DNA of 64,000 nt from Parasphingopyxis lamellibrachiae (GTDB taxonomy: Bacteria; Pseudomonadota; Alphaproteobacteria; Sphingomonadales; Sphingomonadaceae), in the NCBI RefSeq assembly GCF_003385775.1, contig NZ_QRDP01000004.1, forward strand, positions 1,535,763 to 1,599,762. The letters are read 5' to 3'. The notes beneath the pieces were generated by a model that was given only the letters and a program-made list of their open reading frames with translations, was not told where the DNA came from and did not search any database. How positions within the stretch are numbered: position 1 is the stretch's first letter; each line of letters opens with the position of its first letter. This document shows, in pieces, positions 1 through 64,000 of the stretch. A program made the position numbers and the translations under genes.

Positions 1-540
1 CCGGACATGCACGGCTATGACGTGTTGAAAAAGCTGCGCCTATCCAAGGTCCAGACCCCGGTGCTCATTCTTTCCGGCATTGCCGAGATGGACAGCAAAG
101 TCCGCAGCTTCGGCTTCGGCGCTGACGATTATGTCACCAAACCGTTTCACCGCGAAGAGCTGGTCGCCCGCATTCATGCTGTTGTGCGCCGCTCCAAAGG
201 CCATAGCCAGTCGGTTATCAAGACCGGCAAGCTCGCCGTTAATCTCGACGCCAAGACCGTTGAAGTGGATAGCAACCGCGTTCACCTGACCGGTAAGGAG
301 TATGCGATGATCGAGCTGCTCTCGCTACGCAAGGGCACGACCTTGACCAAGGAAATGTTCCTGAACCACCTTTATGGCGGCATGGACGAACCGGAACTCA
401 AGATCATCGACGTCTTCATCTGCAAGCTCAGAAAGAAGCTCAGCCTCGCATCCGGCGGCGAAAATTACATCGAAACCGTCTGGGGCCGCGGCTATGTGCT
501 GCGCGACCCGGAAGAGGAAGAACAGGCGCAGGTCGCCTGA
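1..540 (+). CDS. ctrA: Cell-cycle response regulator CtrA (5'-truncated by window edge)
   Basis: Master OmpR/PhoB-type response regulator of alphaproteobacteria that activates or represses many cell-cycle, motility and division genes. The window opens in frame at Pro-Asp-Met-His-Gly, so the phospho-acceptor Asp lies just outside it. Visible are the end of the receiver domain, with the switch Thr/Lys in [11 protein letters not shown], and the complete winged-helix effector domain, with CtrA-like stretches [12 protein letters not shown] and [20 protein letters not shown]. The C-terminus is acidic ([11 protein letters not shown]), as is usual where ClpXP recognises CtrA. A strong intrinsic terminator follows. 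Identification rests on the near-diagnostic effector-domain sequence; only the N-terminal third is unseen. Confidence 0.95.
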
Positions 541-586
541 TCGTTTCACGCTACTGAGCGGGGTTTCCGAATCTTGATAATGGGGC

Positions 587-619
587 AAGGCCGCGGCATG
601 AAAAGGCCGCGGCCTTTTT
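587..619 (+). terminator. Intrinsic terminator of ctrA
   Basis: A perfect 9-bp GC stem (589-597 with 606-614, GGCCGCGGC paired to its complement) has an 8-nt A-rich loop and is followed by five T. It lies 50 nt after the ctrA stop. Confidence 0.9.
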
Positions 620-721
620 CATCTGCCCGCGGCCCAAACTCCGTCCCGGCCTTCCTGACCGGCAATATGCGCGCTCATATCGCCAAGCGCCGCCAGGTGA
701 GTTGAACAAAAGACCCCGCTC

Positions 722-741
722 GTGCATTGATTACAATGCAC
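722..741. promoter_or_regulatory. Perfect 8-bp dyad abutting the start of the Anbu operon
   Basis: GTGCATTG (722-729), a 4-nt ATTA spacer, and the exact reverse complement CAATGCAC (734-741) end one base before the ATG at 743. No Shine-Dalgarno sequence is visible. The dyad contains a -10-like TACAAT (732-737), which would place transcription initiation at or next to the ATG. It could be an operator or an initiation-region hairpin; which one is inference. Confidence 0.6.
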
Positions 742-742
742 A

Positions 743-2197
743 ATGGCAAGAACATATTTTGACGAGATTTGGGGAAAGAGCAGGGGGCGAAAGCCCCGGC
801 CCGGTTTTGAGTCCATCGCACAATGGATCCGCGAAACCCCGAGACGCGAACTGGGCCGCCGTCAGAACTCCGCAGAAGCCGCCTTCCGACAGCTCGGTAT
901 CACGTTCAACGTCTATGGCGATGAAGACGAAGCGGAACGGATCATCCCCTTCGATATCGTTCCGCGTATTTTTACCGCTGCGGAATGGGGTTCGCTCTCC
1001 GTCGGGCTGGAGCAACGCGTAACGGCGCTCAACATGTTCCTTGAAGATGTTTATGGCGACCGGAAAATTCTGAAAGACGGTGTGGTTCCTGCAGATCTCG
1101 TCCTGTGTAACCCGGGCTTCACTCCGCTGGTCAACGGCCATCGCCCACCGCATGGCATCTATGCGCATATCTGCGGGATCGACATGGTGCGAACCGGACC
1201 CGACGAGTTTCTCGTACTGGAAGACAATGCGCGCACGCCGTCCGGCGTTTCCTATATGTTGGAGAATCGGGAGGCGATGCTCCGGCTCTGCCCCGAACTG
1301 TTCGAGACGTTCGAGGTGGAACCGGTGGACGGCTATCCCGACGCTCTGGGCAGGATGATGCAGGCGGTTGCGCCGGAAGGCGCACCGGGCGACCCATGCT
1401 GCGTACTGCTGACGCCCGGCCATTTCAACAGCGCCTTCTATGAGCACAGCTTCCTCGCCGACAATATAGGGATCGAACTGGTCGAGGCTGCCGATCTTGT
1501 CGTCGACGACGATATCGTCTGGATGCGCACTATCGAGGGCCGCAAGAGAGTCGACGTAATATATCGCCGGATCGACGACGACTTTCTCGATCCCCTCGTC
1601 TTCCGGCCGGATTCGATGCTCGGCGTACCCGGGCTAATGGCCGCCTATTTCGCGGGTAATGTGACCCTGATTAACGCGCCGGGCGGCGGTATTGCCGACG
1701 ACAAGGCGATCTATTCCTATATGCCGGAAATCGTGAAATACTATTCGGGTGAGGATGCCAGGCTTCCCAATGTGGAAACCTGGCGCTGCCGCGAGCGCGA
1801 TGCACTCAAATACACGTTGGACAATCTCGCCGACCTGGTGGTGAAAAAAGTCGACGGGTCGGGCGGTTACGGCATGCTTGTCGGCCCGACATCGACAAAG
1901 GAGGAAATCGAGGAATTTCGGGCCGCGCTCAAGGCCAATCCGGACGGTTATATCGCGCAGCCGACACTCGACCTCTCCACGGTGCCGACACTGACCGACA
2001 AGGGTATCAAGGGCCGGCATGTCGATTTCAGGCCCTTCTGCCTGTCAGACGGTAAAAGTGTGACGACAGTTCCGGGCGGCCTGACGCGGGTAGCCTTGCG
2101 AGAAGGATCGCTGGTCGTGAATTCGAGCCAGGGCGGCGGAACGAAGGACAGCCTTGTCCTGCGGCCCGAGAGCGAACGGGCGGAAGCGCAGGACTGA
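743..2197 (+). CDS. Circularly permuted ATP-grasp protein (type 2), amidoligase-like
   Basis: 484 aa. Family members are predicted to form amide bonds on peptides or amino acids using ATP. First gene of a four-gene operon with an alpha-E protein, a transglutaminase and an Anbu peptidase, an arrangement described for this family. Recognisable stretches are LEDNARTPSGVSYMLENR (about residues 155-172), GGIADDKAIYSYMPEIVKYY (about 313), the glycine-rich KKVDGSGGYGM nucleotide-binding region (about 367) and HVDFRPF near the C-terminus. The ATG follows a palindrome with no clear ribosome-binding site, so leaderless translation is possible. The stop overlaps the next start by one base (TGATG), implying coupled translation. 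Substrate unknown. Confidence 0.88.
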   Translation: MARTYFDEIWGKSRGRKPRPGFESIAQWIRETPRRELGRRQNSAEAAFRQLGITFNVYGDEDEAERIIPFDIVPRIFTAAEWGSLSVGLEQRVTALNMFLEDVYGDRKILKDGVVPADLVLCNPGFTPLVNGHRPPHGIYAHICGIDMVRTGPDEFLVLEDNARTPSGVSYMLENREAMLRLCPELFETFEVEPVDGYPDALGRMMQAVAPEGAPGDPCCVLLTPGHFNSAFYEHSFLADNIGIELVEAADLVVDDDIVWMRTIEGRKRVDVIYRRIDDDFLDPLVFRPDSMLGVPGLMAAYFAGNVTLINAPGGGIADDKAIYSYMPEIVKYYSGEDARLPNVETWRCRERDALKYTLDNLADLVVKKVDGSGGYGMLVGPTSTKEEIEEFRAALKANPDGYIAQPTLDLSTVPTLTDKGIKGRHVDFRPFCLSDGKSVTTVPGGLTRVALREGSLVVNSSQGGGTKDSLVLRPESERAEAQD

Positions 2198-3132
2198 TGC
2201 TCGCCCGTACCGCCTCCTACCTGTACTGGATTGGCCGCTATATGGAGCGTGCGGAATTTACCGCGCGCCTAGTCGAAGCGACTCTCCGGCTCGACGCGCT
2301 TTCCGCACGTCCGGCGGGCGAAGCGGCATGGTCTAGCGCCCTTTCCGTTGCCGCTGCGCGCGAGGATTTCGAGCAAACGGATGAATCCATAACACCGACA
2401 AATGTTGCCAACTTCCTCACCTTTTCGAAAGACAATCCCAACTCGATCCACAATTGTCTCTATACCGCGCGGATGAATGCCCGTGCCGTCCGTACGGCCC
2501 TGACCCGCGAGGGGTGGGAATCCATCAACCGAGCCTGGCTTGGTATTGACGGGCGCAGTTCGGTCGGGAGCGCGCAGGGAACGATCAATCTGCTCGCAGC
2601 GCTGATCGCGGAAAATCGCGGCTTCGAAGGCGCCCTTCACCGGATGCTCCGGCAGGAAAGCTACTATTTCCTCATGCTGGGCGAAAATGTCGAGCGCGCC
2701 GACAACACCGCCCGGCTGATAGATGTCAAATATCACATCATCCTGCCGGAGGGGGAGGAAGTGGGCGGCATGGTCGATCGCGATCAATGGGGTACGATCC
2801 TCCAGACCGTCTCCGCCAACACCGCCTTTCGCTGGCTATACCGCGATGGCCTTTCGCCGCGGCGCGTGGTCGAAATGCTGATCCTGCGGCGCGAACTGCC
2901 GCGATCGATTGCCGCCACAGTCCATGAAGTGGCTTCGTTGCTTTTGGAACTGGGAAAGTTCACCGGCTATCAGGGTGAGGCCGACCGGCTTGCACGACTG
3001 CGACAGCAACGGATCAGGGCAACGGAAATCCGCCAGATCATCACGGGCGGCCTGCACCAGTATCTCCAGTCCTTTATCGAGGAAAACCGCTTGCTGAGCC
3101 AGGCCATCACCAGACAGTTCCGGTTCGATTAA
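2197..3132 (+). CDS. Alpha-E domain-containing protein (DUF403)
   Basis: 311 aa, almost entirely predicted alpha-helical. It opens with the family hallmark MLARTASYLYWIGRYMERAE and carries internal YFLMLGENVERADNTARL, a second copy of the same ER-A-(E/D) helix signature. Alpha-E proteins are encoded beside circularly permuted ATP-grasp and transglutaminase genes and are thought to be scaffold or accessory components of a peptide-modifying system; no reaction is established. The start overlaps the upstream stop (TGATG) and the stop is directly followed by the ATG of the next gene. Confidence 0.9.
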   Translation: MLARTASYLYWIGRYMERAEFTARLVEATLRLDALSARPAGEAAWSSALSVAAAREDFEQTDESITPTNVANFLTFSKDNPNSIHNCLYTARMNARAVRTALTREGWESINRAWLGIDGRSSVGSAQGTINLLAALIAENRGFEGALHRMLRQESYYFLMLGENVERADNTARLIDVKYHIILPEGEEVGGMVDRDQWGTILQTVSANTAFRWLYRDGLSPRRVVEMLILRRELPRSIAATVHEVASLLLELGKFTGYQGEADRLARLRQQRIRATEIRQIITGGLHQYLQSFIEENRLLSQAITRQFRFD

Positions 3133-3957
3133 ATGCGCCTCCATGTCGACCATCGCACGGACTATGTGTTTAGCGAGCCGCAGCGCAGGCTTGTTCAGCT
3201 GTTACGGGTCACCCCAATCAACTTTGCCGCCCAGCATGTTGTCGACTGGCACATCGATGTCGATTGCGACGCCCGGCTGCGCAACCATCGCGACGGCTTC
3301 GGCAACCATGTCACCACGCTCTATATCGACGGGCCGATCAGCAATGTTGCGCTGCGTGTGTCGGGCGAGGTGCTTACCGACGACCGTTCGGGAATGGTCG
3401 AGGATGCTGGCGAGAGGCTGCCCACTCAGGCTTTTCTTCGCACAACGGGGCTGAGCCGGGCCGACGAGGCAATCCGGAAATTCGCAAAAGAGATAGCGAA
3501 AGCGAAAAAGGACCCGCTGGAGCGGATGCACCTTCTTATGGCGCGCTTGCTGGAGCGCATTCATTTCGAGCCGACACTCGACGCGGTGGAGCGCGATGCC
3601 GCTACAGCATTCGAAGCGAGCCAGGGTGTCTGCCAGGACCATGCCCATATCTTCTGCGCCGCCGCGCGCGCGATGGGCATCCCGGCCCGCTATGTCTCGG
3701 GCCATCTGTTTCGCCGCGACGGTGCGGAGCAGCAGGAAGCCAGCCATGCATGGGCAGAAGCCTGTCTGCCGTCGATCGGATGGGTCGGTTTCGATCCGGC
3801 CAACGGAATCAGCCCGGACGATGCCTATGTTCGCACTGCCATCGGCCTCGACTATCGCGACGCCGCACCCATTGCCGGGCGGCGTGTAGGCGGCGGCGAT
3901 GAATCGCTTTCCGTTGACGTGCGCGTTACGCAAGCCCAGAGCCAGTCGCAAAATTAG
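3133..3957 (+). CDS. Transglutaminase-like cysteine protease family protein
   Basis: 274 aa. An N-terminal beta-rich domain (about residues 1-80, MRLHVDHRTDYVFSEPQRRLVQLLR) precedes a transglutaminase core with the Cys-His-Asp triad in GVCQDHAHIF (Cys near 166), EASHAWAEACL (His near 203) and GFDPANG (Asp near 220). It has no signal peptide, so it probably acts in the cytoplasm. Bacterial members of this class are likely peptidases or amidases, the hydrolytic counterpart of the upstream ATP-grasp ligase. It starts immediately after the alpha-E stop, with no intergenic base. Confidence 0.92.
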   Translation: MRLHVDHRTDYVFSEPQRRLVQLLRVTPINFAAQHVVDWHIDVDCDARLRNHRDGFGNHVTTLYIDGPISNVALRVSGEVLTDDRSGMVEDAGERLPTQAFLRTTGLSRADEAIRKFAKEIAKAKKDPLERMHLLMARLLERIHFEPTLDAVERDAATAFEASQGVCQDHAHIFCAAARAMGIPARYVSGHLFRRDGAEQQEASHAWAEACLPSIGWVGFDPANGISPDDAYVRTAIGLDYRDAAPIAGRRVGGGDESLSVDVRVTQAQSQSQN

Positions 3958-4064
3958 GCGGGAAGCCGGAACAGGAAGATTTGCGTCCTCGTGAAATTCA
4001 GTCCTTTTCGCCACTGTTCTTCCCGGCTAACCGCTGACATCACGATTTTATCGACCGGAATGTT

Positions 4065-4820
4065 ATGACCTATTGCCTCGGAATGCTTTTGAAAGACGGG
4101 CTTGTAATGATGGCCGATACCCGCACCAATGCGGGCGTCGACAATATTTCCTCCTACAAGAAGCTCCACATCATAGAACAGAGCGAGGAGTGCACGATCA
4201 TCGCCTGCACAGCAGGCAATCTCTCGGTAACACAGTCTGCTTTCGCACTTCTCAAAGAGGGGTTGGAAGAAGATGAAGACAGCGACGGCCGACGCTTTGT
4301 TCGTGACATGCCGAACATGCACCGCGCGGCCAGCCTTGTCGGCGAAGCGCTCCATCTGGCCAGCGACGAGATCAAGGATGCTGCGGGCGAAAACAGCCAG
4401 TACAGCTTTTCCGGGTCAATGCTCCTGGGCGGACGGTTCAAGGGACGGCCCCTGAGACTCTTCCACATCTACAAGGAAGGCAATTTTATCAGTTGCCAGC
4501 CCGACCGACCCTTCATGCAGATTGGCGAGACCAAATATGGCAAGCCGATGCTGGATCGCGCGCTCGAATATGAAACACCGCTCGACGATGCTGTGAAAAC
4601 GGGGCTCGTCTCGTTCGATTCAACGATGCGGTCCAATCTCAGTGTCGGACGCCCCCTCGATCTGGCGATATTTCCAACAAACGAGAGTAAAGCTGTCCGG
4701 TTTCTCCGAATTGAGGAAACGGACGAATATTTCGATTTGCTTTCATCCAAATGGGCGCTTGCACTTGTCGAGGCTCGCGCATCCATTCCGATGCCGCCCT
4801 TTATGGAAAATGACCGCTAA
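4065..4820 (+). CDS. Anbu (ancestral beta-subunit) proteasome-like peptidase
   Basis: 251 aa, the usual Anbu length. The N-terminus MTYCLGMLLKDGLVMMADTR matches the Anbu family. Removal of Met1 would expose Thr2 as the N-terminal nucleophile, with Asp18 in ADTRTNAG and Lys32/33 completing the Ntn-hydrolase centre. Anbu proteins assemble into rings or helical lock-washers; natural substrates and an unfoldase partner are not established. It ends the operon, separated from the transglutaminase by 107 nt containing an imperfect inverted repeat (GGGAAGCCGG.../...CTTCCCGGC). A weak CCGGAA ribosome-binding site precedes the ATG. It converges on bpt with an 11-nt gap. Confidence 0.93.
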   Translation: MTYCLGMLLKDGLVMMADTRTNAGVDNISSYKKLHIIEQSEECTIIACTAGNLSVTQSAFALLKEGLEEDEDSDGRRFVRDMPNMHRAASLVGEALHLASDEIKDAAGENSQYSFSGSMLLGGRFKGRPLRLFHIYKEGNFISCQPDRPFMQIGETKYGKPMLDRALEYETPLDDAVKTGLVSFDSTMRSNLSVGRPLDLAIFPTNESKAVRFLRIEETDEYFDLLSSKWALALVEARASIPMPPFMENDR

Positions 4821-4831
4821 GGCCAGTCCGG

Positions 4832-5653
4832 CTATTCGGCGCTGGCTAGCATCGTCTTGGCGGATACTTTCTGCACGGGCTGCGGTTCGAATGCTTCCCA
4901 GCCCTTCGGCGTGAGCCTTTCAAGCGGCCGGTAACGGACCTTGTACCGCATGCGCGGTGCGCCCTCGACCCAATAGCCGAGATAGACATACGGCAATCCC
5001 GCTTTCGCCGCATGGACGATATGATCGAGAATTATATAATTGCCCAGCCCGTCCCGGTCGGGGTGATCGGGATCGAAGAAGCTGTAAATCATCGAAAGGC
5101 CGTCAGACTGGCGATCCGTCAGACAGGCCCCAATTAACCGGCCCGGCTTTCCATCCACGCTCGGTTCGCGATATTCGATCATGAACGTATCTACAGGTGT
5201 TTGCTCGACCATGTCGGCAAAATCCATCTCGTCCATATCGTGCATTCCGCCATCGGGATGGCGAACGCTCAGATAGCGGCGCAGCAATGCGAACTGCTCT
5301 TCCGTAGTCCAAGCCTCGCAGGCGCTGATCTCGAGATCGCTGTTACGCCGCATCAATCGGCGCTGGGTGGCATTGGGCTTGAACTCGGTGGCAATCACAC
5401 GGACGGAAACGCATGCTTGGCATCCGGCACAGCTCGGACGATAGGCGACAGATTGGCTCCGCCGGAATCCGATACGCCCGAGCGCCTCATTAAGTTCCGG
5501 CGCGTGCGGCCCGCGCAGCTCCGTAAACACCTTTCGTTCCGTTTTGCCGGGCAGATAGGGGCACGGACTGGGCGCCGTTACGAAAAATCTGGGAAACCGA
5601 AAAGGTGCGCTCACCGTAAGGCCGCCTCTCATCAAGCTGAAAGAATCAGACAC
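4832..5653 (-). CDS. bpt: Aspartate/glutamate leucyltransferase (Bpt-type N-end rule transferase)
   Basis: 273 aa. Transfers Leu from leucyl-tRNA to N-terminal Asp or Glu, creating an N-degron read by ClpS/ClpAP. It has the ATE1-like architecture. The N-terminal cysteine cluster is in [16 protein letters not shown] (CxxCxxC). The C-terminal acyltransferase fold includes [20 protein letters not shown] and [20 protein letters not shown]. The start is probably the GTG at 5653, with an ATG (Met8) as alternative. It sits tail to tail with the Anbu operon, which is suggestive but not proof of shared function. Confidence 0.93.
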
Positions 5654-5688
5654 TTTTATGACCGGATGACCGGACCTTGGGAAGACCG

Positions 5689-5710
5689 TTTACCCTAAAT
5701 AAAGGGTTAA
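5689..5710. promoter_or_regulatory. Inverted repeat upstream of bpt
   Basis: TTTACCCT (5689-5696) and AGGGTTAA (5703-5710) form a 7-of-8 dyad around AAATAA, 36 nt upstream of the bpt start in an AT-rich patch. Candidate operator or promoter region for bpt. The rest of the 177-nt gap between bpt and the SDR gene shows no gene. Confidence 0.4.
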
Positions 5711-5830
5711 AATGCGCCGGAACGGCAATTTCTTGTGAAGATTAACCACAAGGCTTGACCCAGATTGTGGATAACCGTTTCGGCCGTCCCACTTTGGTGC
5801 TGCTTTGCAGGCGAACGCCGGACAGGCGTG

Positions 5831-6916
5831 TCAGGCCGTGACCGACTCGGCGGGAAGAAAGCCTGCGCCAATCGCAAAGTCGATCTGCCTGCGCATCAGA
5901 GCCTCGTCGGCGGCTGGCCCTCCGCATCCCATGAGATTTTCGGTATTACTCTCCAAAAACAAAGGATTACGCTGGAAGTAACTCGTGTAGAGCGCGGCAA
6001 CGCGGCGATGGAAACGCTGTTCGAGCGGCGACAGCATCGAGGGATCAAACCGCTCCGGCGGAACATGGTCCGGATTGGAAAATTGCGGATAGTCACGCAC
6101 CAGCGCAAAAAAATCGGCCACCGGCATCGGAGAGCCGGCGACAAGATGGAAGACCTTGCCCTGCGCCTCTTCGATCCGTTCGGCAATCGTTACGATACCA
6201 TTTACGGCGTGGTCGAGCGGCACGAAGTTGAGCGTCGCGCCCGGCGTTGACGGGATCGTTCTGATACGCCCCTCAGCCAGCAGTTTGAATGCCATGTAGA
6301 TCGTATCGAATGCGGCAATTACGCCATCCTTTGAGCGCCCTACCACGATGCTTGGTCGGGCGATGGCCGCCGCCATTCCGTCGGCCATCACTTCGCGGAC
6401 CTTGGCCTCCGAAGCAAATTTGCTGGCTTCATAAGGATTGGCGAACCGATCGGGCTTTTCCGCATCGGCTTCGCTAATCGGGCCGTCGCGTTCTCCGCAG
6501 ACATAGGCAGTGCTGACGGCAACGAGCGCGGCAGGAGCATCGGGACGAGCCCTGGCAAAATCGATCACATGGCCCGTGCCATTGATATTGACCGCTTCAT
6601 AGATTTCCGGATCGGCATCGAACTGCACGATTGCCGCGCAATGGACGATGCGATCCACCTGCCCGGCCAGCCGGTCATAAGCCTGGCGTTCCAGGCCGAG
6701 ATGCGGATCGCGGACATCGCCCTCGACAAGCAGGATTTTGCCCGGCTCGGGTATGCCGCCCTGCCAGTCGCCGGCTGGCATTTGCTCGCCATTGCCGCGC
6801 ATCACGGTCCGGCTCTTGCGAACAAGGCCGATCACGCGATGCCCCTTGTCGGCCAGCGCCGCCGCGATTTCGCCGCCGAGCAAGCCCGCCGCTCCGGTAA
6901 CAAGATAACAGGTCAA
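5831..6916 (-). CDS. NAD(P)-dependent epimerase/thioester-reductase-like SDR protein
   Basis: 361 aa extended short-chain dehydrogenase. The Rossmann motif VTGAAGLLGGEIA lies at residues 6-18, the active-site Tyr and Lys are in PYEASKFASE, and the C-terminal substrate domain resembles thioester reductases. The only start placing the Rossmann strand at the N-terminus is TTG (6916), one base after the arsM stop on the same strand, so it is the second gene of an arsM operon. It could reduce or epimerise the sugar part of an organoarsenical; that is inference from position. Confidence 0.8.
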   Translation of the reverse strand: MTCYLVTGAAGLLGGEIAAALADKGHRVIGLVRKSRTVMRGNGEQMPAGDWQGGIPEPGKILLVEGDVRDPHLGLERQAYDRLAGQVDRIVHCAAIVQFDADPEIYEAVNINGTGHVIDFARARPDAPAALVAVSTAYVCGERDGPISEADAEKPDRFANPYEASKFASEAKVREVMADGMAAAIARPSIVVGRSKDGVIAAFDTIYMAFKLLAEGRIRTIPSTPGATLNFVPLDHAVNGIVTIAERIEEAQGKVFHLVAGSPMPVADFFALVRDYPQFSNPDHVPPERFDPSMLSPLEQRFHRRVAALYTSYFQRNPLFLESNTENLMGCGGPAADEALMRRQIDFAIGAGFLPAESVTA

Positions 6917-6917
6917 T

Positions 6918-7961
6918 TCAGCAGCAACTCGAAATATCGTCGCTCGCGGGCGCTTCCCTGAAAGGCATCAGATCGCCGCAGCCCGGGAAGATGCCAAAAT
7001 GCGTCGAAAAATCCCCGAAGAACTCGAAATGATTGGCAAGGCGTGTGTCGGCGAGCATCCGCCACGTATTGCCACATACGGCGAACATCCGGCCTTTCTC
7101 AATGAAGTGATGCCCGTCGAGCGTGAAGGCGCGCTCATGGCCGGGGATCGTGCCCCTGTAGCGGACGGCCTGGCCATAATCCTCGCAGCGCGGTTCCAAT
7201 TCGTCGATTCGGAACAGGCGATAGGTGGCGGAGAAGAAACGGATGCCCGCCACTTTATCGGCAACGGCCGGATCGCCGATCGCGAGGGGCCGGTCGGTCA
7301 CGAGCCGGGGATCGCGAAAACCGGCCTCTTTCGCCAGCCTGTCGAAATCGCCCCAATAGAGCGCGCCGGACAGGCATTCGCCGTGCAGCACCGGATCGGC
7401 CTGCAAAGCGGCGGGCACGCGGCGCTCGGCGTAAACATCGGAAAAGTAGAATTCGCCCCCCGGTTTCAGCAGGGTATGGGCATCGCGAAACACCTTAGCC
7501 TTGTCCGCAACCAGATTGATCACGCAGTTGGAGACGATGAGATCGAAACTGGCCGGCTTCAGATCGAGCGTATCGAGCCGCTCGATATCGCCTTCGACAA
7601 ATTCGACATTGCGATAGCCAAACCGGTCCGCGTGCCAATCTAGATGCTCGCGGGCTACAGCAAGCTGTTCGGGCGTCGTATCGACCCCGACAACGCTGCC
7701 CTCAGAACCCGCCAGCTGGGCCAGCAAATAGGCGTCCTGACCCGATCCACTGCCAAGATCGAGAATGCGCATGCCGGCAGCTGCCTCCGGTGCAATCAGG
7801 CCGCACCCATAATAGCGCGCTTTCACATCTGGGTGGACATGGGCCAGTGCCGCGATAACTTCAGGCACCGGCGCTTCCATCGTGCAACAGGCGTCCGTCT
7901 TCAGATCGTCGGAGCCTTGTAGAACCTGGCCATAATAGTCGCGGCTATTCTCGATATTCAC
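6918..7961 (-). CDS. arsM: Arsenite S-adenosylmethionine methyltransferase, arsenosugar-type ArsM
   Basis: 347 aa. Methylates As(III) with SAM in the cytoplasm. SAM motif I is LDLGSGSGQDAYLLAQL (about residues 66-82). Arsenic-binding cysteines expected of ArsM are present: Cys25-Cys26 (DACCTMEAP), Cys53 (YYGCGL), SNCVINLV and HGECLSGALYWG. The protein ends in Cys-Cys. The N-terminal pattern resembles the ArsM subfamily found with arsenosugar synthesis genes rather than stand-alone detoxifying ArsM. It starts at GTG with a GGAGA ribosome-binding site 7-8 nt upstream; the next ATG would delete the Cys pair. Divergent from the flavoprotein and radical SAM genes. Confidence 0.9.
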   Translation of the reverse strand: MNIENSRDYYGQVLQGSDDLKTDACCTMEAPVPEVIAALAHVHPDVKARYYGCGLIAPEAAAGMRILDLGSGSGQDAYLLAQLAGSEGSVVGVDTTPEQLAVAREHLDWHADRFGYRNVEFVEGDIERLDTLDLKPASFDLIVSNCVINLVADKAKVFRDAHTLLKPGGEFYFSDVYAERRVPAALQADPVLHGECLSGALYWGDFDRLAKEAGFRDPRLVTDRPLAIGDPAVADKVAGIRFFSATYRLFRIDELEPRCEDYGQAVRYRGTIPGHERAFTLDGHHFIEKGRMFAVCGNTWRMLADTRLANHFEFFGDFSTHFGIFPGCGDLMPFREAPASDDISSCC

Positions 7962-8147
7962 TGTTGTCTCCGGCGGGAGGGATGTTGAGATGGGCTTCGT
8001 ATTGATGCACCGTCCGGTTACACAAATGCGCGGGCATTGTAACTTCTATCGGACTCGTCGCGAAAATCCTGGTCGAGGCAGCACCGCAACGGGCAGCGAC
8101 AAGCCCAAATAATGGCAAGTCCCGGCAATGGTAAGGAATGGATCGAC

Positions 8148-9563
8148 GTGAAACGCACGCATGACCTGATCGTAATCGGCGCGGGATCCGCCGGGCTGAC
8201 CGCTGCCGGCGGCTGCGCGCAATTCGGCCTGAAGGTCGCGCTGATCGAGAAAGGCCCTATGGGTGGCGACTGCCTGAATACCGGCTGCGTCCCCTCCAAG
8301 GCCCTGATAACGGCGGCGCGGCGCGCCCAGGCGATGCGCGAGAGCGCAAAATACGGCATCGCCAATGTCGATCCCGCAATCGATTTCAAGGCAGTGCACG
8401 ATCATGTGCAGGCCGCGATTGCCGCCATTGCCGTAGACGACTCCCAGGAGCGTTTCGAAGAGGAGTTCGGTGTCGAGGTTTTTCGCGGTACGGCGCAAAT
8501 GATTGACGGGTCGACGATAGAGGTCAACGGACAGAGGCTGAAAGCGCCGCGCATCTGCCTCGCCCTTGGGTCCAAGCCCTTCATTCCGCCGGTGGAAGGG
8601 ATCGGGGACGTGCCCTATCTGACCAACGAAACGATTTTCGGCCTGACCGAGCGGCCGAACCACTTGGCGATCATGGGCGGCGGCCCGATCGGCATGGAGA
8701 TGGCCCAGAGCTTCCGCCGCCTCGGCAGCGAGGTGACGGTGTTCGAACGCGGCACGGTGTTCGGCAAGGACGACCCGGAAGCGGTTGCCGTCGTCAAGGC
8801 GAAGCTGGAGCATGAGGGCGTCGTCATGCACGAACGCACCGATGTCGTGAAAGTCAGCCCGGTGGGCGGCGGTGTCCGTATCGAAACCGATAGCGGCGAT
8901 CCGGTCGAGGCGAGCCATCTGCTCGTCGCCACGGGCCGAACGTGCGATTTCACCGGCTTCGGCCTCGAAAACGGCGGCGTCGAATGGAGCCCGCGCGGTA
9001 TCCCGGTCGATGCGCGACGCCGGACTTCGAACAAGCGCATTTATGCGATCGGCGATTGCCGGGTCGGCCCGCGCTTCACCCATGCCTCGGGCTATGAAGG
9101 ATCACTCATCGTGCTGCAGGTCGCGCTCGGCCTGCCTAGCAAGGCTGATTACAAGGCGCTCCCCTGGGTCACCTATAGCGATCCCGAGCTCGGCCATGTC
9201 GGCATGACCGAGAAAGACGCACGCGAAAAATATGGCGACAAAATCGCCATCACCAGACAGGATTTTGCGGGGAATGACCGGGCCCGCGCGGAGAACGATG
9301 CGCACGGCTTCCTGAAAGTCATCCGCAAGGGCAAGAAGATCCTCGGCGTGACCGTGGTCGGCCCGCATGCCGGCGAATTGCTGCTGCCCTGGAGCCTGGC
9401 CATCGGCGGCAAGGCCAATGCCTTTGCGATCGGCGGCGCCATCGTCCCCTATCCGACACGTTCCGACATCTCCAAGCAGGCCGGCTTTGCCGTCTGGGAG
9501 CCGACAATCTTCGGCAACACGGCGAAACGCTGGGCGCAGTTTCGCGCCAAATATTTGCTTTAG
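8148..9563 (+). CDS. FAD-dependent pyridine nucleotide-disulfide oxidoreductase (Lpd/MerA-like)
   Basis: About 471 aa. FAD-binding DLIVIGAGSAGLTAAGG at the N-terminus, redox-active disulfide GGDCLNTGCVPSK, NAD(P)-binding AIMGGGPIGMEMA and second FAD motif AIGDCR are all present. The C-terminal HxHPTxxE-type acid-base pair of true dihydrolipoamide dehydrogenase is replaced by VPYPTRSDISKQ, so this is not the pyruvate dehydrogenase E3. I chose GTG 8148 because AAGGA lies 10 nt upstream; an ATG at 8112 has no visible ribosome-binding site and would add 12 residues. Next to arsM and a radical SAM gene it may supply electrons or handle As/Hg thiol chemistry (inference). Confidence 0.82.
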   Translation: MKRTHDLIVIGAGSAGLTAAGGCAQFGLKVALIEKGPMGGDCLNTGCVPSKALITAARRAQAMRESAKYGIANVDPAIDFKAVHDHVQAAIAAIAVDDSQERFEEEFGVEVFRGTAQMIDGSTIEVNGQRLKAPRICLALGSKPFIPPVEGIGDVPYLTNETIFGLTERPNHLAIMGGGPIGMEMAQSFRRLGSEVTVFERGTVFGKDDPEAVAVVKAKLEHEGVVMHERTDVVKVSPVGGGVRIETDSGDPVEASHLLVATGRTCDFTGFGLENGGVEWSPRGIPVDARRRTSNKRIYAIGDCRVGPRFTHASGYEGSLIVLQVALGLPSKADYKALPWVTYSDPELGHVGMTEKDAREKYGDKIAITRQDFAGNDRARAENDAHGFLKVIRKGKKILGVTVVGPHAGELLLPWSLAIGGKANAFAIGGAIVPYPTRSDISKQAGFAVWEPTIFGNTAKRWAQFRAKYLL

Positions 9564-9608
9564 AGCCTGCAGCCCCTATCAGCGGATCGACACAAAGGAC
9601 CACCCGCC

Positions 9609-10589
9609 ATCGCCACCAAGCCCCTTCCCGGCCCCTCGCCGTTCGAAATCGCCGATGCAGCGCCGATCGCACGGGACAAGTTCCGCGATCCGGCTGTAAC
9701 GGCCAAGGGCGAGCCGCGCGCGCACATTGCGTTTAATCGGCTGGAGACGCTGTGGTTCAACACGGGAACGCTCTGCAATCTCGCCTGCAAGAGCTGCTAT
9801 ATCGAAAGCTCTCCTACCAATGATGCGCTCGTCTATCTGACGCTCGCTGAGGTCGACGCCTATCTGGACGAGATTGAGCGCGATGAACTCGAAACGCGCG
9901 AGATCGGCTTCACGGGAGGCGAACCCTTCATGAATCGTGACATGATTTCGATGCTCGAAAGCTGCCTTGCGCGCGGGTTCGAGGCGCTTATCCTCACCAA
10001 TGCGATGCGGCCGATGCGGCGGTTCGAAGAGGCGCTGCTCGACCTGAAGGCGCGCTACGGCGACCGGATGACCTTCCGCGTAAGCCTCGATCATTACACC
10101 CAGACCGCGCATGAGGCCGAACGCGGCGCCGATAGCTGGGACACGGGCATGGCCGGCCTTCAATGGCTATCCGACAACGGCTTTTCCATCGCCGTCGCCG
10201 GACGTCATCTCGCGCATGAAGACGATGCAATGGCGCGTAGCGGCTATGCGGCGCTGTTCGCGGAAACCGGAATCGCGATCAACGCTCTGGACCCGGCCCG
10301 GCTCGTCCTGTTCCCGGAAATGGACGCGGACGCAGACGTCCCCGAGATCACGACCGCCTGTTGGGGCATACTCGATGTCGATCCGGATGCGATGATGTGC
10401 GCATCGAGCCGGATGGTGGTGAAACACAAAGGCGCGGACGGGCCGATGGTCACCGCCTGTACGCTGCTGCCTTACGGCGAGGATTTCCAGATGGGCAAAA
10501 CTCTGGCCGAAGCCAGCCGCGATGTGCCGCTCAATCACCCCCATTGCGCGCGTTTCTGCGTGCTGGGCGGAGCGAGCTGCACAGCTTAG
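9609..10589 (+). CDS. Radical SAM protein with C-terminal cysteine cluster, probable ATC start
   Basis: About 326 aa from ATC 9609. The [4Fe-4S]-SAM motif CNLACKSCY (Cx3Cx2C) is encoded at 9774-9800, followed by GFTGGEPF. The C-terminus is cysteine-rich (ACWGIL, MMCASS, TACTLLPY, HPHCARFCVLGGASC), like SPASM/twitch auxiliary-cluster domains. The reading frame is open from the preceding gene's stop at 9561, yet contains no ATG, GTG or TTG before 9930. Starting at ATG 9930 would remove the cluster motif. AAAGGA (9594-9599) lies 9 nt before ATC 9609, so ATC initiation is the best fit; CTG 9567 is the alternative. It is not a canonical ArsS by sequence. The reaction is unknown; arsenic-adenosyl chemistry is suggested by context. 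Confidence 0.82.
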   Translation: MATKPLPGPSPFEIADAAPIARDKFRDPAVTAKGEPRAHIAFNRLETLWFNTGTLCNLACKSCYIESSPTNDALVYLTLAEVDAYLDEIERDELETREIGFTGGEPFMNRDMISMLESCLARGFEALILTNAMRPMRRFEEALLDLKARYGDRMTFRVSLDHYTQTAHEAERGADSWDTGMAGLQWLSDNGFSIAVAGRHLAHEDDAMARSGYAALFAETGIAINALDPARLVLFPEMDADADVPEITTACWGILDVDPDAMMCASSRMVVKHKGADGPMVTACTLLPYGEDFQMGKTLAEASRDVPLNHPHCARFCVLGGASCTA

Positions 10590-10627
10590 TTATCGTCAGC
10601 ATTTCCTTGGCAGGTTGAGACTTGCTA

Positions 10628-11512
10628 TCAACCAGCTCGCGCCGCGAAAACCCGGCCTGCAACCGCATCGAGCTTCGCTTTCAACGCCGGGTCGGTCGCA
10701 TCCGGTGCAGTGATGATCGCGTGATCGAGAACCGTATCGAGCGGGCTGGCGGGGCGTTCATCGGGTAGAGCCTTCGCAAACTCGACGACCGTTTGCGCAG
10801 CCATGCCGGCATTGACCTGCAAGGTTTCGAGAATATCGTGGACTTCGACATCGGCCGTATCGTCGCGCCAGCAATCGTAATCGGTGACCATCGCGACGAG
10901 CGCATAAGGCAGCTCCGCCTCCCGCGCGAGCTTGGCTTCCGGCATCGCCGTCATCCCGATCACGTCGCAACCCCATTGGCGATAGAGCTCACTCTCGGCG
11001 CGCGAGGAGAATTGCGGCCCTTCCATCGCCAGATAAGTTGCGCCGCGATGAACGTCTGCGCCCGCCGCCTTCGCTGCAGCTTCGGTCATATCAGAAAGCC
11101 TGCCGCACACCGGATCGGCCATCGAGACATGGGCGACCAAACCGGCCCCGAAAAAGCTCTTCTCGCGCGCAAAGGTCCGGTCGACAAACTGGTCGACGAT
11201 CACGAACTTGCCCGGCGGCAGATCCTCGCGCAGCGAACCCACGGCGGAAAGCGAAATCAAGTCGGTGCAACCGGCACGCTTCAGCACATCGACATTGGCG
11301 CGGAAGTTGAGATCGCTCGGCGATATCCGGTGGCCCTTGCCGTGGCGCGGGAGGAACACGAAACGCTTGCCGGCAATCTCGCCGATCACGAGCTCGTCCG
11401 ACGCTTCCCCCCAGGGACTCTCAACCCGGATCGACTGAGCATTTTCCAGCGCATCGATCGCATACAACCCCGAACCGCCGACAACACCGATCACCCATTC
11501 CCCGTCGCTCAT
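10628..11512 (-). CDS. mtnP: S-methyl-5'-thioadenosine phosphorylase
   Basis: 294 aa. Phosphorolyses methylthioadenosine to adenine and methylthioribose-1-phosphate. PNP-family motifs include VVGGSGLYAID, FLPRHGKGH, YLAMEGPQFSSRAESELYR and the MTAP-type GMTAMPEAKLARE. It is convergent with the radical SAM gene (38-nt gap). Housekeeping methionine salvage is the default role. Next to arsM and a radical SAM enzyme it might also strip adenine from an adenosyl-arsenical, as proposed for arsenosugar synthesis; that is a hypothesis. Confidence 0.93.
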   Translation of the reverse strand: MSDGEWVIGVVGGSGLYAIDALENAQSIRVESPWGEASDELVIGEIAGKRFVFLPRHGKGHRISPSDLNFRANVDVLKRAGCTDLISLSAVGSLREDLPPGKFVIVDQFVDRTFAREKSFFGAGLVAHVSMADPVCGRLSDMTEAAAKAAGADVHRGATYLAMEGPQFSSRAESELYRQWGCDVIGMTAMPEAKLAREAELPYALVAMVTDYDCWRDDTADVEVHDILETLQVNAGMAAQTVVEFAKALPDERPASPLDTVLDHAIITAPDATDPALKAKLDAVAGRVFAARAG

Positions 11513-11620
11513 CCAGCCCTACTCCGTTCAGCGGCAATGCAGATGTCCGGGTCTAGTGCAGCAGGGGAAATCGCGCTAGGCGCGATCTGATCGGGGCGAT
11601 CCAATATGTTGGAGAGGTTG

Positions 11621-12040
11621 ATGAAATTCTTTTCGTTCGCAGCAATGCTTGGCCTGCTCGCGCTGTCCGCGCCTGCCGCCGCGCAATCCGGCATCACCGG
11701 AAACTGGCTGACCGAAGACAATCGCGCGGTGATCGCCATCGGACGGTGCGGCGAAACGCTATGCGGCCGGATCACCCGCATCCTCGTACCGACCGAAGCA
11801 GGCCAGCGCGACGTCAACAATCCCGATCCCAATCTGCGCAACCGCAGGATAGAGGGATCGCGCGTGCTTACCGGTTTCCGGTTCGACCGCGGCCAATATC
11901 GTCATGGGCAGGTCTACGACCCGGAAAACGGCCGGAGCTACAATGCCCGCCTTCGGCTGAACCGGGACGGGACATTGCGCGTTACGGGTTGCGTGCTCGG
12001 CGGAATTATCTGCCAGTCGCAGAACTGGACGCGTAGGTAA
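11621..12040 (+). CDS. DUF2147 domain-containing secreted protein
   Basis: 139 aa. The signal peptide MKFFSFAAMLGLLALSAPAAAQ should be cleaved after AAA-Q. The mature part has the DUF2147 pattern GNWLTEDNRAVIAIGRCGE, LCGRI and two further Cys in TGCVLGGIICQSQNW. I start at ATG 11621 because GGAGAGG lies 3-9 nt upstream; ATG 11606 would add five residues before the signal peptide. Periplasmic, function unknown. It is divergent from mtnP. Confidence 0.85.
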   Translation: MKFFSFAAMLGLLALSAPAAAQSGITGNWLTEDNRAVIAIGRCGETLCGRITRILVPTEAGQRDVNNPDPNLRNRRIEGSRVLTGFRFDRGQYRHGQVYDPENGRSYNARLRLNRDGTLRVTGCVLGGIICQSQNWTRR

Positions 12041-12060
12041 CTTGTCGGACCTTTTTGTCT

Positions 12061-12193
12061 GCCAGACCTTCGTTAGCGCGAAATCGCCGCACCGACCCGC
12101 TCCCCCACCCGGCCTCCCACAGGGTAAACTCATTGGGAGGCCGGGTGGGGGAGCGGGCCGGTGCGGCGGCTGAGGCGAAGCCGAAGGTCTGAC
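12061..12193. repeat. Dispersed long-hairpin element, copy 1
   Basis: 35-nt arms at 12085-12119 and 12134-12168 pair with one mismatch around a 14-nt AT-richer loop. An outer pair (GCCAGACCTTCG 12061-12072 and its near-complement 12182-12193) encloses them. A second copy with the same stem length, loop length and right flank lies near 55 kb. It sits in the 202-nt gap between DUF2147 and fahA, with no T-tract. REP/MITE-like; no transposase nearby. Confidence 0.85.
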
Positions 12194-12242
12194 AAACAAA
12201 ATCCGGTGCAGCGCTTAACCGCCAGGTTGAATCTGACAAATA

Positions 12243-13247
12243 CTAAACCTTCACCACTTCCTGCTCGATCGTGCCGAACGTGGCATGGCCGTGCTCGTCT
12301 TCCATCCAGATGCGCACGGTGTCGCCGTGCGAGAGGAAAGGCGTCTTCATCTCGCCCTCGAGGATCTTCTCGACCATGCGAACTTCGGCGAGACAGCTGT
12401 AACCGAGCCCGCCCTGGTCGATCGGCTTGCCCGGGCCGCCATCGGCATCGCGGTTGGAGACGGTGCCCGATCCGATAATCGAACCCGCGATCAGGTTGCG
12501 CGTCTTGGCGAGATGCGAGACGAGCGTTCCAAAATCGAAGGTCATATCCTCGCCCGCATCGGCCCGCCCAAACGGTTTGTCGTTCAGATCGACCATCAGC
12601 GGTCCGTGCAGCTTGCCGTCCTTCCAGCCCGGCAGTTCGTCTGGCGTCACGAACACGGGCGAAAAGGCGCTGGCCGGCTTCGACTGGACGAAACCGAATC
12701 CCTTGCCGAGCTCCGCCGGGATCAGGTTGCGCAGCGATACATCGTTGACGAGCCCCACCAGCCGGATCGCGCCAAGCGCTTCTTCGCGGCTCGCGCCCTG
12801 CCGCACATCGCCGGTGACGACGACGATCTCGGCCTCGAGATCACAGCCCCATTCCTCGTCGGGAAGCGGAATCGGATCGCGCGGACCGATAAACCCGTCC
12901 GAGCCGCCCTGATACATTAAGGGATCTTCCCAGAAACTGTCCGGAATTTCCGCACCGCGGGCCTGCCGCACCAAGACGACATGGTTCACATAGGCCGAGC
13001 CATCCGCCCATTGATAGGCGCGCGGCAGTGGCGAGGCTGCATCATGCTCGTGAAACCGTTGCTTGGGTATCACGTCGTGCGCCAGATCCGTCGCCAGATT
13101 CTGAAGCTGCGGTGCGACACTATCCCAATCGTCGAGCGCGGCCTGCAGCGTTGGCACGATGTGCGATGCATCCGCACACCAGGCGAGATCATGGCTGACA
13201 ACGACCAGCTGCCCGTCCCGGCCTGCCTTGAGCGATCCCAATTTCAT
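12243..13247 (-). CDS. fahA: Fumarylacetoacetate hydrolase family protein (tyrosine degradation)
   Basis: 334 aa. Likely fumarylacetoacetase, cleaving fumarylacetoacetate to fumarate and acetoacetate, the last step after HppD and HmgA. Family stretches include GSDGFIGPRDPI, GCDLEAEIVVVTGDV (metal-binding acidic residues), LVNDVSLRNLIP, GFGFVQSKPASAFSP and IIGSGTVSNRDADGG. I use the ATG at 13247 (MKLGSLKAGRD) because GGAGA precedes it by about 7 nt; the longer frame to 13301 lacks this. Unusually it sits far from hppD-hmgA (about 47 kb away in this window). Confidence 0.88.
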   Translation of the reverse strand: MKLGSLKAGRDGQLVVVSHDLAWCADASHIVPTLQAALDDWDSVAPQLQNLATDLAHDVIPKQRFHEHDAASPLPRAYQWADGSAYVNHVVLVRQARGAEIPDSFWEDPLMYQGGSDGFIGPRDPIPLPDEEWGCDLEAEIVVVTGDVRQGASREEALGAIRLVGLVNDVSLRNLIPAELGKGFGFVQSKPASAFSPVFVTPDELPGWKDGKLHGPLMVDLNDKPFGRADAGEDMTFDFGTLVSHLAKTRNLIAGSIIGSGTVSNRDADGGPGKPIDQGGLGYSCLAEVRMVEKILEGEMKTPFLSHGDTVRIWMEDEHGHATFGTIEQEVVKV

Positions 13248-13313
13248 CTGTATCTCCTGAATGAATATCCCCTCATAGCCCGGTGAACCATCCCGGTCCA
13301 AAGGCGTTTTGGG

Positions 13314-14237
13314 TTAATCGAAAATATCGCCCACATTCTCCCGGAGAAGACCCTCCCTGGCGATCCGCAAATTCATGTAGGTCGCGGTCAGGGCCGGATA
13401 GGTGACGACCAGTGTCAGCGATCCGAGCAGGGATTGCAGAACCGTCGCCAGCATCATGCAGGAAAACGGATTGCCCCCGCCAGACATGTCGAACGCCATC
13501 ATCGGCATTGTCGCCGCGCTCAACGTGCCCGAAACCATCATCACCACAATGGAAAAGATGATGACCATCGCCAGAAGCTTCCAGCGATGTCCGCTGGTCA
13601 GCGCCCAGCTTCGCCCAAGCGCCCTGATCGGGCCGAGATGTTCCTGGATGGCCGCAGGAATGGCGGCGATCCAGACGACCATCAGGAACAGCAGGAGGGG
13701 GAAGATCACGAACAGCGTGACGAGCATTATGGAAAGGCTGGCGGCGACCAATCCATCGGGATTGGAAAAGCCCTCCGTGAAAGAGACGCCAGCCAGCCCG
13801 AAAAGCGCCATCGCGGGCAACCCGGCGATGAGGAATATCGCCAGATAATAGATCAGCATGATTCCCAGCACCGGGAAAAAATGGCGCAGTGCGGCGCCAA
13901 CGGCATCGCCAATGGACGGCGATGCTTCATCCGGCCCGCGCAGCGCCACCCAGGATATCGCCGTCTGCGCAAAGACGCCGCACAGGGTCACAACCAGCCA
14001 GCCGCCGCCAAGAAGCAATCTCCAATCGGTCAATATCTGCCTGATATCCGGGGATGCCACGCCAAACAGACCCTCCATGGCATTGAGCGTAACCACCGAA
14101 TAGACGGCGTTCGGCACACCGGCAAAGATCAGGGCCAGGCCCGTCATCAGCAGAAAATTGCGGCCAATCGCCGAAAACATGTCGTTCACGGTCGCGCCAA
14201 AGCTGAACCGGGGGTTTTCCGAAGGCAGCGTCGCCAT
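13314..14237 (-). CDS. Multi-spanning membrane protein (glycerophosphodiester phosphodiesterase membrane-domain-like)
   Basis: 307 aa with about six hydrophobic segments. Examples are FLLMTGLALIFAGVPNAVY, GWLVVTLCGVFAQTAISWV, LGIMLIYYLAIFLIAGLPAM and LLAMVIIFSIVVMMVSGTLS. The motif PIRALGRSWALTSGHRWKLL is typical of the GlpQ-associated membrane domain/DUF975-like family. Inner membrane, no catalytic motif seen. It is divergent from the DUF4129 operon across 133 nt, so the two may share a promoter region. Confidence 0.75.
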   Translation of the reverse strand: MATLPSENPRFSFGATVNDMFSAIGRNFLLMTGLALIFAGVPNAVYSVVTLNAMEGLFGVASPDIRQILTDWRLLLGGGWLVVTLCGVFAQTAISWVALRGPDEASPSIGDAVGAALRHFFPVLGIMLIYYLAIFLIAGLPAMALFGLAGVSFTEGFSNPDGLVAASLSIMLVTLFVIFPLLLFLMVVWIAAIPAAIQEHLGPIRALGRSWALTSGHRWKLLAMVIIFSIVVMMVSGTLSAATMPMMAFDMSGGGNPFSCMMLATVLQSLLGSLTLVVTYPALTATYMNLRIAREGLLRENVGDIFD

Positions 14238-14370
14238 TGTTTCTCCTACGCTCGCAGCGAGTTACGGGCAGACCGGTTTTTCTTATTGGCCCGGAAATGT
14301 CCAGCCCAGCCTCGCCATGGGACGAAAGGCGCGATATGCAGTCTGAGGTCGCAAGGGGATTTCGAAGCGT

Positions 14371-15015
14371 ATGACGGCAGCGGCACCGCCAACCGGAAAT
14401 GAAAATGCGCAGACATTCGATCAGGCTTATCGCGAGCTGATCGAGAGCGATCGTTTTCAGACGGAGATGACCGAGTTCGAACCGCCGGTTCCCCGCGAAC
14501 CGCCGGACTGGCTCGCCGACCTGCTTCGCTGGCTCGAAACGCTTGGTCCTGTCTGGCAGGGGCTTTTCTGGATTGTCGTCGGAGGCCTTGCCGCGATCAT
14601 CCTGTTCAGTATCGGGCGTGCACTATACCGCCGCTTTTCCGATCCTGCAGCCAGCGATGAAGAGGATGAAGCCGGCACCGAACACTGGCGTCCCGAAGCC
14701 AAAGCAGCCCATGGGTTGCTGGGCGAGGCCGACGCAATGGCGAAACAGGGGCGCTATGCCGAAGCCGCGCATCTGCTATTGTTTCGAAGCATTGCGGATA
14801 TCGAGGAACGACTGCCCGATTTCATGCGCCCGGCGCTGACCAGCCGCGATATTTCCGACGCCGCCGCCCTGCCCGCCCCGGCCCGCACCGCCTTCTCATC
14901 CATTGCCCATATCGTCGAACGCGGCATTTTCGCCGTCCAGCCTGTCGATGAACAAGGCTGGGCGGAGGCGCGTTCGGCCTATGAACAGTTCGCCTTTGGC
15001 AAGAGTTGGGCATGA
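14371..15015 (+). CDS. DUF4129 domain-containing membrane protein
   Basis: 214 aa. A proline-rich N-terminal region (FEPPVPREPPDWLADLL) is followed by one membrane segment (LFWIVVGGLAAIILFSIGRAL, about 67-88) and a cytosolic DUF4129 domain with HGLLGEADAMAKQGRYAEAAHLLL and YEQFAFG at the C-terminus. First gene of a six-gene operon; its stop overlaps the next start (ATGA). DUF4129 proteins accompany MoxR and DUF58 genes; role unknown. Confidence 0.85.
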   Translation: MTAAAPPTGNENAQTFDQAYRELIESDRFQTEMTEFEPPVPREPPDWLADLLRWLETLGPVWQGLFWIVVGGLAAIILFSIGRALYRRFSDPAASDEEDEAGTEHWRPEAKAAHGLLGEADAMAKQGRYAEAAHLLLFRSIADIEERLPDFMRPALTSRDISDAAALPAPARTAFSSIAHIVERGIFAVQPVDEQGWAEARSAYEQFAFGKSWA

Positions 15016-16211
15016 GCGAAAATGCATCCCCCTTCCGCGCGCGGACCGTCGTCCTGCTGGTGATTGCAGGCGTTGTCGGCTTCGCCGCGTTCCTGATCCT
15101 TTCCGCTTACGCCCCCGATATTCGCAGCGGCCGCGATGGCCGCGCGCACGGCCTTTCGACATCGGCAGTGGGTTTCCGCGGCGTGTATAGGCTGCTCGAG
15201 AATACAGGTGCCGATGTCCGTTATGTGCGCAGCGAAGCGATGCTGGACAATCCGGGACTGACCCTCCTCACGCTCGAACCGGGCAGCAATGCCGAACGGG
15301 TGGAAACACTGCTCAATGAGGGATCCGGGCCGTTGCTGATCGTCCTTCCTAAATGGGGCACCCTGCCGGTCGACGGCGAGCGGGACCGGGTGCAATGGTT
15401 TCGGTCGGGCATGGGGGGAAGCGTCACGGCGATGCTCTCCGGTGTCGCTGATATTTCCGTTTCGACGAGCGCGACCCCTGCCGGATCGCGCCTGCAGAGC
15501 GGGATGCTGAGGGATACCGAATTCCTGACGCCAGGCGACCTACAGACCATCTCCGGCCCGGCCTTGATGCCGCTGATGGAAACCGCGAAGAACGAATCCG
15601 TCCTGGCCCAGGTTACCGACACCGAAATCTACATCCTTTCCGATCCCGATTTCCTGAACAACCAGACACTGGCCGACCCCGGCAGCGCGCGCGCGGCACT
15701 TTTGCTACTCGCCGAGCTCAATGAATCGGGCGGCCCTTATTGGTTCGAGCTTGTCGCCAACGGCTTTGGCGGTTCCCGCAACCTGCTGACCCTGGCCTTC
15801 GAACCGCCGTTTCTTGCAATGACCCTGTGTCTTCTAGCCGCTGCACTGCTTGCCGGGGTGCAGGCGATGTACCGTTTCGGTCCAGCATTGAGGCCCGCAC
15901 GCGCCATCGCCTTTGGCAAGCGCGCGCTGGTCGACAACAGCGCCGAACTGCTGCGCGTCGCCAGGCGCGAACATCTGTCGAGCCAGCGCTATGCCGCCAT
16001 GACCCGCGAAGCCGCGGTCGCCGCGATAGGCAATCCGCGCCAACTCAGCGGCGAGGCGCTGGACAGCTGGCTCGACGGGCTGGGTCCGGCGACCATGCCC
16101 CGCTTCACTACGCTCGCCCTGTCGGCACAGCGCGCACATAATCGCCAAGATATCCGCAACGCCGCAAGGGCGCTTTACGAATGGAGAAAGGCCGTAACTC
16201 ATGAAGGTTGA
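15012..16211 (+). CDS. DUF4350 domain-containing membrane protein
   Basis: 399 aa. An N-terminal membrane anchor ([20 protein letters not shown]) precedes a periplasmic or cytosolic GATase-like DUF4350 domain ([21 protein letters not shown]). A second hydrophobic pair lies near residue 260 ([17 protein letters not shown]), followed by a C-terminal helical tail. ATG 15012 overlaps the upstream stop as ATGA; a TTG two codons earlier is possible. The stop overlaps the moxR start region by 11 nt. Operon partner of MoxR/DUF58; function unknown. Confidence 0.83.
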
Positions 16212-17157
16212 AGACATCAAACCGCTGGGCGAGAGCATTCATGCCGAAATCGCCAAGGCGATCGTCGGGCAGGAAGAGATTGTCGATCACCTGCTGATCG
16301 CGCTGTTTTCCTCTGGTCATTGCCTGCTCGAAGGTCCGCCCGGAACGGCGAAAACCTTCCTCGCACAATGCTTCTCCCGCTCGCTGGGGCTCGATTACGG
16401 CCGCATCCAGTTCACGCCGGACCTGATGCCCAGCGATATTATCGGCGCGAACCTGTTCAACTTCCAAACCAGCGAGTTCAAGCTCACCCGCGGGCCGATC
16501 TTCTGCGAACTGCTGCTCGCCGACGAGATCAACCGGACACCGCCTAAAAGCCAGGCCGCCCTGCTCGAAGCGATGCAGGAACGCGCGGTCACAATCGACG
16601 GGGAAACGCATGCGCTTTCCGATCGCTTCATGGTTGTCGCAACCCAGAACCCGATCGAGCAGCAGGGCGTCTATCCCCTGCCCGAAGCACAGCTCGATCG
16701 CTTTCTCTTCAAGCTCGCCGTCGGTTATCCGAGCGAGGAAGAGGAGCAGAAGATCGTGACCGTACATGGCAGCCGGTTCGGCGCACCTAAGGCCGCGGAT
16801 TTCGCGATTGAATGTGTAGCCGACAAGGCCTTGATTGCCGCTGCGATTGAAGTGGTCGCCAGCGTGAAGCTGGTACCCGATGTCACCAATTACATCGTTT
16901 CCCTGATCCGGGCGACCCGCGAAACCGCCGATCTGGATGCCGGTGCCAGCCCGCGCGCGGCGGCAATGCTGGCCAGTGCAGCGCGCTCACGTGCCGCGCT
17001 CGACGGCCGGGACTATGTGATCCCCGACGATGTGAAGGCTCTCGCACCGGCCGTGCTGCGCCACCGGGTCATCCTTTCCGCCGCCGCGGAGATCGACGGA
17101 CGCGATGCCGATAGCATTGTCGAGAAACTGATCGAACAGGTCGAAGCGCCCCGGTGA
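16201..17157 (+). CDS. MoxR-family AAA+ ATPase
   Basis: 318 aa. Walker A GPPGTAKT (about residues 46-53), Walker [21 protein letters not shown] (about 106-125), sensor 1 [12 protein letters not shown] and an arginine-finger/sensor 2 region [16 protein letters not shown] are intact. MoxR ATPases act as chaperones that assemble or activate partner proteins, commonly the von Willebrand-like protein encoded next door. It overlaps the DUF4350 gene by 11 nt and precedes the DUF58 gene by 7 nt. Confidence 0.95.
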
Positions 17158-17164
17158 TACAGGC

Positions 17165-18502
17165 ATGATCTATCCGACCGCCCGTTCGGTTGTGCTAGTG
17201 GCGCTCGGTGCCCCGGCTGCGCTCGTCATCGGCGTGGTTGTCCCGCAATATTGGTATTTCGGGCTAATCTGGATCGCGATCATGGGCGCGCTCATCCTGC
17301 TCGATGCCCTGGCTGCGAAACGCGCACGCCGGCTCGATGTTGAGATCGACAAACCCAGCACGACCGGTGTCGGCGAAGCCTTTACGGTGACGAGCCGACT
17401 GTGCTTCCGGGAAGGCGATGGCACAATCGAAAGGCGTGGTACGCCGCAACAGATCGAAGTCGCACTGGGCATCGACGAGAAGCTTGATGCAGGCGGCGGA
17501 CGACGTGGCCGGACTTTCATGATCGACGGCAGGGCCGAACATGACACGGTCTTCACCGCCAATCGGCGCGGCAAGGCAACCATCGGGCATCTCTGGGCCC
17601 GCTGGACGGGACCGCTCGGCCTCGCCTGGATTCAGACGCGCGATTATTTCGGCACGGAAATACTCGTTACGCCCAATATCGGTTTCATCCAGGACAAGGG
17701 CATCCAGCTCTATCTGCGCGATGCCGCTTACGGTCTGATCGCCCAGCTCGACCGGGGCGACGGCACCGAGTTTGATTCGATGACCGAATTCCAGTCCGGC
17801 ATGGATCGGCGCACGATCGACTGGAAGCAATCGGCGCGGCATACGACATTGCTGGCCAAGGAATATCGCACCGAACGCAACAACCATATCGTTTTCGCGC
17901 TCGATGCCGGGCGGACCATGTGTGAACCGATTGACGGGCTGCCGCGGATAGATCGCGCGATCTCGGCGGCGCTGTTGACTGGCTATGTCGCGCTGAAGGC
18001 GGGTGACCGGGCGAGCCTGTTCGCCTTTGCCGGGCGACCGCAGCTAGCCAGCCCAACCGTAACCGGCGCGCGGGCCTTTTCTGCCCTGCAGCGTGCTGCC
18101 GCCGATATCGAATATGCGCCGGAAGAGAGCAATTACACGCTCGCCCTGACGACGCTGGCCTCGCAGCTTCACCACCGGTCGTTGGTCATTGTCTTTACGG
18201 ATTTCGCGGACCCGACCAGCGCCGAGCTCATGCTCCGCTCGGCCGGCCGTCTGCTCGACCGGCATCTCGTTCTCTTCGTAGTGCTGCGCGATGCCGAACT
18301 GACGGCGCTAGCGCAAAAAAAGCCGGAGGAACCGGACGACGTTTCCCGCGCCGTGGCAGCCAGCGCCCTGCTGCGCGAACGGGCGATCGTCATCGCGCGG
18401 CTGCAGCGGATGGGCGCACATGTGCTCGAAGCGAACCATGACGAGGTCGGAACACGGCTGGTTGCCAATTACATCGACCTCAAACGCCGGAGCCTGATCT
18501 AG
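17165..18502 (+). CDS. DUF58 domain-containing protein with VWA-like fold
   Basis: 445 aa. Two N-terminal membrane segments (VVLVALGAPAALVIGVVVP; YWYFGLIWIAIMGALILLDA) precede a beta-rich domain and the DUF58 core (TEFDSMTEFQSGMDRRTIDWK). The degenerate MIDAS-like start is FALDAGRTMCEP and a second acidic patch is VFTDFADP. Known as the usual partner of MoxR ATPases. The next gene's ATG follows the stop directly. Confidence 0.92.
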   Translation: MIYPTARSVVLVALGAPAALVIGVVVPQYWYFGLIWIAIMGALILLDALAAKRARRLDVEIDKPSTTGVGEAFTVTSRLCFREGDGTIERRGTPQQIEVALGIDEKLDAGGGRRGRTFMIDGRAEHDTVFTANRRGKATIGHLWARWTGPLGLAWIQTRDYFGTEILVTPNIGFIQDKGIQLYLRDAAYGLIAQLDRGDGTEFDSMTEFQSGMDRRTIDWKQSARHTTLLAKEYRTERNNHIVFALDAGRTMCEPIDGLPRIDRAISAALLTGYVALKAGDRASLFAFAGRPQLASPTVTGARAFSALQRAAADIEYAPEESNYTLALTTLASQLHHRSLVIVFTDFADPTSAELMLRSAGRLLDRHLVLFVVLRDAELTALAQKKPEEPDDVSRAVAASALLRERAIVIARLQRMGAHVLEANHDEVGTRLVANYIDLKRRSLI

Positions 18503-19513
18503 ATGGATAGCGTAGCCAACCAGGCCGTCTTCAGCAGCAGCACATTCCGCGCTGAACGCGAAGCGGACTGGGCGCGGCTCGAAGAGTTGCTGCGGCGGGC
18601 CGAGGGCGGTTCGGTAAAACGGCTTTCCGACGAAGACCTGCTCGAGCTGCCGGTCCTGTATCGCTCGGCGCTCTCGGCGCTTTCCGTGGCGCGCGCCACA
18701 TCGCTCGATATGGCGTTGATCGCCTATCTGGAAGGGCTTTGCACCCGGGCCTATTTCTTCGTCTATGGTGTGCGCACCAGTTTCGGCCAGCGGGCGATAA
18801 GCTTTTTCACCGAGGACTGGCCGATCGCAATCCGGGCCCTGTGGCGCGAAACGCTGGTGTCCATCGCCCTCATGCTGGCCGGAACGCTGGCCGCCTATCT
18901 GCTGGTCAGCAACGATCCGAACTGGTTCAGCGCGATTATTCCCGGCGAGCTTGCGGGAGACCGGGGCCCGGATGCGACAACCGAAGCCTTGCGAGCAACG
19001 CTTTACGACGATGGCGGGGAAAGCCCCCTGGGCGTGTTTGCGACCTATCTGTTCACCCATAATTCGCAGGTGTCGATATTTGCCTTTGCGCTGGGTTTTG
19101 CCTTTGGCGTGCCGACCGCTCTGCTGATGGTCTACAATGGTGCGATCCTTGGTGCCATGATCGCCCTGTTCACAGGAAACGGGCTCGGTTTCGAACTTGG
19201 CGGCTGGCTCCTAATCCATGGCTCCACCGAACTGTTTGCCATTGCATTGGCGGGCGCGGCGGGGCTTCACATCGGCACCAGGATAATGTTTCCGGGAGCA
19301 CAGACCCGCCTTGCCGCAGCCCGCAACGCCGGGCGCACGGCAGCAACTGCGATGATCGGCGTAATCGTCATGCTGCTTTTTGCCGGTTTGCTGGAAGGCT
19401 TTGGCCGCCAGCTCATCACCGACGACTGGACCCGCTATGCGATAGCGGCGTTGATGATCACAGTCTGGTGCACTTATTTCTACATTCCGAGGCTTGACCG
19501 TGGCGAGCGCTAG
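18503..19513 (+). CDS. SpoIIM-family (stage II sporulation protein M-like) membrane protein
   Basis: 336 aa. An N-terminal cytosolic helical part (about 1-100) is followed by about five membrane segments, including SIALMLAGTLAAYLLV, VSIFAFALGFAFGVPTALLMVYNGAILGAMIALF and TAATAMIGVIVMLLFAGLLEG. The family signature around HNSQVSIFAFALG and LIHGSTELFAIALAGAAGL is clear. Despite the name, it occurs in non-sporulating bacteria with RDD and DUF58 genes; role unknown. It overlaps the RDD gene by 14 nt. Confidence 0.9.
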   Translation: MDSVANQAVFSSSTFRAEREADWARLEELLRRAEGGSVKRLSDEDLLELPVLYRSALSALSVARATSLDMALIAYLEGLCTRAYFFVYGVRTSFGQRAISFFTEDWPIAIRALWRETLVSIALMLAGTLAAYLLVSNDPNWFSAIIPGELAGDRGPDATTEALRATLYDDGGESPLGVFATYLFTHNSQVSIFAFALGFAFGVPTALLMVYNGAILGAMIALFTGNGLGFELGGWLLIHGSTELFAIALAGAAGLHIGTRIMFPGAQTRLAAARNAGRTAATAMIGVIVMLLFAGLLEGFGRQLITDDWTRYAIAALMITVWCTYFYIPRLDRGER

Positions 19514-20393
19514 CCCCGCATATACGGCCGCGCATACCGAGCGTACGCTGATTACCCCCGAAGGCGTGGATTTGCGACTGAAACTGGCGACGGCAGGCCA
19601 GCGGGCAGGCGCTTTCATTCTCGATTTTTTGTTGCTGATCGCGATTTTGGTGGTCTTCTCGATCGTCGTTGTCGCAGCCGGGCTCGGAACGCTCGGCACC
19701 GGCTCGGTCGACGGCATCGAGATTGTCGGCGTAATCTGGCTGCTCGGCTTTTTCCTGCTCCGGAATTTCTATTTCATCGCGTTCGAAATGGGCCGGCGCT
19801 CGGCAACTCTCGGCAAACGTGTCATGGGGCTGCGCGTTGTGGCCCGCGATGGTGGCCGGCTAACCGCCGATGCCGTCATAGCGCGCAATATGATGCGCGA
19901 GATCGAGATATTCCTGCCGCTGGCCTTTCTGGGTGGTGGCGAAGGGGTAGATGGTGTTATCGCACTGATCGGCCTGGTATGGGCCGGGCTTTTCCTGTTC
20001 TTTCCTCTGTTCAACAGGGATCGACTGCGCGCCGGCGACATCATCGCGGGAACCTGGGTCGTGCACGCTCCGCGCCGGAAGCTTGCTGTCGATCTCGCCA
20101 GCGAAAACCACGCAGAAGCCGGGGCCTTCGCCTTTACCGACGCGCAGCTCGATGCCTATGGCGAATATGAGCTGCAGACGCTGGAGAATGTTCTCAGATC
20201 CGGCAACAGTGGGACCGAAGAGAATGTGGCGGCCACGATCCGCGGCAAGATCGGTTGGGACTGGAGCGAAGGGGAAGACGACCGCGCTTTCCTCAGCGCC
20301 TATTACTCAGCGCTGAGCACGCGCCTCGAACGCCGGATGCTATTCGGGAACCGGCGGCTGGACAAATTCGATAGCGGAGAGGCGCAAGGCTGA
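19500..20393 (+). CDS. RDD family membrane protein
   Basis: About 297 aa. It begins with the RDD hallmark LRLKLATAGQRAGAFILDF (Arg-Asp) and has further segments FFLLRNFYFIAFEMGRRSATLGKRVMGLRVV and LTADAVIARNMMREIE. Three to four membrane helices are followed by a soluble C-terminal third. I prefer GTG 19500 because GAGG lies 7 nt upstream; TTG 19494 is too close to that ribosome-binding site. Last gene of the operon. Confidence 0.88.
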   Translation: MASASPAYTAAHTERTLITPEGVDLRLKLATAGQRAGAFILDFLLLIAILVVFSIVVVAAGLGTLGTGSVDGIEIVGVIWLLGFFLLRNFYFIAFEMGRRSATLGKRVMGLRVVARDGGRLTADAVIARNMMREIEIFLPLAFLGGGEGVDGVIALIGLVWAGLFLFFPLFNRDRLRAGDIIAGTWVVHAPRRKLAVDLASENHAEAGAFAFTDAQLDAYGEYELQTLENVLRSGNSGTEENVAATIRGKIGWDWSEGEDDRAFLSAYYSALSTRLERRMLFGNRRLDKFDSGEAQG

Positions 20394-20395
20394 GC

Positions 20396-21604
20396 CTAGC
20401 GGGGCCAGTCCAGCTGTCCGCTTGCATCGATCGACACCCGGCCTTCGGGGAAGTCGCGGGCTGTAAGCTCCGCGATCCGCTGCGCGGCTGCATTGCTACG
20501 ATCCAGATAAGGCCCGCCCGGGCGATCCTGCCGCGCCGACACGATGTCGGCCGAAACCAGCGCCCCTTCGCCATCCACCTCAAGCCGGGCAACGGGAGCG
20601 AGGCCGTTATGACCTCTCAGGTTGAACCGGCCATAGGTCCAGAAATTGCCAAGGCTGTATGCGATGAAGCGCCCCTGATAGACCTCGACCGCTCGGGGGA
20701 TATGCGGGCCATGGCAAAACACGATATCGGCGCCCGCATCGACGGCGGTACGTGCGAACCGGTATGGATTGCCGCGATCCTCGCCCAGATAGGTTTCGGT
20801 TGCCCGGGTAACCCGGTCATGGGCAGCGCCTTCTGCCCCGATATGACAGGAGACCATCACGATGTCCGCCTGGGCATCTGCTGCGCGGACCATTTCCGTA
20901 ACGCGCGCATAATTCTGCACGCGCAGCAGGCCCGGATTATGCCCAAAGGCGACCAGCGCCACCCGCCTGCCATCGTCCAGCGTCTGGGTGGCAATGCGCA
21001 TGCCATCCCGGTCGCCGCCTGCCACGGCAATGCCGGCATTGGTCAGATTTGTGACAGTCGCCGTGCGGCCGCTTTCGCCGAAATCGCGCGAATGGTTATT
21101 CGCATTCGACATCAACGTAAATCCGGCACGCCGCAGATATTCCGCATGAAAAGGCGGGCTGCGAAAGACATAGCAGTAGCGCGATGAGCCGCAGGCTTTC
21201 GCTTCTCTGCTGCTGCTGTGGAGCGTTCCCTCGAAATTGCCGAACACGACATCGGCATCGGTGAATATGCCCGCAAGCTCCTGTCCGAGTACGGCAGATG
21301 CATTGGCGCCGGGGGTGACGCGTGGATCCATGCCCGGTTGTGGCCAGTCGCTCCCCATCATCATGTCGCCGACGCCGACTATACTATACGTCCGTTCTGC
21401 CTCGACCGCGCTATCTTGCGCGCTGACGGGCATATTATTCTGAACCGCGGCACTTTTGGTTAGCGAGGGTGCGACCGCCACTGCACCGGCGCCCTGGCTT
21501 GCGGCCATCCCGAGAGGCGCTGTCTGCGCCTCGGTACAGCCGCCGAGCACGGCCCCGGCAAACATGCCAAAAGCGACTATCGATACCAACGGCGATCGGC
21601 GCAT
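20396..21604 (-). CDS. CapA-family (PGA_cap) metallophosphatase-like lipoprotein
   Basis: 402 aa. The N-terminus MRRSPLVSIVAFGMFAGAVLGGC is a lipoprotein signal with lipobox LGGC. The catalytic fold resembles CapA/PgsA: VGDMMMGSDWPQ, DVVFGNFEGTLHS, SNANNHSRDFGE, VSCHIGAE and CHGPHIPRAVEVY supply conserved Asp, Asn and His. CapA homologues act in poly-gamma-glutamate capsule export, but no capB/capC is nearby. I set the start at ATG 21604 because it opens the signal peptide after a GAGG ribosome-binding site. Convergent with the RDD gene, with a 2-nt gap. Confidence 0.88.
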   Translation of the reverse strand: MRRSPLVSIVAFGMFAGAVLGGCTEAQTAPLGMAASQGAGAVAVAPSLTKSAAVQNNMPVSAQDSAVEAERTYSIVGVGDMMMGSDWPQPGMDPRVTPGANASAVLGQELAGIFTDADVVFGNFEGTLHSSSREAKACGSSRYCYVFRSPPFHAEYLRRAGFTLMSNANNHSRDFGESGRTATVTNLTNAGIAVAGGDRDGMRIATQTLDDGRRVALVAFGHNPGLLRVQNYARVTEMVRAADAQADIVMVSCHIGAEGAAHDRVTRATETYLGEDRGNPYRFARTAVDAGADIVFCHGPHIPRAVEVYQGRFIAYSLGNFWTYGRFNLRGHNGLAPVARLEVDGEGALVSADIVSARQDRPGGPYLDRSNAAAQRIAELTARDFPEGRVSIDASGQLDWPR

Positions 21605-22015
21605 TTCATCCTCATCTCTTGTTCTGCAGGTGCTTCTGGGCGATTCTCTAAAACCTGAATAGCAGAGCCAGATGCATATCGGCGAGTCGAAACCGCAAAG
21701 AGCAAATTTCATCGAAAATTCATCGTGTTTCTTTTTGGAACTGACTCAGCCTCGTTATAATTCAATGGCTTACCGGATTTCACCTAACGGATATCTTGTA
21801 ATTTTGTTGCGCAAGTCGTCCCGTTGGGTCCTCAGCTCATCGTAATCAGCTTGTAATGCTGCACTGCACAATTTAGGTAGGTGCTCGAACAAGGCACAGA
21901 TGCGTCGCCCCTGCGTCCATCTTGCAAGCCGTGAAATGCAGAGCGGGTCAGCAAGTAGTTTTGAGTATGTTTTTGGCGCCGACCCGCGCCATTTGGCGCA
22001 TCTGATGGAGACTTT
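21605..22015. other. 411-nt intergenic region between capA-like and sleB-like genes
   Basis: AT-richer than its surroundings and without a convincing open reading frame. It should hold divergent promoters for both flanking genes. A GGCGCC/GCGCC-type inverted repeat is seen close to the sleB-like start (about 21976-22005). No tRNA or recognisable riboswitch was found by eye. Confidence 0.5.
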
Positions 22016-22666
22016 ATGTCCTTTGGACGTAAACGCATAATTTTTGGAATGGCCGCAGTCGCTGCGGTTGCGGTTGCCACCCTACCGATGGCAACCGGTT
22101 TCGCTTTTGGAAGCGAAGACACCGTTCTTGACGATGTCGATGGTGAGCTGCTTGCCGCCAGCGGTATCGAAAGCCCTGTCGCAGTGCCGGGTTCCGAAAT
22201 TCTGGAACCTGTCATCCAGCTCGACGATGAAGCCGCTACCATCGCGGAAGAGGCAGTGGAAGCGGAAGCCCCCGTAACCGAAGTCGCGGCAATCGACGAT
22301 ACCGTGGATGCCGATCTGATCTGCCTCGTGAAAATCGTCCGCCATGAAGCGGCCAACCAGTCGATGACTGGTCAGCTTGCCGTTGCGCAGCTCGTTATGA
22401 ACCGCGTCGAATCGCCGCGTTTTCCGAATTCGATCTGTGCCGTCGCGCACCAGCGCGGGCAGTTTTTCAACACCAACGCCTATAACCCTTCGCGTAACGA
22501 TCAGCGCTGGGAAAATGCGATGGAAGTTGCGCTCGATGCCCGGAACGGGATCAGCGATCCGGTCGTCGGCGAAGCCGTATTCTATCATGCGGCTTATGTA
22601 ACGCCGCGTTTCCACCGGTCGCGGCCGCGGGTAACGCAGATCGAAGACCATATTTTTTACCGGTAG
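22016..22666 (+). CDS. SleB-like cell wall hydrolase (Hydrolase_2 domain)
   Basis: 216 aa. An N-terminal signal or anchor (RRIIFGMAAVAAVAVATLPM-like segment, residues about 5-30) and an acidic linker (about 35-95) lead to the hydrolase domain at the C-terminus. This domain begins CLVKIVRHEAANQSMTGQLA (putative catalytic Glu in RHEA) and contains AQLVMNRVESPRFP, AVAHQRGQFF and GEAVFYHAAYV. Such enzymes cleave peptidoglycan in the periplasm. Alone in its transcription unit. Confidence 0.88.
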   Translation: MSFGRKRIIFGMAAVAAVAVATLPMATGFAFGSEDTVLDDVDGELLAASGIESPVAVPGSEILEPVIQLDDEAATIAEEAVEAEAPVTEVAAIDDTVDADLICLVKIVRHEAANQSMTGQLAVAQLVMNRVESPRFPNSICAVAHQRGQFFNTNAYNPSRNDQRWENAMEVALDARNGISDPVVGEAVFYHAAYVTPRFHRSRPRVTQIEDHIFYR

Positions 22667-22695
22667 AGAATCCCCCTTCCTTACCGGGTCGCATG

Positions 22696-22727
22696 GGCCG
22701 TCTTCTCATTGCGGGGAGGCGGCCTTT
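22696..22727 (+). terminator. Terminator-like hairpin after the cell wall hydrolase
   Basis: GGCCGTCTT (22696-22704) pairs with GAGGCGGCC (22716-22724), including two G-U pairs, followed by only three T. It lies 30 nt after the stop, between convergent genes. Confidence 0.45.
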
Positions 22728-22728
22728 G

Positions 22729-23133
22729 CTATTGTAGGGAGAAGCCCGGACCTTCCGCATCATCTGTCGCGGAGCGTGAGGTACCTTCCTCCACAGCGAC
22801 CGGATCTGGGCCGATTTCCCTGTCCGCCGCCTCGTCTGCCGAACCGAATTCCAGCGCCTTGACCGCAAGCCACCAGCTGCTCATCGCTGCCACGGGCCGG
22901 TCAAGATAAAGGATTTCGGTCTTCTGATACCAGCCATCGGCAACTGCGACGACGCGCTCATTCTGCGAACTCGGTTCAAGCTCGAATGCCCAGCCGCGGA
23001 GTGCCGATGCGTTGAACAGTAGGAGGAAACCAGTCGCCACGACAATCGCGGTCGAAGCCCAGAGCAACGGATGCGGCTCCTCGCCGTCCGGAGGCGGCAG
23101 GTCGACCGGCGAAGTCATGTCAGCATTGCTCAT
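22729..23133 (-). CDS. Small single-span membrane protein of the O-acetylation operon
   Basis: 134 aa, family not recognised. A proline-rich N-terminus (DLPPPDGEEPHPLLW) is followed by one membrane helix (ASTAIVVATGFLLLFNASAL, about 26-46). A presumably periplasmic domain with NERVVAVADGWYQKTEILYLDRP and an acidic Ser/Glu-rich tail completes it. Last of four same-strand genes (18 nt after the MBOAT gene), so probably an accessory of that acyltransfer system. Confidence 0.65.
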   Translation of the reverse strand: MSNADMTSPVDLPPPDGEEPHPLLWASTAIVVATGFLLLFNASALRGWAFELEPSSQNERVVAVADGWYQKTEILYLDRPVAAMSSWWLAVKALEFGSADEAADREIGPDPVAVEEGTSRSATDDAEGPGFSLQ

Positions 23134-23150
23134 ATCTCGCGCCTTTCCAC

Positions 23151-24560
23151 CTAGAATTGATAATAGATAAAGGGTTCGACGCCCTCAGGCCGCATCGCGT
23201 CGATAATCAGGATCAACGCGCCCGCACCCAGGCCAACCATTACGGCAGACTGTCTACGGACCCAGAGGGCGTTGCGCTGGATGGCGTTGGACGGCAGCGC
23301 ATGCAGCGCTGTGCCGATCAGGATCAGTGCAAGGCCGAGCGGCGCAAGCGTCGTTGTCGTGAAATCCAGGGCGGCGATCCCCACCAGATACTGGCTGGCA
23401 TCGTCGAAGGTTGCCGAGCGGAAGAAAATCCAGGCCAGCGTGACGATATGGAAAGTGATGACAATGCCGGCGGCGGTCGGCAGCTCCGGCCATTGCGCAG
23501 GCCTGTATTCGCGCCAGAGCCGTTCGGCGACAAGTACGCCGCCATGGATGGCACCCCAGATCACGAAATTCCAGCTCGCGCCGTGCCAGAGCCCGCCAAG
23601 CAGCATGGTGGTCATCAGCGCCAGATAGAGGCGCGCCCTGCCGTGGCGGCTACCGCCAAGCGAAATATAGAGATAATCGCGCAGCCAGCTCGACAGGCTG
23701 ATATGCCAGCGCCGCCAGAAATCCTGCAGCGAAGCCGCCCGGTATGGCTGGTTGAAATTGTGCGGGAAGCGGTAGCCGAGCAATGCCGCCAACCCGATGG
23801 CCATGTCGCTATAGGCGGAGAAATCGCAATAGATCTGGACCGCATAGCCATAGGCGGCGAGGATCAGGTCCAGGCTGGAATGTGCGGCGGGATCGAAAAA
23901 CACGGGATCGACGAATTCCGTGGCGAGATAGGAGGCGATCACCGCTTTCTTGAACAAGCCCCAGATAATCAGCAGCAACCCCATCGCGGCCATGCCCCTG
24001 TCCATCTTCGGTACGCTCTGAAACTGCGGGATCAGATGCGAAGCCCGCACTATAGGCCCGGCCACGAGATGCGGGAAAAAGGACATGAGGAGCACCATGT
24101 CGAGCAGCCGCGCCGGCTCGGTCTGCCGGCGATAGATATCGATGAGATAGCTCATCCCCTGGAAGGTGAAGAAGGAGATGCCGATAGGGAGGACGACCTG
24201 CATGATGTAAAGGTCGCGTTCCCAGCCGAACCCGGCCAGCAGGGCGGCAAATTGCTCCATGAAGAAGCCGTAATATTTGAACCAGCCCAGGATACACAGA
24301 TTGGCAATCACCCCGAGAACAAGGAAGAGTTTGCGTCGCTTCTGATCGTTCTCGAAATGGACGATCAGCCACGCCGCGCCCCAGTTCAAGAACCCGCTGA
24401 AAATCAGCAGTGCGACAAAACGCCAGTCCCAGGCGCCGTAAAAGAACCAGCTGGCGACCAGCAGGAATATCTTGCGCCATTCATTGGAGCCTTTCAGGCC
24501 CCATGCAACCGCATAAACGGCAAGGAAGAACAGCCCGAAGGTGAGCGTGGGAAACAGCAC
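23151..24560 (-). CDS. MBOAT-family O-acyltransferase (AlgI-like)
   Basis: 469 aa with about 10-12 membrane helices. The MBOAT signature DFWRRWHISLSSWLRDYLYI and the catalytic His in GLWHGASWNFVIWGAIHG are intact, as in AlgI and DltB. It passes acyl groups across the inner membrane for O-acetylation of an exported polysaccharide or glycan. Start is GTG 24560. The gene follows two SGNH genes in one operon, the usual AlgI/AlgJ-AlgX style partnership. The acceptor glycan is unknown because no glycan synthesis genes are in the window. Confidence 0.92.
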   Translation of the reverse strand: MLFPTLTFGLFFLAVYAVAWGLKGSNEWRKIFLLVASWFFYGAWDWRFVALLIFSGFLNWGAAWLIVHFENDQKRRKLFLVLGVIANLCILGWFKYYGFFMEQFAALLAGFGWERDLYIMQVVLPIGISFFTFQGMSYLIDIYRRQTEPARLLDMVLLMSFFPHLVAGPIVRASHLIPQFQSVPKMDRGMAAMGLLLIIWGLFKKAVIASYLATEFVDPVFFDPAAHSSLDLILAAYGYAVQIYCDFSAYSDMAIGLAALLGYRFPHNFNQPYRAASLQDFWRRWHISLSSWLRDYLYISLGGSRHGRARLYLALMTTMLLGGLWHGASWNFVIWGAIHGGVLVAERLWREYRPAQWPELPTAAGIVITFHIVTLAWIFFRSATFDDASQYLVGIAALDFTTTTLAPLGLALILIGTALHALPSNAIQRNALWVRRQSAVMVGLGAGALILIIDAMRPEGVEPFIYYQF

Positions 24561-24566
24561 CGGCTG

Positions 24567-25817
24567 TTAGCGTTCGCTGTACGCTGCGGCCGCCCTTTCA
24601 AGGTCGGCAAACAGCATTTGACCGATCCTAGCGCCCCCGGTCTGGTTGAAATGAACATGGTCGCCGCGCATCAGTGCTGGCTCCCGATTGCGCCATTGAT
24701 GCGCGCTACAGCGCCCCCCCATTGCCGCATTCCAATCCCAGAATGCCAATCCCATATCACGCGCGACGCGCCGTTGTCGGTCCCTGAGCTCTGCGAGCAA
24801 AGTGGGCGTGTACCAAGGCCGAGACCCGCTGTTCACGCCCGCAGGATCGGGACAGGGAGACGGCGGGCCGGCATTGTCGGCAAGCGCCCGGTTCCGCGTA
24901 TTGGCATCGGGCGCGCCGATGAGGAGGATCGGAATTTCCCGCCCCGCCAGCCTGCGCAAGCGGTTCACCTGCGCCCGTAAATCGCTCTCGAACCCGGCCG
25001 CGGTCAACTGTTGTGAAAAGCCCTCATTGGTGCCGAAAGCGATGACGAGCAGGTCCGGCGCATAAGCGGCAAATTCTGCCGTTGCCACCTCGTCGCTCGA
25101 CCGCCCGACATGAACCAGTTGGGAGCCACTGACACCGAGATTGGAAAGTACAACACCGCCCTCCTGCCGCATCGTTGCGAAGGACGTGACCGTCACGATG
25201 CGATCGTCCAATGTCGTCACGGATGCGCCAAGCTGCGGATAATCGCTGTCCACCGTCCGGCAGGCGGTTTGCCGGGCCGGGCCGTCCAGCTCCCAACGCT
25301 CTGTCTCGAAACCGAGCCGCATGGTCAGTGTGCCGGCACCCGGCTGGCTGATCGCGCACACAATGATCCGGTCGAAAGACTGGTCGGGAGAATCTGCCGA
25401 TATCCCCAGCATCTCGCCTTCCGCCCGCGCCGTCTGGCTGAAACCGGAAAGGCCCAGCGGCGGCCCGTAATTCGCATAGCCGCGCCCGAAGATCGAATTC
25501 ACTTCCCAGCCGCTGGTCTGGGATGCGGTAACGCCCCAGGTCAGATAGCCGCCATAGGGTCGACCAGCGGCAAGAACACCGCGCCCGCCATGGCCGTAGC
25601 GATCGCGCAATTCTTCGCGCCAGCCATTGGTGATCATGTCGCCAGCGGTGTGGCTATCGCCGATCTGGAGAATATGGACCGGCGCGCCGCCGCTCTCGCT
25701 CGCTTCCAGCCGCTCGAAAAAGGGCGCGAGATTATCTTCGTAGCAGAGCGTTTCGGTGCATGTCCCCGATGCCGACTGGGCCGCAGCCAGCGCCGTCAAT
25801 ACAATCGCTGCCTTCAT
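24567..25817 (-). CDS. SGNH/GDSL-type secreted esterase or acetyltransferase
   Basis: 416 aa. Signal peptide MKAAIVLTALAAAQSASG precedes an SGNH domain. Block I is ILQIGDSHTAGDM (Ser nucleophile), block III VIAFGTNEG, and block V RGDHVHFNQTG supplies the Asp-His pair. The size and the partner MBOAT suggest a periplasmic glycan O-acetyltransferase step (AlgX/AlgJ-like) rather than a free esterase. It starts at ATG 25817, overlapping the upstream stop (ATGA), and ends 6 nt before the MBOAT start. Confidence 0.85.
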   Translation of the reverse strand: MKAAIVLTALAAAQSASGTCTETLCYEDNLAPFFERLEASESGGAPVHILQIGDSHTAGDMITNGWREELRDRYGHGGRGVLAAGRPYGGYLTWGVTASQTSGWEVNSIFGRGYANYGPPLGLSGFSQTARAEGEMLGISADSPDQSFDRIIVCAISQPGAGTLTMRLGFETERWELDGPARQTACRTVDSDYPQLGASVTTLDDRIVTVTSFATMRQEGGVVLSNLGVSGSQLVHVGRSSDEVATAEFAAYAPDLLVIAFGTNEGFSQQLTAAGFESDLRAQVNRLRRLAGREIPILLIGAPDANTRNRALADNAGPPSPCPDPAGVNSGSRPWYTPTLLAELRDRQRRVARDMGLAFWDWNAAMGGRCSAHQWRNREPALMRGDHVHFNQTGGARIGQMLFADLERAAAAYSER

Positions 25818-26746
25818 CCGTCTGCTTGCCCGGTTTCGGCGTTTTCATTGCCGGCGTTGCGCCGCTCGCGCTCACGCACGGCTTCGGCACGGGCACTGTC
25901 GACATAGCCGCGAATCCGTTGTTCCAGCGCATGGGTGAGGAAACCATAGCCCATGCCGGTCATGTGGATGCCGTCATTGGCGCGGGCCAGGGTTCGTGCT
26001 CCTGTTTCGGGATTGTTGAGATAGGCAACATAGTCCCCCGCCTCATCGACGCTGAGCGACACGGTGTCGATAAAGGGTACGCCGAGTTGCCGCATATGCG
26101 CGACGTAAAATGCGTTCTGCTGCTGGATCTGGGCATCGAAACTCTCCCGGCGCATTTTCGGCAGGCCGACCCAATAGACAATGGCCCCCTGGTCGCGCAG
26201 CAACTGGACAATAGCATCGACGCGTTCGCCGACTATTTCCTGCCATTCTTCGCTCATGAACGCCGCGCCGGAATTGCCGGTATAGATGCCCTGCGTATCG
26301 TTCGCGCCGAAGGAAAGTACTGCAATATCAACAGGCTGTTCAGCGAGGCGCTCTGAAATATCCTCGAATATATTGAGGCTGCGATAGCGGGTAAAACCCG
26401 TCGACTGACGCGAGAATTGATGGACGACGAAATCTTCATCGCCGCGAAACCCCCGGTACAGTGCCGCCCAGAGGCCATCGCCGAAACTGTCGCCGAACAC
26501 ACCGATTTGCACGGGTTCGCCCGCGCCCAGAGACCGGGTGAGATTGCGGTTGAACTGCACGGCGCATTCGCTGGGCGTGACTTCAGTCGAAGCCGTCTCG
26601 GCAGGCACCACAACCGGTGCCGGCGCACTGGCGACCGCCTCGCCGCCATTGCTCCCGCCAAGAAACGCAAGCCCGATCACCGCCCCGACAGCAATGCCGA
26701 TGAACAGAACAGCCGTTCGATCAAGCAACAGTATCAGCTTCTCCAC
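25814..26746 (-). CDS. Membrane-anchored SGNH hydrolase (DUF459-like)
   Basis: 310 aa. An N-terminal anchor (TAVLFIGIAVGAVIGLAFLGG) and an Ala/Pro-rich linker precede the SGNH core. Block I is IGVFGDSFGDGLW, block III LSFGANDTQG, and block V NDGIHMTGMGY, so a Ser-Asp-His triad is predicted. The charged C-terminal tail is RAEAVRERERRN. Start is GTG 26746, with GAGAGG just upstream. First gene of the O-acetylation operon. Two SGNH proteins for one MBOAT hints at two acceptors or a relay. Confidence 0.83.
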   Translation of the reverse strand: MEKLILLLDRTAVLFIGIAVGAVIGLAFLGGSNGGEAVASAPAPVVVPAETASTEVTPSECAVQFNRNLTRSLGAGEPVQIGVFGDSFGDGLWAALYRGFRGDEDFVVHQFSRQSTGFTRYRSLNIFEDISERLAEQPVDIAVLSFGANDTQGIYTGNSGAAFMSEEWQEIVGERVDAIVQLLRDQGAIVYWVGLPKMRRESFDAQIQQQNAFYVAHMRQLGVPFIDTVSLSVDEAGDYVAYLNNPETGARTLARANDGIHMTGMGYGFLTHALEQRIRGYVDSARAEAVRERERRNAGNENAETGQADG

Positions 26747-26970
26747 CGCGCCTCTCCGTCTTCTGGCACCAATGCCGCGCGTTCATGTCCAATGCCGAGA
26801 GGATTGGCAAGCACCCTGCGTAATTCCATGGGAAAGGCATGTGCATGCATCAGTATGAACCGGAGTGGAATCAATCGATCAATGAGCGACCGGATATCGG
26901 GATCCTTGCTTTTCAGGCCGTTTCCAGCATAGCCTGCGAGTAGGGATGCATTTTCGAGGGGGAATGAAGC

Positions 26971-27165
26971 ATGGCCAGTCGACCAAAACCAACCGGCAAG
27001 CAATTGGCGTTCATCATCATCGGCGCCGTGGCCGGGGCGGTTGTCGCCCATCTCGTGCTCGGTGTCGGCGGTGCAGTGGGCGGCGGAATAATCGGGCTTG
27101 GCGCAGCGCTTGGCGGCATGCCCTATTTCCGGGCTGTGCAGGACTGGCAGAAAAACCAGGAATAG
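26971..27165 (+). CDS. Small glycine-rich membrane protein
   Basis: 64 aa: a basic N-terminus, then hydrophobic AFIIIGAVAGAVVAHLVLG and a Gly/Ala-rich stretch (GGAVGGGIIGLGAALGG) that could form a second helix. A strong GAGGGGG ribosome-binding site lies 8 nt before the ATG, supporting expression. No family recognised. It stands alone, convergent with the SRPBCC gene (1-nt gap). The 224 nt upstream hold no other gene that I can see. Confidence 0.65.
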   Translation: MASRPKPTGKQLAFIIIGAVAGAVVAHLVLGVGGAVGGGIIGLGAALGGMPYFRAVQDWQKNQE

Positions 27166-27166
27166 C

Positions 27167-27697
27167 TCAAGATGCAGGGCTGAGCGCCGCCCGGTAATAG
27201 TCGGCTGCTTCCTCGTGATCCGTCCAGAAACCGCGCGGTTTTTCGCCGGCCAGCTGATCGACAAGAATGCCGAGATGAGCGTGCCAGCCGGCCGCCATAT
27301 CGGTCAACTGGGCAAAGTCGGCCGGCGGGGCCTGGATAAGGAGAAGCCGCACCCGGCCCTTCTCCTCGGATAGCTCGATGCGGGTCTCTTCCTCTTCATT
27401 GACGCCTTTGAATATCAGGAGATGTGGCGGATCGATCGCAATGAGCCGGGCAGCGAGATCGATACCTCCCTGCATCGACGCATAGCGGTCCGGTAATGGC
27501 TCGTGCGAAAGATGATCATGGTTGAACGCCATGGTGAAACCGTCGCCGGGCCTCCCGCCCATGCTGCCTCCGCAAAACCAGAGCGCCCGTTTCTCCGGAT
27601 CGACCAGATAGTCCCAGACCCGTTCGATCGGACGGGGCAGATCGCGCACGAAGCGGAGCGAGCCATCTTCAAGTTGGGTGCCATAATCTTCGCGCAT
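27167..27697 (-). CDS. SRPBCC/AHSA1-family protein
   Basis: 176 aa. An AHSA1-like START fold is indicated by LRFVRDLPRPIERVWDYLVD and PEKRALWFCGG near the N-terminus, and WHAHLGILVDQLAG near the C-terminus. It starts at ATG 27697, one base after the arsR stop on the same strand; the long in-frame extension toward 27991 is a shadow of arsR. ArsR-SRPBCC pairs are common; ligand unknown. Confidence 0.88.
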   Translation of the reverse strand: MREDYGTQLEDGSLRFVRDLPRPIERVWDYLVDPEKRALWFCGGSMGGRPGDGFTMAFNHDHLSHEPLPDRYASMQGGIDLAARLIAIDPPHLLIFKGVNEEEETRIELSEEKGRVRLLLIQAPPADFAQLTDMAAGWHAHLGILVDQLAGEKPRGFWTDHEEAADYYRAALSPAS

Positions 27698-27698
27698 A

Positions 27699-28001
27699 TC
27701 ATTCTTCCTCTTTGAGCATGTCTGCCAGCCGGTCGAGACGCCCATTCCATTTCCTGCGGGTGTCGCTGACCCAGCTTTCCATCGCCGCCAGCCCCTCAGG
27801 GTCGAGGCTGTAAATCCGCTCCCGGCCGCGTTTTTCGACACGCACAATTCCGGCTTCGCGCAGAATTTTGAGGTGTTGGGAAATCGCCGGCGGGCTTGTC
27901 TCGAAATGGACAGAGATATCGCCTGCCCTCCGATCCTCTTCGGACAACAGCCCGACAATCCTGCGTCGTGTCGAATCAGCCAAGGCGGCAAATGGGTCCA
28001 T
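27699..28001 (-). CDS. ArsR-family winged-helix transcriptional regulator
   Basis: 100 aa. DNA-binding core: PFAALADSTRRRIVGLL, then PPAISQHLKILREAGIV (recognition helix) and VEKRGRERIYSLDPEGL (wing). It lacks the CxC metal-binding motif of ArsR/SmtB metal sensors, so it is more like the AHSA1-linked non-metal subgroup. The predicted promoter puts the transcript start at the ATG (leaderless). A perfect palindrome covers its -35 region, arguing for autorepression. Confidence 0.9.
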   Translation of the reverse strand: MDPFAALADSTRRRIVGLLSEEDRRAGDISVHFETSPPAISQHLKILREAGIVRVEKRGRERIYSLDPEGLAAMESWVSDTRRKWNGRLDRLADMLKEEE

Positions 28002-28008
28002 CCCGCAA

Positions 28009-28048
28009 AATCTAATCCATAGTTTAATTAAGTCAATGCTTAATTAAA
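28009..28048. promoter_or_regulatory. arsR promoter with 26-bp perfect operator palindrome
   Basis: Half-sites TTTAATTAAG (28023-28032) and CTTAATTAAA (28039-28048) are exact reverse complements around TCAATG. On the minus strand the palindrome contains -35 TTGACT (28036-28031) with a 16-nt spacer to -10 TAGATT (28014-28009), about 7 nt from the arsR ATG. A TAAAAT sequence at 28045-28050 could serve as -10 for the divergent methyltransferase, so both directions may be controlled. Confidence 0.8.
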
Positions 28049-28090
28049 ATAGAGCTGGGCAGAAGGCCCGGCACATGGCACGAACGCTGG

Positions 28091-28711
28091 ATGGCAGGAC
28101 TGTGGGATAAATATGTGGTACCGCGGTTGATCGGCTATTGCTGTACCCAACCGCCGATCATGAAACGCCGCGCCAAGGTCGTGCCCCGCGCACAGGGTAA
28201 GGTGCTTGAGCTGGGTGCTGGAGGCGGGGCCAATTTCGCTCTGTACGATTCGAGCCGCGTCACAAGTGTGGAGGGCGTAGACCCTTCGCCCGAATTGCTG
28301 TCGCGCGCGCATGAGGCGGCCAAGACTATCGGCCTGCCCTTCTCTATCGAGCGCGGCATCGCCGAAGACCTGCCCTTCGACGATGCAAGTTTCGATACGG
28401 TACTCACGACCTTCACGCTGTGTTCCGTGCAGGACCAGGCACAGGCGCTTGTCGAGGCGAAACGCGTGCTGAAACCCGGCGGCCAGCTGCTCTTTTGCGA
28501 GCATGGCGCGGCCCCCGACGCCAAGGTCGCCAAATGGCAACGCCGGATCGAACCGGTATGGAAACGGATCGGTGGCGGATGCCATCTCACACGACCGGTC
28601 AGCACCGCCGTCGCTCAGGCTGGATTCAGGATCGTCGAGCAAGAGAAGGGCTATATGGAACACTCGCCCCGCTGGGCAGGCTGGGTTGAATGGGGAGAAG
28701 CCCGGATATGA
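28091..28711 (+). CDS. Class I SAM-dependent methyltransferase (UbiE/Methyltransf_11-like)
   Basis: 206 aa. SAM motif I is VLELGAGGGANFALYD, the acidic loop is VEGVDPSPELL, motif II is FDTVLTTFTLCSVQD, and a post-motif is RVLKPGGQLLFCEHG. Similar proteins are annotated as phospholipid or small-molecule methyltransferases; the substrate is not evident. It reads away from arsR across the palindromic operator and its stop overlaps the next ATG (ATGA). Confidence 0.85.
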   Translation: MAGLWDKYVVPRLIGYCCTQPPIMKRRAKVVPRAQGKVLELGAGGGANFALYDSSRVTSVEGVDPSPELLSRAHEAAKTIGLPFSIERGIAEDLPFDDASFDTVLTTFTLCSVQDQAQALVEAKRVLKPGGQLLFCEHGAAPDAKVAKWQRRIEPVWKRIGGGCHLTRPVSTAVAQAGFRIVEQEKGYMEHSPRWAGWVEWGEARI

Positions 28712-29424
28712 TTGCACGAGCCGTCATGGCAGTTGCGGCCCTGTCGCTCGCTATTCCTGTTGCGGCCGAACGGCGCGGCTATTCAGTGACCGGCTTCACC
28801 CGGATCCAGGTGCACGGCCCGTTCGTCGTGCGCCTGACCACCGGCAGCGGCTCAACGGCCTATGCCGAGGGCGACCACCGGGCGATCAACGAAATTTCGG
28901 TGCAGGTGATGGGCAACACATTGCGCGTCCGCCGCAATCTTTCGACCAATTGGGGCGGCTATCCGGGCGAGCGCGAAACGCAGTCCGCCATCCTGTATCT
29001 GACGACGCATGAACTGGAACAGGCGACGGTTATCGGCACCGGCGATCTCGAGATCGACCGGATGGAAGGCGGACGGCTGCTGGCCAGCCTGGGCGGCAAT
29101 GGCCGGCTCGCAATAGGCGAGATCGAAGCCGATCATGTCGCGCTGGCCGTCACCGGTGCGGGGGTGATGGAGGTTGGCGGCCATGCGGAAACAGGGCGGG
29201 TGACAGTGGAGGGACCGGGCACGGTATCCGCTTCCGGGCTGGTGATCGAAAACCTTACCGTCAATCTCAACGGGCCGGGCAGCATTGAAGTGGCCGCCGA
29301 GCGCCAAGCGGAAGTCACGTCGGTCGGCAATGGTGTCGTAACCGTCCTCGGCGATGCGGCCTGCACCGATCGAAGTATCGGATCGGGCAATGTGAGCTGC
29401 GGCGGTTTTCTCAACCGGCGTTGA
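28708..29424 (+). CDS. DUF2807 (GIN-domain) secreted protein
   Basis: 238 aa. Signal peptide MIARAVMAVAALSLAIPVAA, then a repetitive beta-helix-like body typical of the head-GIN/DUF2807 family: FTRIQVHGPFVVRLTTG, LASLGGNGRLAIGEI, VTGAGVMEVGG and LNGPGSIEV. Two Cys lie near the C-terminus. Start ATG 28708 overlaps the upstream stop. Likely periplasmic or surface-associated; function unknown. Confidence 0.83.
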   Translation: MIARAVMAVAALSLAIPVAAERRGYSVTGFTRIQVHGPFVVRLTTGSGSTAYAEGDHRAINEISVQVMGNTLRVRRNLSTNWGGYPGERETQSAILYLTTHELEQATVIGTGDLEIDRMEGGRLLASLGGNGRLAIGEIEADHVALAVTGAGVMEVGGHAETGRVTVEGPGTVSASGLVIENLTVNLNGPGSIEVAAERQAEVTSVGNGVVTVLGDAACTDRSIGSGNVSCGGFLNRR

Positions 29425-29432
29425 TTTGTCGG

Positions 29433-29452
29433 GACGTTGCTGGCGCAACGTC
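29433..29452. terminator. Hairpin between convergent genes
   Basis: Perfect 8-bp stem GACGTTGC/GCAACGTC with a TGGC loop, 8 nt after the DUF2807 stop. No T-tract on the plus strand, so terminator function is uncertain. Confidence 0.45.
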
Positions 29453-29460
29453 ACAGCACC

Positions 29461-29865
29461 CTAAACCAGGCCCAGCTTCGCCAGTTCGTTCAGCATTTTG
29501 GGCGGCATTTCGGCAATCCCGTCTTCGTCGCCGTGGAAGTCCTTGGGCGCATCCTCCCCCTTCAGGTAACGCCAGCCCTGATGGGCCCGCTTCGGGCGGG
29601 TCCGCACGGGAACAAGCCTCGGATCGAGCCGGATATTCCAGCGCCCGTCGTCATTCTCGACGAAACCCAGAATCCGTTGCCGCACGACCAGCCGGTGCTT
29701 GATGATCCAGAAAATGGAACCGCCGACCAGCTCTTCATGGCGGGTTGGGCGATAGCGCGTCGTAATCGTCACCTCGCCATCTGCGATCCGCGGCGCCTGC
29801 CGCTCCCGGATCCGCGCGATTGAATCGCAACCGACGGCGGGTTTGGTGATGTGCAGCTTGGCCAT
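29461..29865 (-). CDS. DUF1489 family protein
   Basis: 134 aa, conserved among alphaproteobacteria, function unknown. Recognisable segments are HITKPAVGCDSIARIRERQ, TTRYRPTRHEELVGGSIFWI, and HQGWRYLKGEDAP near the C-terminus. No signal or membrane segment. It is 36 nt downstream of mgtE on the same strand and may be cotranscribed. Confidence 0.83.
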   Translation of the reverse strand: MAKLHITKPAVGCDSIARIRERQAPRIADGEVTITTRYRPTRHEELVGGSIFWIIKHRLVVRQRILGFVENDDGRWNIRLDPRLVPVRTRPKRAHQGWRYLKGEDAPKDFHGDEDGIAEMPPKMLNELAKLGLV

Positions 29866-29901
29866 GGGAGCTATCTGGGCCGCAGGGCGCCGCCGATCAA
29901 G

Positions 29902-31308
29902 CTATCCCACCAGTCCGGCCGCAACCGCGAGCCCAAGAAAAGCAAGAAACCCGATGGAATCGGTGATCATCGTCACGAAAACGGAGGAGGCCACGGCCGG
30001 ATCCTGATCCATGCGCTCAAGCGTTACGGGAACGAACACGCCCGCCAGGCCCGCCACCACGATGTTGACGAGCATCGCCGTGGCAATCACCGCACCCAGC
30101 AGCCAGTTTGAAAAGACCAGTCCGGCGCCGATTCCGATAAGGATGGCGATGGTCGCGCCGTTCAATGTCGCAACCGTCAGTTCCTTGCGGATCGTTCGCC
30201 AGGTATTGGATCGGGTCAGTTCGTTCATCGCCAGCGCGCGCACGGCCACGGCCATGGTCTGTGTCCCTGCATTGCCGCCGATCGACGCCACGATGGGCAT
30301 CAGGATGGCGAGTGCCACCATTTCCTCGATCGCTGCGCCGAATATCGAGATGATGAAACTCGCGACCAGCGCCGTGCCCAGATTGGCGATCAACCATCGT
30401 ACCCGGCCGCCATAGGCTTCGCTGACCGGCTGGTTGATATCGCCTTCGCCGGCACCGGAAAGGCGCAAAATATCCTCACCCGCCTCTTCGGAGATAATGT
30501 CGACGATATCGTCGACCGTAATCACACCCACCAACCGCCCAGAACTGTCCGTGACGGCAGCGGAAATCAGACCATATTTCTTGAACCGCAAGGCGACTTC
30601 TTCCTGGTCCATATCGACCGGGATGAGCGTCTGCTCGCGTTTCATGACATCGCTGATCAGGAACTCCCTCGGCGTACGCAAGATCCAGCTCAGCGCGCAT
30701 GTGCCGACCGGATGATGGGCCGTATCGACAACGAAAATTTCCCAGAACTCCAGCGTGTCGTCCTGATTGTCGCGCAGATAGTCGATGACATCGCCAACCG
30801 TCATATTCTCGTATACCGCGACCAGTTCGCGCTGCATGACGCGGCCGGCGGATTCTTCCGGATAGGTAAGCGCTTCCTCGATAGCAGCGCGGTCGTCGGG
30901 ATCGAGCGCACTGAGCACTTCGCGCTGGTCGCCGGCTTCCATATCCTCGATAATCGCGACAGCATCGTCGGTCTCGAGATTCCCCGCGAGATCCGCAACC
31001 TGCACATTGTCCAGTTGGTCGACGAGATCCTCACGAACAAAATCGTTCATCTCGGCGAGGACTTCGCCGTCCAGCAATTCGGAAAGCGCTGCAGCCAGAT
31101 CCGAGCGCTGGTCACGCCCGACCTGTTCAAACAGATCGGCAATGTCTGCGGGGTGGAGGCGCCCGGCCAGCTCGCGCGCCGCCTCATCGTCGCCAGTTTC
31201 GACCGCGTCGATAACGGCATCGACGAATTCAGGCTTTAGCCGGTCATCCTTGTCGAGTTCTGTCTCTGGATCTTCGGTATCGGGAGCGTCAGCGGCAATA
31301 TCACTCAT
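29902..31308 (-). CDS. mgtE: Magnesium transporter MgtE
   Basis: 468 aa. Cytosolic N-domain of superhelical repeats (about 20-150: LHPADIADLFEQVGRDQR, EDMEAGDQREVLSALDPDDR), two CBS domains (about 150-275: VMQRELVAVYENMTVGDVI and ISDVMKREQTLIPVDMDQEE) and five C-terminal membrane helices including GNAGTQTMAVAVRALAMNEL and the Mg-selective pore region. Mg2+ binding between the N and CBS domains gates the channel in this family. All parts are present. Confidence 0.95.
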   Translation of the reverse strand: MSDIAADAPDTEDPETELDKDDRLKPEFVDAVIDAVETGDDEAARELAGRLHPADIADLFEQVGRDQRSDLAAALSELLDGEVLAEMNDFVREDLVDQLDNVQVADLAGNLETDDAVAIIEDMEAGDQREVLSALDPDDRAAIEEALTYPEESAGRVMQRELVAVYENMTVGDVIDYLRDNQDDTLEFWEIFVVDTAHHPVGTCALSWILRTPREFLISDVMKREQTLIPVDMDQEEVALRFKKYGLISAAVTDSSGRLVGVITVDDIVDIISEEAGEDILRLSGAGEGDINQPVSEAYGGRVRWLIANLGTALVASFIISIFGAAIEEMVALAILMPIVASIGGNAGTQTMAVAVRALAMNELTRSNTWRTIRKELTVATLNGATIAILIGIGAGLVFSNWLLGAVIATAMLVNIVVAGLAGVFVPVTLERMDQDPAVASSVFVTMITDSIGFLAFLGLAVAAGLVG

Positions 31309-31417
31309 GCGGCGTCCTCCCTCTTGTCATGCATCCGACGATGCAACCGGCCCGACGCCGCCTTAAACCGAAACTGATCGGCTTGTCAGCCTTTCTTCGG
31401 CACCGTGATCGGTTACT

Positions 31418-32452
31418 ATGCGGCAAATGCCACATTATACCCTTTCCGTGCTCGACCAGTCGCCCATTTCCGAAGGGCGAAGTGCCGCCGATGCCATTGT
31501 CGATACGCTCGATCTGGCGCGCCATGCCGATGCGTTGGGCTATCACCGCTATTGGGTTGCCGAGCACCATGCGAGCCCGGCGCTGGCCGGCGCGGCACCC
31601 GAAGCCCTGATCGGGCCGATAGCGCAGGCCACCACGCAGATCCGAGTGGGGTCGGGCGGCATCATGCTGCCCCATTACTCGCCGTTCAAAGTGGCCGAAA
31701 CCTTCTGTCTGCTGAGCGCGCTGGCTCCCGGACGCATCGACCTTGGTCTTGGCCGGGCACCCGGTGGAGATGGCCGGATAATGCTGGCACTGCAGCGCGA
31801 CCGCAGCAGGCGCATGGCCCATGATGATTTTCCGAACAATCTTGCCGAGCTGCTCGCCTATTTCGACCAAGCTCTGCCCGAGGATCATGCCTTTGCGCCG
31901 CTGATGGACACATTGCCGTCGGGCGGCGGCATGCCCGAGCCCTGGCTTCTGGGCTCGTCGATGGACAGCGCATTATGGGCAGCCGAAGCGGGCCTGCCTT
32001 ATTGTTTTGCCGATTTCATCAACCCTGACGGCGCTTCGATGACAGCCGAATATCGGGCGCGTTTCAAACCGTCTTCCCGCCTGACCCAGCCCCATGTGAT
32101 GGTCGCAAGCTGGGTGATCGCGGCGGATACGGCCGAAAGGGCCGAGCGGCTCGGCAAGCCTGCAGCGATGCTGGGAGCGCTCCTTCGGCGCAATGTCCTT
32201 ATCCCCGTCCCCTCCATCGAAACGGCGGAAGACTGGCTGGCTGACAATCCCTCCGCACTTTCCTCGCACCGGCGGCGGGTGATCCACGGAACCGCCACCG
32301 ATGTCCATGCGCAGGTCGACACGGTTGCCGCGGAATATGGCGCGGACGAGATGATGCTGGTAAACATCATGTCCGATCATACGGCCCGGCGAGACAGTTA
32401 TCGGCTGGTGGCGCAGGAATATGGACTAGCGCCGCGGGCCAAGGCTGCCTAG
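31418..32452 (+). CDS. LLM-class flavin-dependent oxidoreductase (luciferase-like)
   Basis: 344 aa. TIM-barrel luciferase-like family: LSVLDQSPISEGRSAADAI at the start, then YHRYWVAEHHASPALAGAAP, VGSGGIMLPHYSPFKVAE, RIDLGLGRAPGGD and ASWVIAADTAERAERL. Uses reduced flavin from a partner; substrate unknown. ATG 31418 or ATG 31427 (Met4) could be used. Divergent from mgtE across 109 nt. Confidence 0.9.
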   Translation: MRQMPHYTLSVLDQSPISEGRSAADAIVDTLDLARHADALGYHRYWVAEHHASPALAGAAPEALIGPIAQATTQIRVGSGGIMLPHYSPFKVAETFCLLSALAPGRIDLGLGRAPGGDGRIMLALQRDRSRRMAHDDFPNNLAELLAYFDQALPEDHAFAPLMDTLPSGGGMPEPWLLGSSMDSALWAAEAGLPYCFADFINPDGASMTAEYRARFKPSSRLTQPHVMVASWVIAADTAERAERLGKPAAMLGALLRRNVLIPVPSIETAEDWLADNPSALSSHRRRVIHGTATDVHAQVDTVAAEYGADEMMLVNIMSDHTARRDSYRLVAQEYGLAPRAKAA

Positions 32453-32491
32453 GGACACCGACACGCATTACCTGACCAGGAGACACTATTC

Positions 32492-32938
32492 ATGTCCGAT
32501 ACGCTTACCATTTCACTCGACAGCGGCGATGTTGTCATCAAATTGCGGCCGGACCTCGCGCCGAACCATGTCGCGCAGATCACCGAACTCGCCAAGGACG
32601 GCTTTTACGACGGCGTCGTATTCCACCGGGTCATTCCGGGCTTCATGGCGCAGGGCGGCGACCCGACCGGCACCGGCATGCATGGCTCCGACAAGCCGAA
32701 CCTCGCCCAGGAATTCAACAGCGAACCGCATGTCCGCGGAACATGTTCGATGGCCCGTTCCCAGGATCCGAACAGCGCCAACAGCCAGTTCTTCATCTGC
32801 TTCGACGACGCGGAATTCCTCGACGGCCAGTACACCGTCTGGGGCCAGGTAACGTCCGGGATGGAACATGTGGACGCGCTACCCAAAGGCGAGCCGCCCG
32901 CGCAGCCGGGCGTCATCAAATCGATGACGGTAAGCTAG
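32492..32938 (+). CDS. Cyclophilin-type peptidyl-prolyl cis-trans isomerase
   Basis: 148 aa, the short cytosolic form without a signal peptide. Active-site residues are in YDGVVFHRVIPGFMAQGGDPTG (Arg-Val-Ile/Phe-Met-Gln), CSMARSQDPNSANSQFFI and YTVWGQVTSGME. Assists proline isomerisation during folding. A purine-rich AGGAGA lies 8 nt before the ATG. Confidence 0.95.
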   Translation: MSDTLTISLDSGDVVIKLRPDLAPNHVAQITELAKDGFYDGVVFHRVIPGFMAQGGDPTGTGMHGSDKPNLAQEFNSEPHVRGTCSMARSQDPNSANSQFFICFDDAEFLDGQYTVWGQVTSGMEHVDALPKGEPPAQPGVIKSMTVS

Positions 32939-32948
32939 ACTCCTATTC

Positions 32949-33710
32949 ATGGCCAATCCGGTCACTCTTGTCACAGGCGCATCGAGCGGGCTCGGCACAT
33001 TGTTTGCGCGGGCCTGCGCGGCGCGCGGTGACCGGGTTGCGCTAGTCGCGCGGCGCAAGAACAAGCTCAAGGAACTGGCCAGGGAACTCGGCCCGGAAAC
33101 AATCGTCATATCGGAAGATCTGAGCGACTATGACGCGCCCGAAGCGATCGTCGAGGCGATTGAGGATGCCGGAGCCCATGTCGATATCCTGATCAACAAT
33201 GCGGGCTTTGGCGCGCGCGGCGCTTTTCATGAGCTGCCGATCGGCGATCAGACCGACATGATCCATGTCAACGCGATCGCCGTCGCCCAACTTTGTCACC
33301 GGGTTGTGCCGATGATGATTGCCAATGGCGGGGGCGCGATCCTCAACGTGGCATCCACCGCTTCGTTCCAGGCCGGGCCGGGCATGGCCGTTTATTATGC
33401 CAGCAAGGCCTTTGTCCTGTCGCTGTCTGAAGCGCTGCATGAGGAACTGGAGCCGCATAACATCGCCGTAACCGCCCTTTGCCCGGGACCGACCAAGACG
33501 GAATTCGCCGAGCAGGCCGATATGGCCGATACGAAATTGTTCTCCAGTTTCGCAGGCGATCCCGAATCCGTGGTTGCCGCAGGCCTGAAAGGACTTGCCA
33601 AAAACAAGGCGATCGTCGTCCCCGGCGCGGTCAACAAGGCAATGGTCCAATCCAACCGGCTGACCCCGCGCAGCGTGAGCCGCGAAATCGTCAAGCTGTT
33701 ACAGCAATAG
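32949..33710 (+). CDS. SDR-family NAD(P)-dependent oxidoreductase
   Basis: 253 aa classical short-chain dehydrogenase. The cofactor motif TGASSGLGTLFA is at residues about 8-19. NNAGFGARG follows, and Ser-Tyr-Lys of the active site are in NVASTASFQ and AVYYASKAFV. It lies 10 nt after the cyclophilin gene and its 3' end overlaps the convergent LysR gene by 20 nt. Substrate not predictable. Confidence 0.9.
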   Translation: MANPVTLVTGASSGLGTLFARACAARGDRVALVARRKNKLKELARELGPETIVISEDLSDYDAPEAIVEAIEDAGAHVDILINNAGFGARGAFHELPIGDQTDMIHVNAIAVAQLCHRVVPMMIANGGGAILNVASTASFQAGPGMAVYYASKAFVLSLSEALHEELEPHNIAVTALCPGPTKTEFAEQADMADTKLFSSFAGDPESVVAAGLKGLAKNKAIVVPGAVNKAMVQSNRLTPRSVSREIVKLLQQ

Positions 33711-34620
33711 CCTCGCTCGCTGGCGGTTGACCGCTTGCCTGGCGGCACACCCGGCTGAACAGCCAGTCATGGAATTGCCGGATCGGCTTGCGCCGCAATG
33801 CCGAGCGGCGGCAGGAGAACCAGTAGCTGTACGGGCTCTCAACCGCTGTATCGAACAGGCTGCCCAAGCGATCGTCGGAAGCGTCGTGCAGATGCGAATC
33901 GAGCATGAAGGCAACACCCAGCCCCTGCGCCGCCGCGTCGAGCATCAGCTGGCCGGAATCGAAATGATCCTCCGCCGCGGGTTCGAGATTCGGATAGCCG
34001 ATCGCGTTGCGCCAGAAATGGAAGGTTTCCGGCATATCCCGGTGCAGAAGGATCGTCAGGCCGGCGATCTGCTCGGGCTCGACAACGGGAGCCCCACGCA
34101 GCGCGAGACCGCGCGCAGCAATCGGGGTGATGATATTGTGATCGATCTTGCGCGAGTAGAGCCCCGGGTCGATCGACTGGGCGAGGGTGATTGCAGCATC
34201 CAGCCCATCGCCAAGCCGTGCTGTCCCATGCGCCGCAGTATCAATGTCGATATGAAGCTCCGGATGCATCTGGCGCAATTCCGGCAATTTACCAATCAAC
34301 CGCTGCGAAGCGAAAAGCGGCAACACACCGAGCTTCAGCCGGACAAGATCCGCCTGCCCGGTAGACACCTCGATCGCATTGGCAAGATCGTTCAGCGGCG
34401 CCGAAACACGCGCCAACAAAGCCTCGCCGTCCTCCGTCAATACCATCGCATGATGACGGCGCTCGAATAGCGCCCGGCCTAGAAAATGCTCAAGATTCTG
34501 GACCCGGCGGCTGAGTGCGGGCGAAGAAAGGGACAGTTCCTCTGCCGCAGCCTTGACCGACCCCAAGCGAGCAACTTGCACAAAGGCCTCAATGGCGGTC
34601 AGCGGCGGCAATCGGCGCAT
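33691..34620 (-). CDS. LysR-type transcriptional regulator (GcvA-like)
   Basis: 309 aa. N-terminal HTH: RLPPLTAIEAFVQVARLGSV, then SLSSPALSRRVQNLEHFLG. The periplasmic-binding-like effector domain follows (VRLKLGVLPLFASQRLIGKL and onward). No classic target gene is divergent immediately next to it, but TGCA-type dyads lie 54-102 nt upstream and could be its autoregulatory sites. Its coding end runs under the last 20 nt of the SDR gene. Confidence 0.92.
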   Translation of the reverse strand: MRRLPPLTAIEAFVQVARLGSVKAAAEELSLSSPALSRRVQNLEHFLGRALFERRHHAMVLTEDGEALLARVSAPLNDLANAIEVSTGQADLVRLKLGVLPLFASQRLIGKLPELRQMHPELHIDIDTAAHGTARLGDGLDAAITLAQSIDPGLYSRKIDHNIITPIAARGLALRGAPVVEPEQIAGLTILLHRDMPETFHFWRNAIGYPNLEPAAEDHFDSGQLMLDAAAQGLGVAFMLDSHLHDASDDRLGSLFDTAVESPYSYWFSCRRSALRRKPIRQFHDWLFSRVCRQASGQPPASEAIAVTA

Positions 34621-34673
34621 GAACTGGCTCCTTCCGGTTCACAATCCCATATCCGGTGTCACGGGGAGGTGAG

Positions 34674-34722
34674 TTGCAATAACTGCAATCCTTAACAAGC
34701 TTTTCGCATTTGCACAATTGCA
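34674..34722. promoter_or_regulatory. Two TGCA dyads upstream of lysR
   Basis: TTGCAATAACTGCAA (34674-34688) contains the LysR pattern T-N11-A with TGCA half-sites. A second TGCACAATTGCA dyad is at 34711-34722, about 35 nt (a bit over three helical turns) away. Paired sites at this distance are typical for LysR tetramers. The remainder of 34621-34772 has no open reading frame that I would defend. Confidence 0.6.
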
Positions 34723-34772
34723 TTTTGAAACCCATTTAGGCGGGGCCTTACAGGCATCCTCTCCTAAGACCT

Positions 34773-34815
34773 TCGGGTCGGCCACCCCCCCTCTCCGGCC
34801 GACCCGATTTTTTTT
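34773..34815 (+). terminator. Strong intrinsic terminator without an upstream gene
   Basis: An 11-bp perfect stem (34773-34783 with 34797-34807) has a C-rich 13-nt loop and eight T (34808-34815). It lies 106 nt before the cdc48 ATG; the gene upstream (lysR) points the other way. It is therefore either the end of a small RNA starting in 34690-34770 or an attenuator in the cdc48 leader. Confidence 0.8.
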
Positions 34816-34920
34816 GGCCGATTGCCAACCAGCCCGAAAATCGAGATTTGCCGGCCGGAGACGGTTCGCAAGAGCAGCGTCAGCACCTATGTAGGACTTC
34901 GTCACAGAAACGGAGTTCCC

Positions 34921-37233
34921 ATGGCCGACGCCGAAACGCCCCCCGTTACCGAAGGCCACAAGCTGCAAGTCGCCAATGCGCGGCCGGAAGATTCCGGACG
35001 GGGACTTGCCCGTATGTCGCGGGAAACGATGACGACGCTCGGCCTAGCGGAGGGCGATGTCGTGACGATAACCGGAAAACGCACAACACCCGCTCGCGCG
35101 GTTCTGCCCTATCCGGACGATGAAGGGCTTGCGATCCTGCGCATTGACGGGCTTCAACGCGCCAATGCCGGCGCCGGGTCCGGCGATTTTGTGACTGTTG
35201 AAAAGGCCGAATCGAAGGCCGCAAAGCGCGTTATATTCGCGCCCGCCCAACGCAATCTGCGGCTGCATGGCAATGCCGAGGCCCTGAAACGCAGCTTCGG
35301 CATGAAACCGCTCACCCAGGGCGATGTTGTTGCGACCGCCGGGCAGCGCCCGGTCGACCAGGCCGGAATGCCGCCCCAGCTGCGCCAGATGATGAACGCG
35401 CCGGCCTATGCATTGCAGGAAATCCGGCTCCTCGTCACGGCGACAACGCCCAAGGGCATCGTCCATATTGATGCGAACACCGTTGTCGAACTGAAAACCG
35501 AATATACCGAGCCTACCGAAGCGCGCCGCGCCGATGTCACCTATGACGATCTGGGCGGGATGGGCGAAACGATCGACCAGGTTCGCGAAATGGTTGAGCT
35601 GCCGCTCCGTTATCCCGAGCTTTTCCAGCGCCTCGGTGTCGAACCGCCCAAGGGTGTGCTGCTCCATGGACCGCCCGGAACCGGCAAGACCCTGCTGGCA
35701 CGCGCCGTGGCCAATGAAAGCGACGCGGAATTCTTCCTTATCAATGGCCCGGAAATCATGGGTTCCGCCTATGGCGAGAGTGAAAAGAAGCTCCGCGAAA
35801 TTTTCGAGAAGGCCGCCGAAGCCCAACCATCCATCGTCTTCATCGACGAGATCGATTCGATCACGCCGAAGCGCGACAAGGTTGCCGGCGAGGCGGAGAA
35901 GCGGCTTGTCGCGCAGCTGCTTACATTGATGGACGGTCTGCAGAAACGCGCAAACCTCGTCGTGGTGGCCGCCACCAACCGGCCGGAAGCGATCGACGAG
36001 GCGCTGCGGCGCCCCGGACGGTTCGACCGCGAAATTATCGTTGGCGTACCCGATGAGCGCGGACGGCGCGAGGTCCTTGCTATTCATACCCGCGGCATGC
36101 CGCTGGCCGAAGATGTCAGCCTGCGCGATCTTGCGCGGCAAACCTACGGCTTCGTCGGCGCGGATCTTGCCGCGCTGACGCGCGAAGCGGCGATCGAGGC
36201 CGTGCGGCGCATCATGCCGAAACTCAATCTCGAAGACCGCACCGTCCCGACTGAAGTTCTCGACGAACTGTCTGTCGATCGCCGCGATTTCGAGGAAGCG
36301 CTCAAGCGCATCCAGCCTTCCGCCTTGCGCGAGGTAATGGTGCAGGCGACCAACGTCCGGTGGGACGATATCGGCGGGCTGGACGAGGTACAGAAACGCC
36401 TGAAAGAAGGCGTGGAACTGCCTCTCAAGGATCCGGACGCATTCCGGCGTCTCGGCATCCGCCCCGCGAAAGGGTTCCTGCTGTACGGGCCACCGGGCAC
36501 GGGCAAGACCCTGCTGGCCAAGGCCACGGCGCATGAATCGAACGCCAATTTCATCGCCACCAAATCATCCGACCTGCTTTCCAAATGGTATGGCGAGAGC
36601 GAGCAGCAGATCGCGCGACTCTTTGCCCGCGCCCGGCAGGTTGCACCCACCGTGATCTTTTTCGACGAACTGGACAGCCTTGTCCCGGCGCGCGGCGCGG
36701 GCCTCGGCGAACCGCAGGTCACCGAACGGGTGGTAAACACAATCCTGGCCGAAATGGACGGGCTTGAGGAGCTGCAATCGGTTGTCGTGATAGGAGCTAC
36801 CAACCGGCCCAACCTGATCGATCCTGCGCTGCTCAGGCCCGGGCGGTTCGACGAGATGGTCTATGTGCCGGTTCCCGAGGAAGCGGGCCGCCGGCGGATC
36901 CTAGCGATCCATACCTCAACCATGCCGCTCGCGGACGATGTCGATCTCGATATACTGGCCGGGCGGACGGACAGGTTCACAGGCGCCGATCTTGAGGATT
37001 TGACGCGGCGCGCGGGGCTATACGCCTTGCGCCGGTCGATAACGGCGGAAAAAGTCGCCATGATCGATTTCGAAGCGGCGCTGGGCGATACCCGGGCCAG
37101 CGTCACCGGCGAAATGGAACGTGAATATGAGTTGATGGCGGCCAAGCTTAAACAGGATTCGCTCGCCATCAATCCGATCGGCTTCATTTCGCCCGGCATG
37201 CTGAGCCCGACAAATGAAGACAAGCATGAATAG
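34921..37233 (+). CDS. CDC48/VCP-family double AAA+ ATPase
   Basis: 770 aa. A Cdc48 N-domain (double-psi barrel, about 10-90: MSRETMTTLGLAEGDVVTIT) is followed by two AAA modules. Walker A GPPGTGKTLLARA (about 250) and Walker B VFIDEIDSITPKRDK (about 305) form D1. Walker A GPPGTGKTLLAKA (about 522) and VIFFDELDSLVPARG (about 579) form D2, with arginine fingers in GRFDREIIVG and GRFDEMVYVP. A hydrophobic-aromatic HbYX tail is absent (it ends NEDKHE). It extracts or unfolds proteins in archaea and eukaryotes; bacterial roles are poorly known. GGAG lies 6-7 nt before ATG 34921; an in-frame extension to 34822 is unsupported. Confidence 0.95.
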   Translation: MADAETPPVTEGHKLQVANARPEDSGRGLARMSRETMTTLGLAEGDVVTITGKRTTPARAVLPYPDDEGLAILRIDGLQRANAGAGSGDFVTVEKAESKAAKRVIFAPAQRNLRLHGNAEALKRSFGMKPLTQGDVVATAGQRPVDQAGMPPQLRQMMNAPAYALQEIRLLVTATTPKGIVHIDANTVVELKTEYTEPTEARRADVTYDDLGGMGETIDQVREMVELPLRYPELFQRLGVEPPKGVLLHGPPGTGKTLLARAVANESDAEFFLINGPEIMGSAYGESEKKLREIFEKAAEAQPSIVFIDEIDSITPKRDKVAGEAEKRLVAQLLTLMDGLQKRANLVVVAATNRPEAIDEALRRPGRFDREIIVGVPDERGRREVLAIHTRGMPLAEDVSLRDLARQTYGFVGADLAALTREAAIEAVRRIMPKLNLEDRTVPTEVLDELSVDRRDFEEALKRIQPSALREVMVQATNVRWDDIGGLDEVQKRLKEGVELPLKDPDAFRRLGIRPAKGFLLYGPPGTGKTLLAKATAHESNANFIATKSSDLLSKWYGESEQQIARLFARARQVAPTVIFFDELDSLVPARGAGLGEPQVTERVVNTILAEMDGLEELQSVVVIGATNRPNLIDPALLRPGRFDEMVYVPVPEEAGRRRILAIHTSTMPLADDVDLDILAGRTDRFTGADLEDLTRRAGLYALRRSITAEKVAMIDFEAALGDTRASVTGEMEREYELMAAKLKQDSLAINPIGFISPGMLSPTNEDKHE

Positions 37234-37242
37234 GATCCGAGC

Positions 37243-38529
37243 CTAGTCTTCCAGCTTGAACGCTGCCCAGATTGTGAGGATTCCGAAAAGCGCGGCGCTG
37301 ATCAGGAAGGGTAGCGGCATCGACACGCCGTAGATCAGCACCCCAAGCGCCGGTGCCGCGACAAAAGCGGCGCCGTTGACCGAAGCGACCATTCCCGCAA
37401 CTTGGCCCTGCTCGGCGCGGTTCACGGCCAGCGACGCGCCGCTGGTAAAGCCGGGGCGGAAAAGCCCCATTCCCAGCGATGCGATTGCGAAGCCCAGGGT
37501 AATACCGTGCAGCGTCGTCCCCAGTGCCGTCACCACACAACCGGCGGCTCCCAGCACAAAGCCCCAGATAACGAGCCTTTTCGGCGGAACCTTCAGTTGC
37601 GGTATCAGACCCCATTGCGCGAGCAGTGTCGCGCCCGCGCCAGCCATGAGCACAATCCCGATCGCCTGCTGCGCCTCACCAAGAGGCACCGACATGCGGT
37701 CGATCACGAGGAATCCGATGACACCGAGAATGGCCGCATGGCCGTGCCCGCCCAGAACGCCGATGAGCAACCAGGGAAAAATGCGCCGATCGCGCCATCG
37801 CAAGCGTCCGGCAGGAGCATCGTCATCATCGTCATCGTGCGCCGGCGCGGATGCAACGGACAGGCCGCCGATGGACGGTTCGCTGGAAATTGTGCCCCGC
37901 GCCTCATGCTGCGGCGTATCGCTAGGCAAGAGGAATGTAAGCGCCAGCCAGACCATGCAGCCGAGAAATGCAAAAACAATCAGCGGTCCGGCAAGTCCGC
38001 CTTCGATCGGCATGACAAAGGCAGGGGCCAGCGCCGGGCCAAGTATCGTTCCCAGCCCGAAAGAGGAGGCGATGACCGAGAGGGCCGCGGTGCGGTTGTC
38101 CCGGTCTGTCCGCGCGGCGACATAGGCCTGAACGGCTGGCGGTGCCGCCGAACCGAACCCGCCATACAGGCTGCGCGCGGCGGCAAAAATTAGGAAAGTC
38201 GTCGCTGGCAGCAGCCACCCGGTCAATCCCAGCCAGAGAATGACGCCGCAGATCGCCATCGACGATATGAAGCCCAGGGTACCCAGCAGCATCAACGGCT
38301 TACGGCCGCGGCGATCTGACTGTCGCGCCCAGTATGGCGCCATCAACACCCAGAGCAAGGCCGACCATGTATAGGCGAGTGAAACCCAGAAATCGGGAAT
38401 GTCGAGCGCCCGGCCGATCGTCGGCATTACCGACTGCATTGCCGTGTTGCCCGCCGCTGCCGTGAGCATGACGAGGAACAGGACCACGAACCGGTCCCGA
38501 CGGATCTGCATATTCGGTGCGCCGGCCAT
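37243..38529 (-). CDS. MFS transporter (multidrug efflux-like)
   Basis: 428 aa, 12 predicted membrane helices. The loop 2-3 motif APYWARQSDRRGRKPLMLLG is the MFS motif A. The helix 5 region ASSFGLGTILGPALAPAFV resembles motif C of drug/H+ antiporters. The central loop is unusually acidic (HDDDDDDAP). Start ATG 38529, or Met7. Convergent with cdc48 (9-nt gap). Confidence 0.9.
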   Translation of the reverse strand: MAGAPNMQIRRDRFVVLFLVMLTAAAGNTAMQSVMPTIGRALDIPDFWVSLAYTWSALLWVLMAPYWARQSDRRGRKPLMLLGTLGFISSMAICGVILWLGLTGWLLPATTFLIFAAARSLYGGFGSAAPPAVQAYVAARTDRDNRTAALSVIASSFGLGTILGPALAPAFVMPIEGGLAGPLIVFAFLGCMVWLALTFLLPSDTPQHEARGTISSEPSIGGLSVASAPAHDDDDDDAPAGRLRWRDRRIFPWLLIGVLGGHGHAAILGVIGFLVIDRMSVPLGEAQQAIGIVLMAGAGATLLAQWGLIPQLKVPPKRLVIWGFVLGAAGCVVTALGTTLHGITLGFAIASLGMGLFRPGFTSGASLAVNRAEQGQVAGMVASVNGAAFVAAPALGVLIYGVSMPLPFLISAALFGILTIWAAFKLED

Positions 38530-38694
38530 CAGGAGGACCGAGCCACCAAAAGGGCCACTACGTCATTCACATATCCGGTTTGCATCACCTTCCCTTAACG
38601 GCAACCATGCATATGCGATAGTCAGCAATGGCTTGCCATCGGGCCGGGCATTTGCGAACGCATGTCCGGCAATTTCCCAGGATAAATAAAACGC

Positions 38695-39312
38695 ATGACT
38701 GATACCGCTTCCGAAGCAACCGAGCGCGAAACCGCCGCCAGCGGGCCGGGCGCGCTCGCCCTGTTTTTCAAAGGATTCCTGAAACATCCGGTGATGGTGG
38801 GGTCGATTATCCCGTCTTCCAAGTCGCTCATCAGGCAGATGCTGGCACCCGTCGACTGGGAAAACACCAAGGTTTTCGTCGAATATGGGCCGGGTGTAGG
38901 GACCTTTTGTCGGCCCATACTCGAGAAACTTCGCCCCGATGCCGTCCTGATCGCGATCGATACGAATCCCGATTTCGTCGACTATCTGCGACGCGAAATC
39001 CGCGATCCACGGTTCCATGTCGTGCTAGGCTCAGCCGCGGACGTCGAATCGATCGTTGCGGAAAAGGGCTTTGAAAAGGCCGACTATGTCGTTTCGGGCC
39101 TGCCCTTCTCTACCCTGCCGGACGGCGTAGGTGACGAGATCGGCAAGGCGACGGGCCGCGTCGTCCGCCCGGGCGGCGCGTTTCTGGTGTATCAGTTCTC
39201 GCCCAAGTGCCGCGACTATATCGTGCCCAACTTCGATCGGGTCGACAGGGGCCGGTCATGGTGGAACATCCCGCCGGCGGTCCTGTTCTGGGGCTGGAAG
39301 AACGAAAGCTAG
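38695..39312 (+). CDS. Phospholipid N-methyltransferase-like (PmtA-type) protein
   Basis: 205 aa. The family pattern is FFKGFLKHPVMVGSIIPSS then VFVEYGPGVGTFCRPIL (SAM motif I), AIDTNPDFVDYL and VVSGLPFSTLPD. It resembles the rhizobial-type PmtA/rRNA-adenine-dimethylase-like group that methylates phosphatidylethanolamine. Next to a PLD-family phospholipid enzyme, so membrane-lipid modification is plausible. Confidence 0.82.
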   Translation: MTDTASEATERETAASGPGALALFFKGFLKHPVMVGSIIPSSKSLIRQMLAPVDWENTKVFVEYGPGVGTFCRPILEKLRPDAVLIAIDTNPDFVDYLRREIRDPRFHVVLGSAADVESIVAEKGFEKADYVVSGLPFSTLPDGVGDEIGKATGRVVRPGGAFLVYQFSPKCRDYIVPNFDRVDRGRSWWNIPPAVLFWGWKNES

Positions 39313-39331
39313 CCGGCGTTCCCGACTGGCT

Positions 39332-40495
39332 TCACTGGCCGTCAATCCCGAAATTCAGACGGCGCGAGACATTATAGTCGAGCACCGCCATCAGGAAATA
39401 GGACAGGCGCCCCTTGATCCGTGTCCACAAGGTCTGGCTGCGGGCATAGTCTTCTGCCGTGATGCGCTTGCAGTCGACAATCTCGTCATCCACGAAATTG
39501 CGTATCGATGCAGCGAAACCTGCATCGCGGACGCGCAGCATCACTTCCAGATTGAGATACAGGCTGCGAACGTCGAAGTTGGCGGAACCGATATAGACGA
39601 TATCGTCGATCACGTAGAGCTTGGTGTGCAGCATCATCGGCTGATACTCATACACTTCGACTTCCGGCAGCAAATAGCGATAGCGGTTGCGTGCCGCGGC
39701 AATCGTCACATTATTGTCCGACTTGGCCGCTGTAATTACTCGCGAACGCCCCAGCCGGGCAGCCCGGCGGATCGGCCGTAAAGACGGCGCGTAGGGCGCG
39801 AAATAGGCGGCGATAACATCAATCATCGCACCGCCGTTCAGATCATTGCGAAGCGTCTGGCCCCATGGGCTCAGCTCTCGCGTGGGCCCGCCGAACAAGA
39901 GCCGGACATCCCCATCCTGCTCATGATGGCGCAGCAAGATTTCGCGCAAATCCTCCATCTGGGAGCGCGGATTTCCCGACCAGCGAACGATATCGTCAAA
40001 ATAATCGGCCAGACGGGCGGCCGCCGGCCCCTCGACTTTCAGCCCCAGGTCGCGCCAGCCTTCGGTGCGATAGGCCGCAAAATAACCTTGCGCGACATTG
40101 AAACCTCCGATCATGGCCAGCCGGTCGTCGGCGATCGCCATTTTCTGATGGTTGCGCAAAAGGTACCGGCGACTGCGCTTGGGTTCATAACGGCAAAAGA
40201 TGCAGTCTGTTTCGGCCAATGGCGCAAAAAAAGCATCGCTGGCCTTGGCGCTGCCGAAACCATCGACCAGCAGCGCCACTTTCACCCCCCGCTTGTGAGC
40301 AGCCACCAGCGCGTCGCGCACGCGAATGGACGCGGAATCCTCGAGAAAGATGTAAAAGAGCAGTTTGACGCTTGTCCTGGCATCGGTGATCAGCGCGATC
40401 AGGGCCTCGAGCCGCTCCGGACCTTCCGACAACAGGTCGAAACGGTGCCCGGCAACGTCCGGCAACGGGTAGTGGGGCCTTTCCTGATCTGCCAT
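39332..40495 (-). CDS. Phospholipase D-family protein (cardiolipin synthase-like)
   Basis: About 387 aa. Two HKD motifs are complete: HQKMAIADDRLAMIGG (about residue 113) and HTKLYVIDDIVYIGSAN (about 288), each with His-Lys-Asp. No N-terminal membrane helices, unlike E. coli ClsA, so closer to ClsB/ClsC-type enzymes. Start uncertain: ATG 40495 (MADQERP) or ATG 40516 with a GGGG purine run; upstream codons to 40552 are unlikely. Convergent with the methyltransferase. Confidence 0.85.
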   Translation of the reverse strand: MADQERPHYPLPDVAGHRFDLLSEGPERLEALIALITDARTSVKLLFYIFLEDSASIRVRDALVAAHKRGVKVALLVDGFGSAKASDAFFAPLAETDCIFCRYEPKRSRRYLLRNHQKMAIADDRLAMIGGFNVAQGYFAAYRTEGWRDLGLKVEGPAAARLADYFDDIVRWSGNPRSQMEDLREILLRHHEQDGDVRLLFGGPTRELSPWGQTLRNDLNGGAMIDVIAAYFAPYAPSLRPIRRAARLGRSRVITAAKSDNNVTIAAARNRYRYLLPEVEVYEYQPMMLHTKLYVIDDIVYIGSANFDVRSLYLNLEVMLRVRDAGFAASIRNFVDDEIVDCKRITAEDYARSQTLWTRIKGRLSYFLMAVLDYNVSRRLNFGIDGQ

Positions 40496-40545
40496 GGACA
40501 CGATTCTAGGCTGCATATGCCCCGCGCCGCAAGCGGGAGAATTTC

Positions 40546-40574
40546 TTGACAATCCGCGCGCCCGGACCTATTTC
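40546..40574 (+). promoter_or_regulatory. rpoZ promoter
   Basis: -35 TTGACA (40546-40551), 17-nt spacer, -10 TATTTC (40569-40574); start predicted near 40581, about 30 nt before the rpoZ ATG. Confidence 0.7.
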
Positions 40575-40611
40575 GCCGCCTTTCCCGTATTGCTGACAAT
40601 TGGAACAAGCC

Positions 40612-40956
40612 ATGGCGCGCGTTACCGTCGAAGATTGTGTCGACAAGATTCCCAACCGTTTTGATCTGGTCCTGCTCTCGGCCCAGCGGGCGCGTCAGAT
40701 TTCGGGCGGCGCCGAGCTGACGCTTGATCGCGATCGCGATAAAAATCCGGTCGTCGCGCTGCGCGAAATTGCCGAAGCGACTATCAAGCCGAAGCATCTT
40801 GAAGAGGCGCTGGTGCAAAGCCTGCAGCGGGTTCAGATCGACGATGAGGAAGAAGCCGATGAAGTCGGTTCGCTGTCCCAGTCCGCCGAAGCGCTGCGCC
40901 TTACGGCCTCCGCCCCGCCTCGCAACACGAATGTCGCGGCCGATTACGAAGGCTAA
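40612..40956 (+). CDS. rpoZ: RNA polymerase omega subunit
   Basis: 114 aa. Opens [20 protein letters not shown], then [15 protein letters not shown] and [13 protein letters not shown], all hallmarks of RpoZ. The C-terminal acidic extension is typical of alphaproteobacteria. It helps beta' folding and takes part in ppGpp response; the Rsh gene lies just downstream. Flanked by its own promoter and terminator. Confidence 0.97.
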
Positions 40957-40983
40957 TTCGCTTTCCGGACGATCAAACAAAAA

Positions 40984-41009
40984 GGCCCGCGCATTGCGCG
41001 GGCCTTTTT
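40984..41009 (+). terminator. rpoZ intrinsic terminator
   Basis: 9-bp stem GGCCCGCGC/GCGCGGGCC (40984-40992, 40996-41004), ATT loop, five T; preceded by an A-run. Confidence 0.92.
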
Positions 41010-41043
41010 GTTTCTGCATCCCAACGATTCCGGCTAGCAGTTT

Positions 41044-41523
41044 CTATTCGGCGGCTTCGGCAACCACATCGCTCTGATCGACCCATAACAGGTCGTGCCA
41101 GTCGAGCGGCCGACCGTCATGCGCGTGCACCCGGATAGTCTGGACAGGCTGACGATCGCGTTCGTCGCACAATACCGGGTTTGAGGGCACGCCCGTGCCC
41201 CATTTTTCGCCCCATTGCCTAAGCGCGATCATCGTCGGCAGCAGCGATTCGCCCTTTTCGGTGAGCTTATATTCGATCTTGCGACGATCATCGGGGCATG
41301 GCTGGCGCTCAAGGATTTCGCTCTCCACGAGCCGACCGAGCCGGTTGGCCAATATGTTGCGCGCGATGCCGAGATTGGACTGCATTTCCTCAAAATGTTT
41401 GAGGCCATTGAAAGCCGCGCGCAAAATCATAAATGACCAGCGCTCCCCCATCGCTTCCAGCGCACGGGGAAGTCCGCATTCATCATCGCCAATATCGCCA
41501 AGTGGTTCGGTTAGTTTGCCCAT
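41044..41523 (-). CDS. HxlR-family transcriptional regulator
   Basis: 159 aa. Conserved Cys in DDECGLPRALEAMGERWSFM, HTH NGLKHFEEMQSNLGIARNIL and wing CPDDRRKIEYKLTEKG mark the HxlR family, whose members often sense electrophiles or oxidants through the N-terminal Cys. It carries a roughly 50-residue C-terminal extension. A palindromic site lies 58 nt upstream. Confidence 0.92.
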   Translation of the reverse strand: MGKLTEPLGDIGDDECGLPRALEAMGERWSFMILRAAFNGLKHFEEMQSNLGIARNILANRLGRLVESEILERQPCPDDRRKIEYKLTEKGESLLPTMIALRQWGEKWGTGVPSNPVLCDERDRQPVQTIRVHAHDGRPLDWHDLLWVDQSDVVAEAAE

Positions 41524-41580
41524 AAGAGTTCAGCCTACTGCAAAACGGTGGATTCGCAAAATCTATCTACCTCGACTAGT

Positions 41581-41599
41581 TTTTAGTTGCAACTTAAAA
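41581..41599. promoter_or_regulatory. Palindrome between hxlR and the small secreted proteins
   Basis: AGTTGCAACT (41585-41594) is a perfect 10-bp palindrome, extended by TTTT and TTAAAA flanks. Candidate operator for the divergent HxlR regulator. Confidence 0.5.
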
Positions 41600-41648
41600 C
41601 TGATTCGACTAAGTAGTGATTCGCAACCTAAAGCGAAGGCCCCGAATC

Positions 41649-41720
41649 ATGCAACAGATCCTGACCGCACTTCTCTCGTTCGTAGCTACCACAGCGCTGT
41701 TCATGGCAACCGCCGCATAA
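41649..41720 (+). CDS. 23-codon ORF: truncated twin of the next gene's signal peptide
   Basis: Encodes MQQILTALLSFVATTALFMA plus TAA, then stops. It aligns with the first 23 residues of the CC_3452 protein 118 nt downstream (MQRTLTLLLSLVTVAFLFTA), with related DNA upstream of each ATG (ATCATGCAAC). Probably a remnant duplicate, or a tiny membrane peptide; translation is unproven. Confidence 0.4.
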   Translation: MQQILTALLSFVATTALFMATAA

Positions 41721-41766
41721 GCAGCGCGACCTAATCCTCCCCTATTGTCCAAGAAAGACGAATATC

Positions 41767-42075
41767 ATGCAACGCACCCTCACCCTTCTCCTCTCCCTCG
41801 TCACTGTCGCCTTCCTGTTCACCGCCACCGGCGCACAGGCGCGTACCGTCTACCAGGCGACGCTGGCCGAAGCGCCGAGCGACCGGGTTCATGTGATCCG
41901 CAGAGCCCCCTGGGTTTGCGACGGCAATAGCTGCGCCACCGATCAGGCCCGCAGCGGGCCGGCCAACACCTGCTACTCCGTCGCACGCGAACTCGGCACG
42001 CTGGTATCCTTCTCGGCCGACAATGAAGCATTGACCGAAGAAGAACTCGCCCGGTGCAACGAAGCTGTAAGATAA
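41767..42075 (+). CDS. CC_3452 family small secreted protein
   Basis: 102 aa. The signal peptide ends TGAQA-R. The mature domain has four Cys and the pattern RRAPWVCDGNSCATD, PANTCYSVARELG and EEELARCNEA. Family known from Caulobacter and sphingomonads, function unknown. Cys pairs suggest periplasmic disulfides. It reads away from the HxlR gene and may be controlled by it. Confidence 0.82.
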   Translation: MQRTLTLLLSLVTVAFLFTATGAQARTVYQATLAEAPSDRVHVIRRAPWVCDGNSCATDQARSGPANTCYSVARELGTLVSFSADNEALTEEELARCNEAVR

Positions 42076-42145
42076 TTCCCGCTTCAACCGGCCCCAAAGC
42101 CACTAATTTGGTTGCAATATCCCAGCACCCGGCCATCTTGGCCGG

Positions 42146-44236
42146 GTGCTGAGACAATATGAACTGATCGAACAGGTCAAAAGCTATGACCCGGAGGCCG
42201 ACGAGGCCCTGATCAACCGCGCCTATGTGTTTTCGGTCAATGCCCATGGCACGCAAAAGCGCGCTTCCGGCGATCCCTATTTCAGCCACCCGATCGAAGT
42301 CGCCGGCATCCTTACCGATCTGAGGCTCGACGACGAAACGATCGCCACCGCGATCCTCCACGATACAATCGAAGATACCGTCGCCACGCAGGAAGAGATT
42401 GAGCGGCTGTTCGGCGAGAATGTCGCGCGCCTGGTTGACGGCGTTACCAAGCTTTCGACGATCGAGGCCCAGTCCGATACCGAACGCGCGGCCGAAAATC
42501 TGCGCAAATTCCTGCTCGCCATGTCAGGCGACATCCGCGTCCTGCTCGTCAAGCTGGCGGACAGGCTGCACAATATGCGCACGTTGCACTTCATCAAGAA
42601 TGACGACAAGCGCCGCCGCATCGCGCGCGAGACGATGGATATCTATGCGCCGCTGGCCGAGCGGATCGGCATGTATGAATTCATGAAGGAGATGCAGACG
42701 CTGTCCTTCCAGCATCTCGAGCCCGACGCATGGGAGTCGATCTCGACCCGTCTCGACCGGCTCCGCGAAGGGGAAGGCGCCACCATTATCGACCGGATCG
42801 CCGAGGAGCTCAAAATTGTGCTCGGCAGCCATGGTGTGGACGCGGATGTCACCGGGCGGGAGAAACACCCCTATTCGATCTGGCGAAAGATGGCGGAGCG
42901 CCATGTTTCCTTTGAAACGCTGACCGACGTGATGGCGTTTCGTGCAATCGTTCCGGATGTCGCCGCCTGTTATCAGGCGCTCGGCATCCTGCACGAAAAG
43001 TGGCACATGGTTCCCGGCCGGTTCAAGGACTACATCTCGACGCCGAAACGCAACGGCTACCGATCCATCCACACCTCCGTCCAATATGGCGAAGACCGAC
43101 GGATCGAGATCCAGATCCGCAGCAAGGCGATGCACGAACAGGCCGAACATGGCCTGGCTGCCCATTGGAGTTACAAGCAGGGAGACCGGCCGGACGGCCA
43201 GGCCGGCTGGATCCGCGACCTGATCGAGATTCTCGAAACCACCGACAGCCCCGAAGAGCTGCTCGAACATACCCGCATGGCGATGTACCAGGATCGGATC
43301 TTCGCCTTCACGCCGGCTGGCGAACTGATCCAGCTGCCCAAGGGCGCAACGGTCGTCGATTTCGCTTTCGAAGTGCATACGGACCTCGGCAGTCAGACGG
43401 TTGGCGCAAAGGTGAACGGCCGGGTCGTGCCGCTGCGGACCCAGCTGGAAAATGGCGATCAGGTGCGGATCCTGAGATCGGACAACCAGCATCCCGATCC
43501 CGGCTGGCTGAGCTTTGTGGTCACCGGCAAGGCGCGGGCGGCGATCCGCCGTTTCGTCCGCCAGAAGGAAAAGGAAGAGACGATCTCGCTCGGCCGGAAA
43601 CTGTTCGACCAGGTTGTCGCGCGGCTGCCGGCGCCGCTCGGCCGCGGAGCCACCAAGGCGGCGCTCCAACGCCTGAAGCTGGCCAAGGAAGACGCGTTGA
43701 TGGAGAAAATCGCGCGCAAGGAAATCGACGATCGCGCGCTGATGGAAGCCCTGATGCCGGGCATGGGAAGCGGAGACCTGCACAATGTCAGGCCGCCGAC
43801 CGGCCATGCGATTTCGATCAAGGGACTGACACCGGGGGTCGCCTTCCAGCTTGCCGAGTGCTGCCACCCGCTCCCCGGGGACCGGATCGTCGGCATCCGG
43901 CGCACTGGCAAGGATATCGAGATTCACACGATTGATTGCGACACGCTCGCCGACGGCAATGACGCCGACTGGCTGGCGGTCAACTGGGGCGACGGTTCGG
44001 ATGGCGGCACGGCGCAGCTGCGGGTCGTGCTCAAGAATGAGCCCGGTTCGCTTGCGGTGATGGCCGGGATATTCGGCACACATGGCGCCAACATCATCAA
44101 TGTGAAGCTGGAAAATCGCGATGGCAGCTTTCACAGCTTCTGCGTCGATATCGAAGTGCATGACCGGGCGCACCTGATGCGCATCGTGGCGGCCCTGCGC
44201 GCGGCCGAATGCGTCAGCCAGGCGGAGCGGATCTAG
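42146..44236 (+). CDS. rsh: Bifunctional (p)ppGpp synthetase/hydrolase (Rsh)
   Basis: 696 aa. HD hydrolase domain (about 30-180; HPIEVAGIL and ILHDTIEDT with His-Asp), synthetase domain (about 230-345; RFKDYISTPKRNGYRSIHTS), TGS domain (about 390-450; FAFTPAGELIQLPKGATVVD), helical/zinc-finger part with ECCHPLPGDRIVGI, and a C-terminal ACT domain (RVVLKNEPGSLAVMAGIFG). Both catalytic centres look intact. Start is GTG 42146; no ATG lies at the N-terminus. Controls stringent response; sits near rpoZ, as in many proteobacteria. Confidence 0.95.
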   Translation: MLRQYELIEQVKSYDPEADEALINRAYVFSVNAHGTQKRASGDPYFSHPIEVAGILTDLRLDDETIATAILHDTIEDTVATQEEIERLFGENVARLVDGVTKLSTIEAQSDTERAAENLRKFLLAMSGDIRVLLVKLADRLHNMRTLHFIKNDDKRRRIARETMDIYAPLAERIGMYEFMKEMQTLSFQHLEPDAWESISTRLDRLREGEGATIIDRIAEELKIVLGSHGVDADVTGREKHPYSIWRKMAERHVSFETLTDVMAFRAIVPDVAACYQALGILHEKWHMVPGRFKDYISTPKRNGYRSIHTSVQYGEDRRIEIQIRSKAMHEQAEHGLAAHWSYKQGDRPDGQAGWIRDLIEILETTDSPEELLEHTRMAMYQDRIFAFTPAGELIQLPKGATVVDFAFEVHTDLGSQTVGAKVNGRVVPLRTQLENGDQVRILRSDNQHPDPGWLSFVVTGKARAAIRRFVRQKEKEETISLGRKLFDQVVARLPAPLGRGATKAALQRLKLAKEDALMEKIARKEIDDRALMEALMPGMGSGDLHNVRPPTGHAISIKGLTPGVAFQLAECCHPLPGDRIVGIRRTGKDIEIHTIDCDTLADGNDADWLAVNWGDGSDGGTAQLRVVLKNEPGSLAVMAGIFGTHGANIINVKLENRDGSFHSFCVDIEVHDRAHLMRIVAALRAAECVSQAERI

Positions 44237-44289
44237 GGCCTCTCGTCAAATCTCCTCGTCACTCCGCATCCATGCAAATTCCAAGGGAC

Positions 44290-44625
44290 CTACTCTTCGA
44301 ATCCATAGTCACGCTCGACCAGGGCAATTCTTGTGATGCAGTGGCTAAACCATTTCTTCCCAAGCTGCTTTGCCCCGCAATGCCCCTCATGGTGGCGCCA
44401 GGTTTCAATCGATCCGAGTGAACGCCAGTAGGAGATCGCGATTGAAAAATCCGTTTCCATCATAACCTCCCACCCCAGGAAACCGTCAATCGTCTCAGCC
44501 TGGGCGTACAGAGCCAGGCCAAGGCTCACATGGCGGTGAGGATCGTGCTTTTTGCCAAGGGATGCCGTTGTCGTAACCGAATAATATGGCGGCGCTGGCG
44601 TTTTCGCCGGCTTTCTATCCATCAA
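44290..44625 (-). CDS. Antibiotic biosynthesis monooxygenase (ABM) family protein
   Basis: 111 aa. The ferredoxin-like ABM pattern is clear: PPYYSVTTTAS at the N-terminus, GFLGWEVMMETDFSIAISYW in the middle, then WRHHEGHCGAKQLGKKWF and ALVERDYGFEE. Small cofactor-free monooxygenase or dimeric dabb-like protein; substrate unknown. ATG overlaps the PEP-mutase stop (ATGA), so one operon. Confidence 0.82.
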   Translation of the reverse strand: MMDRKPAKTPAPPYYSVTTTASLGKKHDPHRHVSLGLALYAQAETIDGFLGWEVMMETDFSIAISYWRSLGSIETWRHHEGHCGAKQLGKKWFSHCITRIALVERDYGFEE

Positions 44626-45440
44626 GAAAGCCTTTCGGATATCGCGCCATATGGCATGGCTGCGGCCAGCGCATCAAAATTTCCGTCTTTCAAAATGGCC
44701 TCCATCGCGCGCACAACCTCGCCATAGGCAAGCCGGGCATAGGCGCTGCCGATACTCAGCCGGGCCACGCCAAGATCGCGAAACGCATCGAGATCTGGCA
44801 TGGTTCCGGACAGCCCCACAACAACGTTCACCGGTCGATCGACCGAGGACACGACGCTTCGAATATCTTCCGGGTCGGTCAATCCAGGAGCATAAAGAAC
44901 ATGGGCCCCCGCATCCTGATACGCCTGCAAGCGTGCGATCGTGTCGGCCAGATCGGGTCTGCCTGCGAGATAATTCTCCGCCCGGGCGGTGAGTGTAAAA
45001 TCGAACGGCAGGGAGCGCGCGGCCTCCATCGCAGCTTCGATCCGTTCAACCGCTTGTCCCGTCTCGTAGAGCGGCGCCCTGGCATCATAGGTTGAATCCT
45101 CGATCGAGCCACCGACAAGCCCCGCCGCACCGGCACGCCGGATCGTTTCGGCAACAGAACCAGCATCGGCTCCAAATCCGTTCTCAAGATCGCCGCTAAC
45201 CGGCAAATCGGTGGCCGCCGCGATAGTGCGCGCGTTCTCCAGGATCGCGTCGCGCCCGGTTTCGTTGTCGACCTTGCCAATGGAAAAGGCGAAGCCGGCA
45301 CTCGTCGTGCCGATCGCCACAGCGCCAGCACCTTGGAGCAGCCTTGCCGAGCCGCCATCCCAGGCATTTGCGAGAACAAAAGGTTCTCCGGTCTCGTGCA
45401 GCGCGCGAAAGGCCCGCCCTTTCTCGACAAGTGTCTTCAT
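44622..45440 (-). CDS. Isocitrate lyase/PEP mutase superfamily protein
   Basis: 272 aa from ATG 45440, which has GGAG 7 nt upstream. Core motifs are FVLANAWDGGSARLLQGAGA, GTTSAGFAFSIG, VSGDLENGFG (metal-binding Asp-Glu) and GGSIEDST; HVLYAPGLTDPEDI closes the barrel. The KKCGH lyase motif of isocitrate lyase is missing, so this is the PEP-mutase/carboxyphosphonate-mutase-like branch with unknown carbon-carbon or P-C chemistry. Divergent from a LysR gene. Confidence 0.87.
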   Translation of the reverse strand: MKTLVEKGRAFRALHETGEPFVLANAWDGGSARLLQGAGAVAIGTTSAGFAFSIGKVDNETGRDAILENARTIAAATDLPVSGDLENGFGADAGSVAETIRRAGAAGLVGGSIEDSTYDARAPLYETGQAVERIEAAMEAARSLPFDFTLTARAENYLAGRPDLADTIARLQAYQDAGAHVLYAPGLTDPEDIRSVVSSVDRPVNVVVGLSGTMPDLDAFRDLGVARLSIGSAYARLAYGEVVRAMEAILKDGNFDALAAAMPYGAISERLS

Positions 45441-45496
45441 CAGCAATCTCCTTCAAGTTCAGGGATGGAGTAGACCGTTCGCCCAATTGCATCTAC

Positions 45497-45509
45497 CGCA
45501 TGAAATGCG
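45497..45509. promoter_or_regulatory. CGCAT-N3-ATGCG dyad in the divergent promoter region
   Basis: A 13-bp element with perfect 5-bp arms, centred 32 nt before the lysR ATG and about 63 nt before the PEP-mutase start. A plausible LysR site controlling both directions. Confidence 0.5.
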
Positions 45510-45534
45510 AAACACTATTGCGGAACACGCATAA

Positions 45535-46461
45535 ATGAATTTGACCAATCTCGAGATCTTCAGCGAGGTTTTCTATTCCGGGAGCTTCAGCGCCGTCGCC
45601 CGGCAGCGCGGCGTTTCCCCATCGGCCATCTCCCGCGCGATTGCAGCGCTCGAAGCTGATCTGGACATGCTCCTATTCTATCGCACGACCCGAAATATTG
45701 CGGCGACCGAAGCCGCCACGTTGCTTGCCACTCAGGTGGAAGAGCCGCTCGAGGCGCTGCGCTCGATCCGATCAAGGGCGGCTGATGCCGGGGATGAAGT
45801 TTCGGGAAAGTTGCGAATATCCGCATCACACTCATTTGGAATCAAATGTCTGGGCCCGCATCTGGCAGATTTTTCAGACACCTATCCAGGGATCACGCTG
45901 GATATCACGCTCAATGACCGGATCGTTGACATAGTTGGCGAGCGATTTGACCTTGCCATTCGCCACGGCCCGCTTCCCGATTCCAGTTTGATTGCAAAAC
46001 CGATACTTCAAACGCGCTATTTCGCCTGCGCCAGCCCGGAATGGCTGCAACGGAACGGTCGACCGGAAGCGGTGGAGGAAATCAGCAAACTCGATTGCCT
46101 GATATTTCCGTTGCCGGGCTTTTCGAGCGTCTGGCGATTCAGATCTTCCACGGGCAAAGAGACAGAAGTGCCCATTTCATCGACCATGTCGGCAAATAGC
46201 GGACTCATACTTCGGGAATATGCACTCCACGGGAAAGGCATTGTCCTGCTGAGCGACTGGTTGATCGGCGAGGATCTATCGACCGGGAGGCTGATCGACC
46301 TTTTCCCCGACATGTTAGCCACGCCGACCAATTATCAAACCGCAATTTCCGCCGTTTATCCGAATAGAAAGCATATGCCCAAGAAGGTGTCGGCATTCAT
46401 ATCGTTCATTCGGTCCCGCCTGTCTGCCAAAGAGCCGGTGGCGGCCGGTTCGGAATCGTGA
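45535..46461 (+). CDS. LysR-type transcriptional regulator
   Basis: 308 aa. HTH: NLEIFSEVFYSGSFSAVARQ then VSPSAISRAIAALEADL. The effector domain starts VSGKLRISASHSFGIKC and contains GERFDLAIRHGPLPDSSLIA. Divergent from the PEP-mutase/ABM operon, which is the likely target. Confidence 0.92.
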   Translation: MNLTNLEIFSEVFYSGSFSAVARQRGVSPSAISRAIAALEADLDMLLFYRTTRNIAATEAATLLATQVEEPLEALRSIRSRAADAGDEVSGKLRISASHSFGIKCLGPHLADFSDTYPGITLDITLNDRIVDIVGERFDLAIRHGPLPDSSLIAKPILQTRYFACASPEWLQRNGRPEAVEEISKLDCLIFPLPGFSSVWRFRSSTGKETEVPISSTMSANSGLILREYALHGKGIVLLSDWLIGEDLSTGRLIDLFPDMLATPTNYQTAISAVYPNRKHMPKKVSAFISFIRSRLSAKEPVAAGSES

Positions 46462-46527
46462 AACTGCGCTCTCGAGCGCGCTTAAATCCTCTGGCGGCAC
46501 CGGGCGGGGCCAGCTAGATATCCGATC

Positions 46528-47328
46528 ATGACACAATCATCCGAAGAAATGACCTATGGGCGCTATCTCGCGCTCGACACGCTGCTCTCGGCACAGCACC
46601 CGATATCGGGGCTGCACGACGAAATGCTGTTCATCATCATCCATCAGACCAAGGAACTCTGGCTCAAACAGATAGTGTACGAACTGGAACAGGCCCTGGC
46701 GCTGGTACGCGAGGATTCCCTCGTCCCGGCCTATAAGGGGCTGGCGCGGGTCAGCCGGATCCAGGCGGTCATGACCCTGAGCTGGGATGTCCTGGCAACA
46801 ATGACCCCGGCCGATTATACGCGCTTTCGCGAAGTTCTGGGCCACAGTTCGGGTTTCCAATCCGCGCAATTCCGGCAGGTCGAATTCATGCTGGGCCTGA
46901 AGGACGGGAGCCATCTCAAGCATCAGGATGACGACAGCGCCGAACAATCGGCGATGCGGGCGGCTCTCAATGCGCCCAGCCTGTGGGATGAGGCCAACCG
47001 CGCGGCGGCGCGCGCCGGTCTCGATATCCCCGCCGAGACAACCGAACGAGACTGGTCTGCACCCTATGTGCCGAGCGAAGCCGTCGAGAATGGCTGGGCC
47101 GCAGTCTATCGGGATACCGAGAAATGGTGGGAGCTGTACCAGCTCGCCGAAAAGCTCGTCGATGTCGACGACGCCATGGCAAGCTGGCGGCACAAACATG
47201 TGGTGACGGTGGAACGCGTTATCGGCGGCAAGCGAGGCACTGGCGGAACGGCAGGCGTACCCTATCTGCAATCGACACTGTCGAAGCGCGCCTTCCCCGA
47301 ACTGTGGAGCCTGCGCACGCAACTTTGA
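46528..47328 (+). CDS. kynA: Tryptophan 2,3-dioxygenase
   Basis: 266 aa, typical bacterial TDO length. Haem dioxygenase that opens tryptophan to N-formylkynurenine. Recognised by SGLHDEMLFIIIHQTKELWL, FREVLGHSSGFQSAQFR, HKHVVTVERVIGGKRGTGG and AGVPYLQ. kynB and kynU are not in the window. No clear ribosome-binding site stands out beyond GGGGCC upstream. Confidence 0.96.
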   Translation: MTQSSEEMTYGRYLALDTLLSAQHPISGLHDEMLFIIIHQTKELWLKQIVYELEQALALVREDSLVPAYKGLARVSRIQAVMTLSWDVLATMTPADYTRFREVLGHSSGFQSAQFRQVEFMLGLKDGSHLKHQDDDSAEQSAMRAALNAPSLWDEANRAAARAGLDIPAETTERDWSAPYVPSEAVENGWAAVYRDTEKWWELYQLAEKLVDVDDAMASWRHKHVVTVERVIGGKRGTGGTAGVPYLQSTLSKRAFPELWSLRTQL

Positions 47329-47393
47329 CGCGGGCCGTCATCGGCTTGCAATGTGGCGCGGCAATAAGCGCCGGGAGATAGAGAGGAACAGGC

Positions 47394-49016
47394 ATGACGA
47401 TTACGATGGACAGACGGCTTCTTCTGCAAAGCGGGTTGTTCGGCCTGGCGGCCGTGGCGACGCCGGGCGCGGCCCGGCTGCTCGCCGCGCGAGGCTTCAC
47501 CCACCAGGTCGCTTCGGGTGAGCCTACGCAGAATTCCGTCCTGCTCTGGACGCGCTATGTGTCCGAGGGCGAACCCGTGTTGCGGGCAGAGATCGCCGAG
47601 GATGCAGAATTCGGCAGGATCGTGGCGCGGGGGGAAACCACGGCGCGCAATGCGCATGATTTCACCGCCAAGATCGTCATTCCGGGACTTGAGCCGGGCC
47701 GCTGGTATTTCTACCGCTTCATCGCTCCGGACGGCACGGCTTCGGTCACCGGGAGAACCCGCACTCTGCCCGAAGGGCCGGTCGGCGAGTTCACGCTCGG
47801 CGTCTTCTCCTGTTCCAACTTCCGCTTTGGACATTTCAACGCTTATCGCCATGCGGCCGCGCGCAACGATCTCGACCTGATCATCCATACGGGCGACTAT
47901 TTCTACGAATATGAAATGGGCAGATATCCAAGCGAGGAACAGGCCCTGGCCGGGCGCGAACTGATGCCCTCCGCCGAGATTATCGCGCTTGCCGATTACT
48001 GGCTGCGCTACGCGACATACCGCGCCGACCCCGATCTCGCTGCGCTGCACCGCAATTTCCCGATGATCGCGCGCTGGGACGACCATGAAATCGCCAACGA
48101 TCCCTGGCATGGCGGGGCGGAAAACCATCAGCCGGACGAAGGCGATTGGAACGCCCGAAAACGCGCGGCCATGCAGGCCTATCATGACTGGATGCCCGTG
48201 TCCGATGCACCATGGGACAGCTATCAGATTGGCGATCTCGCCACGATCATCCTGCCCGAAACCCGTTTGACTGCGCGCAGCGAACAGCTGGATTACGCCG
48301 TGGCAGTGGGAGATGGCAGCGCGGTATCGCAGAGCCTCGCCGCGTTTCGCGACGGCCCCTGGTCGGACGAGGCACGAACAATAATGGGTGCCGAACAGGA
48401 AGCCTGGGTCGCGGCTCAATTGGCTGTCTCGACAGCGTCCGGAACCCGCTGGCAGATCCTCGGCCAGCAAGTGATCATGGGACGCACCAATTTCCCGCTG
48501 CCGCTTGCCGCCGAAATTGCCGGCAGCGATAATGCACTGGTCCGCCAGCGCGGCGCGCTTTTCGCAGCTGCGACGCAGGCGGGGCTACCGCTCAATCTCG
48601 ACGCGTGGGACGGCTATCCGGCCGCGCGGACCCGGCTTCTCGCCTCCGCACAGGAGGCGGATGCGAACCTGATCGTGCTCAGCGGAGACAGTCACAACGC
48701 CTGGGCCTTCGACCTGCATCAGGATGGCGCCAATGTCGGCGTTGAAATGGCCGGACACAGCGTGACCTCGCCAGGCTTTGAGAGCTTCCTGCCGCAGATG
48801 AACCCGGAAACGCTCGCCGGCCTTCTTGTCGAAGCCAGTCCGGACCTGCGCTGGACCGACAGTTCGCGGCGCGGCTATCTGACCGTTACCCTCACCCCGG
48901 CGGAAGTGCGCGGCGAATGGCTGTTCCTGGAGACGGTGCGCGAACGTTCGGTCGCCATGGCGCAGAGCAGCACCAAGCGGGTCGAGCATGGTGCGCGGGC
49001 CTTTGCCGATGGTTGA
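47394..49016 (+). CDS. phoD: PhoD-family alkaline phosphatase/phosphodiesterase (Tat substrate)
   Basis: 540 aa. Twin-arginine signal DRRLLLQSGLFGLAAVATPG at the N-terminus, then the N-terminal PhoD domain (HQVASGEPTQNSVLLWTR) and metallophosphatase core with HTGDYFYEYEMG, WDDHEIANDPW and LSGDSHNAWAFDL. Exported folded by Tat and acts on phosphate esters in the periplasm. The start may be ATG 47394 or the internal Met5 closer to the RR. Confidence 0.93.
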   Translation: MTITMDRRLLLQSGLFGLAAVATPGAARLLAARGFTHQVASGEPTQNSVLLWTRYVSEGEPVLRAEIAEDAEFGRIVARGETTARNAHDFTAKIVIPGLEPGRWYFYRFIAPDGTASVTGRTRTLPEGPVGEFTLGVFSCSNFRFGHFNAYRHAAARNDLDLIIHTGDYFYEYEMGRYPSEEQALAGRELMPSAEIIALADYWLRYATYRADPDLAALHRNFPMIARWDDHEIANDPWHGGAENHQPDEGDWNARKRAAMQAYHDWMPVSDAPWDSYQIGDLATIILPETRLTARSEQLDYAVAVGDGSAVSQSLAAFRDGPWSDEARTIMGAEQEAWVAAQLAVSTASGTRWQILGQQVIMGRTNFPLPLAAEIAGSDNALVRQRGALFAAATQAGLPLNLDAWDGYPAARTRLLASAQEADANLIVLSGDSHNAWAFDLHQDGANVGVEMAGHSVTSPGFESFLPQMNPETLAGLLVEASPDLRWTDSSRRGYLTVTLTPAEVRGEWLFLETVRERSVAMAQSSTKRVEHGARAFADG

Positions 49017-49028
49017 TCCCGACGGAGT

Positions 49029-50207
49029 CTAATTGGTCTGGAGAGTCCCGCCACTGAACAGTTCGTAGCGGCGGCGCAGATGATGGCTGACAACCTGGCC
49101 CATAACCGCCTGCATCAGCCGCTGACGCGCGGGAATGCCGACCCGCGTGTTGCCGATCAGCACAGCCACTGCATAGTTGCGGCCATCGGGCGTCGTCACG
49201 ATCCCGACATCGTTATAACCGGCAACCATACCGTTGAGATTCTGACCCGTGCCCGTCTTGTGGCCGAATTGCCAACCGCTCGCTTCAGGCACACCGCCGC
49301 GCAGCCGCTGCGGCCCGGTGCGCGAAGCGCGCATCGTTGAAATCATCAGCTCGGTCGAGCGTTCGGACAGCAATTCGCCGCGCACCAGCCGGGCCAGCGC
49401 CTCGACCATGCCATTGGCGGTCGCGCCATCAACCGGATCGGCAAGGTAGCGATCCATCGCCGCCCGGCGAACGGATTGCGCCAGTGCCGATCGGGCGGAA
49501 TAGAATTGTCGTCCGCGCGCCATGGACTGCCGCCAGGTCAGACCGGCAATGCCGCTCTGCAACTCGCGCTCTCCAGGCCCGAACCGCAATCCTTCGAGAT
49601 TGTTGCGGGCGAAAAAGGCGCGAACGGCCTCCGGGCCGCCAGAAAGCCATAACAACCGGTCATTGGCGAGATTGTCGCTCCGCGTCATTGCCTGGGTGAA
49701 AAGCTCGCGAATCGAAGCCTGAAACCCGCCATTGCCCATCCGGGAAAGCATCGGCTGGTGAAAGACCACCGCATCTTCCGGGCGGACGCGGACCATCCGG
49801 TCGAGCGACATTTCGCCACGATCGACCTGATCGAGAACCGTCATCGCAACCCAGGTCTTGCTGACGCTTTGCTGCGGCAGGAAGCGTTCGCCATTCCAGG
49901 AGACCGTCCAGCCTTCCTCGACATCGCGCACGGCGATACCGACTTCGCCGTTAAAGGCACTGCCCAGAGCGGTAACGCTGTCGCTGAGTTGGCGCGATGG
50001 CCCGCGCGTAACCTCAACCGGTTCGCGGCGCGCCGGCTGGCGCGCCTCGGCAGGCGGCGGCGCGATATAGGGCGCACTCGATTGCGGCGTCTGGGCTGTC
50101 GCCTGCGGGATAACCCCGGCGCAACCCGCGATCGGCACGGCCAGCAATCCGGCCAGCAGCGCCTTTCGCCAAATAGGCGGTTTCCGAACGAAATTTTTCC
50201 AACGCAT
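49029..50207 (-). CDS. Class A beta-lactamase-like serine hydrolase
   Basis: 392 aa from ATG 50207 (GGGAAGG ribosome-binding site). A signal with possible lipobox VPIAGC (Cys29) and a Pro/Ala linker precede a beta-lactamase/transpeptidase fold. Motif 1 is QQSVSKTW (Ser-x-x-Lys, about 113), motif 2 is TRSDNLAN (SDN, about 177) and motif 3 is HKTGTG (KTG, about 319). An Omega-loop Glu of true class A enzymes is not obvious (SGIAGLTWRQS region), so hydrolase spectrum is uncertain. Could confer low-level beta-lactam resistance or act on peptidoglycan. Confidence 0.82.
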   Translation of the reverse strand: MRWKNFVRKPPIWRKALLAGLLAVPIAGCAGVIPQATAQTPQSSAPYIAPPPAEARQPARREPVEVTRGPSRQLSDSVTALGSAFNGEVGIAVRDVEEGWTVSWNGERFLPQQSVSKTWVAMTVLDQVDRGEMSLDRMVRVRPEDAVVFHQPMLSRMGNGGFQASIRELFTQAMTRSDNLANDRLLWLSGGPEAVRAFFARNNLEGLRFGPGERELQSGIAGLTWRQSMARGRQFYSARSALAQSVRRAAMDRYLADPVDGATANGMVEALARLVRGELLSERSTELMISTMRASRTGPQRLRGGVPEASGWQFGHKTGTGQNLNGMVAGYNDVGIVTTPDGRNYAVAVLIGNTRVGIPARQRLMQAVMGQVVSHHLRRRYELFSGGTLQTN

Positions 50208-50370
50208 GACGAACCTTCCCCTCGCGAACTTCGGGCAAGCTGCGGCTCGCCAGTATTCGCTGAGTATAGGCCCTGCTTCCTTGCGCGCGAATGAGCGAAC
50301 AGCCGCTACGCAACAGCGCACCGCAAGACTGAGTCGGTTCGTCGTACTCCGGCGAAGTGCAGCCCCGATA

Positions 50371-53300
50371 CTACTCCCAGAAATAGGGCTGGCGCGTCCG
50401 ATTGCCGGTGATCGTCTCATTCATCGTGACCGGATCGTACATCCGGCCGCCGATCATGACATAACGGATATCGTCGCTATTCTGGATATCGGCGGTCGGA
50501 TCGGCATCGAGAACCACGAGATCGGCGAGCTTGCCCGTCTCCAGGCTGCCAATATCGTTCGCAAAGCCAAGCGACTGGGCCGGTACGATGGTCGCTGCGC
50601 GCAGCGCCTCGAGCGGGCTCATCCCGCCCCTTACGAAGCTCCACATTTCCCAATGGGCGGCGAGCCCCTCTTCCTGGCCATGGGCTCCGATGGAGACCGG
50701 CACGCCGCGCAATGCCAGCGCATGGGCGCCTGCCGCGGCTTCATCGTCGACATAATCCTCTTCCGGCGCAATCGTCCGGCGGACATTATTGGATTGCAAT
50801 TGCCGGGGCGGAACATGACGGGACAGGATCGGGTGCCGCCAGACATCGGTATGCGCGCGCCAATAGGGATCGGCGGCGAGGCCGGAATAGGTCACCACCA
50901 GTGTCGGCGTATAACCGACATTGGTCTGGCTGAAGAAGCTCAGCACATCCTCATAGAGCACGGCCTGGGGGATATTGTGCTCAAGCGTCGTGTTGCCGTC
51001 GGCAATCAGCGCCATATCCATGCCGAAGAGCGAGCCGCCCTCCGCCACTACGGCGATATTCTGCTCGATCGCAGCGGCCACGACCTGCTGGCGCTGTTCA
51101 CGCCGCGGCTGGTTGTAATTCTTGATGCTGTGCGCGCCCTGCGCCTGTAGCCGGCGGACATGGTGCCGGGCATCTTCAAGACTGTCGATCTGCGCATAAA
51201 CGCTTGGTGCGCGGGCACCATAGACGATTTCGCCGGTCGAGAAGAGACGCGGCGCAAGGATCATCCCCGCCTGCTGCATCTCCGCTGCCGAGAAAAACTC
51301 GCTCGACGATGTCGAGGGGTTGTGGACCGTCGTCACCCCGAAGGCGAGATGGGCGATGGTGTGCCAGTTCTGCTGCGGCACGATATCGTCCGTGCCCTGT
51401 GGCCCGTGCGAATGGGCGTCGATATAGCCGGGCACGATGGTTGTCCCGGCCATATCAACGGTCTGGTAGCCCACCGGGATCGCGGTGGAGCTGGCCGGAC
51501 CAACGGCGGCAATACGGTCCCCGTCGATCACGATCGTTCCGTTTTCGATGATGCCGCCATCCTCGCTCTGCATGGTCACGATCCGCGCGCCGGTCAGCGC
51601 AACCCGGGTATCGGGCCGCGCAGCCTGAACCGGTATGGACAGCGAGACGCCGCTTGCCGGAGGGGTGAAGGCCGGGCGCTCCTGGCCTTCTGCGGGCGGA
51701 GAAGTCGGGAAGATCGTACTCGCCGCAGCCGAATAGAGTGTCGGTCCGAGCGACCAGTTCAGCCTGTCCCCACCATTGCTCCAGCTCAGATAGCTGGCGC
51801 CGTCGCCGCTCACCCGCACAATCGGCAGGGTCGTCGCATCGGATTTGAGCTGCATGTCCTGCGCACCCGGCAACATGGGGACGACAAACGCCTGGTAATT
51901 CTCGGTAAAGGCAAGCGATCGGCCATTCGGCGCGACTTCGTAACTGGTGACCAGGTCACCCGTCGCATGAACGCGGCGATCGTTGCCGGACAGATCGACG
52001 CTGATCAGCCGCTGCTTGCTCTCTTCATTGACGGTCAGGAATATCCGGTCGTTACCTGCTCCGAATTGCGGATTGCCGCCCGTGTCGGTTACGCGCCGCG
52101 CTGCCCCACCGGCGGTGGGGACCGCATAAATCCCGGCCCGCTCAGACCAATCACCCGAGGTCAGGAAACCGCCCTCGCCCTTTTCAAACACAATGGTGCC
52201 GCCATCGGGCGAGAAACGCGGCCGGCGATAATGGCCGGGCTCGCTGGTTACGGCCCGGTCGCCGCTGCCATTGGCGTTCATCACGCGCACCTGGCCAAGG
52301 CCGTCATCGGTCCAGCGAATATAGGTTATCCGCCGTCCGTCACGCGACCAGCTCGGGAAAAGCTCGAACGCCTCCGTCTGGCGAGTCAGCCGGCGCGGCG
52401 TGCCATTGGCGGTATTGCGGACATAGAGACGGCCCATGCTCTCGAACACGACCTGTCTGCCATCCGGCGATACATTGGCGAAGCGCGGCATGCGCGTCAT
52501 GAAGCTGTCGGGCGCGACTTCGACGGACGGGCGCGGCGGATCGATAACATCGCGCGTGCCCGTCACCCGGAACGGAATCGTCTGCGCCTCGCCGCCATTC
52601 ACCCCAACGCGGCGAATCTCGCCGCCGGCCCAGAAAACGAGGCTCTGACTGTCCGGCGTCCAGTCGATGCGCGGATAGGTCCCATAGACCGACCAGGTTT
52701 CCTGCATGTCGCGGTCGAGCTGGTCATAGACGCGCCGCTCTTCGCCGGTACGCAGATCCTTGACATAGAGCACCGACTGGGTGCGTTCGCGCCGGACAAA
52801 GGCGATATAGCGGCCATCGGGCGAAGGACGCGGATTGAGGCCGCTGCCGGGGCCGTCGACGACCGTCTCGCGCTCTCCGGTTTCCATGTCATAGCGTTCG
52901 ATGGCGAACAGCTGCGTATTGGAATCCTGCGCATAGATGAACTGGTTGCCTGGCGTTGTGTTGCGGCTGAAATAGACACTGCTGCCATCGGGCGAGAAAA
53001 CCGGCTCGCCAAGATCCTTCTGCAAGGCCTCATCAGCGCGCTCGACCAGCGCCACGCCGGCACCGCCGGAAACATGATAGAGCCAGACCTCTCCTGTACC
53101 GAGCGAACGCTGGGTCGTGAAATGTTTGCGCGCGACGACATATTGGCCATCGGGAGACCAGTCCGGCTGGTTCAGCAGGCGAAAGCTCTCATTGGTCAGC
53201 TGGCGCATATCGCTGCCATTGCTGTTCATGATCCAGATATTGTCGCCGCCGCCGCGATCCGAGGTAAAGGCTATGCGCGTACCGTCGGGCGAAAACCGGG

Positions 53301-53592
53301 GCTGTGCTTCCCAGGCAAGGCCGGTGGCGATCGCGGTTGCCGTTCCGCCGGTGATCGGCATGGTATAGATATCGCCGAGCAGATCGAACGCGATCGTCAG
53401 CCCGTCCGGGCTGACATCCACATTCATCCATGTCCCTTCGGCCACATCGATATTCACCTGCCGCGTCGGCAGAGGCGGGTTGTTGACGTCCCACTCGGCA
53501 GCCTCGCCCGCAGCATCCTGCGCTATCGCCGGAGCGCCAAGCGTTAGTGCCAGCGCGCTGGCTGCGAATTGGAATAATATGGCCCGCGACAT
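50371..53592 (-). CDS. PD40 beta-propeller/amidohydrolase fusion protein
   Basis: 1073 aa. Signal peptide (cleavage near APAIAQ) followed by a TolB-like WD40/PD40 propeller with repeated (F/W)SPDG blades, e.g. PRFSPDGTRIAFTSDRGG, DWSPDGQYV and VFSPDGSSVYF (about 45-640). A C-terminal amidohydrolase (about 715-1073) has HSHGPQG metal ligands, HNIPQAVL, GAHGQEEG and LADLVVLDADP. Start ATG 53592 because GAGGGG precedes it; the frame upstream to 53763 lacks a signal peptide. Periplasmic; the propeller may recruit a substrate for the hydrolase. Confidence 0.9.
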   Translation of the reverse strand: MSRAILFQFAASALALTLGAPAIAQDAAGEAAEWDVNNPPLPTRQVNIDVAEGTWMNVDVSPDGLTIAFDLLGDIYTMPITGGTATAIATGLAWEAQPRFSPDGTRIAFTSDRGGGDNIWIMNSNGSDMRQLTNESFRLLNQPDWSPDGQYVVARKHFTTQRSLGTGEVWLYHVSGGAGVALVERADEALQKDLGEPVFSPDGSSVYFSRNTTPGNQFIYAQDSNTQLFAIERYDMETGERETVVDGPGSGLNPRPSPDGRYIAFVRRERTQSVLYVKDLRTGEERRVYDQLDRDMQETWSVYGTYPRIDWTPDSQSLVFWAGGEIRRVGVNGGEAQTIPFRVTGTRDVIDPPRPSVEVAPDSFMTRMPRFANVSPDGRQVVFESMGRLYVRNTANGTPRRLTRQTEAFELFPSWSRDGRRITYIRWTDDGLGQVRVMNANGSGDRAVTSEPGHYRRPRFSPDGGTIVFEKGEGGFLTSGDWSERAGIYAVPTAGGAARRVTDTGGNPQFGAGNDRIFLTVNEESKQRLISVDLSGNDRRVHATGDLVTSYEVAPNGRSLAFTENYQAFVVPMLPGAQDMQLKSDATTLPIVRVSGDGASYLSWSNGGDRLNWSLGPTLYSAAASTIFPTSPPAEGQERPAFTPPASGVSLSIPVQAARPDTRVALTGARIVTMQSEDGGIIENGTIVIDGDRIAAVGPASSTAIPVGYQTVDMAGTTIVPGYIDAHSHGPQGTDDIVPQQNWHTIAHLAFGVTTVHNPSTSSSEFFSAAEMQQAGMILAPRLFSTGEIVYGARAPSVYAQIDSLEDARHHVRRLQAQGAHSIKNYNQPRREQRQQVVAAAIEQNIAVVAEGGSLFGMDMALIADGNTTLEHNIPQAVLYEDVLSFFSQTNVGYTPTLVVTYSGLAADPYWRAHTDVWRHPILSRHVPPRQLQSNNVRRTIAPEEDYVDDEAAAGAHALALRGVPVSIGAHGQEEGLAAHWEMWSFVRGGMSPLEALRAATIVPAQSLGFANDIGSLETGKLADLVVLDADPTADIQNSDDIRYVMIGGRMYDPVTMNETITGNRTRQPYFWE

Positions 53593-53740
53593 GGTGTTCC
53601 CCTCGAAAATATTGTTGCGGCGATAGCTAGCATAAAGGGGCAGATATGAAAGGTTGGACGTCGGCTCTGGAAAGCCGTTCATCGAAGGACTAACTGGTGA
53701 ACACAGACCTTGTCGCACAACGAAAAGAGAGAATTCTGTC

Positions 53741-54925
53741 ATGACCGCCGATCCCATCGTCATCTCCTCCTATGCTCGCACCCCCATGGGTGGCTTCCAG
53801 GGCGCCTTGTCCGCCGTCGAAGCACCGGCGCTGGGTGCAACAGCCGTTCGCGCGGCAATCGATCGGGCCGGGGTTTCCGGCGACGATGTCGGGCAGATTC
53901 TCATGGGCTGTGTTCTCCCCGCAGGTCTAGGCCAGGCCCCTGCCCGTCAGGCCGGGATGGGCGGCGGTCTGCCGATTTCCACCGAAGCCACCACCGTCAA
54001 CAAGATGTGCGGCAGCGGTATGCAGGCGGCAATCATGGCGCACGACGCACTGAAGGCCGGCACTGCCGACATCATCGTCGCGGGCGGCATGGAGAGCATG
54101 ACCAATGCACCCTATCTGATGCAGAAGCACCGCGCAGGAGCGCGCATAGGCCATGATGTGATGAAGGATTCGATGTTCCTCGACGGACTCGAAGACGCCT
54201 ATGACAAGGGCAAGCTGATGGGCGCCTTTGCCGAGGAAGCCGCGCAGGAATATCAATTCACCCGCGAAAAGCAGGACGATTACGCCATCGAGAGTCTCGC
54301 CCGCGCCAATGCGGCTATCGAGAGCGGCGCATTTGACGGCGAAGTGGTCCCAGTCGAGTTCAAGACCCGCAAGGGCAGCGAAACCGTCACAACCGACGAA
54401 CAGCCCGGCAACGCCCGGCCCGACAAGATCCCGACGCTGAAACCAGCCTTTGCCAAAGATGGCACGGTAACGGCGGCCAACGCGTCATCGATCTCGGACG
54501 GCGCTGCCGCTTTGGTGCTGACGCGTGAAAGCGTGGCGAACGATAAAGGCATGCCGGTCAAGGCCCGGATCGTCGCCCATGCGGCCCATGCCCAGGAACC
54601 CGGAAAATTCACCTCCGCCCCCGTCCCGGCGATCCGCAAGGCGCTCGACAAGGCCGGCTGGAGCATCGACGATGTCGATCTGTTCGAAGTCAACGAGGCC
54701 TTTGCCGTGGTAGCCATGATCGCCATGCAGGAACTCGGTATCCCGCATGACAAGATCAACGTGAATGGCGGGGCCTGCGCGCTCGGCCATCCGATCGGCG
54801 CATCGGGCGCACGGATCATGGCGACGCTCCTGAATGCTCTGGAAAAGCGCGGCCTGAAACGCGGCGTCGCCAGCCTGTGCATCGGCGGCGGCGAAGCCAC
54901 GGCGATCGCGGTGGAGCTGGTTTAG
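53741..54925 (+). CDS. Acetyl-CoA C-acyltransferase (thiolase)
   Basis: 394 aa. Nucleophilic Cys in NKMCGSGMQA (about 90), His in GACALGHPIGASGAR (about 350) and second Cys in LCIGGGEATA (about 380) are all present. Condenses or cleaves acetoacetyl/3-ketoacyl-CoA. With gcdH and the CoA-transferase downstream it could finish glutaryl-CoA breakdown to acetyl-CoA. ATG 53741 follows an AAGAGAGA purine run; a longer upstream frame adds non-homologous residues. Confidence 0.95.
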   Translation: MTADPIVISSYARTPMGGFQGALSAVEAPALGATAVRAAIDRAGVSGDDVGQILMGCVLPAGLGQAPARQAGMGGGLPISTEATTVNKMCGSGMQAAIMAHDALKAGTADIIVAGGMESMTNAPYLMQKHRAGARIGHDVMKDSMFLDGLEDAYDKGKLMGAFAEEAAQEYQFTREKQDDYAIESLARANAAIESGAFDGEVVPVEFKTRKGSETVTTDEQPGNARPDKIPTLKPAFAKDGTVTAANASSISDGAAALVLTRESVANDKGMPVKARIVAHAAHAQEPGKFTSAPVPAIRKALDKAGWSIDDVDLFEVNEAFAVVAMIAMQELGIPHDKINVNGGACALGHPIGASGARIMATLLNALEKRGLKRGVASLCIGGGEATAIAVELV

Positions 54926-54960
54926 GAGATTTATTTGTCAGAATTTCCTTAACAGGAAAT

Positions 54961-55067
54961 CGCCGCACCAGCCCGCTCCCCCACCCGGCCTCCCATAGAA
55001 TACACTGAGTGGGAGGCCGGGTGGGGGAGCGGGCTGGTGCGGCGCCTGAGCGAGGCGAAGGTCTGAC
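54961..55067. repeat. Dispersed long-hairpin element, copy 2
   Basis: Perfect 35-bp inverted repeat (54961-54995 with 55010-55044), 14-nt loop, followed by the same CGAAGGTCTGAC flank (55056-55067) as copy 1. The arms differ from copy 1 at a base pair that changed on both sides (G-C to A-T). It lies 35 nt after the thiolase stop. Confidence 0.88.
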
Positions 55068-55205
55068 GGAAATGGTCAAGCCACCATGGAAGTCCGGCCG
55101 GGTCGCATAAAACCGGAACATCCCATGATGGCTTGTGCCGAACAAATTCGCTCGATGCGCCCCTGTCCGGGTGAGACAGCTATTGCCCAGTTTCGATGAA
55201 CGGAA

Positions 55206-55221
55206 TGTGACGCACATCACC
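55206..55221. promoter_or_regulatory. CRP/FNR-family-like site upstream of gcdH
   Basis: TGTGA-CGCACA-TCACC matches the CRP consensus TGTGA-N6-TCACA in 9 of 10 core bases, about 92 nt before the gcdH GTG. The rest of 55068-55312 holds no gene. Confidence 0.5.
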
Positions 55222-55312
55222 GATTTTGATGACATCGGGTTTGCGCCGATATGTCGCACTCCCCGGCCGGCTATGCTAATGCCCCCGCAAATCCATCCGA
55301 GGAAGCCAATCC

Positions 55313-56524
55313 GTGAATACAGAAACCGCCGTAAAACCCGCCGAAAAGAAGAACTTCACCTATCGCTGGGATGATCCGTTCCTGTTGGAGGAGCAGCTGA
55401 CCGACGAAGAGAAGATGGTCTATGAAACGGCGCGCAATTATGCGCAGGAAAAACTTCTGCCGCGGGTGCTGACGGCAACCCGTGAAGAGCGTTTTGACCG
55501 CGAGATCATGACCGAACTGGGTGAACTCGGCCTGCTCGGCGCGACAATCGACGGCTATGGCTGCGCAGGTGTTTCCCATGTCGCCTATGGCCTTGTCGCA
55601 CGCGCGGTCGAGGCGGTGGATTCCGGCTATCGCTCAGCGATGAGCGTACAAAGCTCGCTCGTCATGCACCCGATCCATGCCTATGGCTCCGAGGAACAGC
55701 GCGAAAAATTTCTCCCCAAGCTGGCGACCGGCGAGTGGGTCGGCTGTTTCGGCCTGACAGAGCCGGATGCGGGATCCGATCCGGGCGGGATGAAGACGCG
55801 CGCCAAATCGGTCGATGGCGGCTATTCGCTGTCCGGCGCGAAGATGTGGATCACCAATTCGCCGATCGCCGATATCGCGGTCGTCTGGGCCAAGGACGAT
55901 GACGGGGTAATCCGCGGCTTCATCCTCGAACGCGGGATGGAAGGTTTTTCCACGCCCAAGATCGAAGGCAAGATGAGCCTCAGAGCCTCTATCACCGGCG
56001 AGATCGTGATGGACGAGGTTTTCGTTCCGGAAGAGAATCGCCTCCCCAACGCCAAAGGCCTTGGCGGCCCGTTTGGCTGCCTCAACAAGGCGCGTTTCGG
56101 TATTGCCTGGGGCGCGATGGGCGCGGCCGAGGATTGCTGGCACCGGGCGCGAACCTATACGCTGGACCGCAAGCAGTTCGGCCGCCCCCTTGCCGCGACC
56201 CAGCTTGTCCAGCTCAAGCTTGCCAACATGCAGACAGAGATCGCACTCGGACTCAACGCCGCGCTGACCGTGGGGCGCAATATCGATAACGGCACATGGG
56301 CGCCCGAGATGGTCAGCCTGATCAAGCGCAACAATTGCGGCAAGGCGCTCGATATCGCCCGCAACGCGCGGGACATGCATGGCGGCAACGGCATCGCCGA
56401 CGAGTTCCACGTGATCCGCCATCTCGTGAATCTCGAAACGGTGAACACCTATGAGGGCACCCATGATGTCCACGCCCTGATCCTTGGCCGCGCGATCACC
56501 GGCATTCAGGCTTTCAGCAGCTGA
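55313..56524 (+). CDS. gcdH: Glutaryl-CoA dehydrogenase
   Basis: 403 aa acyl-CoA dehydrogenase. Oxidatively decarboxylates glutaryl-CoA to crotonyl-CoA, FAD-dependent. Glutaryl-CoA group features: [20 protein letters not shown] at the N-terminus, [20 protein letters not shown] (FAD/substrate), and the catalytic Glu in [13 protein letters not shown] (about 380). GTG start with GAGGA 8 nt before it. Its stop overlaps the CoA-transferase ATG (TGATG), so the two are cotranslated. Confidence 0.94.
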
Positions 56525-57714
56525 TGCCCAAAGCCCTTTCCGGCGTCCGCGTCCTCGACCTCAGCCGTATTCTCGCCGGTCCCTGGGCCACACAGATGCT
56601 GGGCGATCTGGGCGCGGATATCATCAAAATCGAAAAGCCGGGTGTGGGCGACGATACCCGCGGCTGGGGGCCGCCCTGGCACGGCGACGGCGAAGCGCGG
56701 ACGGCCGGCTATTATCTCGCCGCCAATCGCAACAAGAAATCGGTCGCCATCGATATCGCCACGCCGGAAGGTCAGAAACTGATCCGCGATCTTGCGGCGC
56801 AAAGCGATATTGTGGTCGAGAATTTCAAGCGAGGTGGCCTTACCAAATATGGCCTTGATCATACGAGCCTCAAGGCGATCAACCCCAAACTTGTCTATTG
56901 TTCGATCACCGGTTTCGGCCAGGACGGCCCGGATGCGGACAAGCCCGGATACGATCTGATGATCCAGGCGATGAGCGGCTTCATGTCGATCACCGGCGAT
57001 GCCGAAGGTCCGCCACGCCGCATGGGTGTCGCCATGGTCGATCTCACGACTGGCATGAACGCCGCCGCCGCGATCCTCGCCGCCCTTTACCAGCGCGAGA
57101 AAACGGGTGAGGGCCAGCATATCGATATCGCCCTGTTCGATGTCGCCATGTCCAGCCTCGGCAATCAGGCGCTCAATTATCTCGTTTCCGGCGACACACC
57201 GGGCCGCACCGGCAATGCCCATCCCAATGTCGTCCCCTATCAGCCGTTCGAGACCGCCGATGGCTGGATCATCGTCGCGGTCGGCAATGACAGCCAGTTC
57301 GCCCGGTTCGCGGCGCTGACTGGCGAGGGTGGCATGGCCGAAGACGAGCGCTACCGGACGAACGCGGCGCGCGTGGAAAATCGCGACAGCCTGATCCCCC
57401 CGCTTGTCGATGCAATGCGAACCCGGACCAGCGCCGAATGGACCGCGGCGCTGATCGAAGCAAAGGTGCCGCATGGCCCGATCAACACGATCGAACAGGC
57501 CTTTGCCGAACCCCAGGCCACACATCGCGGGCTGAGCCGAGAAATTGGCGGCATTCCGCAGGTCTCCAGCCCGCTCCGGTTAGAGGCTTCACCAAAGGAC
57601 GGCGCGACCCCGCCGCCCGCGCTGGGTGCGGATACCGATACGGTGCTCGAAGAGCGGCTCGGCCTGTTGGGCGATGCGCGCGCTGCGCTGCGCGACGAAG
57701 GCGTGATCGGCTAA
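56524..57714 (+). CDS. CaiB/BaiF-family CoA-transferase, probably glutarate CoA-transferase
   Basis: 396 aa class III CoA-transferase. Signatures are LSRILAGPWATQMLGDLGAD, VVENFKRGGLTKYGLDH, GYDLMIQAMSGFMSITGD and GVAMVDLTTGM with the acyl-accepting Asp (about 173). Translationally coupled to gcdH. The human relative SUGCT makes glutaryl-CoA from glutarate, and the same pairing here supports that role. Confidence 0.88.
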   Translation: MPKALSGVRVLDLSRILAGPWATQMLGDLGADIIKIEKPGVGDDTRGWGPPWHGDGEARTAGYYLAANRNKKSVAIDIATPEGQKLIRDLAAQSDIVVENFKRGGLTKYGLDHTSLKAINPKLVYCSITGFGQDGPDADKPGYDLMIQAMSGFMSITGDAEGPPRRMGVAMVDLTTGMNAAAAILAALYQREKTGEGQHIDIALFDVAMSSLGNQALNYLVSGDTPGRTGNAHPNVVPYQPFETADGWIIVAVGNDSQFARFAALTGEGGMAEDERYRTNAARVENRDSLIPPLVDAMRTRTSAEWTAALIEAKVPHGPINTIEQAFAEPQATHRGLSREIGGIPQVSSPLRLEASPKDGATPPPALGADTDTVLEERLGLLGDARAALRDEGVIG

Positions 57715-57780
57715 ATCTGCGGCGACCGCTTCTCAGCGGATATCAGCACAAGTTCAGCTTCTTCCTGCGATACGATCCGC

Positions 57781-58512
57781 ATGGCCATTGAAAATCTCTC
57801 GAGCCGTAAGCGGCTGAGCGCGATCGCGAGTGTCATCCTCGTTCATCTGCTGCTCGGCTATGCGCTGCTGACAGGCCTGGCGATGGATATCGTCCGCGAT
57901 GCTGGCGAGCGGCTCAATATCGTCGAGATGCAGGAATTTCGGCAACCCGCACCTCCGCCCGAAAGCACCCAACCCCCCGATCCCGAGGAAGAGGGCGGCG
58001 CGGCTCCGCCCGATCTACGCGCCGAAGCCACTCCCATAGTCGCGCCGGACCCCGTGATCCAGCTGCCCACCCCGCCGACTATCGCCGCATCGCCAGACCC
58101 CAATCGAAGCGCAGCCAATACGCAGGGGGCAGCCGAAACGCCCGGCGTGGGAACCGGCGCAGGCGGCGAAAGCACGGGTACGGGCAGCGGCGCTGGCGGA
58201 AACGGCCCTGGCGGCGGCGCTCTGGTCTCCCGCGCCCGGCGGATCGCAGGCTATATCACCCCGCGCGACTATCCCCGAGCCGCCCGCCGCGCCCGGGCCG
58301 AGGGCACCGTCGGCGCTCGCGTGTATGTCGGCAGTGATGGCCGCGTCACCCGCTGCGAAGTGGTCAACAGCAGCGGCAATGCCGATCTCGACGCCACGAC
58401 CTGCCACCTGATTCGCGAACGCTTCCGCTACGAACCCGCGATGAATGCGCGCGGACAGGCCATCACAGATGTCGCGGGCCGCGAACAACGTTGGTGGCTC
58501 GGGCGGGATTGA
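57781..58512 (+). CDS. tonB: TonB-family energy transducer
   Basis: 243 aa. An N-terminal membrane anchor (AIASVILVHLLLGYALLTGL, about 13-33), a Pro-rich span (QPAPPPESTQPPDPEEE and onward), a Gly/Thr-rich linker, and the C-terminal TonB domain (DYPRAARRARAEGTVGARVY, GNADLDATTCHLIRERFRY). Couples the proton gradient to outer-membrane receptors. ExbB/ExbD not seen here. It lies 66 nt after the CoA-transferase. Confidence 0.92.
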   Translation: MAIENLSSRKRLSAIASVILVHLLLGYALLTGLAMDIVRDAGERLNIVEMQEFRQPAPPPESTQPPDPEEEGGAAPPDLRAEATPIVAPDPVIQLPTPPTIAASPDPNRSAANTQGAAETPGVGTGAGGESTGTGSGAGGNGPGGGALVSRARRIAGYITPRDYPRAARRARAEGTVGARVYVGSDGRVTRCEVVNSSGNADLDATTCHLIRERFRYEPAMNARGQAITDVAGREQRWWLGRD

Positions 58513-58531
58513 GGGCATTGTTTGCTAGAGG

Positions 58532-58549
58532 CTCAGTTTGAACGTCCGC
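58532..58549. repeat. Left arm of an 18-bp inverted repeat flanking the repeat-lipoprotein gene
   Basis: CTCAGTTTGAACGTCCGC is the reverse complement (one mismatch) of 59620-59637. The arms bracket about 1.07 kb containing only the Tat lipoprotein gene. Confidence 0.7.
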
Positions 58550-58580
58550 AATGGGCGGAAAGCAGACTTTCCGACCAGGA

Positions 58581-58739
58581 CTATCCACATTTGGCCATTT
58601 TCTTGTCCAGACATCGCTTCAGCTGAATGCCGATGCGATGCCCGAATAAGTTCTGGTGATTGGTTCCCTGGCCGGAGCTGCCGCGATCAGAGTTGGAGTC
58701 GCTATTACTATCCGTGACGCCCCTGCTACCGAGGATGCT
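58581..58739 (-). other. Open out-of-frame tail after the repeat lipoprotein (probable frameshifted C-terminus)
   Basis: Skipping one base at 58740 joins the lipoprotein to 52 more codons ending TAG at 58581. The tail reads SILGSRGVTDSNSDSNSDRG at its start, echoing the GVTDSDTGS repeat, and ends LDKKMAKCG. Suggests a single-base insertion (or sequencing error) created the current stop. Confidence 0.5.
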
Positions 58740-59457
58740 ACCTGCCGCGTCCACGGCCTACCAGATCGGCATAGCTACCGGTATCGCTGTCGGTAACGCC
58801 GCCCCGACCGCCACCACGTCCACGGCCTACCGGATCGGCATAGCTACCGGTATCGCTGTCGGTAATGCCGCCACGACCGCCGCCGCGTCCACGGCCCACC
58901 GGATCGGCATAGCTACCAGTATCGCTATCGGTAATGCCGCCACGACCGCCGCCGCGTCCACGGCCTACTGGATCCGCATAGTTGCCGGTATCGCTGTCGG
59001 TAATGCCGCTGCGACCGCCGCCACGGCCACGGCCAACCGGGTCGGCATAGTTGCCGGTGTCGCTGTCGGTGATGCCGCTCCGGCCGCCGCCACGGCCACG
59101 GCCTACCGGATCGGCATAGTTGCCGGTGTCGCTGTCGGTAATGCCGCTCCGGCCGCCGCCACGGCCACGGCCTACCGGATCGGCATAGTTGCCGGTGTCG
59201 CTATCGGTAATGCCACTGCGACCGCCGCCGCGTCCGCGGCCAACCGGGTCGGCATAGTTGCCGGTATCGCTGTCGGTAATGCCACTGCGACCGCCGCCGC
59301 GTCCACCGCCTATCGGATCGGCGTACCTGCCGGCGTCGCGGTCGGTGACCTGGTATCCTCGCGGATGGGCGCATCCTGCCACAGCCCCCAATGCGCCTAC
59401 ACCAACTGCGGCGCCGACCCGTCTCAAAAACAATCGGCGATCGAGTTTCTTACTCAT
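58738..59457 (-). CDS. Tat-exported lipoprotein made of nine 23-residue DxDxGxYADP repeats
   Basis: 239 aa. N-terminus MSKKLDRRLFLRRVGAAVGV carries a twin-arginine motif, and GAVAGC is a lipobox, so a Tat lipoprotein. The rest is one degenerate and eight near-identical repeats of GITDSDTGNYADPV plus an Arg/Gly-rich GRGRGGGRS spacer. DSDTGNYAD fits the DxDxGxxxD layout of calcium-binding loops, so Ca binding is possible. I start at ATG 59457 (GGGGAGGG ribosome-binding site). No family recognised. The 23 x 3 = 69-nt periodicity also leaves the plus strand open, which is a shadow. Confidence 0.78.
   Translation of the reverse strand: MSKKLDRRLFLRRVGAAVGVGALGAVAGCAHPRGYQVTDRDAGRYADPIGGGRGGGRSGITDSDTGNYADPVGRGRGGGRSGITDSDTGNYADPVGRGRGGGRSGITDSDTGNYADPVGRGRGGGRSGITDSDTGNYADPVGRGRGGGRSGITDSDTGNYADPVGRGRGGGRGGITDSDTGSYADPVGRGRGGGRGGITDSDTGSYADPVGRGRGGGRGGVTDSDTGSYADLVGRGRGR
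58741..59343. repeat. Tandem 69-bp repeat, about 8.7 copies
   Basis: Units start every 69 bp from 58792 (GGTAACGCC or GGTAATGCC), exactly in frame for the minus-strand protein. Central units are more alike than edge units, as expected from slippage or recombination. Confidence 0.92.
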
Positions 59458-59619
59458 CAAGCCCTCCCCAAAATGGAGTTACGCGCGCCCTGCCATTGGG
59501 TGTAATGATCGTACATGAACGTGTCAAAAACACTATCTAAATGATAACAGATCGCATTTCTGCGTCTTTCTCTGTGCCGGCGTTATTTTGGGAAGCGGAA
59601 CGTCCGCAATGGATCGATA

Positions 59620-59637
59620 GCGGACATTCAAACTGAG
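59620..59637. repeat. Right arm of the 18-bp inverted repeat
   Basis: GCGGACATTCAAACTGAG, matching 58532-58549 in inverse. It also forms, with GTCCGC at 59602-59607, a local GTCCGC...GCGGAC palindrome. Confidence 0.7.
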
Positions 59638-59661
59638 TCACTGGCCTCCACCTCACACCTC

Positions 59662-59690
59662 CTGACAAACCCCAAAATTTTCGCTATACT
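59662..59690 (+). promoter_or_regulatory. Promoter of the hppD leader
   Basis: -35 CTGACA (59662-59667), 17-nt spacer, -10 TATACT (59685-59690). Predicted start at 59697-59698, on the micro-ORF ATG itself. Confidence 0.75.
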
Positions 59691-59697
59691 GCGCGTC

Positions 59698-59766
59698 ATG
59701 AACCGCATTCTCTATTCCATTGCCTATTGGACGGTCCATCGGCTGAGCCGCTCGCTCGCGAGCTAG
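59698..59766 (+). CDS. 22-codon leaderless micro-ORF upstream of hppD (possible leader peptide)
   Basis: Encodes MNRILYSIAYWTVHRLSRSL plus AS, then TAG. Two Tyr and one Trp codon in 22. The ATG coincides with the predicted transcription start, so it would be translated without a leader. Three hairpins follow before hppD, the geometry of a peptide-controlled leader. No homologue recognised. Confidence 0.5.
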   Translation: MNRILYSIAYWTVHRLSRSLAS

Positions 59767-59830
59767 CTCCGGCGCGCGCCTCTGCGCGCACTCCCACGCC
59801 AGCGGGCGAGACGCCCGGAAAAGGCTGGCG
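59750..59830 (+). promoter_or_regulatory. Three successive hairpins in the hppD 5' leader
   Basis: Hairpin A: GCTCG/CGAGC (59750-59763), overlapping the micro-ORF end. Hairpin B: GCGCGC/GCGCGC (59772-59777, 59784-59789). Hairpin C: CGCCAGC/GCTGGCG (59797-59803, 59824-59830) enclosing GGGCG-AGA-CGCCC. They lie between the micro-ORF and hppD; no T-run follows. Confidence 0.6.
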
Positions 59831-59866
59831 ATATGCACCTCCGATCGCTTTTACAGGAATAGTTTT

Positions 59867-60940
59867 ATGACCGAGACACCCGAAAACCTTATGGGCCTTA
59901 ATGGCTTCGAATTTGTCGAATTCACCGGCCCCGACCCCGATGCGCTGGCCGATCTCTTCACCCGGATGGGCTTCACCCATATTGGCAATCACCGCAGCAA
60001 GAACGTTCGCCGCTATACGCAGGGCGACATCAACTTCATCCTCAATATGGAGCCGGACGGGCAGGCTGCGAAGTTCCGCGAGGAGCGCGGTCCTTCCGCC
60101 AACGCGATGGCCTTCCGCGTCGCCGATGCGCACAAGGCGCTCGAACTCGCCGTCGAACGCGGCGCAACGCCGGTCACCGGCAAGGTCGGCCCGATGGAGC
60201 TCAACATCCCGGCGATCGAGGGCATTGGCGGGGCCAACCTTTATCTGGTCGACAAGCCCGGTGCGGCGACCATCTATGATATCGATTTCGAGCCGGTCGA
60301 AGGCGCGGTGGCGGAAGCGAACAGCGTCGGTCTGCACACGCTCGATCATCTGACGCACAATCTCAAGCGCGGACAGATGGATGTCTGGTCCGAATATTAT
60401 GAGCGCATCTTCAATTTTCGCGAAATCCGCTATTTCGACATCGAAGGCGCGCAGACCGGCCTCTTCAGCCGCGCGATGACCGCGCCTGACGACAAGATCC
60501 GAATTCCTTTGAACGAAAGCCAGGACGAACATTCGCAGATTGAGGAATTCATCCGCGACTATAAGGGCGAAGGTATCCAGCATATCGCACTTTCGACTGA
60601 CGATATCTTCGGCACCGTCGATGCCTTGCGCGAGCGCGGCGTCCGCTTCCAGGATACGCCCGACACCTATTACGACCTGCTCGACGAACGCCTTCCCGGC
60701 CATGGCCATGACGTGGAAGCGATGCGCAAACGCAAGATCCTGATCGATGGCGCGCCGGAAACCGGCGGCGGTCTGCTCTTGCAGATCTTCACCGAGAATA
60801 TGGTGGGGCCGATCTTCTTCGAGATCATCCAGCGCAAGGGCAATGAAGGCTTTGGCGAGGGCAATTTCAAGGCACTGTTCGAGAGCATCGAGCTCGACCA
60901 GATCAATCGCGGCGTGATTCCGGCGAAAGAGGAAGCGTAA
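59867..60940 (+). CDS. hppD: 4-Hydroxyphenylpyruvate dioxygenase
   Basis: 357 aa. Fe(II) enzyme converting 4-hydroxyphenylpyruvate to homogentisate. Ligands: His in LHTLDHLTHN (about 161), His in IQHIALSTDD (about 240), Glu in GPIFFEIIQRKGNEGFGEG (about 320). The C-terminal FKALFESIELDQINRG is typical. ATG 59867 has AGGA 8-9 nt before it. hmgA follows after 216 nt of hairpin repeats. Confidence 0.97.
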   Translation: MTETPENLMGLNGFEFVEFTGPDPDALADLFTRMGFTHIGNHRSKNVRRYTQGDINFILNMEPDGQAAKFREERGPSANAMAFRVADAHKALELAVERGATPVTGKVGPMELNIPAIEGIGGANLYLVDKPGAATIYDIDFEPVEGAVAEANSVGLHTLDHLTHNLKRGQMDVWSEYYERIFNFREIRYFDIEGAQTGLFSRAMTAPDDKIRIPLNESQDEHSQIEEFIRDYKGEGIQHIALSTDDIFGTVDALRERGVRFQDTPDTYYDLLDERLPGHGHDVEAMRKRKILIDGAPETGGGLLLQIFTENMVGPIFFEIIQRKGNEGFGEGNFKALFESIELDQINRGVIPAKEEA

Positions 60941-60946
60941 CGCCCT

Positions 60947-61143
60947 CCCTCTCCCCTTGTGGGAGAGGGTTGCGCAGACTTGGCGCCCCTGAGCTTGTCG
61001 AAGGGTCGCCTAGTCGGAGCTGGGTGAGGGGTAATCGCTTTCATGGAAAGCGCGCGGAGCAAAGCTCCGCTCACCCTCATCCAACTGCGCCTAAGCACCT
61101 GCGGTGCCAAGGCTTTATATCCTTCTCCCATCGAGGGAGAAGG
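60947..61143. repeat. Array of four hairpin units between hppD and hmgA
   Basis: Perfect stems: CCCTCTCCC/GGGAGAGGG (60947-60955, 60961-60969), CGCTTTC/GAAAGCG (61036-61052), GCGGAGC/GCTCCGC (61054-61070) and CCTTCTCCC/GGGAGAAGG (61121-61143). Between the first two lies CCCTGAGCTTGTCGAAGGG, a repeat common in sphingomonad genomes. The last hairpin ends 13 nt before the hmgA ATG. Confidence 0.82.
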
Positions 61144-61156
61144 AAGGAGACGGCGA

Positions 61157-62449
61157 ATGACAGACTTCAAATACCAATCCGGCTTCGGCAATGAGTTCGC
61201 GACCGAGGCTGTCGCGGGCGCATTGCCCGAGGGCCGCAACAGCCCGCAACGCCCTGCTTTCGGCCTTTATGCCGAACAGCTCTCCGGCACGGCCTTCACC
61301 GTGCCGCGTGACCGCAATCTCAGGAGCTGGCTCTACCGGATGCGGCCGAGCGCCATGCATGATCGCTTCGAACCCTATCGCGGCGGAGAACGGATCGAGA
61401 CCGCGCCGATATCGGGCGTGACCTTCGAACCCAACCGGCTGCGCTGGGATCCACTGCCGACGCCCGAGGCCGAGCTGGACTGGGTCGACGGGCTCGTCAC
61501 CTGGGCCGGGAATGGCGCGGCGGACAGCCAGGCCGGGATCGGCATTCATCTTTACGCGGCCAACCGGTCTATGGAGGGCCGCGCGTTCTTCAACGCCGAT
61601 GGAGAGATGCTGATCGTTCCACAAATGGGCGCTCTGCGGATCGTAACCGAAATGGGCGTGCTCGACGTCGCGCCAAACGAGATCGCCGTCATTCCGCGCG
61701 GCCTGAAATTCCGCGTGGATCTCACCGATCGCGAAGCGCGCGGCTATGTCTGCGAGAATTACGGTGCGCCGTTCCGCCTGCCCGATCTCGGGCCGATCGG
61801 CTCCAACGGTCTCGCCAATCCGCGCGATTTCCTCAGCCCTGTTGCGGCATTCGAGGATAGCGACGAACCCGTCGAACTGATCCAGAAATTCAGCGGCGGT
61901 CTATGGGTCACAACGCTCGATCATTCGCCGTTCGACGTGGTCGCCTGGCACGGCAATCTCGCGCCGGTGAAATACGATCTCGCCAATTTCAACACGATCG
62001 GCTCGATCAGCTTCGATCATCCCGATCCGTCGATCTTCACGGTGCTGACATCGCCTTCGGCAAGCCCCGGCACCGCCAATTGCGATTTCGTGATCTTCCC
62101 GCCGCGCTGGCTGGTCGGCGAAGACACGTTCCGCCCGCCCTGGTTCCACCGCAATATCATGAGCGAGTTCATGGGGCTCGTTCATGGCGAATATGACGCC
62201 AAGGCCGGCGGCTTCGCTCCGGGCGGCGCGTCACTGCACAATTGCATGAGCGCGCACGGGCCGGACAAAACCTCGACCGAAAACGCGATGGTCACCGACC
62301 TGAAACCGCAAAAGGTAGACGATACCATGGCCTTCATGTTCGAAAGTTGCCTGCCGATCCGGCCGACCCGCTTCGCCATGGACACATCCCTGCTGCAGAC
62401 AGGCTATGACGAGTGCTGGGCTGGATTCGACAAGGCGAAGCTGCCTTAG
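61157..62449 (+). CDS. hmgA: Homogentisate 1,2-dioxygenase
   Basis: 430 aa. Opens homogentisate to maleylacetoacetate with Fe(II). Hallmarks: [13 protein letters not shown] at the N-terminus, [30 protein letters not shown] (His and Glu ligands) and [16 protein letters not shown] (third His). ATG 61157 with GGAGA upstream; the frame before it reads through the repeat array and is not coding. Product goes (via an isomerase not seen here) to FahA at 12-13 kb. Confidence 0.97.
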
Positions 62450-62527
62450 ACCACTCCATTTCGTCAACGCTAAACCCGTCGGAGCACCGCACAAACGCTT
62501 TGACGGGCTCAGCACGAGCGCGGGAGT

Positions 62528-63805
62528 TCAGGCACGCGTTCGGGGATCGCGAACGAAACCTATCATCGCAATGAGCGCGGCGAGGATCAGGCCGATCGAA
62601 ATCCAGAACAGCGGGACATAACCGAAGGACGCCGCGATGAGGCCGCCCGCGAGTGGCCCAAGCGCCGCCATACTCGTTTCCGCCGTTGTCGATAGCGCGA
62701 GCCGCATCGGCAGGTCTTCCCGGCTACCGAATTCGAGCACGATGGTCGTCGCGCTCATCATATAGCCGGACATGGACGCCCCGATCCCAAGAAAGGCGAT
62801 GAAGATAGGTATCGGGCCATTTGCGACGAGCAGCAAAGCGAGCGCCGCAAGCCAGACCAGCAAGGCGAGGATCATCGTCAACCGATAGCCGCGCCGATCC
62901 CCCAAATGCCCCCAGAGCAGGTTCGAGATGGTATCCGCGCCGAGAAACGCGACCGTCAGCAGTCCAAGCGCCGCCCCGCTCAATTCCATCCGGTCGGCTG
63001 CGTAGAGAATGTAGAAGGGCATGGATATCCGGGCGGCAACCGCAAAAAGCTGGGCAATCACGAACCAGCGATAATCGCGGTCGGACAGCAATTCCGGAAA
63101 GTCGCGAAGCCGTTCCCGTATCGACATTTTCGGCCGCACCGTCGGCGGTTCGGGCTCGCGCACGAAACGGTAAAGGACGTAGAGGCCGATACTGGTCAGA
63201 ACGAAGCAGAGCAGGAATGTCGTCGCATAGCCATTGCCAAGCGTTTCATGTTCGATGAACCAGGCGCCGGCAAAATAGGAAAGCAAGGCCGCGATCCCCG
63301 CACCGGCGACATTGCGATAAGCCTGCAGGCGCCCGCGCCGAGCAATCGGAATAACCTTTGAAAGCAGCATCTGGAAAGCAACGCGCTGCTGCCCCTGGAA
63401 AAAGCCCAGCAGAAAAAGGAACAGGAATGTCGCGAACAGAAGGAGCGAACCGGTCAGGAAAAAGCCGGCAAGCGCCAGGCCCAGTATCTGCACGCGCATG
63501 GCGATGCCGATCTGGATCGCGCGCGGCATCACACGGGTCCGGTGCTCGAGATTGGACGCGCTGATCATGGGCGAAACGGCGGCCCCGGCCTGCAACAGCC
63601 CCTGTCCCAGCCCGACAAGAGCGTTCGAGCCGGTCAGCGCAAACAGATAGGCCGGCAGGAAAGTCGGCGCCATCAATATGCGAAACCCTGTCATGCCGAG
63701 CATGCCATGGGCGAAATGCGCTACATAGTTGGCGCGGAGATTGTTCTCGACGAACTGGTCATATTCGGCTTCCCGCCGCGCCAGATCAGCCGGACCGTCG
63801 CTCAC
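62528..63805 (-). CDS. MFS transporter
   Basis: 425 aa from GTG 63805, 12 membrane helices. MFS traits: LWGHLGDRRGYRLTMILAL (motif A-like) and MAALGPLAGGLIAASFGYVP. Start is the GTG of VSDGPADLARREAEYDQF, 43 nt after the acyl-CoA dehydrogenase stop; the frame upstream to 63949 overlaps that gene and is a shadow. A 20-residue soluble N-terminus precedes helix 1. Substrate unknown. Confidence 0.85.
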   Translation of the reverse strand: MSDGPADLARREAEYDQFVENNLRANYVAHFAHGMLGMTGFRILMAPTFLPAYLFALTGSNALVGLGQGLLQAGAAVSPMISASNLEHRTRVMPRAIQIGIAMRVQILGLALAGFFLTGSLLLFATFLFLFLLGFFQGQQRVAFQMLLSKVIPIARRGRLQAYRNVAGAGIAALLSYFAGAWFIEHETLGNGYATTFLLCFVLTSIGLYVLYRFVREPEPPTVRPKMSIRERLRDFPELLSDRDYRWFVIAQLFAVAARISMPFYILYAADRMELSGAALGLLTVAFLGADTISNLLWGHLGDRRGYRLTMILALLVWLAALALLLVANGPIPIFIAFLGIGASMSGYMMSATTIVLEFGSREDLPMRLALSTTAETSMAALGPLAGGLIAASFGYVPLFWISIGLILAALIAMIGFVRDPRTRA

Positions 63806-63848
63806 GGATGACGGCGGAGAGGCGGGTGGCGGAGAGGCAGTCGGACGA

Positions 63849-64000
63849 TCAATAGCTGTTGAGCTTGGCGAATCGCTCGCGGTGGTAGCCGGATCCGCCC
63901 CACTGGCTTTCCAGCACGCGGGCGCGCTTGAAATAGAAGCCCGCGTCATGCTCGTCGGTCATGCCGATGCCGCCATGAAGCTGAATCATCTCATGCGTCA
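63849..64000 (-). CDS. Acyl-CoA dehydrogenase, C-terminal end (gene continues past the window)
   Basis: The minus strand reads, in frame to a TGA at 63849, MIQLHGGIGMTDEHDAGFYF then KRARVLESQWGGSGYHRERF and AKLNSY. This matches the C-terminal helix of acyl-CoA dehydrogenases, where QLHGGIG-T-E is conserved. About 49 codons are visible; the rest lies beyond 64000. Confidence 0.88.
   Translation of the reverse strand, partial: THEMIQLHGGIGMTDEHDAGFYFKRARVLESQWGGSGYHRERFAKLNSY

Follow-up and report, generated by a model that had tools for sequence, protein, structure and literature searches.

A conserved micro-ORF before hppD and hmgA in Parasphingopyxis, a candidate nascent-peptide switch for tyrosine breakdown

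What is a 22-codon open reading frame doing between a promoter and the tyrosine breakdown genes hppD and hmgA? The locus lies in a stretch of 64,000 nucleotides (here, the window) of the 2.95 Mb genome of Parasphingopyxis lamellibrachiae, and the closest relatives of its hppD are found in Parasphingopyxis, in the Sphingomonadales. There are few known cases of a natural nascent peptide that senses a small metabolite in the service of a breakdown pathway. If the reading that we favor for this micro-ORF is true, it adds tyrosine breakdown and leaderless messages to the range of such peptides, and the locus offers, for comparative work, an instance of a 22-residue peptide that has apparently taken the place of a DNA-binding regulator.

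The promoter and the micro-ORF

The features of the region, all on the plus strand of the window, are

59662-59667, plus strand: -35 element CTGACA (CTGACAA is identical in 9/9 leaders)
59685-59690, plus strand: -10 element TATACT, ending 7 nt 5′ of the ATG (6-7 nt in 9/9 leaders)
59698-59766, plus strand: micro-ORF, predicted leaderless, 22 codons, MNRILYSIAYWTVHRLSRSLAS and a stop, conserved in nine genomes of the same genus
59855-59862, plus strand: hppD Shine-Dalgarno region, AGGAATAG
59867-60940, plus strand: hppD, 4-hydroxyphenylpyruvate dioxygenase (TIGR01263, E-value 3e-121)
61157-62449, plus strand: hmgA, homogentisate 1,2-dioxygenase (TIGR01015, E-value 2e-208)

The initial annotation had described a promoter, CTGACA-17-TATACT, reading into a 22-codon frame with two Tyr codons and one Trp, and both are there. 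The two elements (59662-59690), separated by 17 nt, are the sole sigma-70-like site in 59300-60200, where 0.2 would be expected, and they are kept in all nine leaders; the frame, with its two Tyr and one Trp, has its ATG at 59698. No Shine-Dalgarno sequence precedes this ATG, either in the window or in any of the nine leaders. Thus, if the micro-ORF is translated, it is translated as a leaderless message, and the geometry of the promoter in the nine genomes would place the start of transcription at or adjacent to the ATG. The micro-ORF stands 100 nt 5′ of hppD and hmgA, which share a strand and are probably one transcript. The recurrence of this architecture in nine genomes is far beyond chance, and the micro-ORF is real.

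Selection on the peptide and RNA structure of the leader

When the nine peptides are aligned on their stop codons, A-[YW]-W-T-[VML]-H-R-L-S-R-S-L is constant and the N-terminal half is free, varying both in sequence and in length (22 or 25 residues). The conserved part consists of Trp11 and the residues after it, a mixed motif and not a repeat of one codon, and its distance to the stop is fixed. A fixed distance to the stop despite a free N-terminus is what we expect for a peptide read near the peptidyl-transferase center.

59725-59757, plus strand: conserved core [YW]WT[VML]HRLSRSL, codons 10-20, in which HRLSRSL has synonymous changes only

Counting distinct codons against the commonest codon, and not events on a tree, the HRLSRSL codons of the nine leaders have 7 synonymous and 0 amino-acid changes, versus 5 synonymous and 47 amino-acid changes in the nine codons 5′ of the Trp, which argues for selection on the C-terminal half of the peptide. 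For HRLSRSL, the binomial P relative to random point changes (expected synonymous share 0.30) is 2e-4, an approximate value given this way of counting. That the ORF arose by chance, or was inherited from a recent common ancestor and has no function, would fit the restriction to a single genus, but the N-terminal codons and the spacer have strongly diverged and the C-terminal peptide has not, and we regard this explanation as very improbable.

The conservation in relatives that had been named as a check is therefore found for the micro-ORF, which is selected as a peptide, but not for its Tyr codons. Tyr6 is Pro in 3 of the 9 peptides, Tyr10 is Trp in 2, and one peptide lacks Tyr altogether. A peptide-sensing leader for tyrosine catabolism had also been proposed; a regulatory leader peptide is still the best reading, one that sits only before hppD, while the sensing of tyrosine through Tyr codons is not supported, and we reject it.

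A rival reading is classical codon-counting attenuation, in which a shortage of charged Tyr-, Trp- or His-tRNA makes the ribosome stall at the respective codons and the RNA folds switch, as in trpL. It would account for an aromatic pair (Y/W-W) at a fixed position, which in two species is a pair of adjacent Trp, and a leaderless trpL is known in Sinorhizobium (PMC7298713). The trpL/peTrpL system of Alphaproteobacteria resembles our locus in having a leaderless small ORF at the mRNA 5′ end (predicted here) with aromatic codons. It differs in that the micro-ORF has no run of Trp codons (one or two Trp), no trpE and no terminator, and in that the pathway is one of breakdown, not synthesis. Starvation logic fits biosynthesis, the core has just one or two aromatic codons and no conserved Tyr codon, and conservation continues to the end of HRLSRSL, a stretch for which codon counting has no use. 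An intrinsic terminator is absent from the window leader and from five of the six other leaders scanned, the exception being one weak match in locus L074, and we reject it. All this makes codon counting an unlikely explanation.

Could the leader act through its RNA structure instead? The elements that can be drawn are

59712-59718, plus strand: CUAUUCC, complement of GGAAUAG, which lies at the ribosome site of hppD (confined to the MNR-type group of five species; not above shuffles)
59742-59773, plus strand: hairpin A, spanning the 3′ end of the micro-ORF and its stop (similar outer stem in the rest of the MNR-type group, altered or absent elsewhere)
59774-59789, plus strand: hairpin B, G+C-rich, directly after the stop (most leaders have a hairpin near this position, with weak statistical support)
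59797-59830, plus strand: hairpin C (the layout recurs, the sequence does not; no U tract in the window)

Three stable hairpins had been said to follow the micro-ORF. Three can indeed be drawn, but the first overlaps the end of the ORF, the hairpins are poorly conserved, and their stability is unremarkable: the whole leader, at -67 kcal/mol versus -59 for its shuffles (z -1.9), is barely more stable than expected, and the spacer on its own is no different from its shuffles (z -0.26). Hairpin B, with single-sequence shuffle fractions of 0.02-0.81, was rejected as a strong signal. The leaders yielded no conserved switchable RNA structure, no well-supported alternative fold and no rut site; an excess of C over G in the leader is compatible with Rho but is no evidence for it. 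An Rfam match to RsmY is far below threshold and on the opposite strand, and was discarded.

One way in which RNA could matter is that the conservation belongs to an RNA element, be it hairpin A or the target of a regulator, and the peptide is incidental. The invariance of the CGG and AGC codons and the similarity of hairpin A in five species would agree with that. Yet four species have lost the partner of the stem that lies outside the ORF and have kept the peptide, and the changes in HRLSRSL being synonymous without exception (7/7) speaks against it as well; we think it decidedly unlikely.

Another is translational attenuation as in ermC, where CUAUUCC in the 5′ part of the ORF would hide the GGAAUAG of the hppD site and a ribosome on the ORF would free it. 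As in ermC-type leaders, there is an upstream ORF and a possible masking of the downstream ribosome site. Both halves of the 7-nt complement are kept in the MNR-type group of five species, and the minimum-energy fold of the window includes the pairing. However, its energy in that group is not above shuffles (shuffle fraction 0.09-0.27), it is poor in genomes G399, G365 and G403, and it has no covariation, so that a genus-wide anti-Shine-Dalgarno pairing is rejected. This reading, which differs from the ermC type also in having no link to an antibiotic, leaves the conserved peptide end unexplained, and we give it little credence.

MarR-type control and the proposed switch

Elsewhere in the order, the operon before which the micro-ORF sits often carries the marks of a protein regulator. 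The palindrome GTWWCANNTGWWAC is present before hppD (at least 11 of 12 positions) in 54 of 73 other sphingomonads, compared with 2 of 1000 shuffled regions and 0 of the 6 micro-ORF loci tested. It occurs about 30-100 nt 5′ of hppD (for example, in L007, L032 and L064), and in many of these loci a MarR-type gene adjoins hppD. The position suggests that MarR binds the palindrome, and a MarR-type operator seems to be the usual means by which tyrosine breakdown is controlled in the order. The neighboring genomes G406 (beside hppD) and G411 have a MarR orthologue with 50-58% identity. None was found in the nine micro-ORF genomes, two of which are 66% and 83% complete; the best matches there are weak, with at most 36% identity. 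The sole perfect palindrome in the genome of the window, GTTTCACGTGAAAC (C1:2109407-2109420, L154), stands beside gidB and parA, and we presume that it is a parS partition site.

With operator and MarR orthologue both missing, the leader is the only conserved element that we found at this promoter, and since MarR is missing where the leader is present, regulator loss and leader presence go together. The MarR-type control of other sphingomonads, as deduced from operator and neighboring gene, acts on the same operon and presumably to the same purpose, but it uses a protein regulator and a DNA operator that the micro-ORF genomes do not have. The best reading of these sequence comparisons is that the micro-ORF leader stands in for MarR control of hppD-hmgA.

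How might it do so? Four observations together point towards cis action by the nascent peptide: its C-terminal end is conserved and keeps its distance to the stop, its N-terminus is free, it is strictly linked to a breakdown operon, and the protein regulator has been lost. Going by sequence comparison, we give about an even chance to the micro-ORF being a regulatory upstream ORF that works as a cis-acting nascent-peptide switch for hppD-hmgA. More tentatively, and with well under even confidence, we propose that it encodes a novel metabolite-sensing arrest peptide on a leaderless mRNA, which senses tyrosine or a breakdown product and has replaced the MarR regulator of hppD-hmgA.

The alternative that the peptide acts in trans, as a small protein whose gene is placed before hppD, draws on the conserved and basic C-terminal half, and trans roles have been reported for peTrpL (PMC7298713). 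The fixed distance between motif and stop and the strict linkage to hppD in 9/9 genomes favor cis, and an action in trans seems unlikely to us.

For the cis-acting switch, we picture the following. Ribosomes would start on the bare 5′ end of the message, at the ATG of the micro-ORF, and the C-terminal half of the peptide, [YW]WT.HRLSRSL, would be read within the exit tunnel. When a compound of the tyrosine pathway is abundant (our guess is tyrosine, 4-hydroxyphenylpyruvate or homogentisate), the nascent chain would hold the ribosome at or just before the stop. The held ribosome would sit over the last part of the ORF and the base of the G+C-rich hairpin that follows, so that the folding of the 79-112 nt spacer, or access of Rho to it, might change and hppD-hmgA be expressed; in the absence of the compound, the ribosome would leave and expression would stay low.

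The nearest known system in logic is TnaC, in which a free amino acid halts the ribosome on the stop codon and the arrest blocks Rho. Both are short upstream ORFs before a breakdown operon for an aromatic amino acid, both have their conserved residues in the C-terminal half, and in both a Trp stands 11-12 residues ahead of the final one (PMC10941005). The conserved residues of TnaC are W12, D16, I19 and P24 (PMC10941005), and its Trp and Pro24 are essential. Aligned on the Trp, positions +4, +7 and +12 of the window peptide are Arg, Arg and the stop, that is, D16, I19 and P24 are absent; in addition, the final residue varies among the nine peptides (S, C, R, L or D) and the micro-ORF is predicted to be leaderless. 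Thus the peptide is not a TnaC, to which it is unrelated in sequence, and given its variable last residue, a stall would lie before the stop or be independent of that residue.

Distribution of the leader and neighboring sequences

Searching hppD-relative loci and whole genomes, we found the micro-ORF before hppD in 9 of the 10 genomes assigned to Parasphingopyxis, a sample of one genus in which several of the nine are metagenome bins. In all nine, it occurs before hppD only. The tenth genome, G400, has an hppD 80% identical to that of the window, with a different upstream region and no micro-ORF. No profile in Pfam, NCBIfam or Rfam matches the micro-ORF or its leader, and we found no leader peptide for hppD described in the open-licence literature.

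When 399 genomes, a sample of the order, were scanned with a DNA pattern that would miss strongly recoded members, matches came only from three genomes of Parasphingopyxis. A profile scan of 385 genomes, an incomplete sample of the class, matched only the genome of the window. Candidates for additional copies of the peptide, whether in the same genome or in others, were rejected: the remaining profile matches inspected lie inside other genes or do not have the architecture, and look like chance.

We also scanned hppD upstream regions blindly for leaderless upstream ORFs (a promoter score, an ATG 5-8 nt past the -10, and 8-60 codons). The scan recovered the micro-ORF in L001-L005, missed it in L074, where the -10 is poor, and returned one 8-codon ORF elsewhere. 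In locus L028, which has no MarR-type operator, TATATC is followed after 6 nt by an ATG and a 9-codon ORF, MHPSALHGV, about 20-60 nt 5′ of hppD; it is unrelated in sequence to the micro-ORF and possibly due to chance.

In the hppD tree, the nine micro-ORF genomes do not form one clade, but the data do not reject a single one (p-AU 0.20), and L074 sits on a long branch. The hppD of L074, from the metagenome bin G403, groups with Stakelama, even though that genome is assigned to Parasphingopyxis and carries the micro-ORF.

The micro-ORF region is intergenic, and the gene on its other side, on the minus strand (58738-59460), encodes a 240-residue repeat protein for which neither Pfam nor NCBIfam has a match. 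The protein has a twin-arginine or lipoprotein-like start, and its gene includes 8.7 copies of a 69-bp tandem repeat (58744-59346 of the window), with repeat type GRGRGGGRSGITDSDTGNYADPV.
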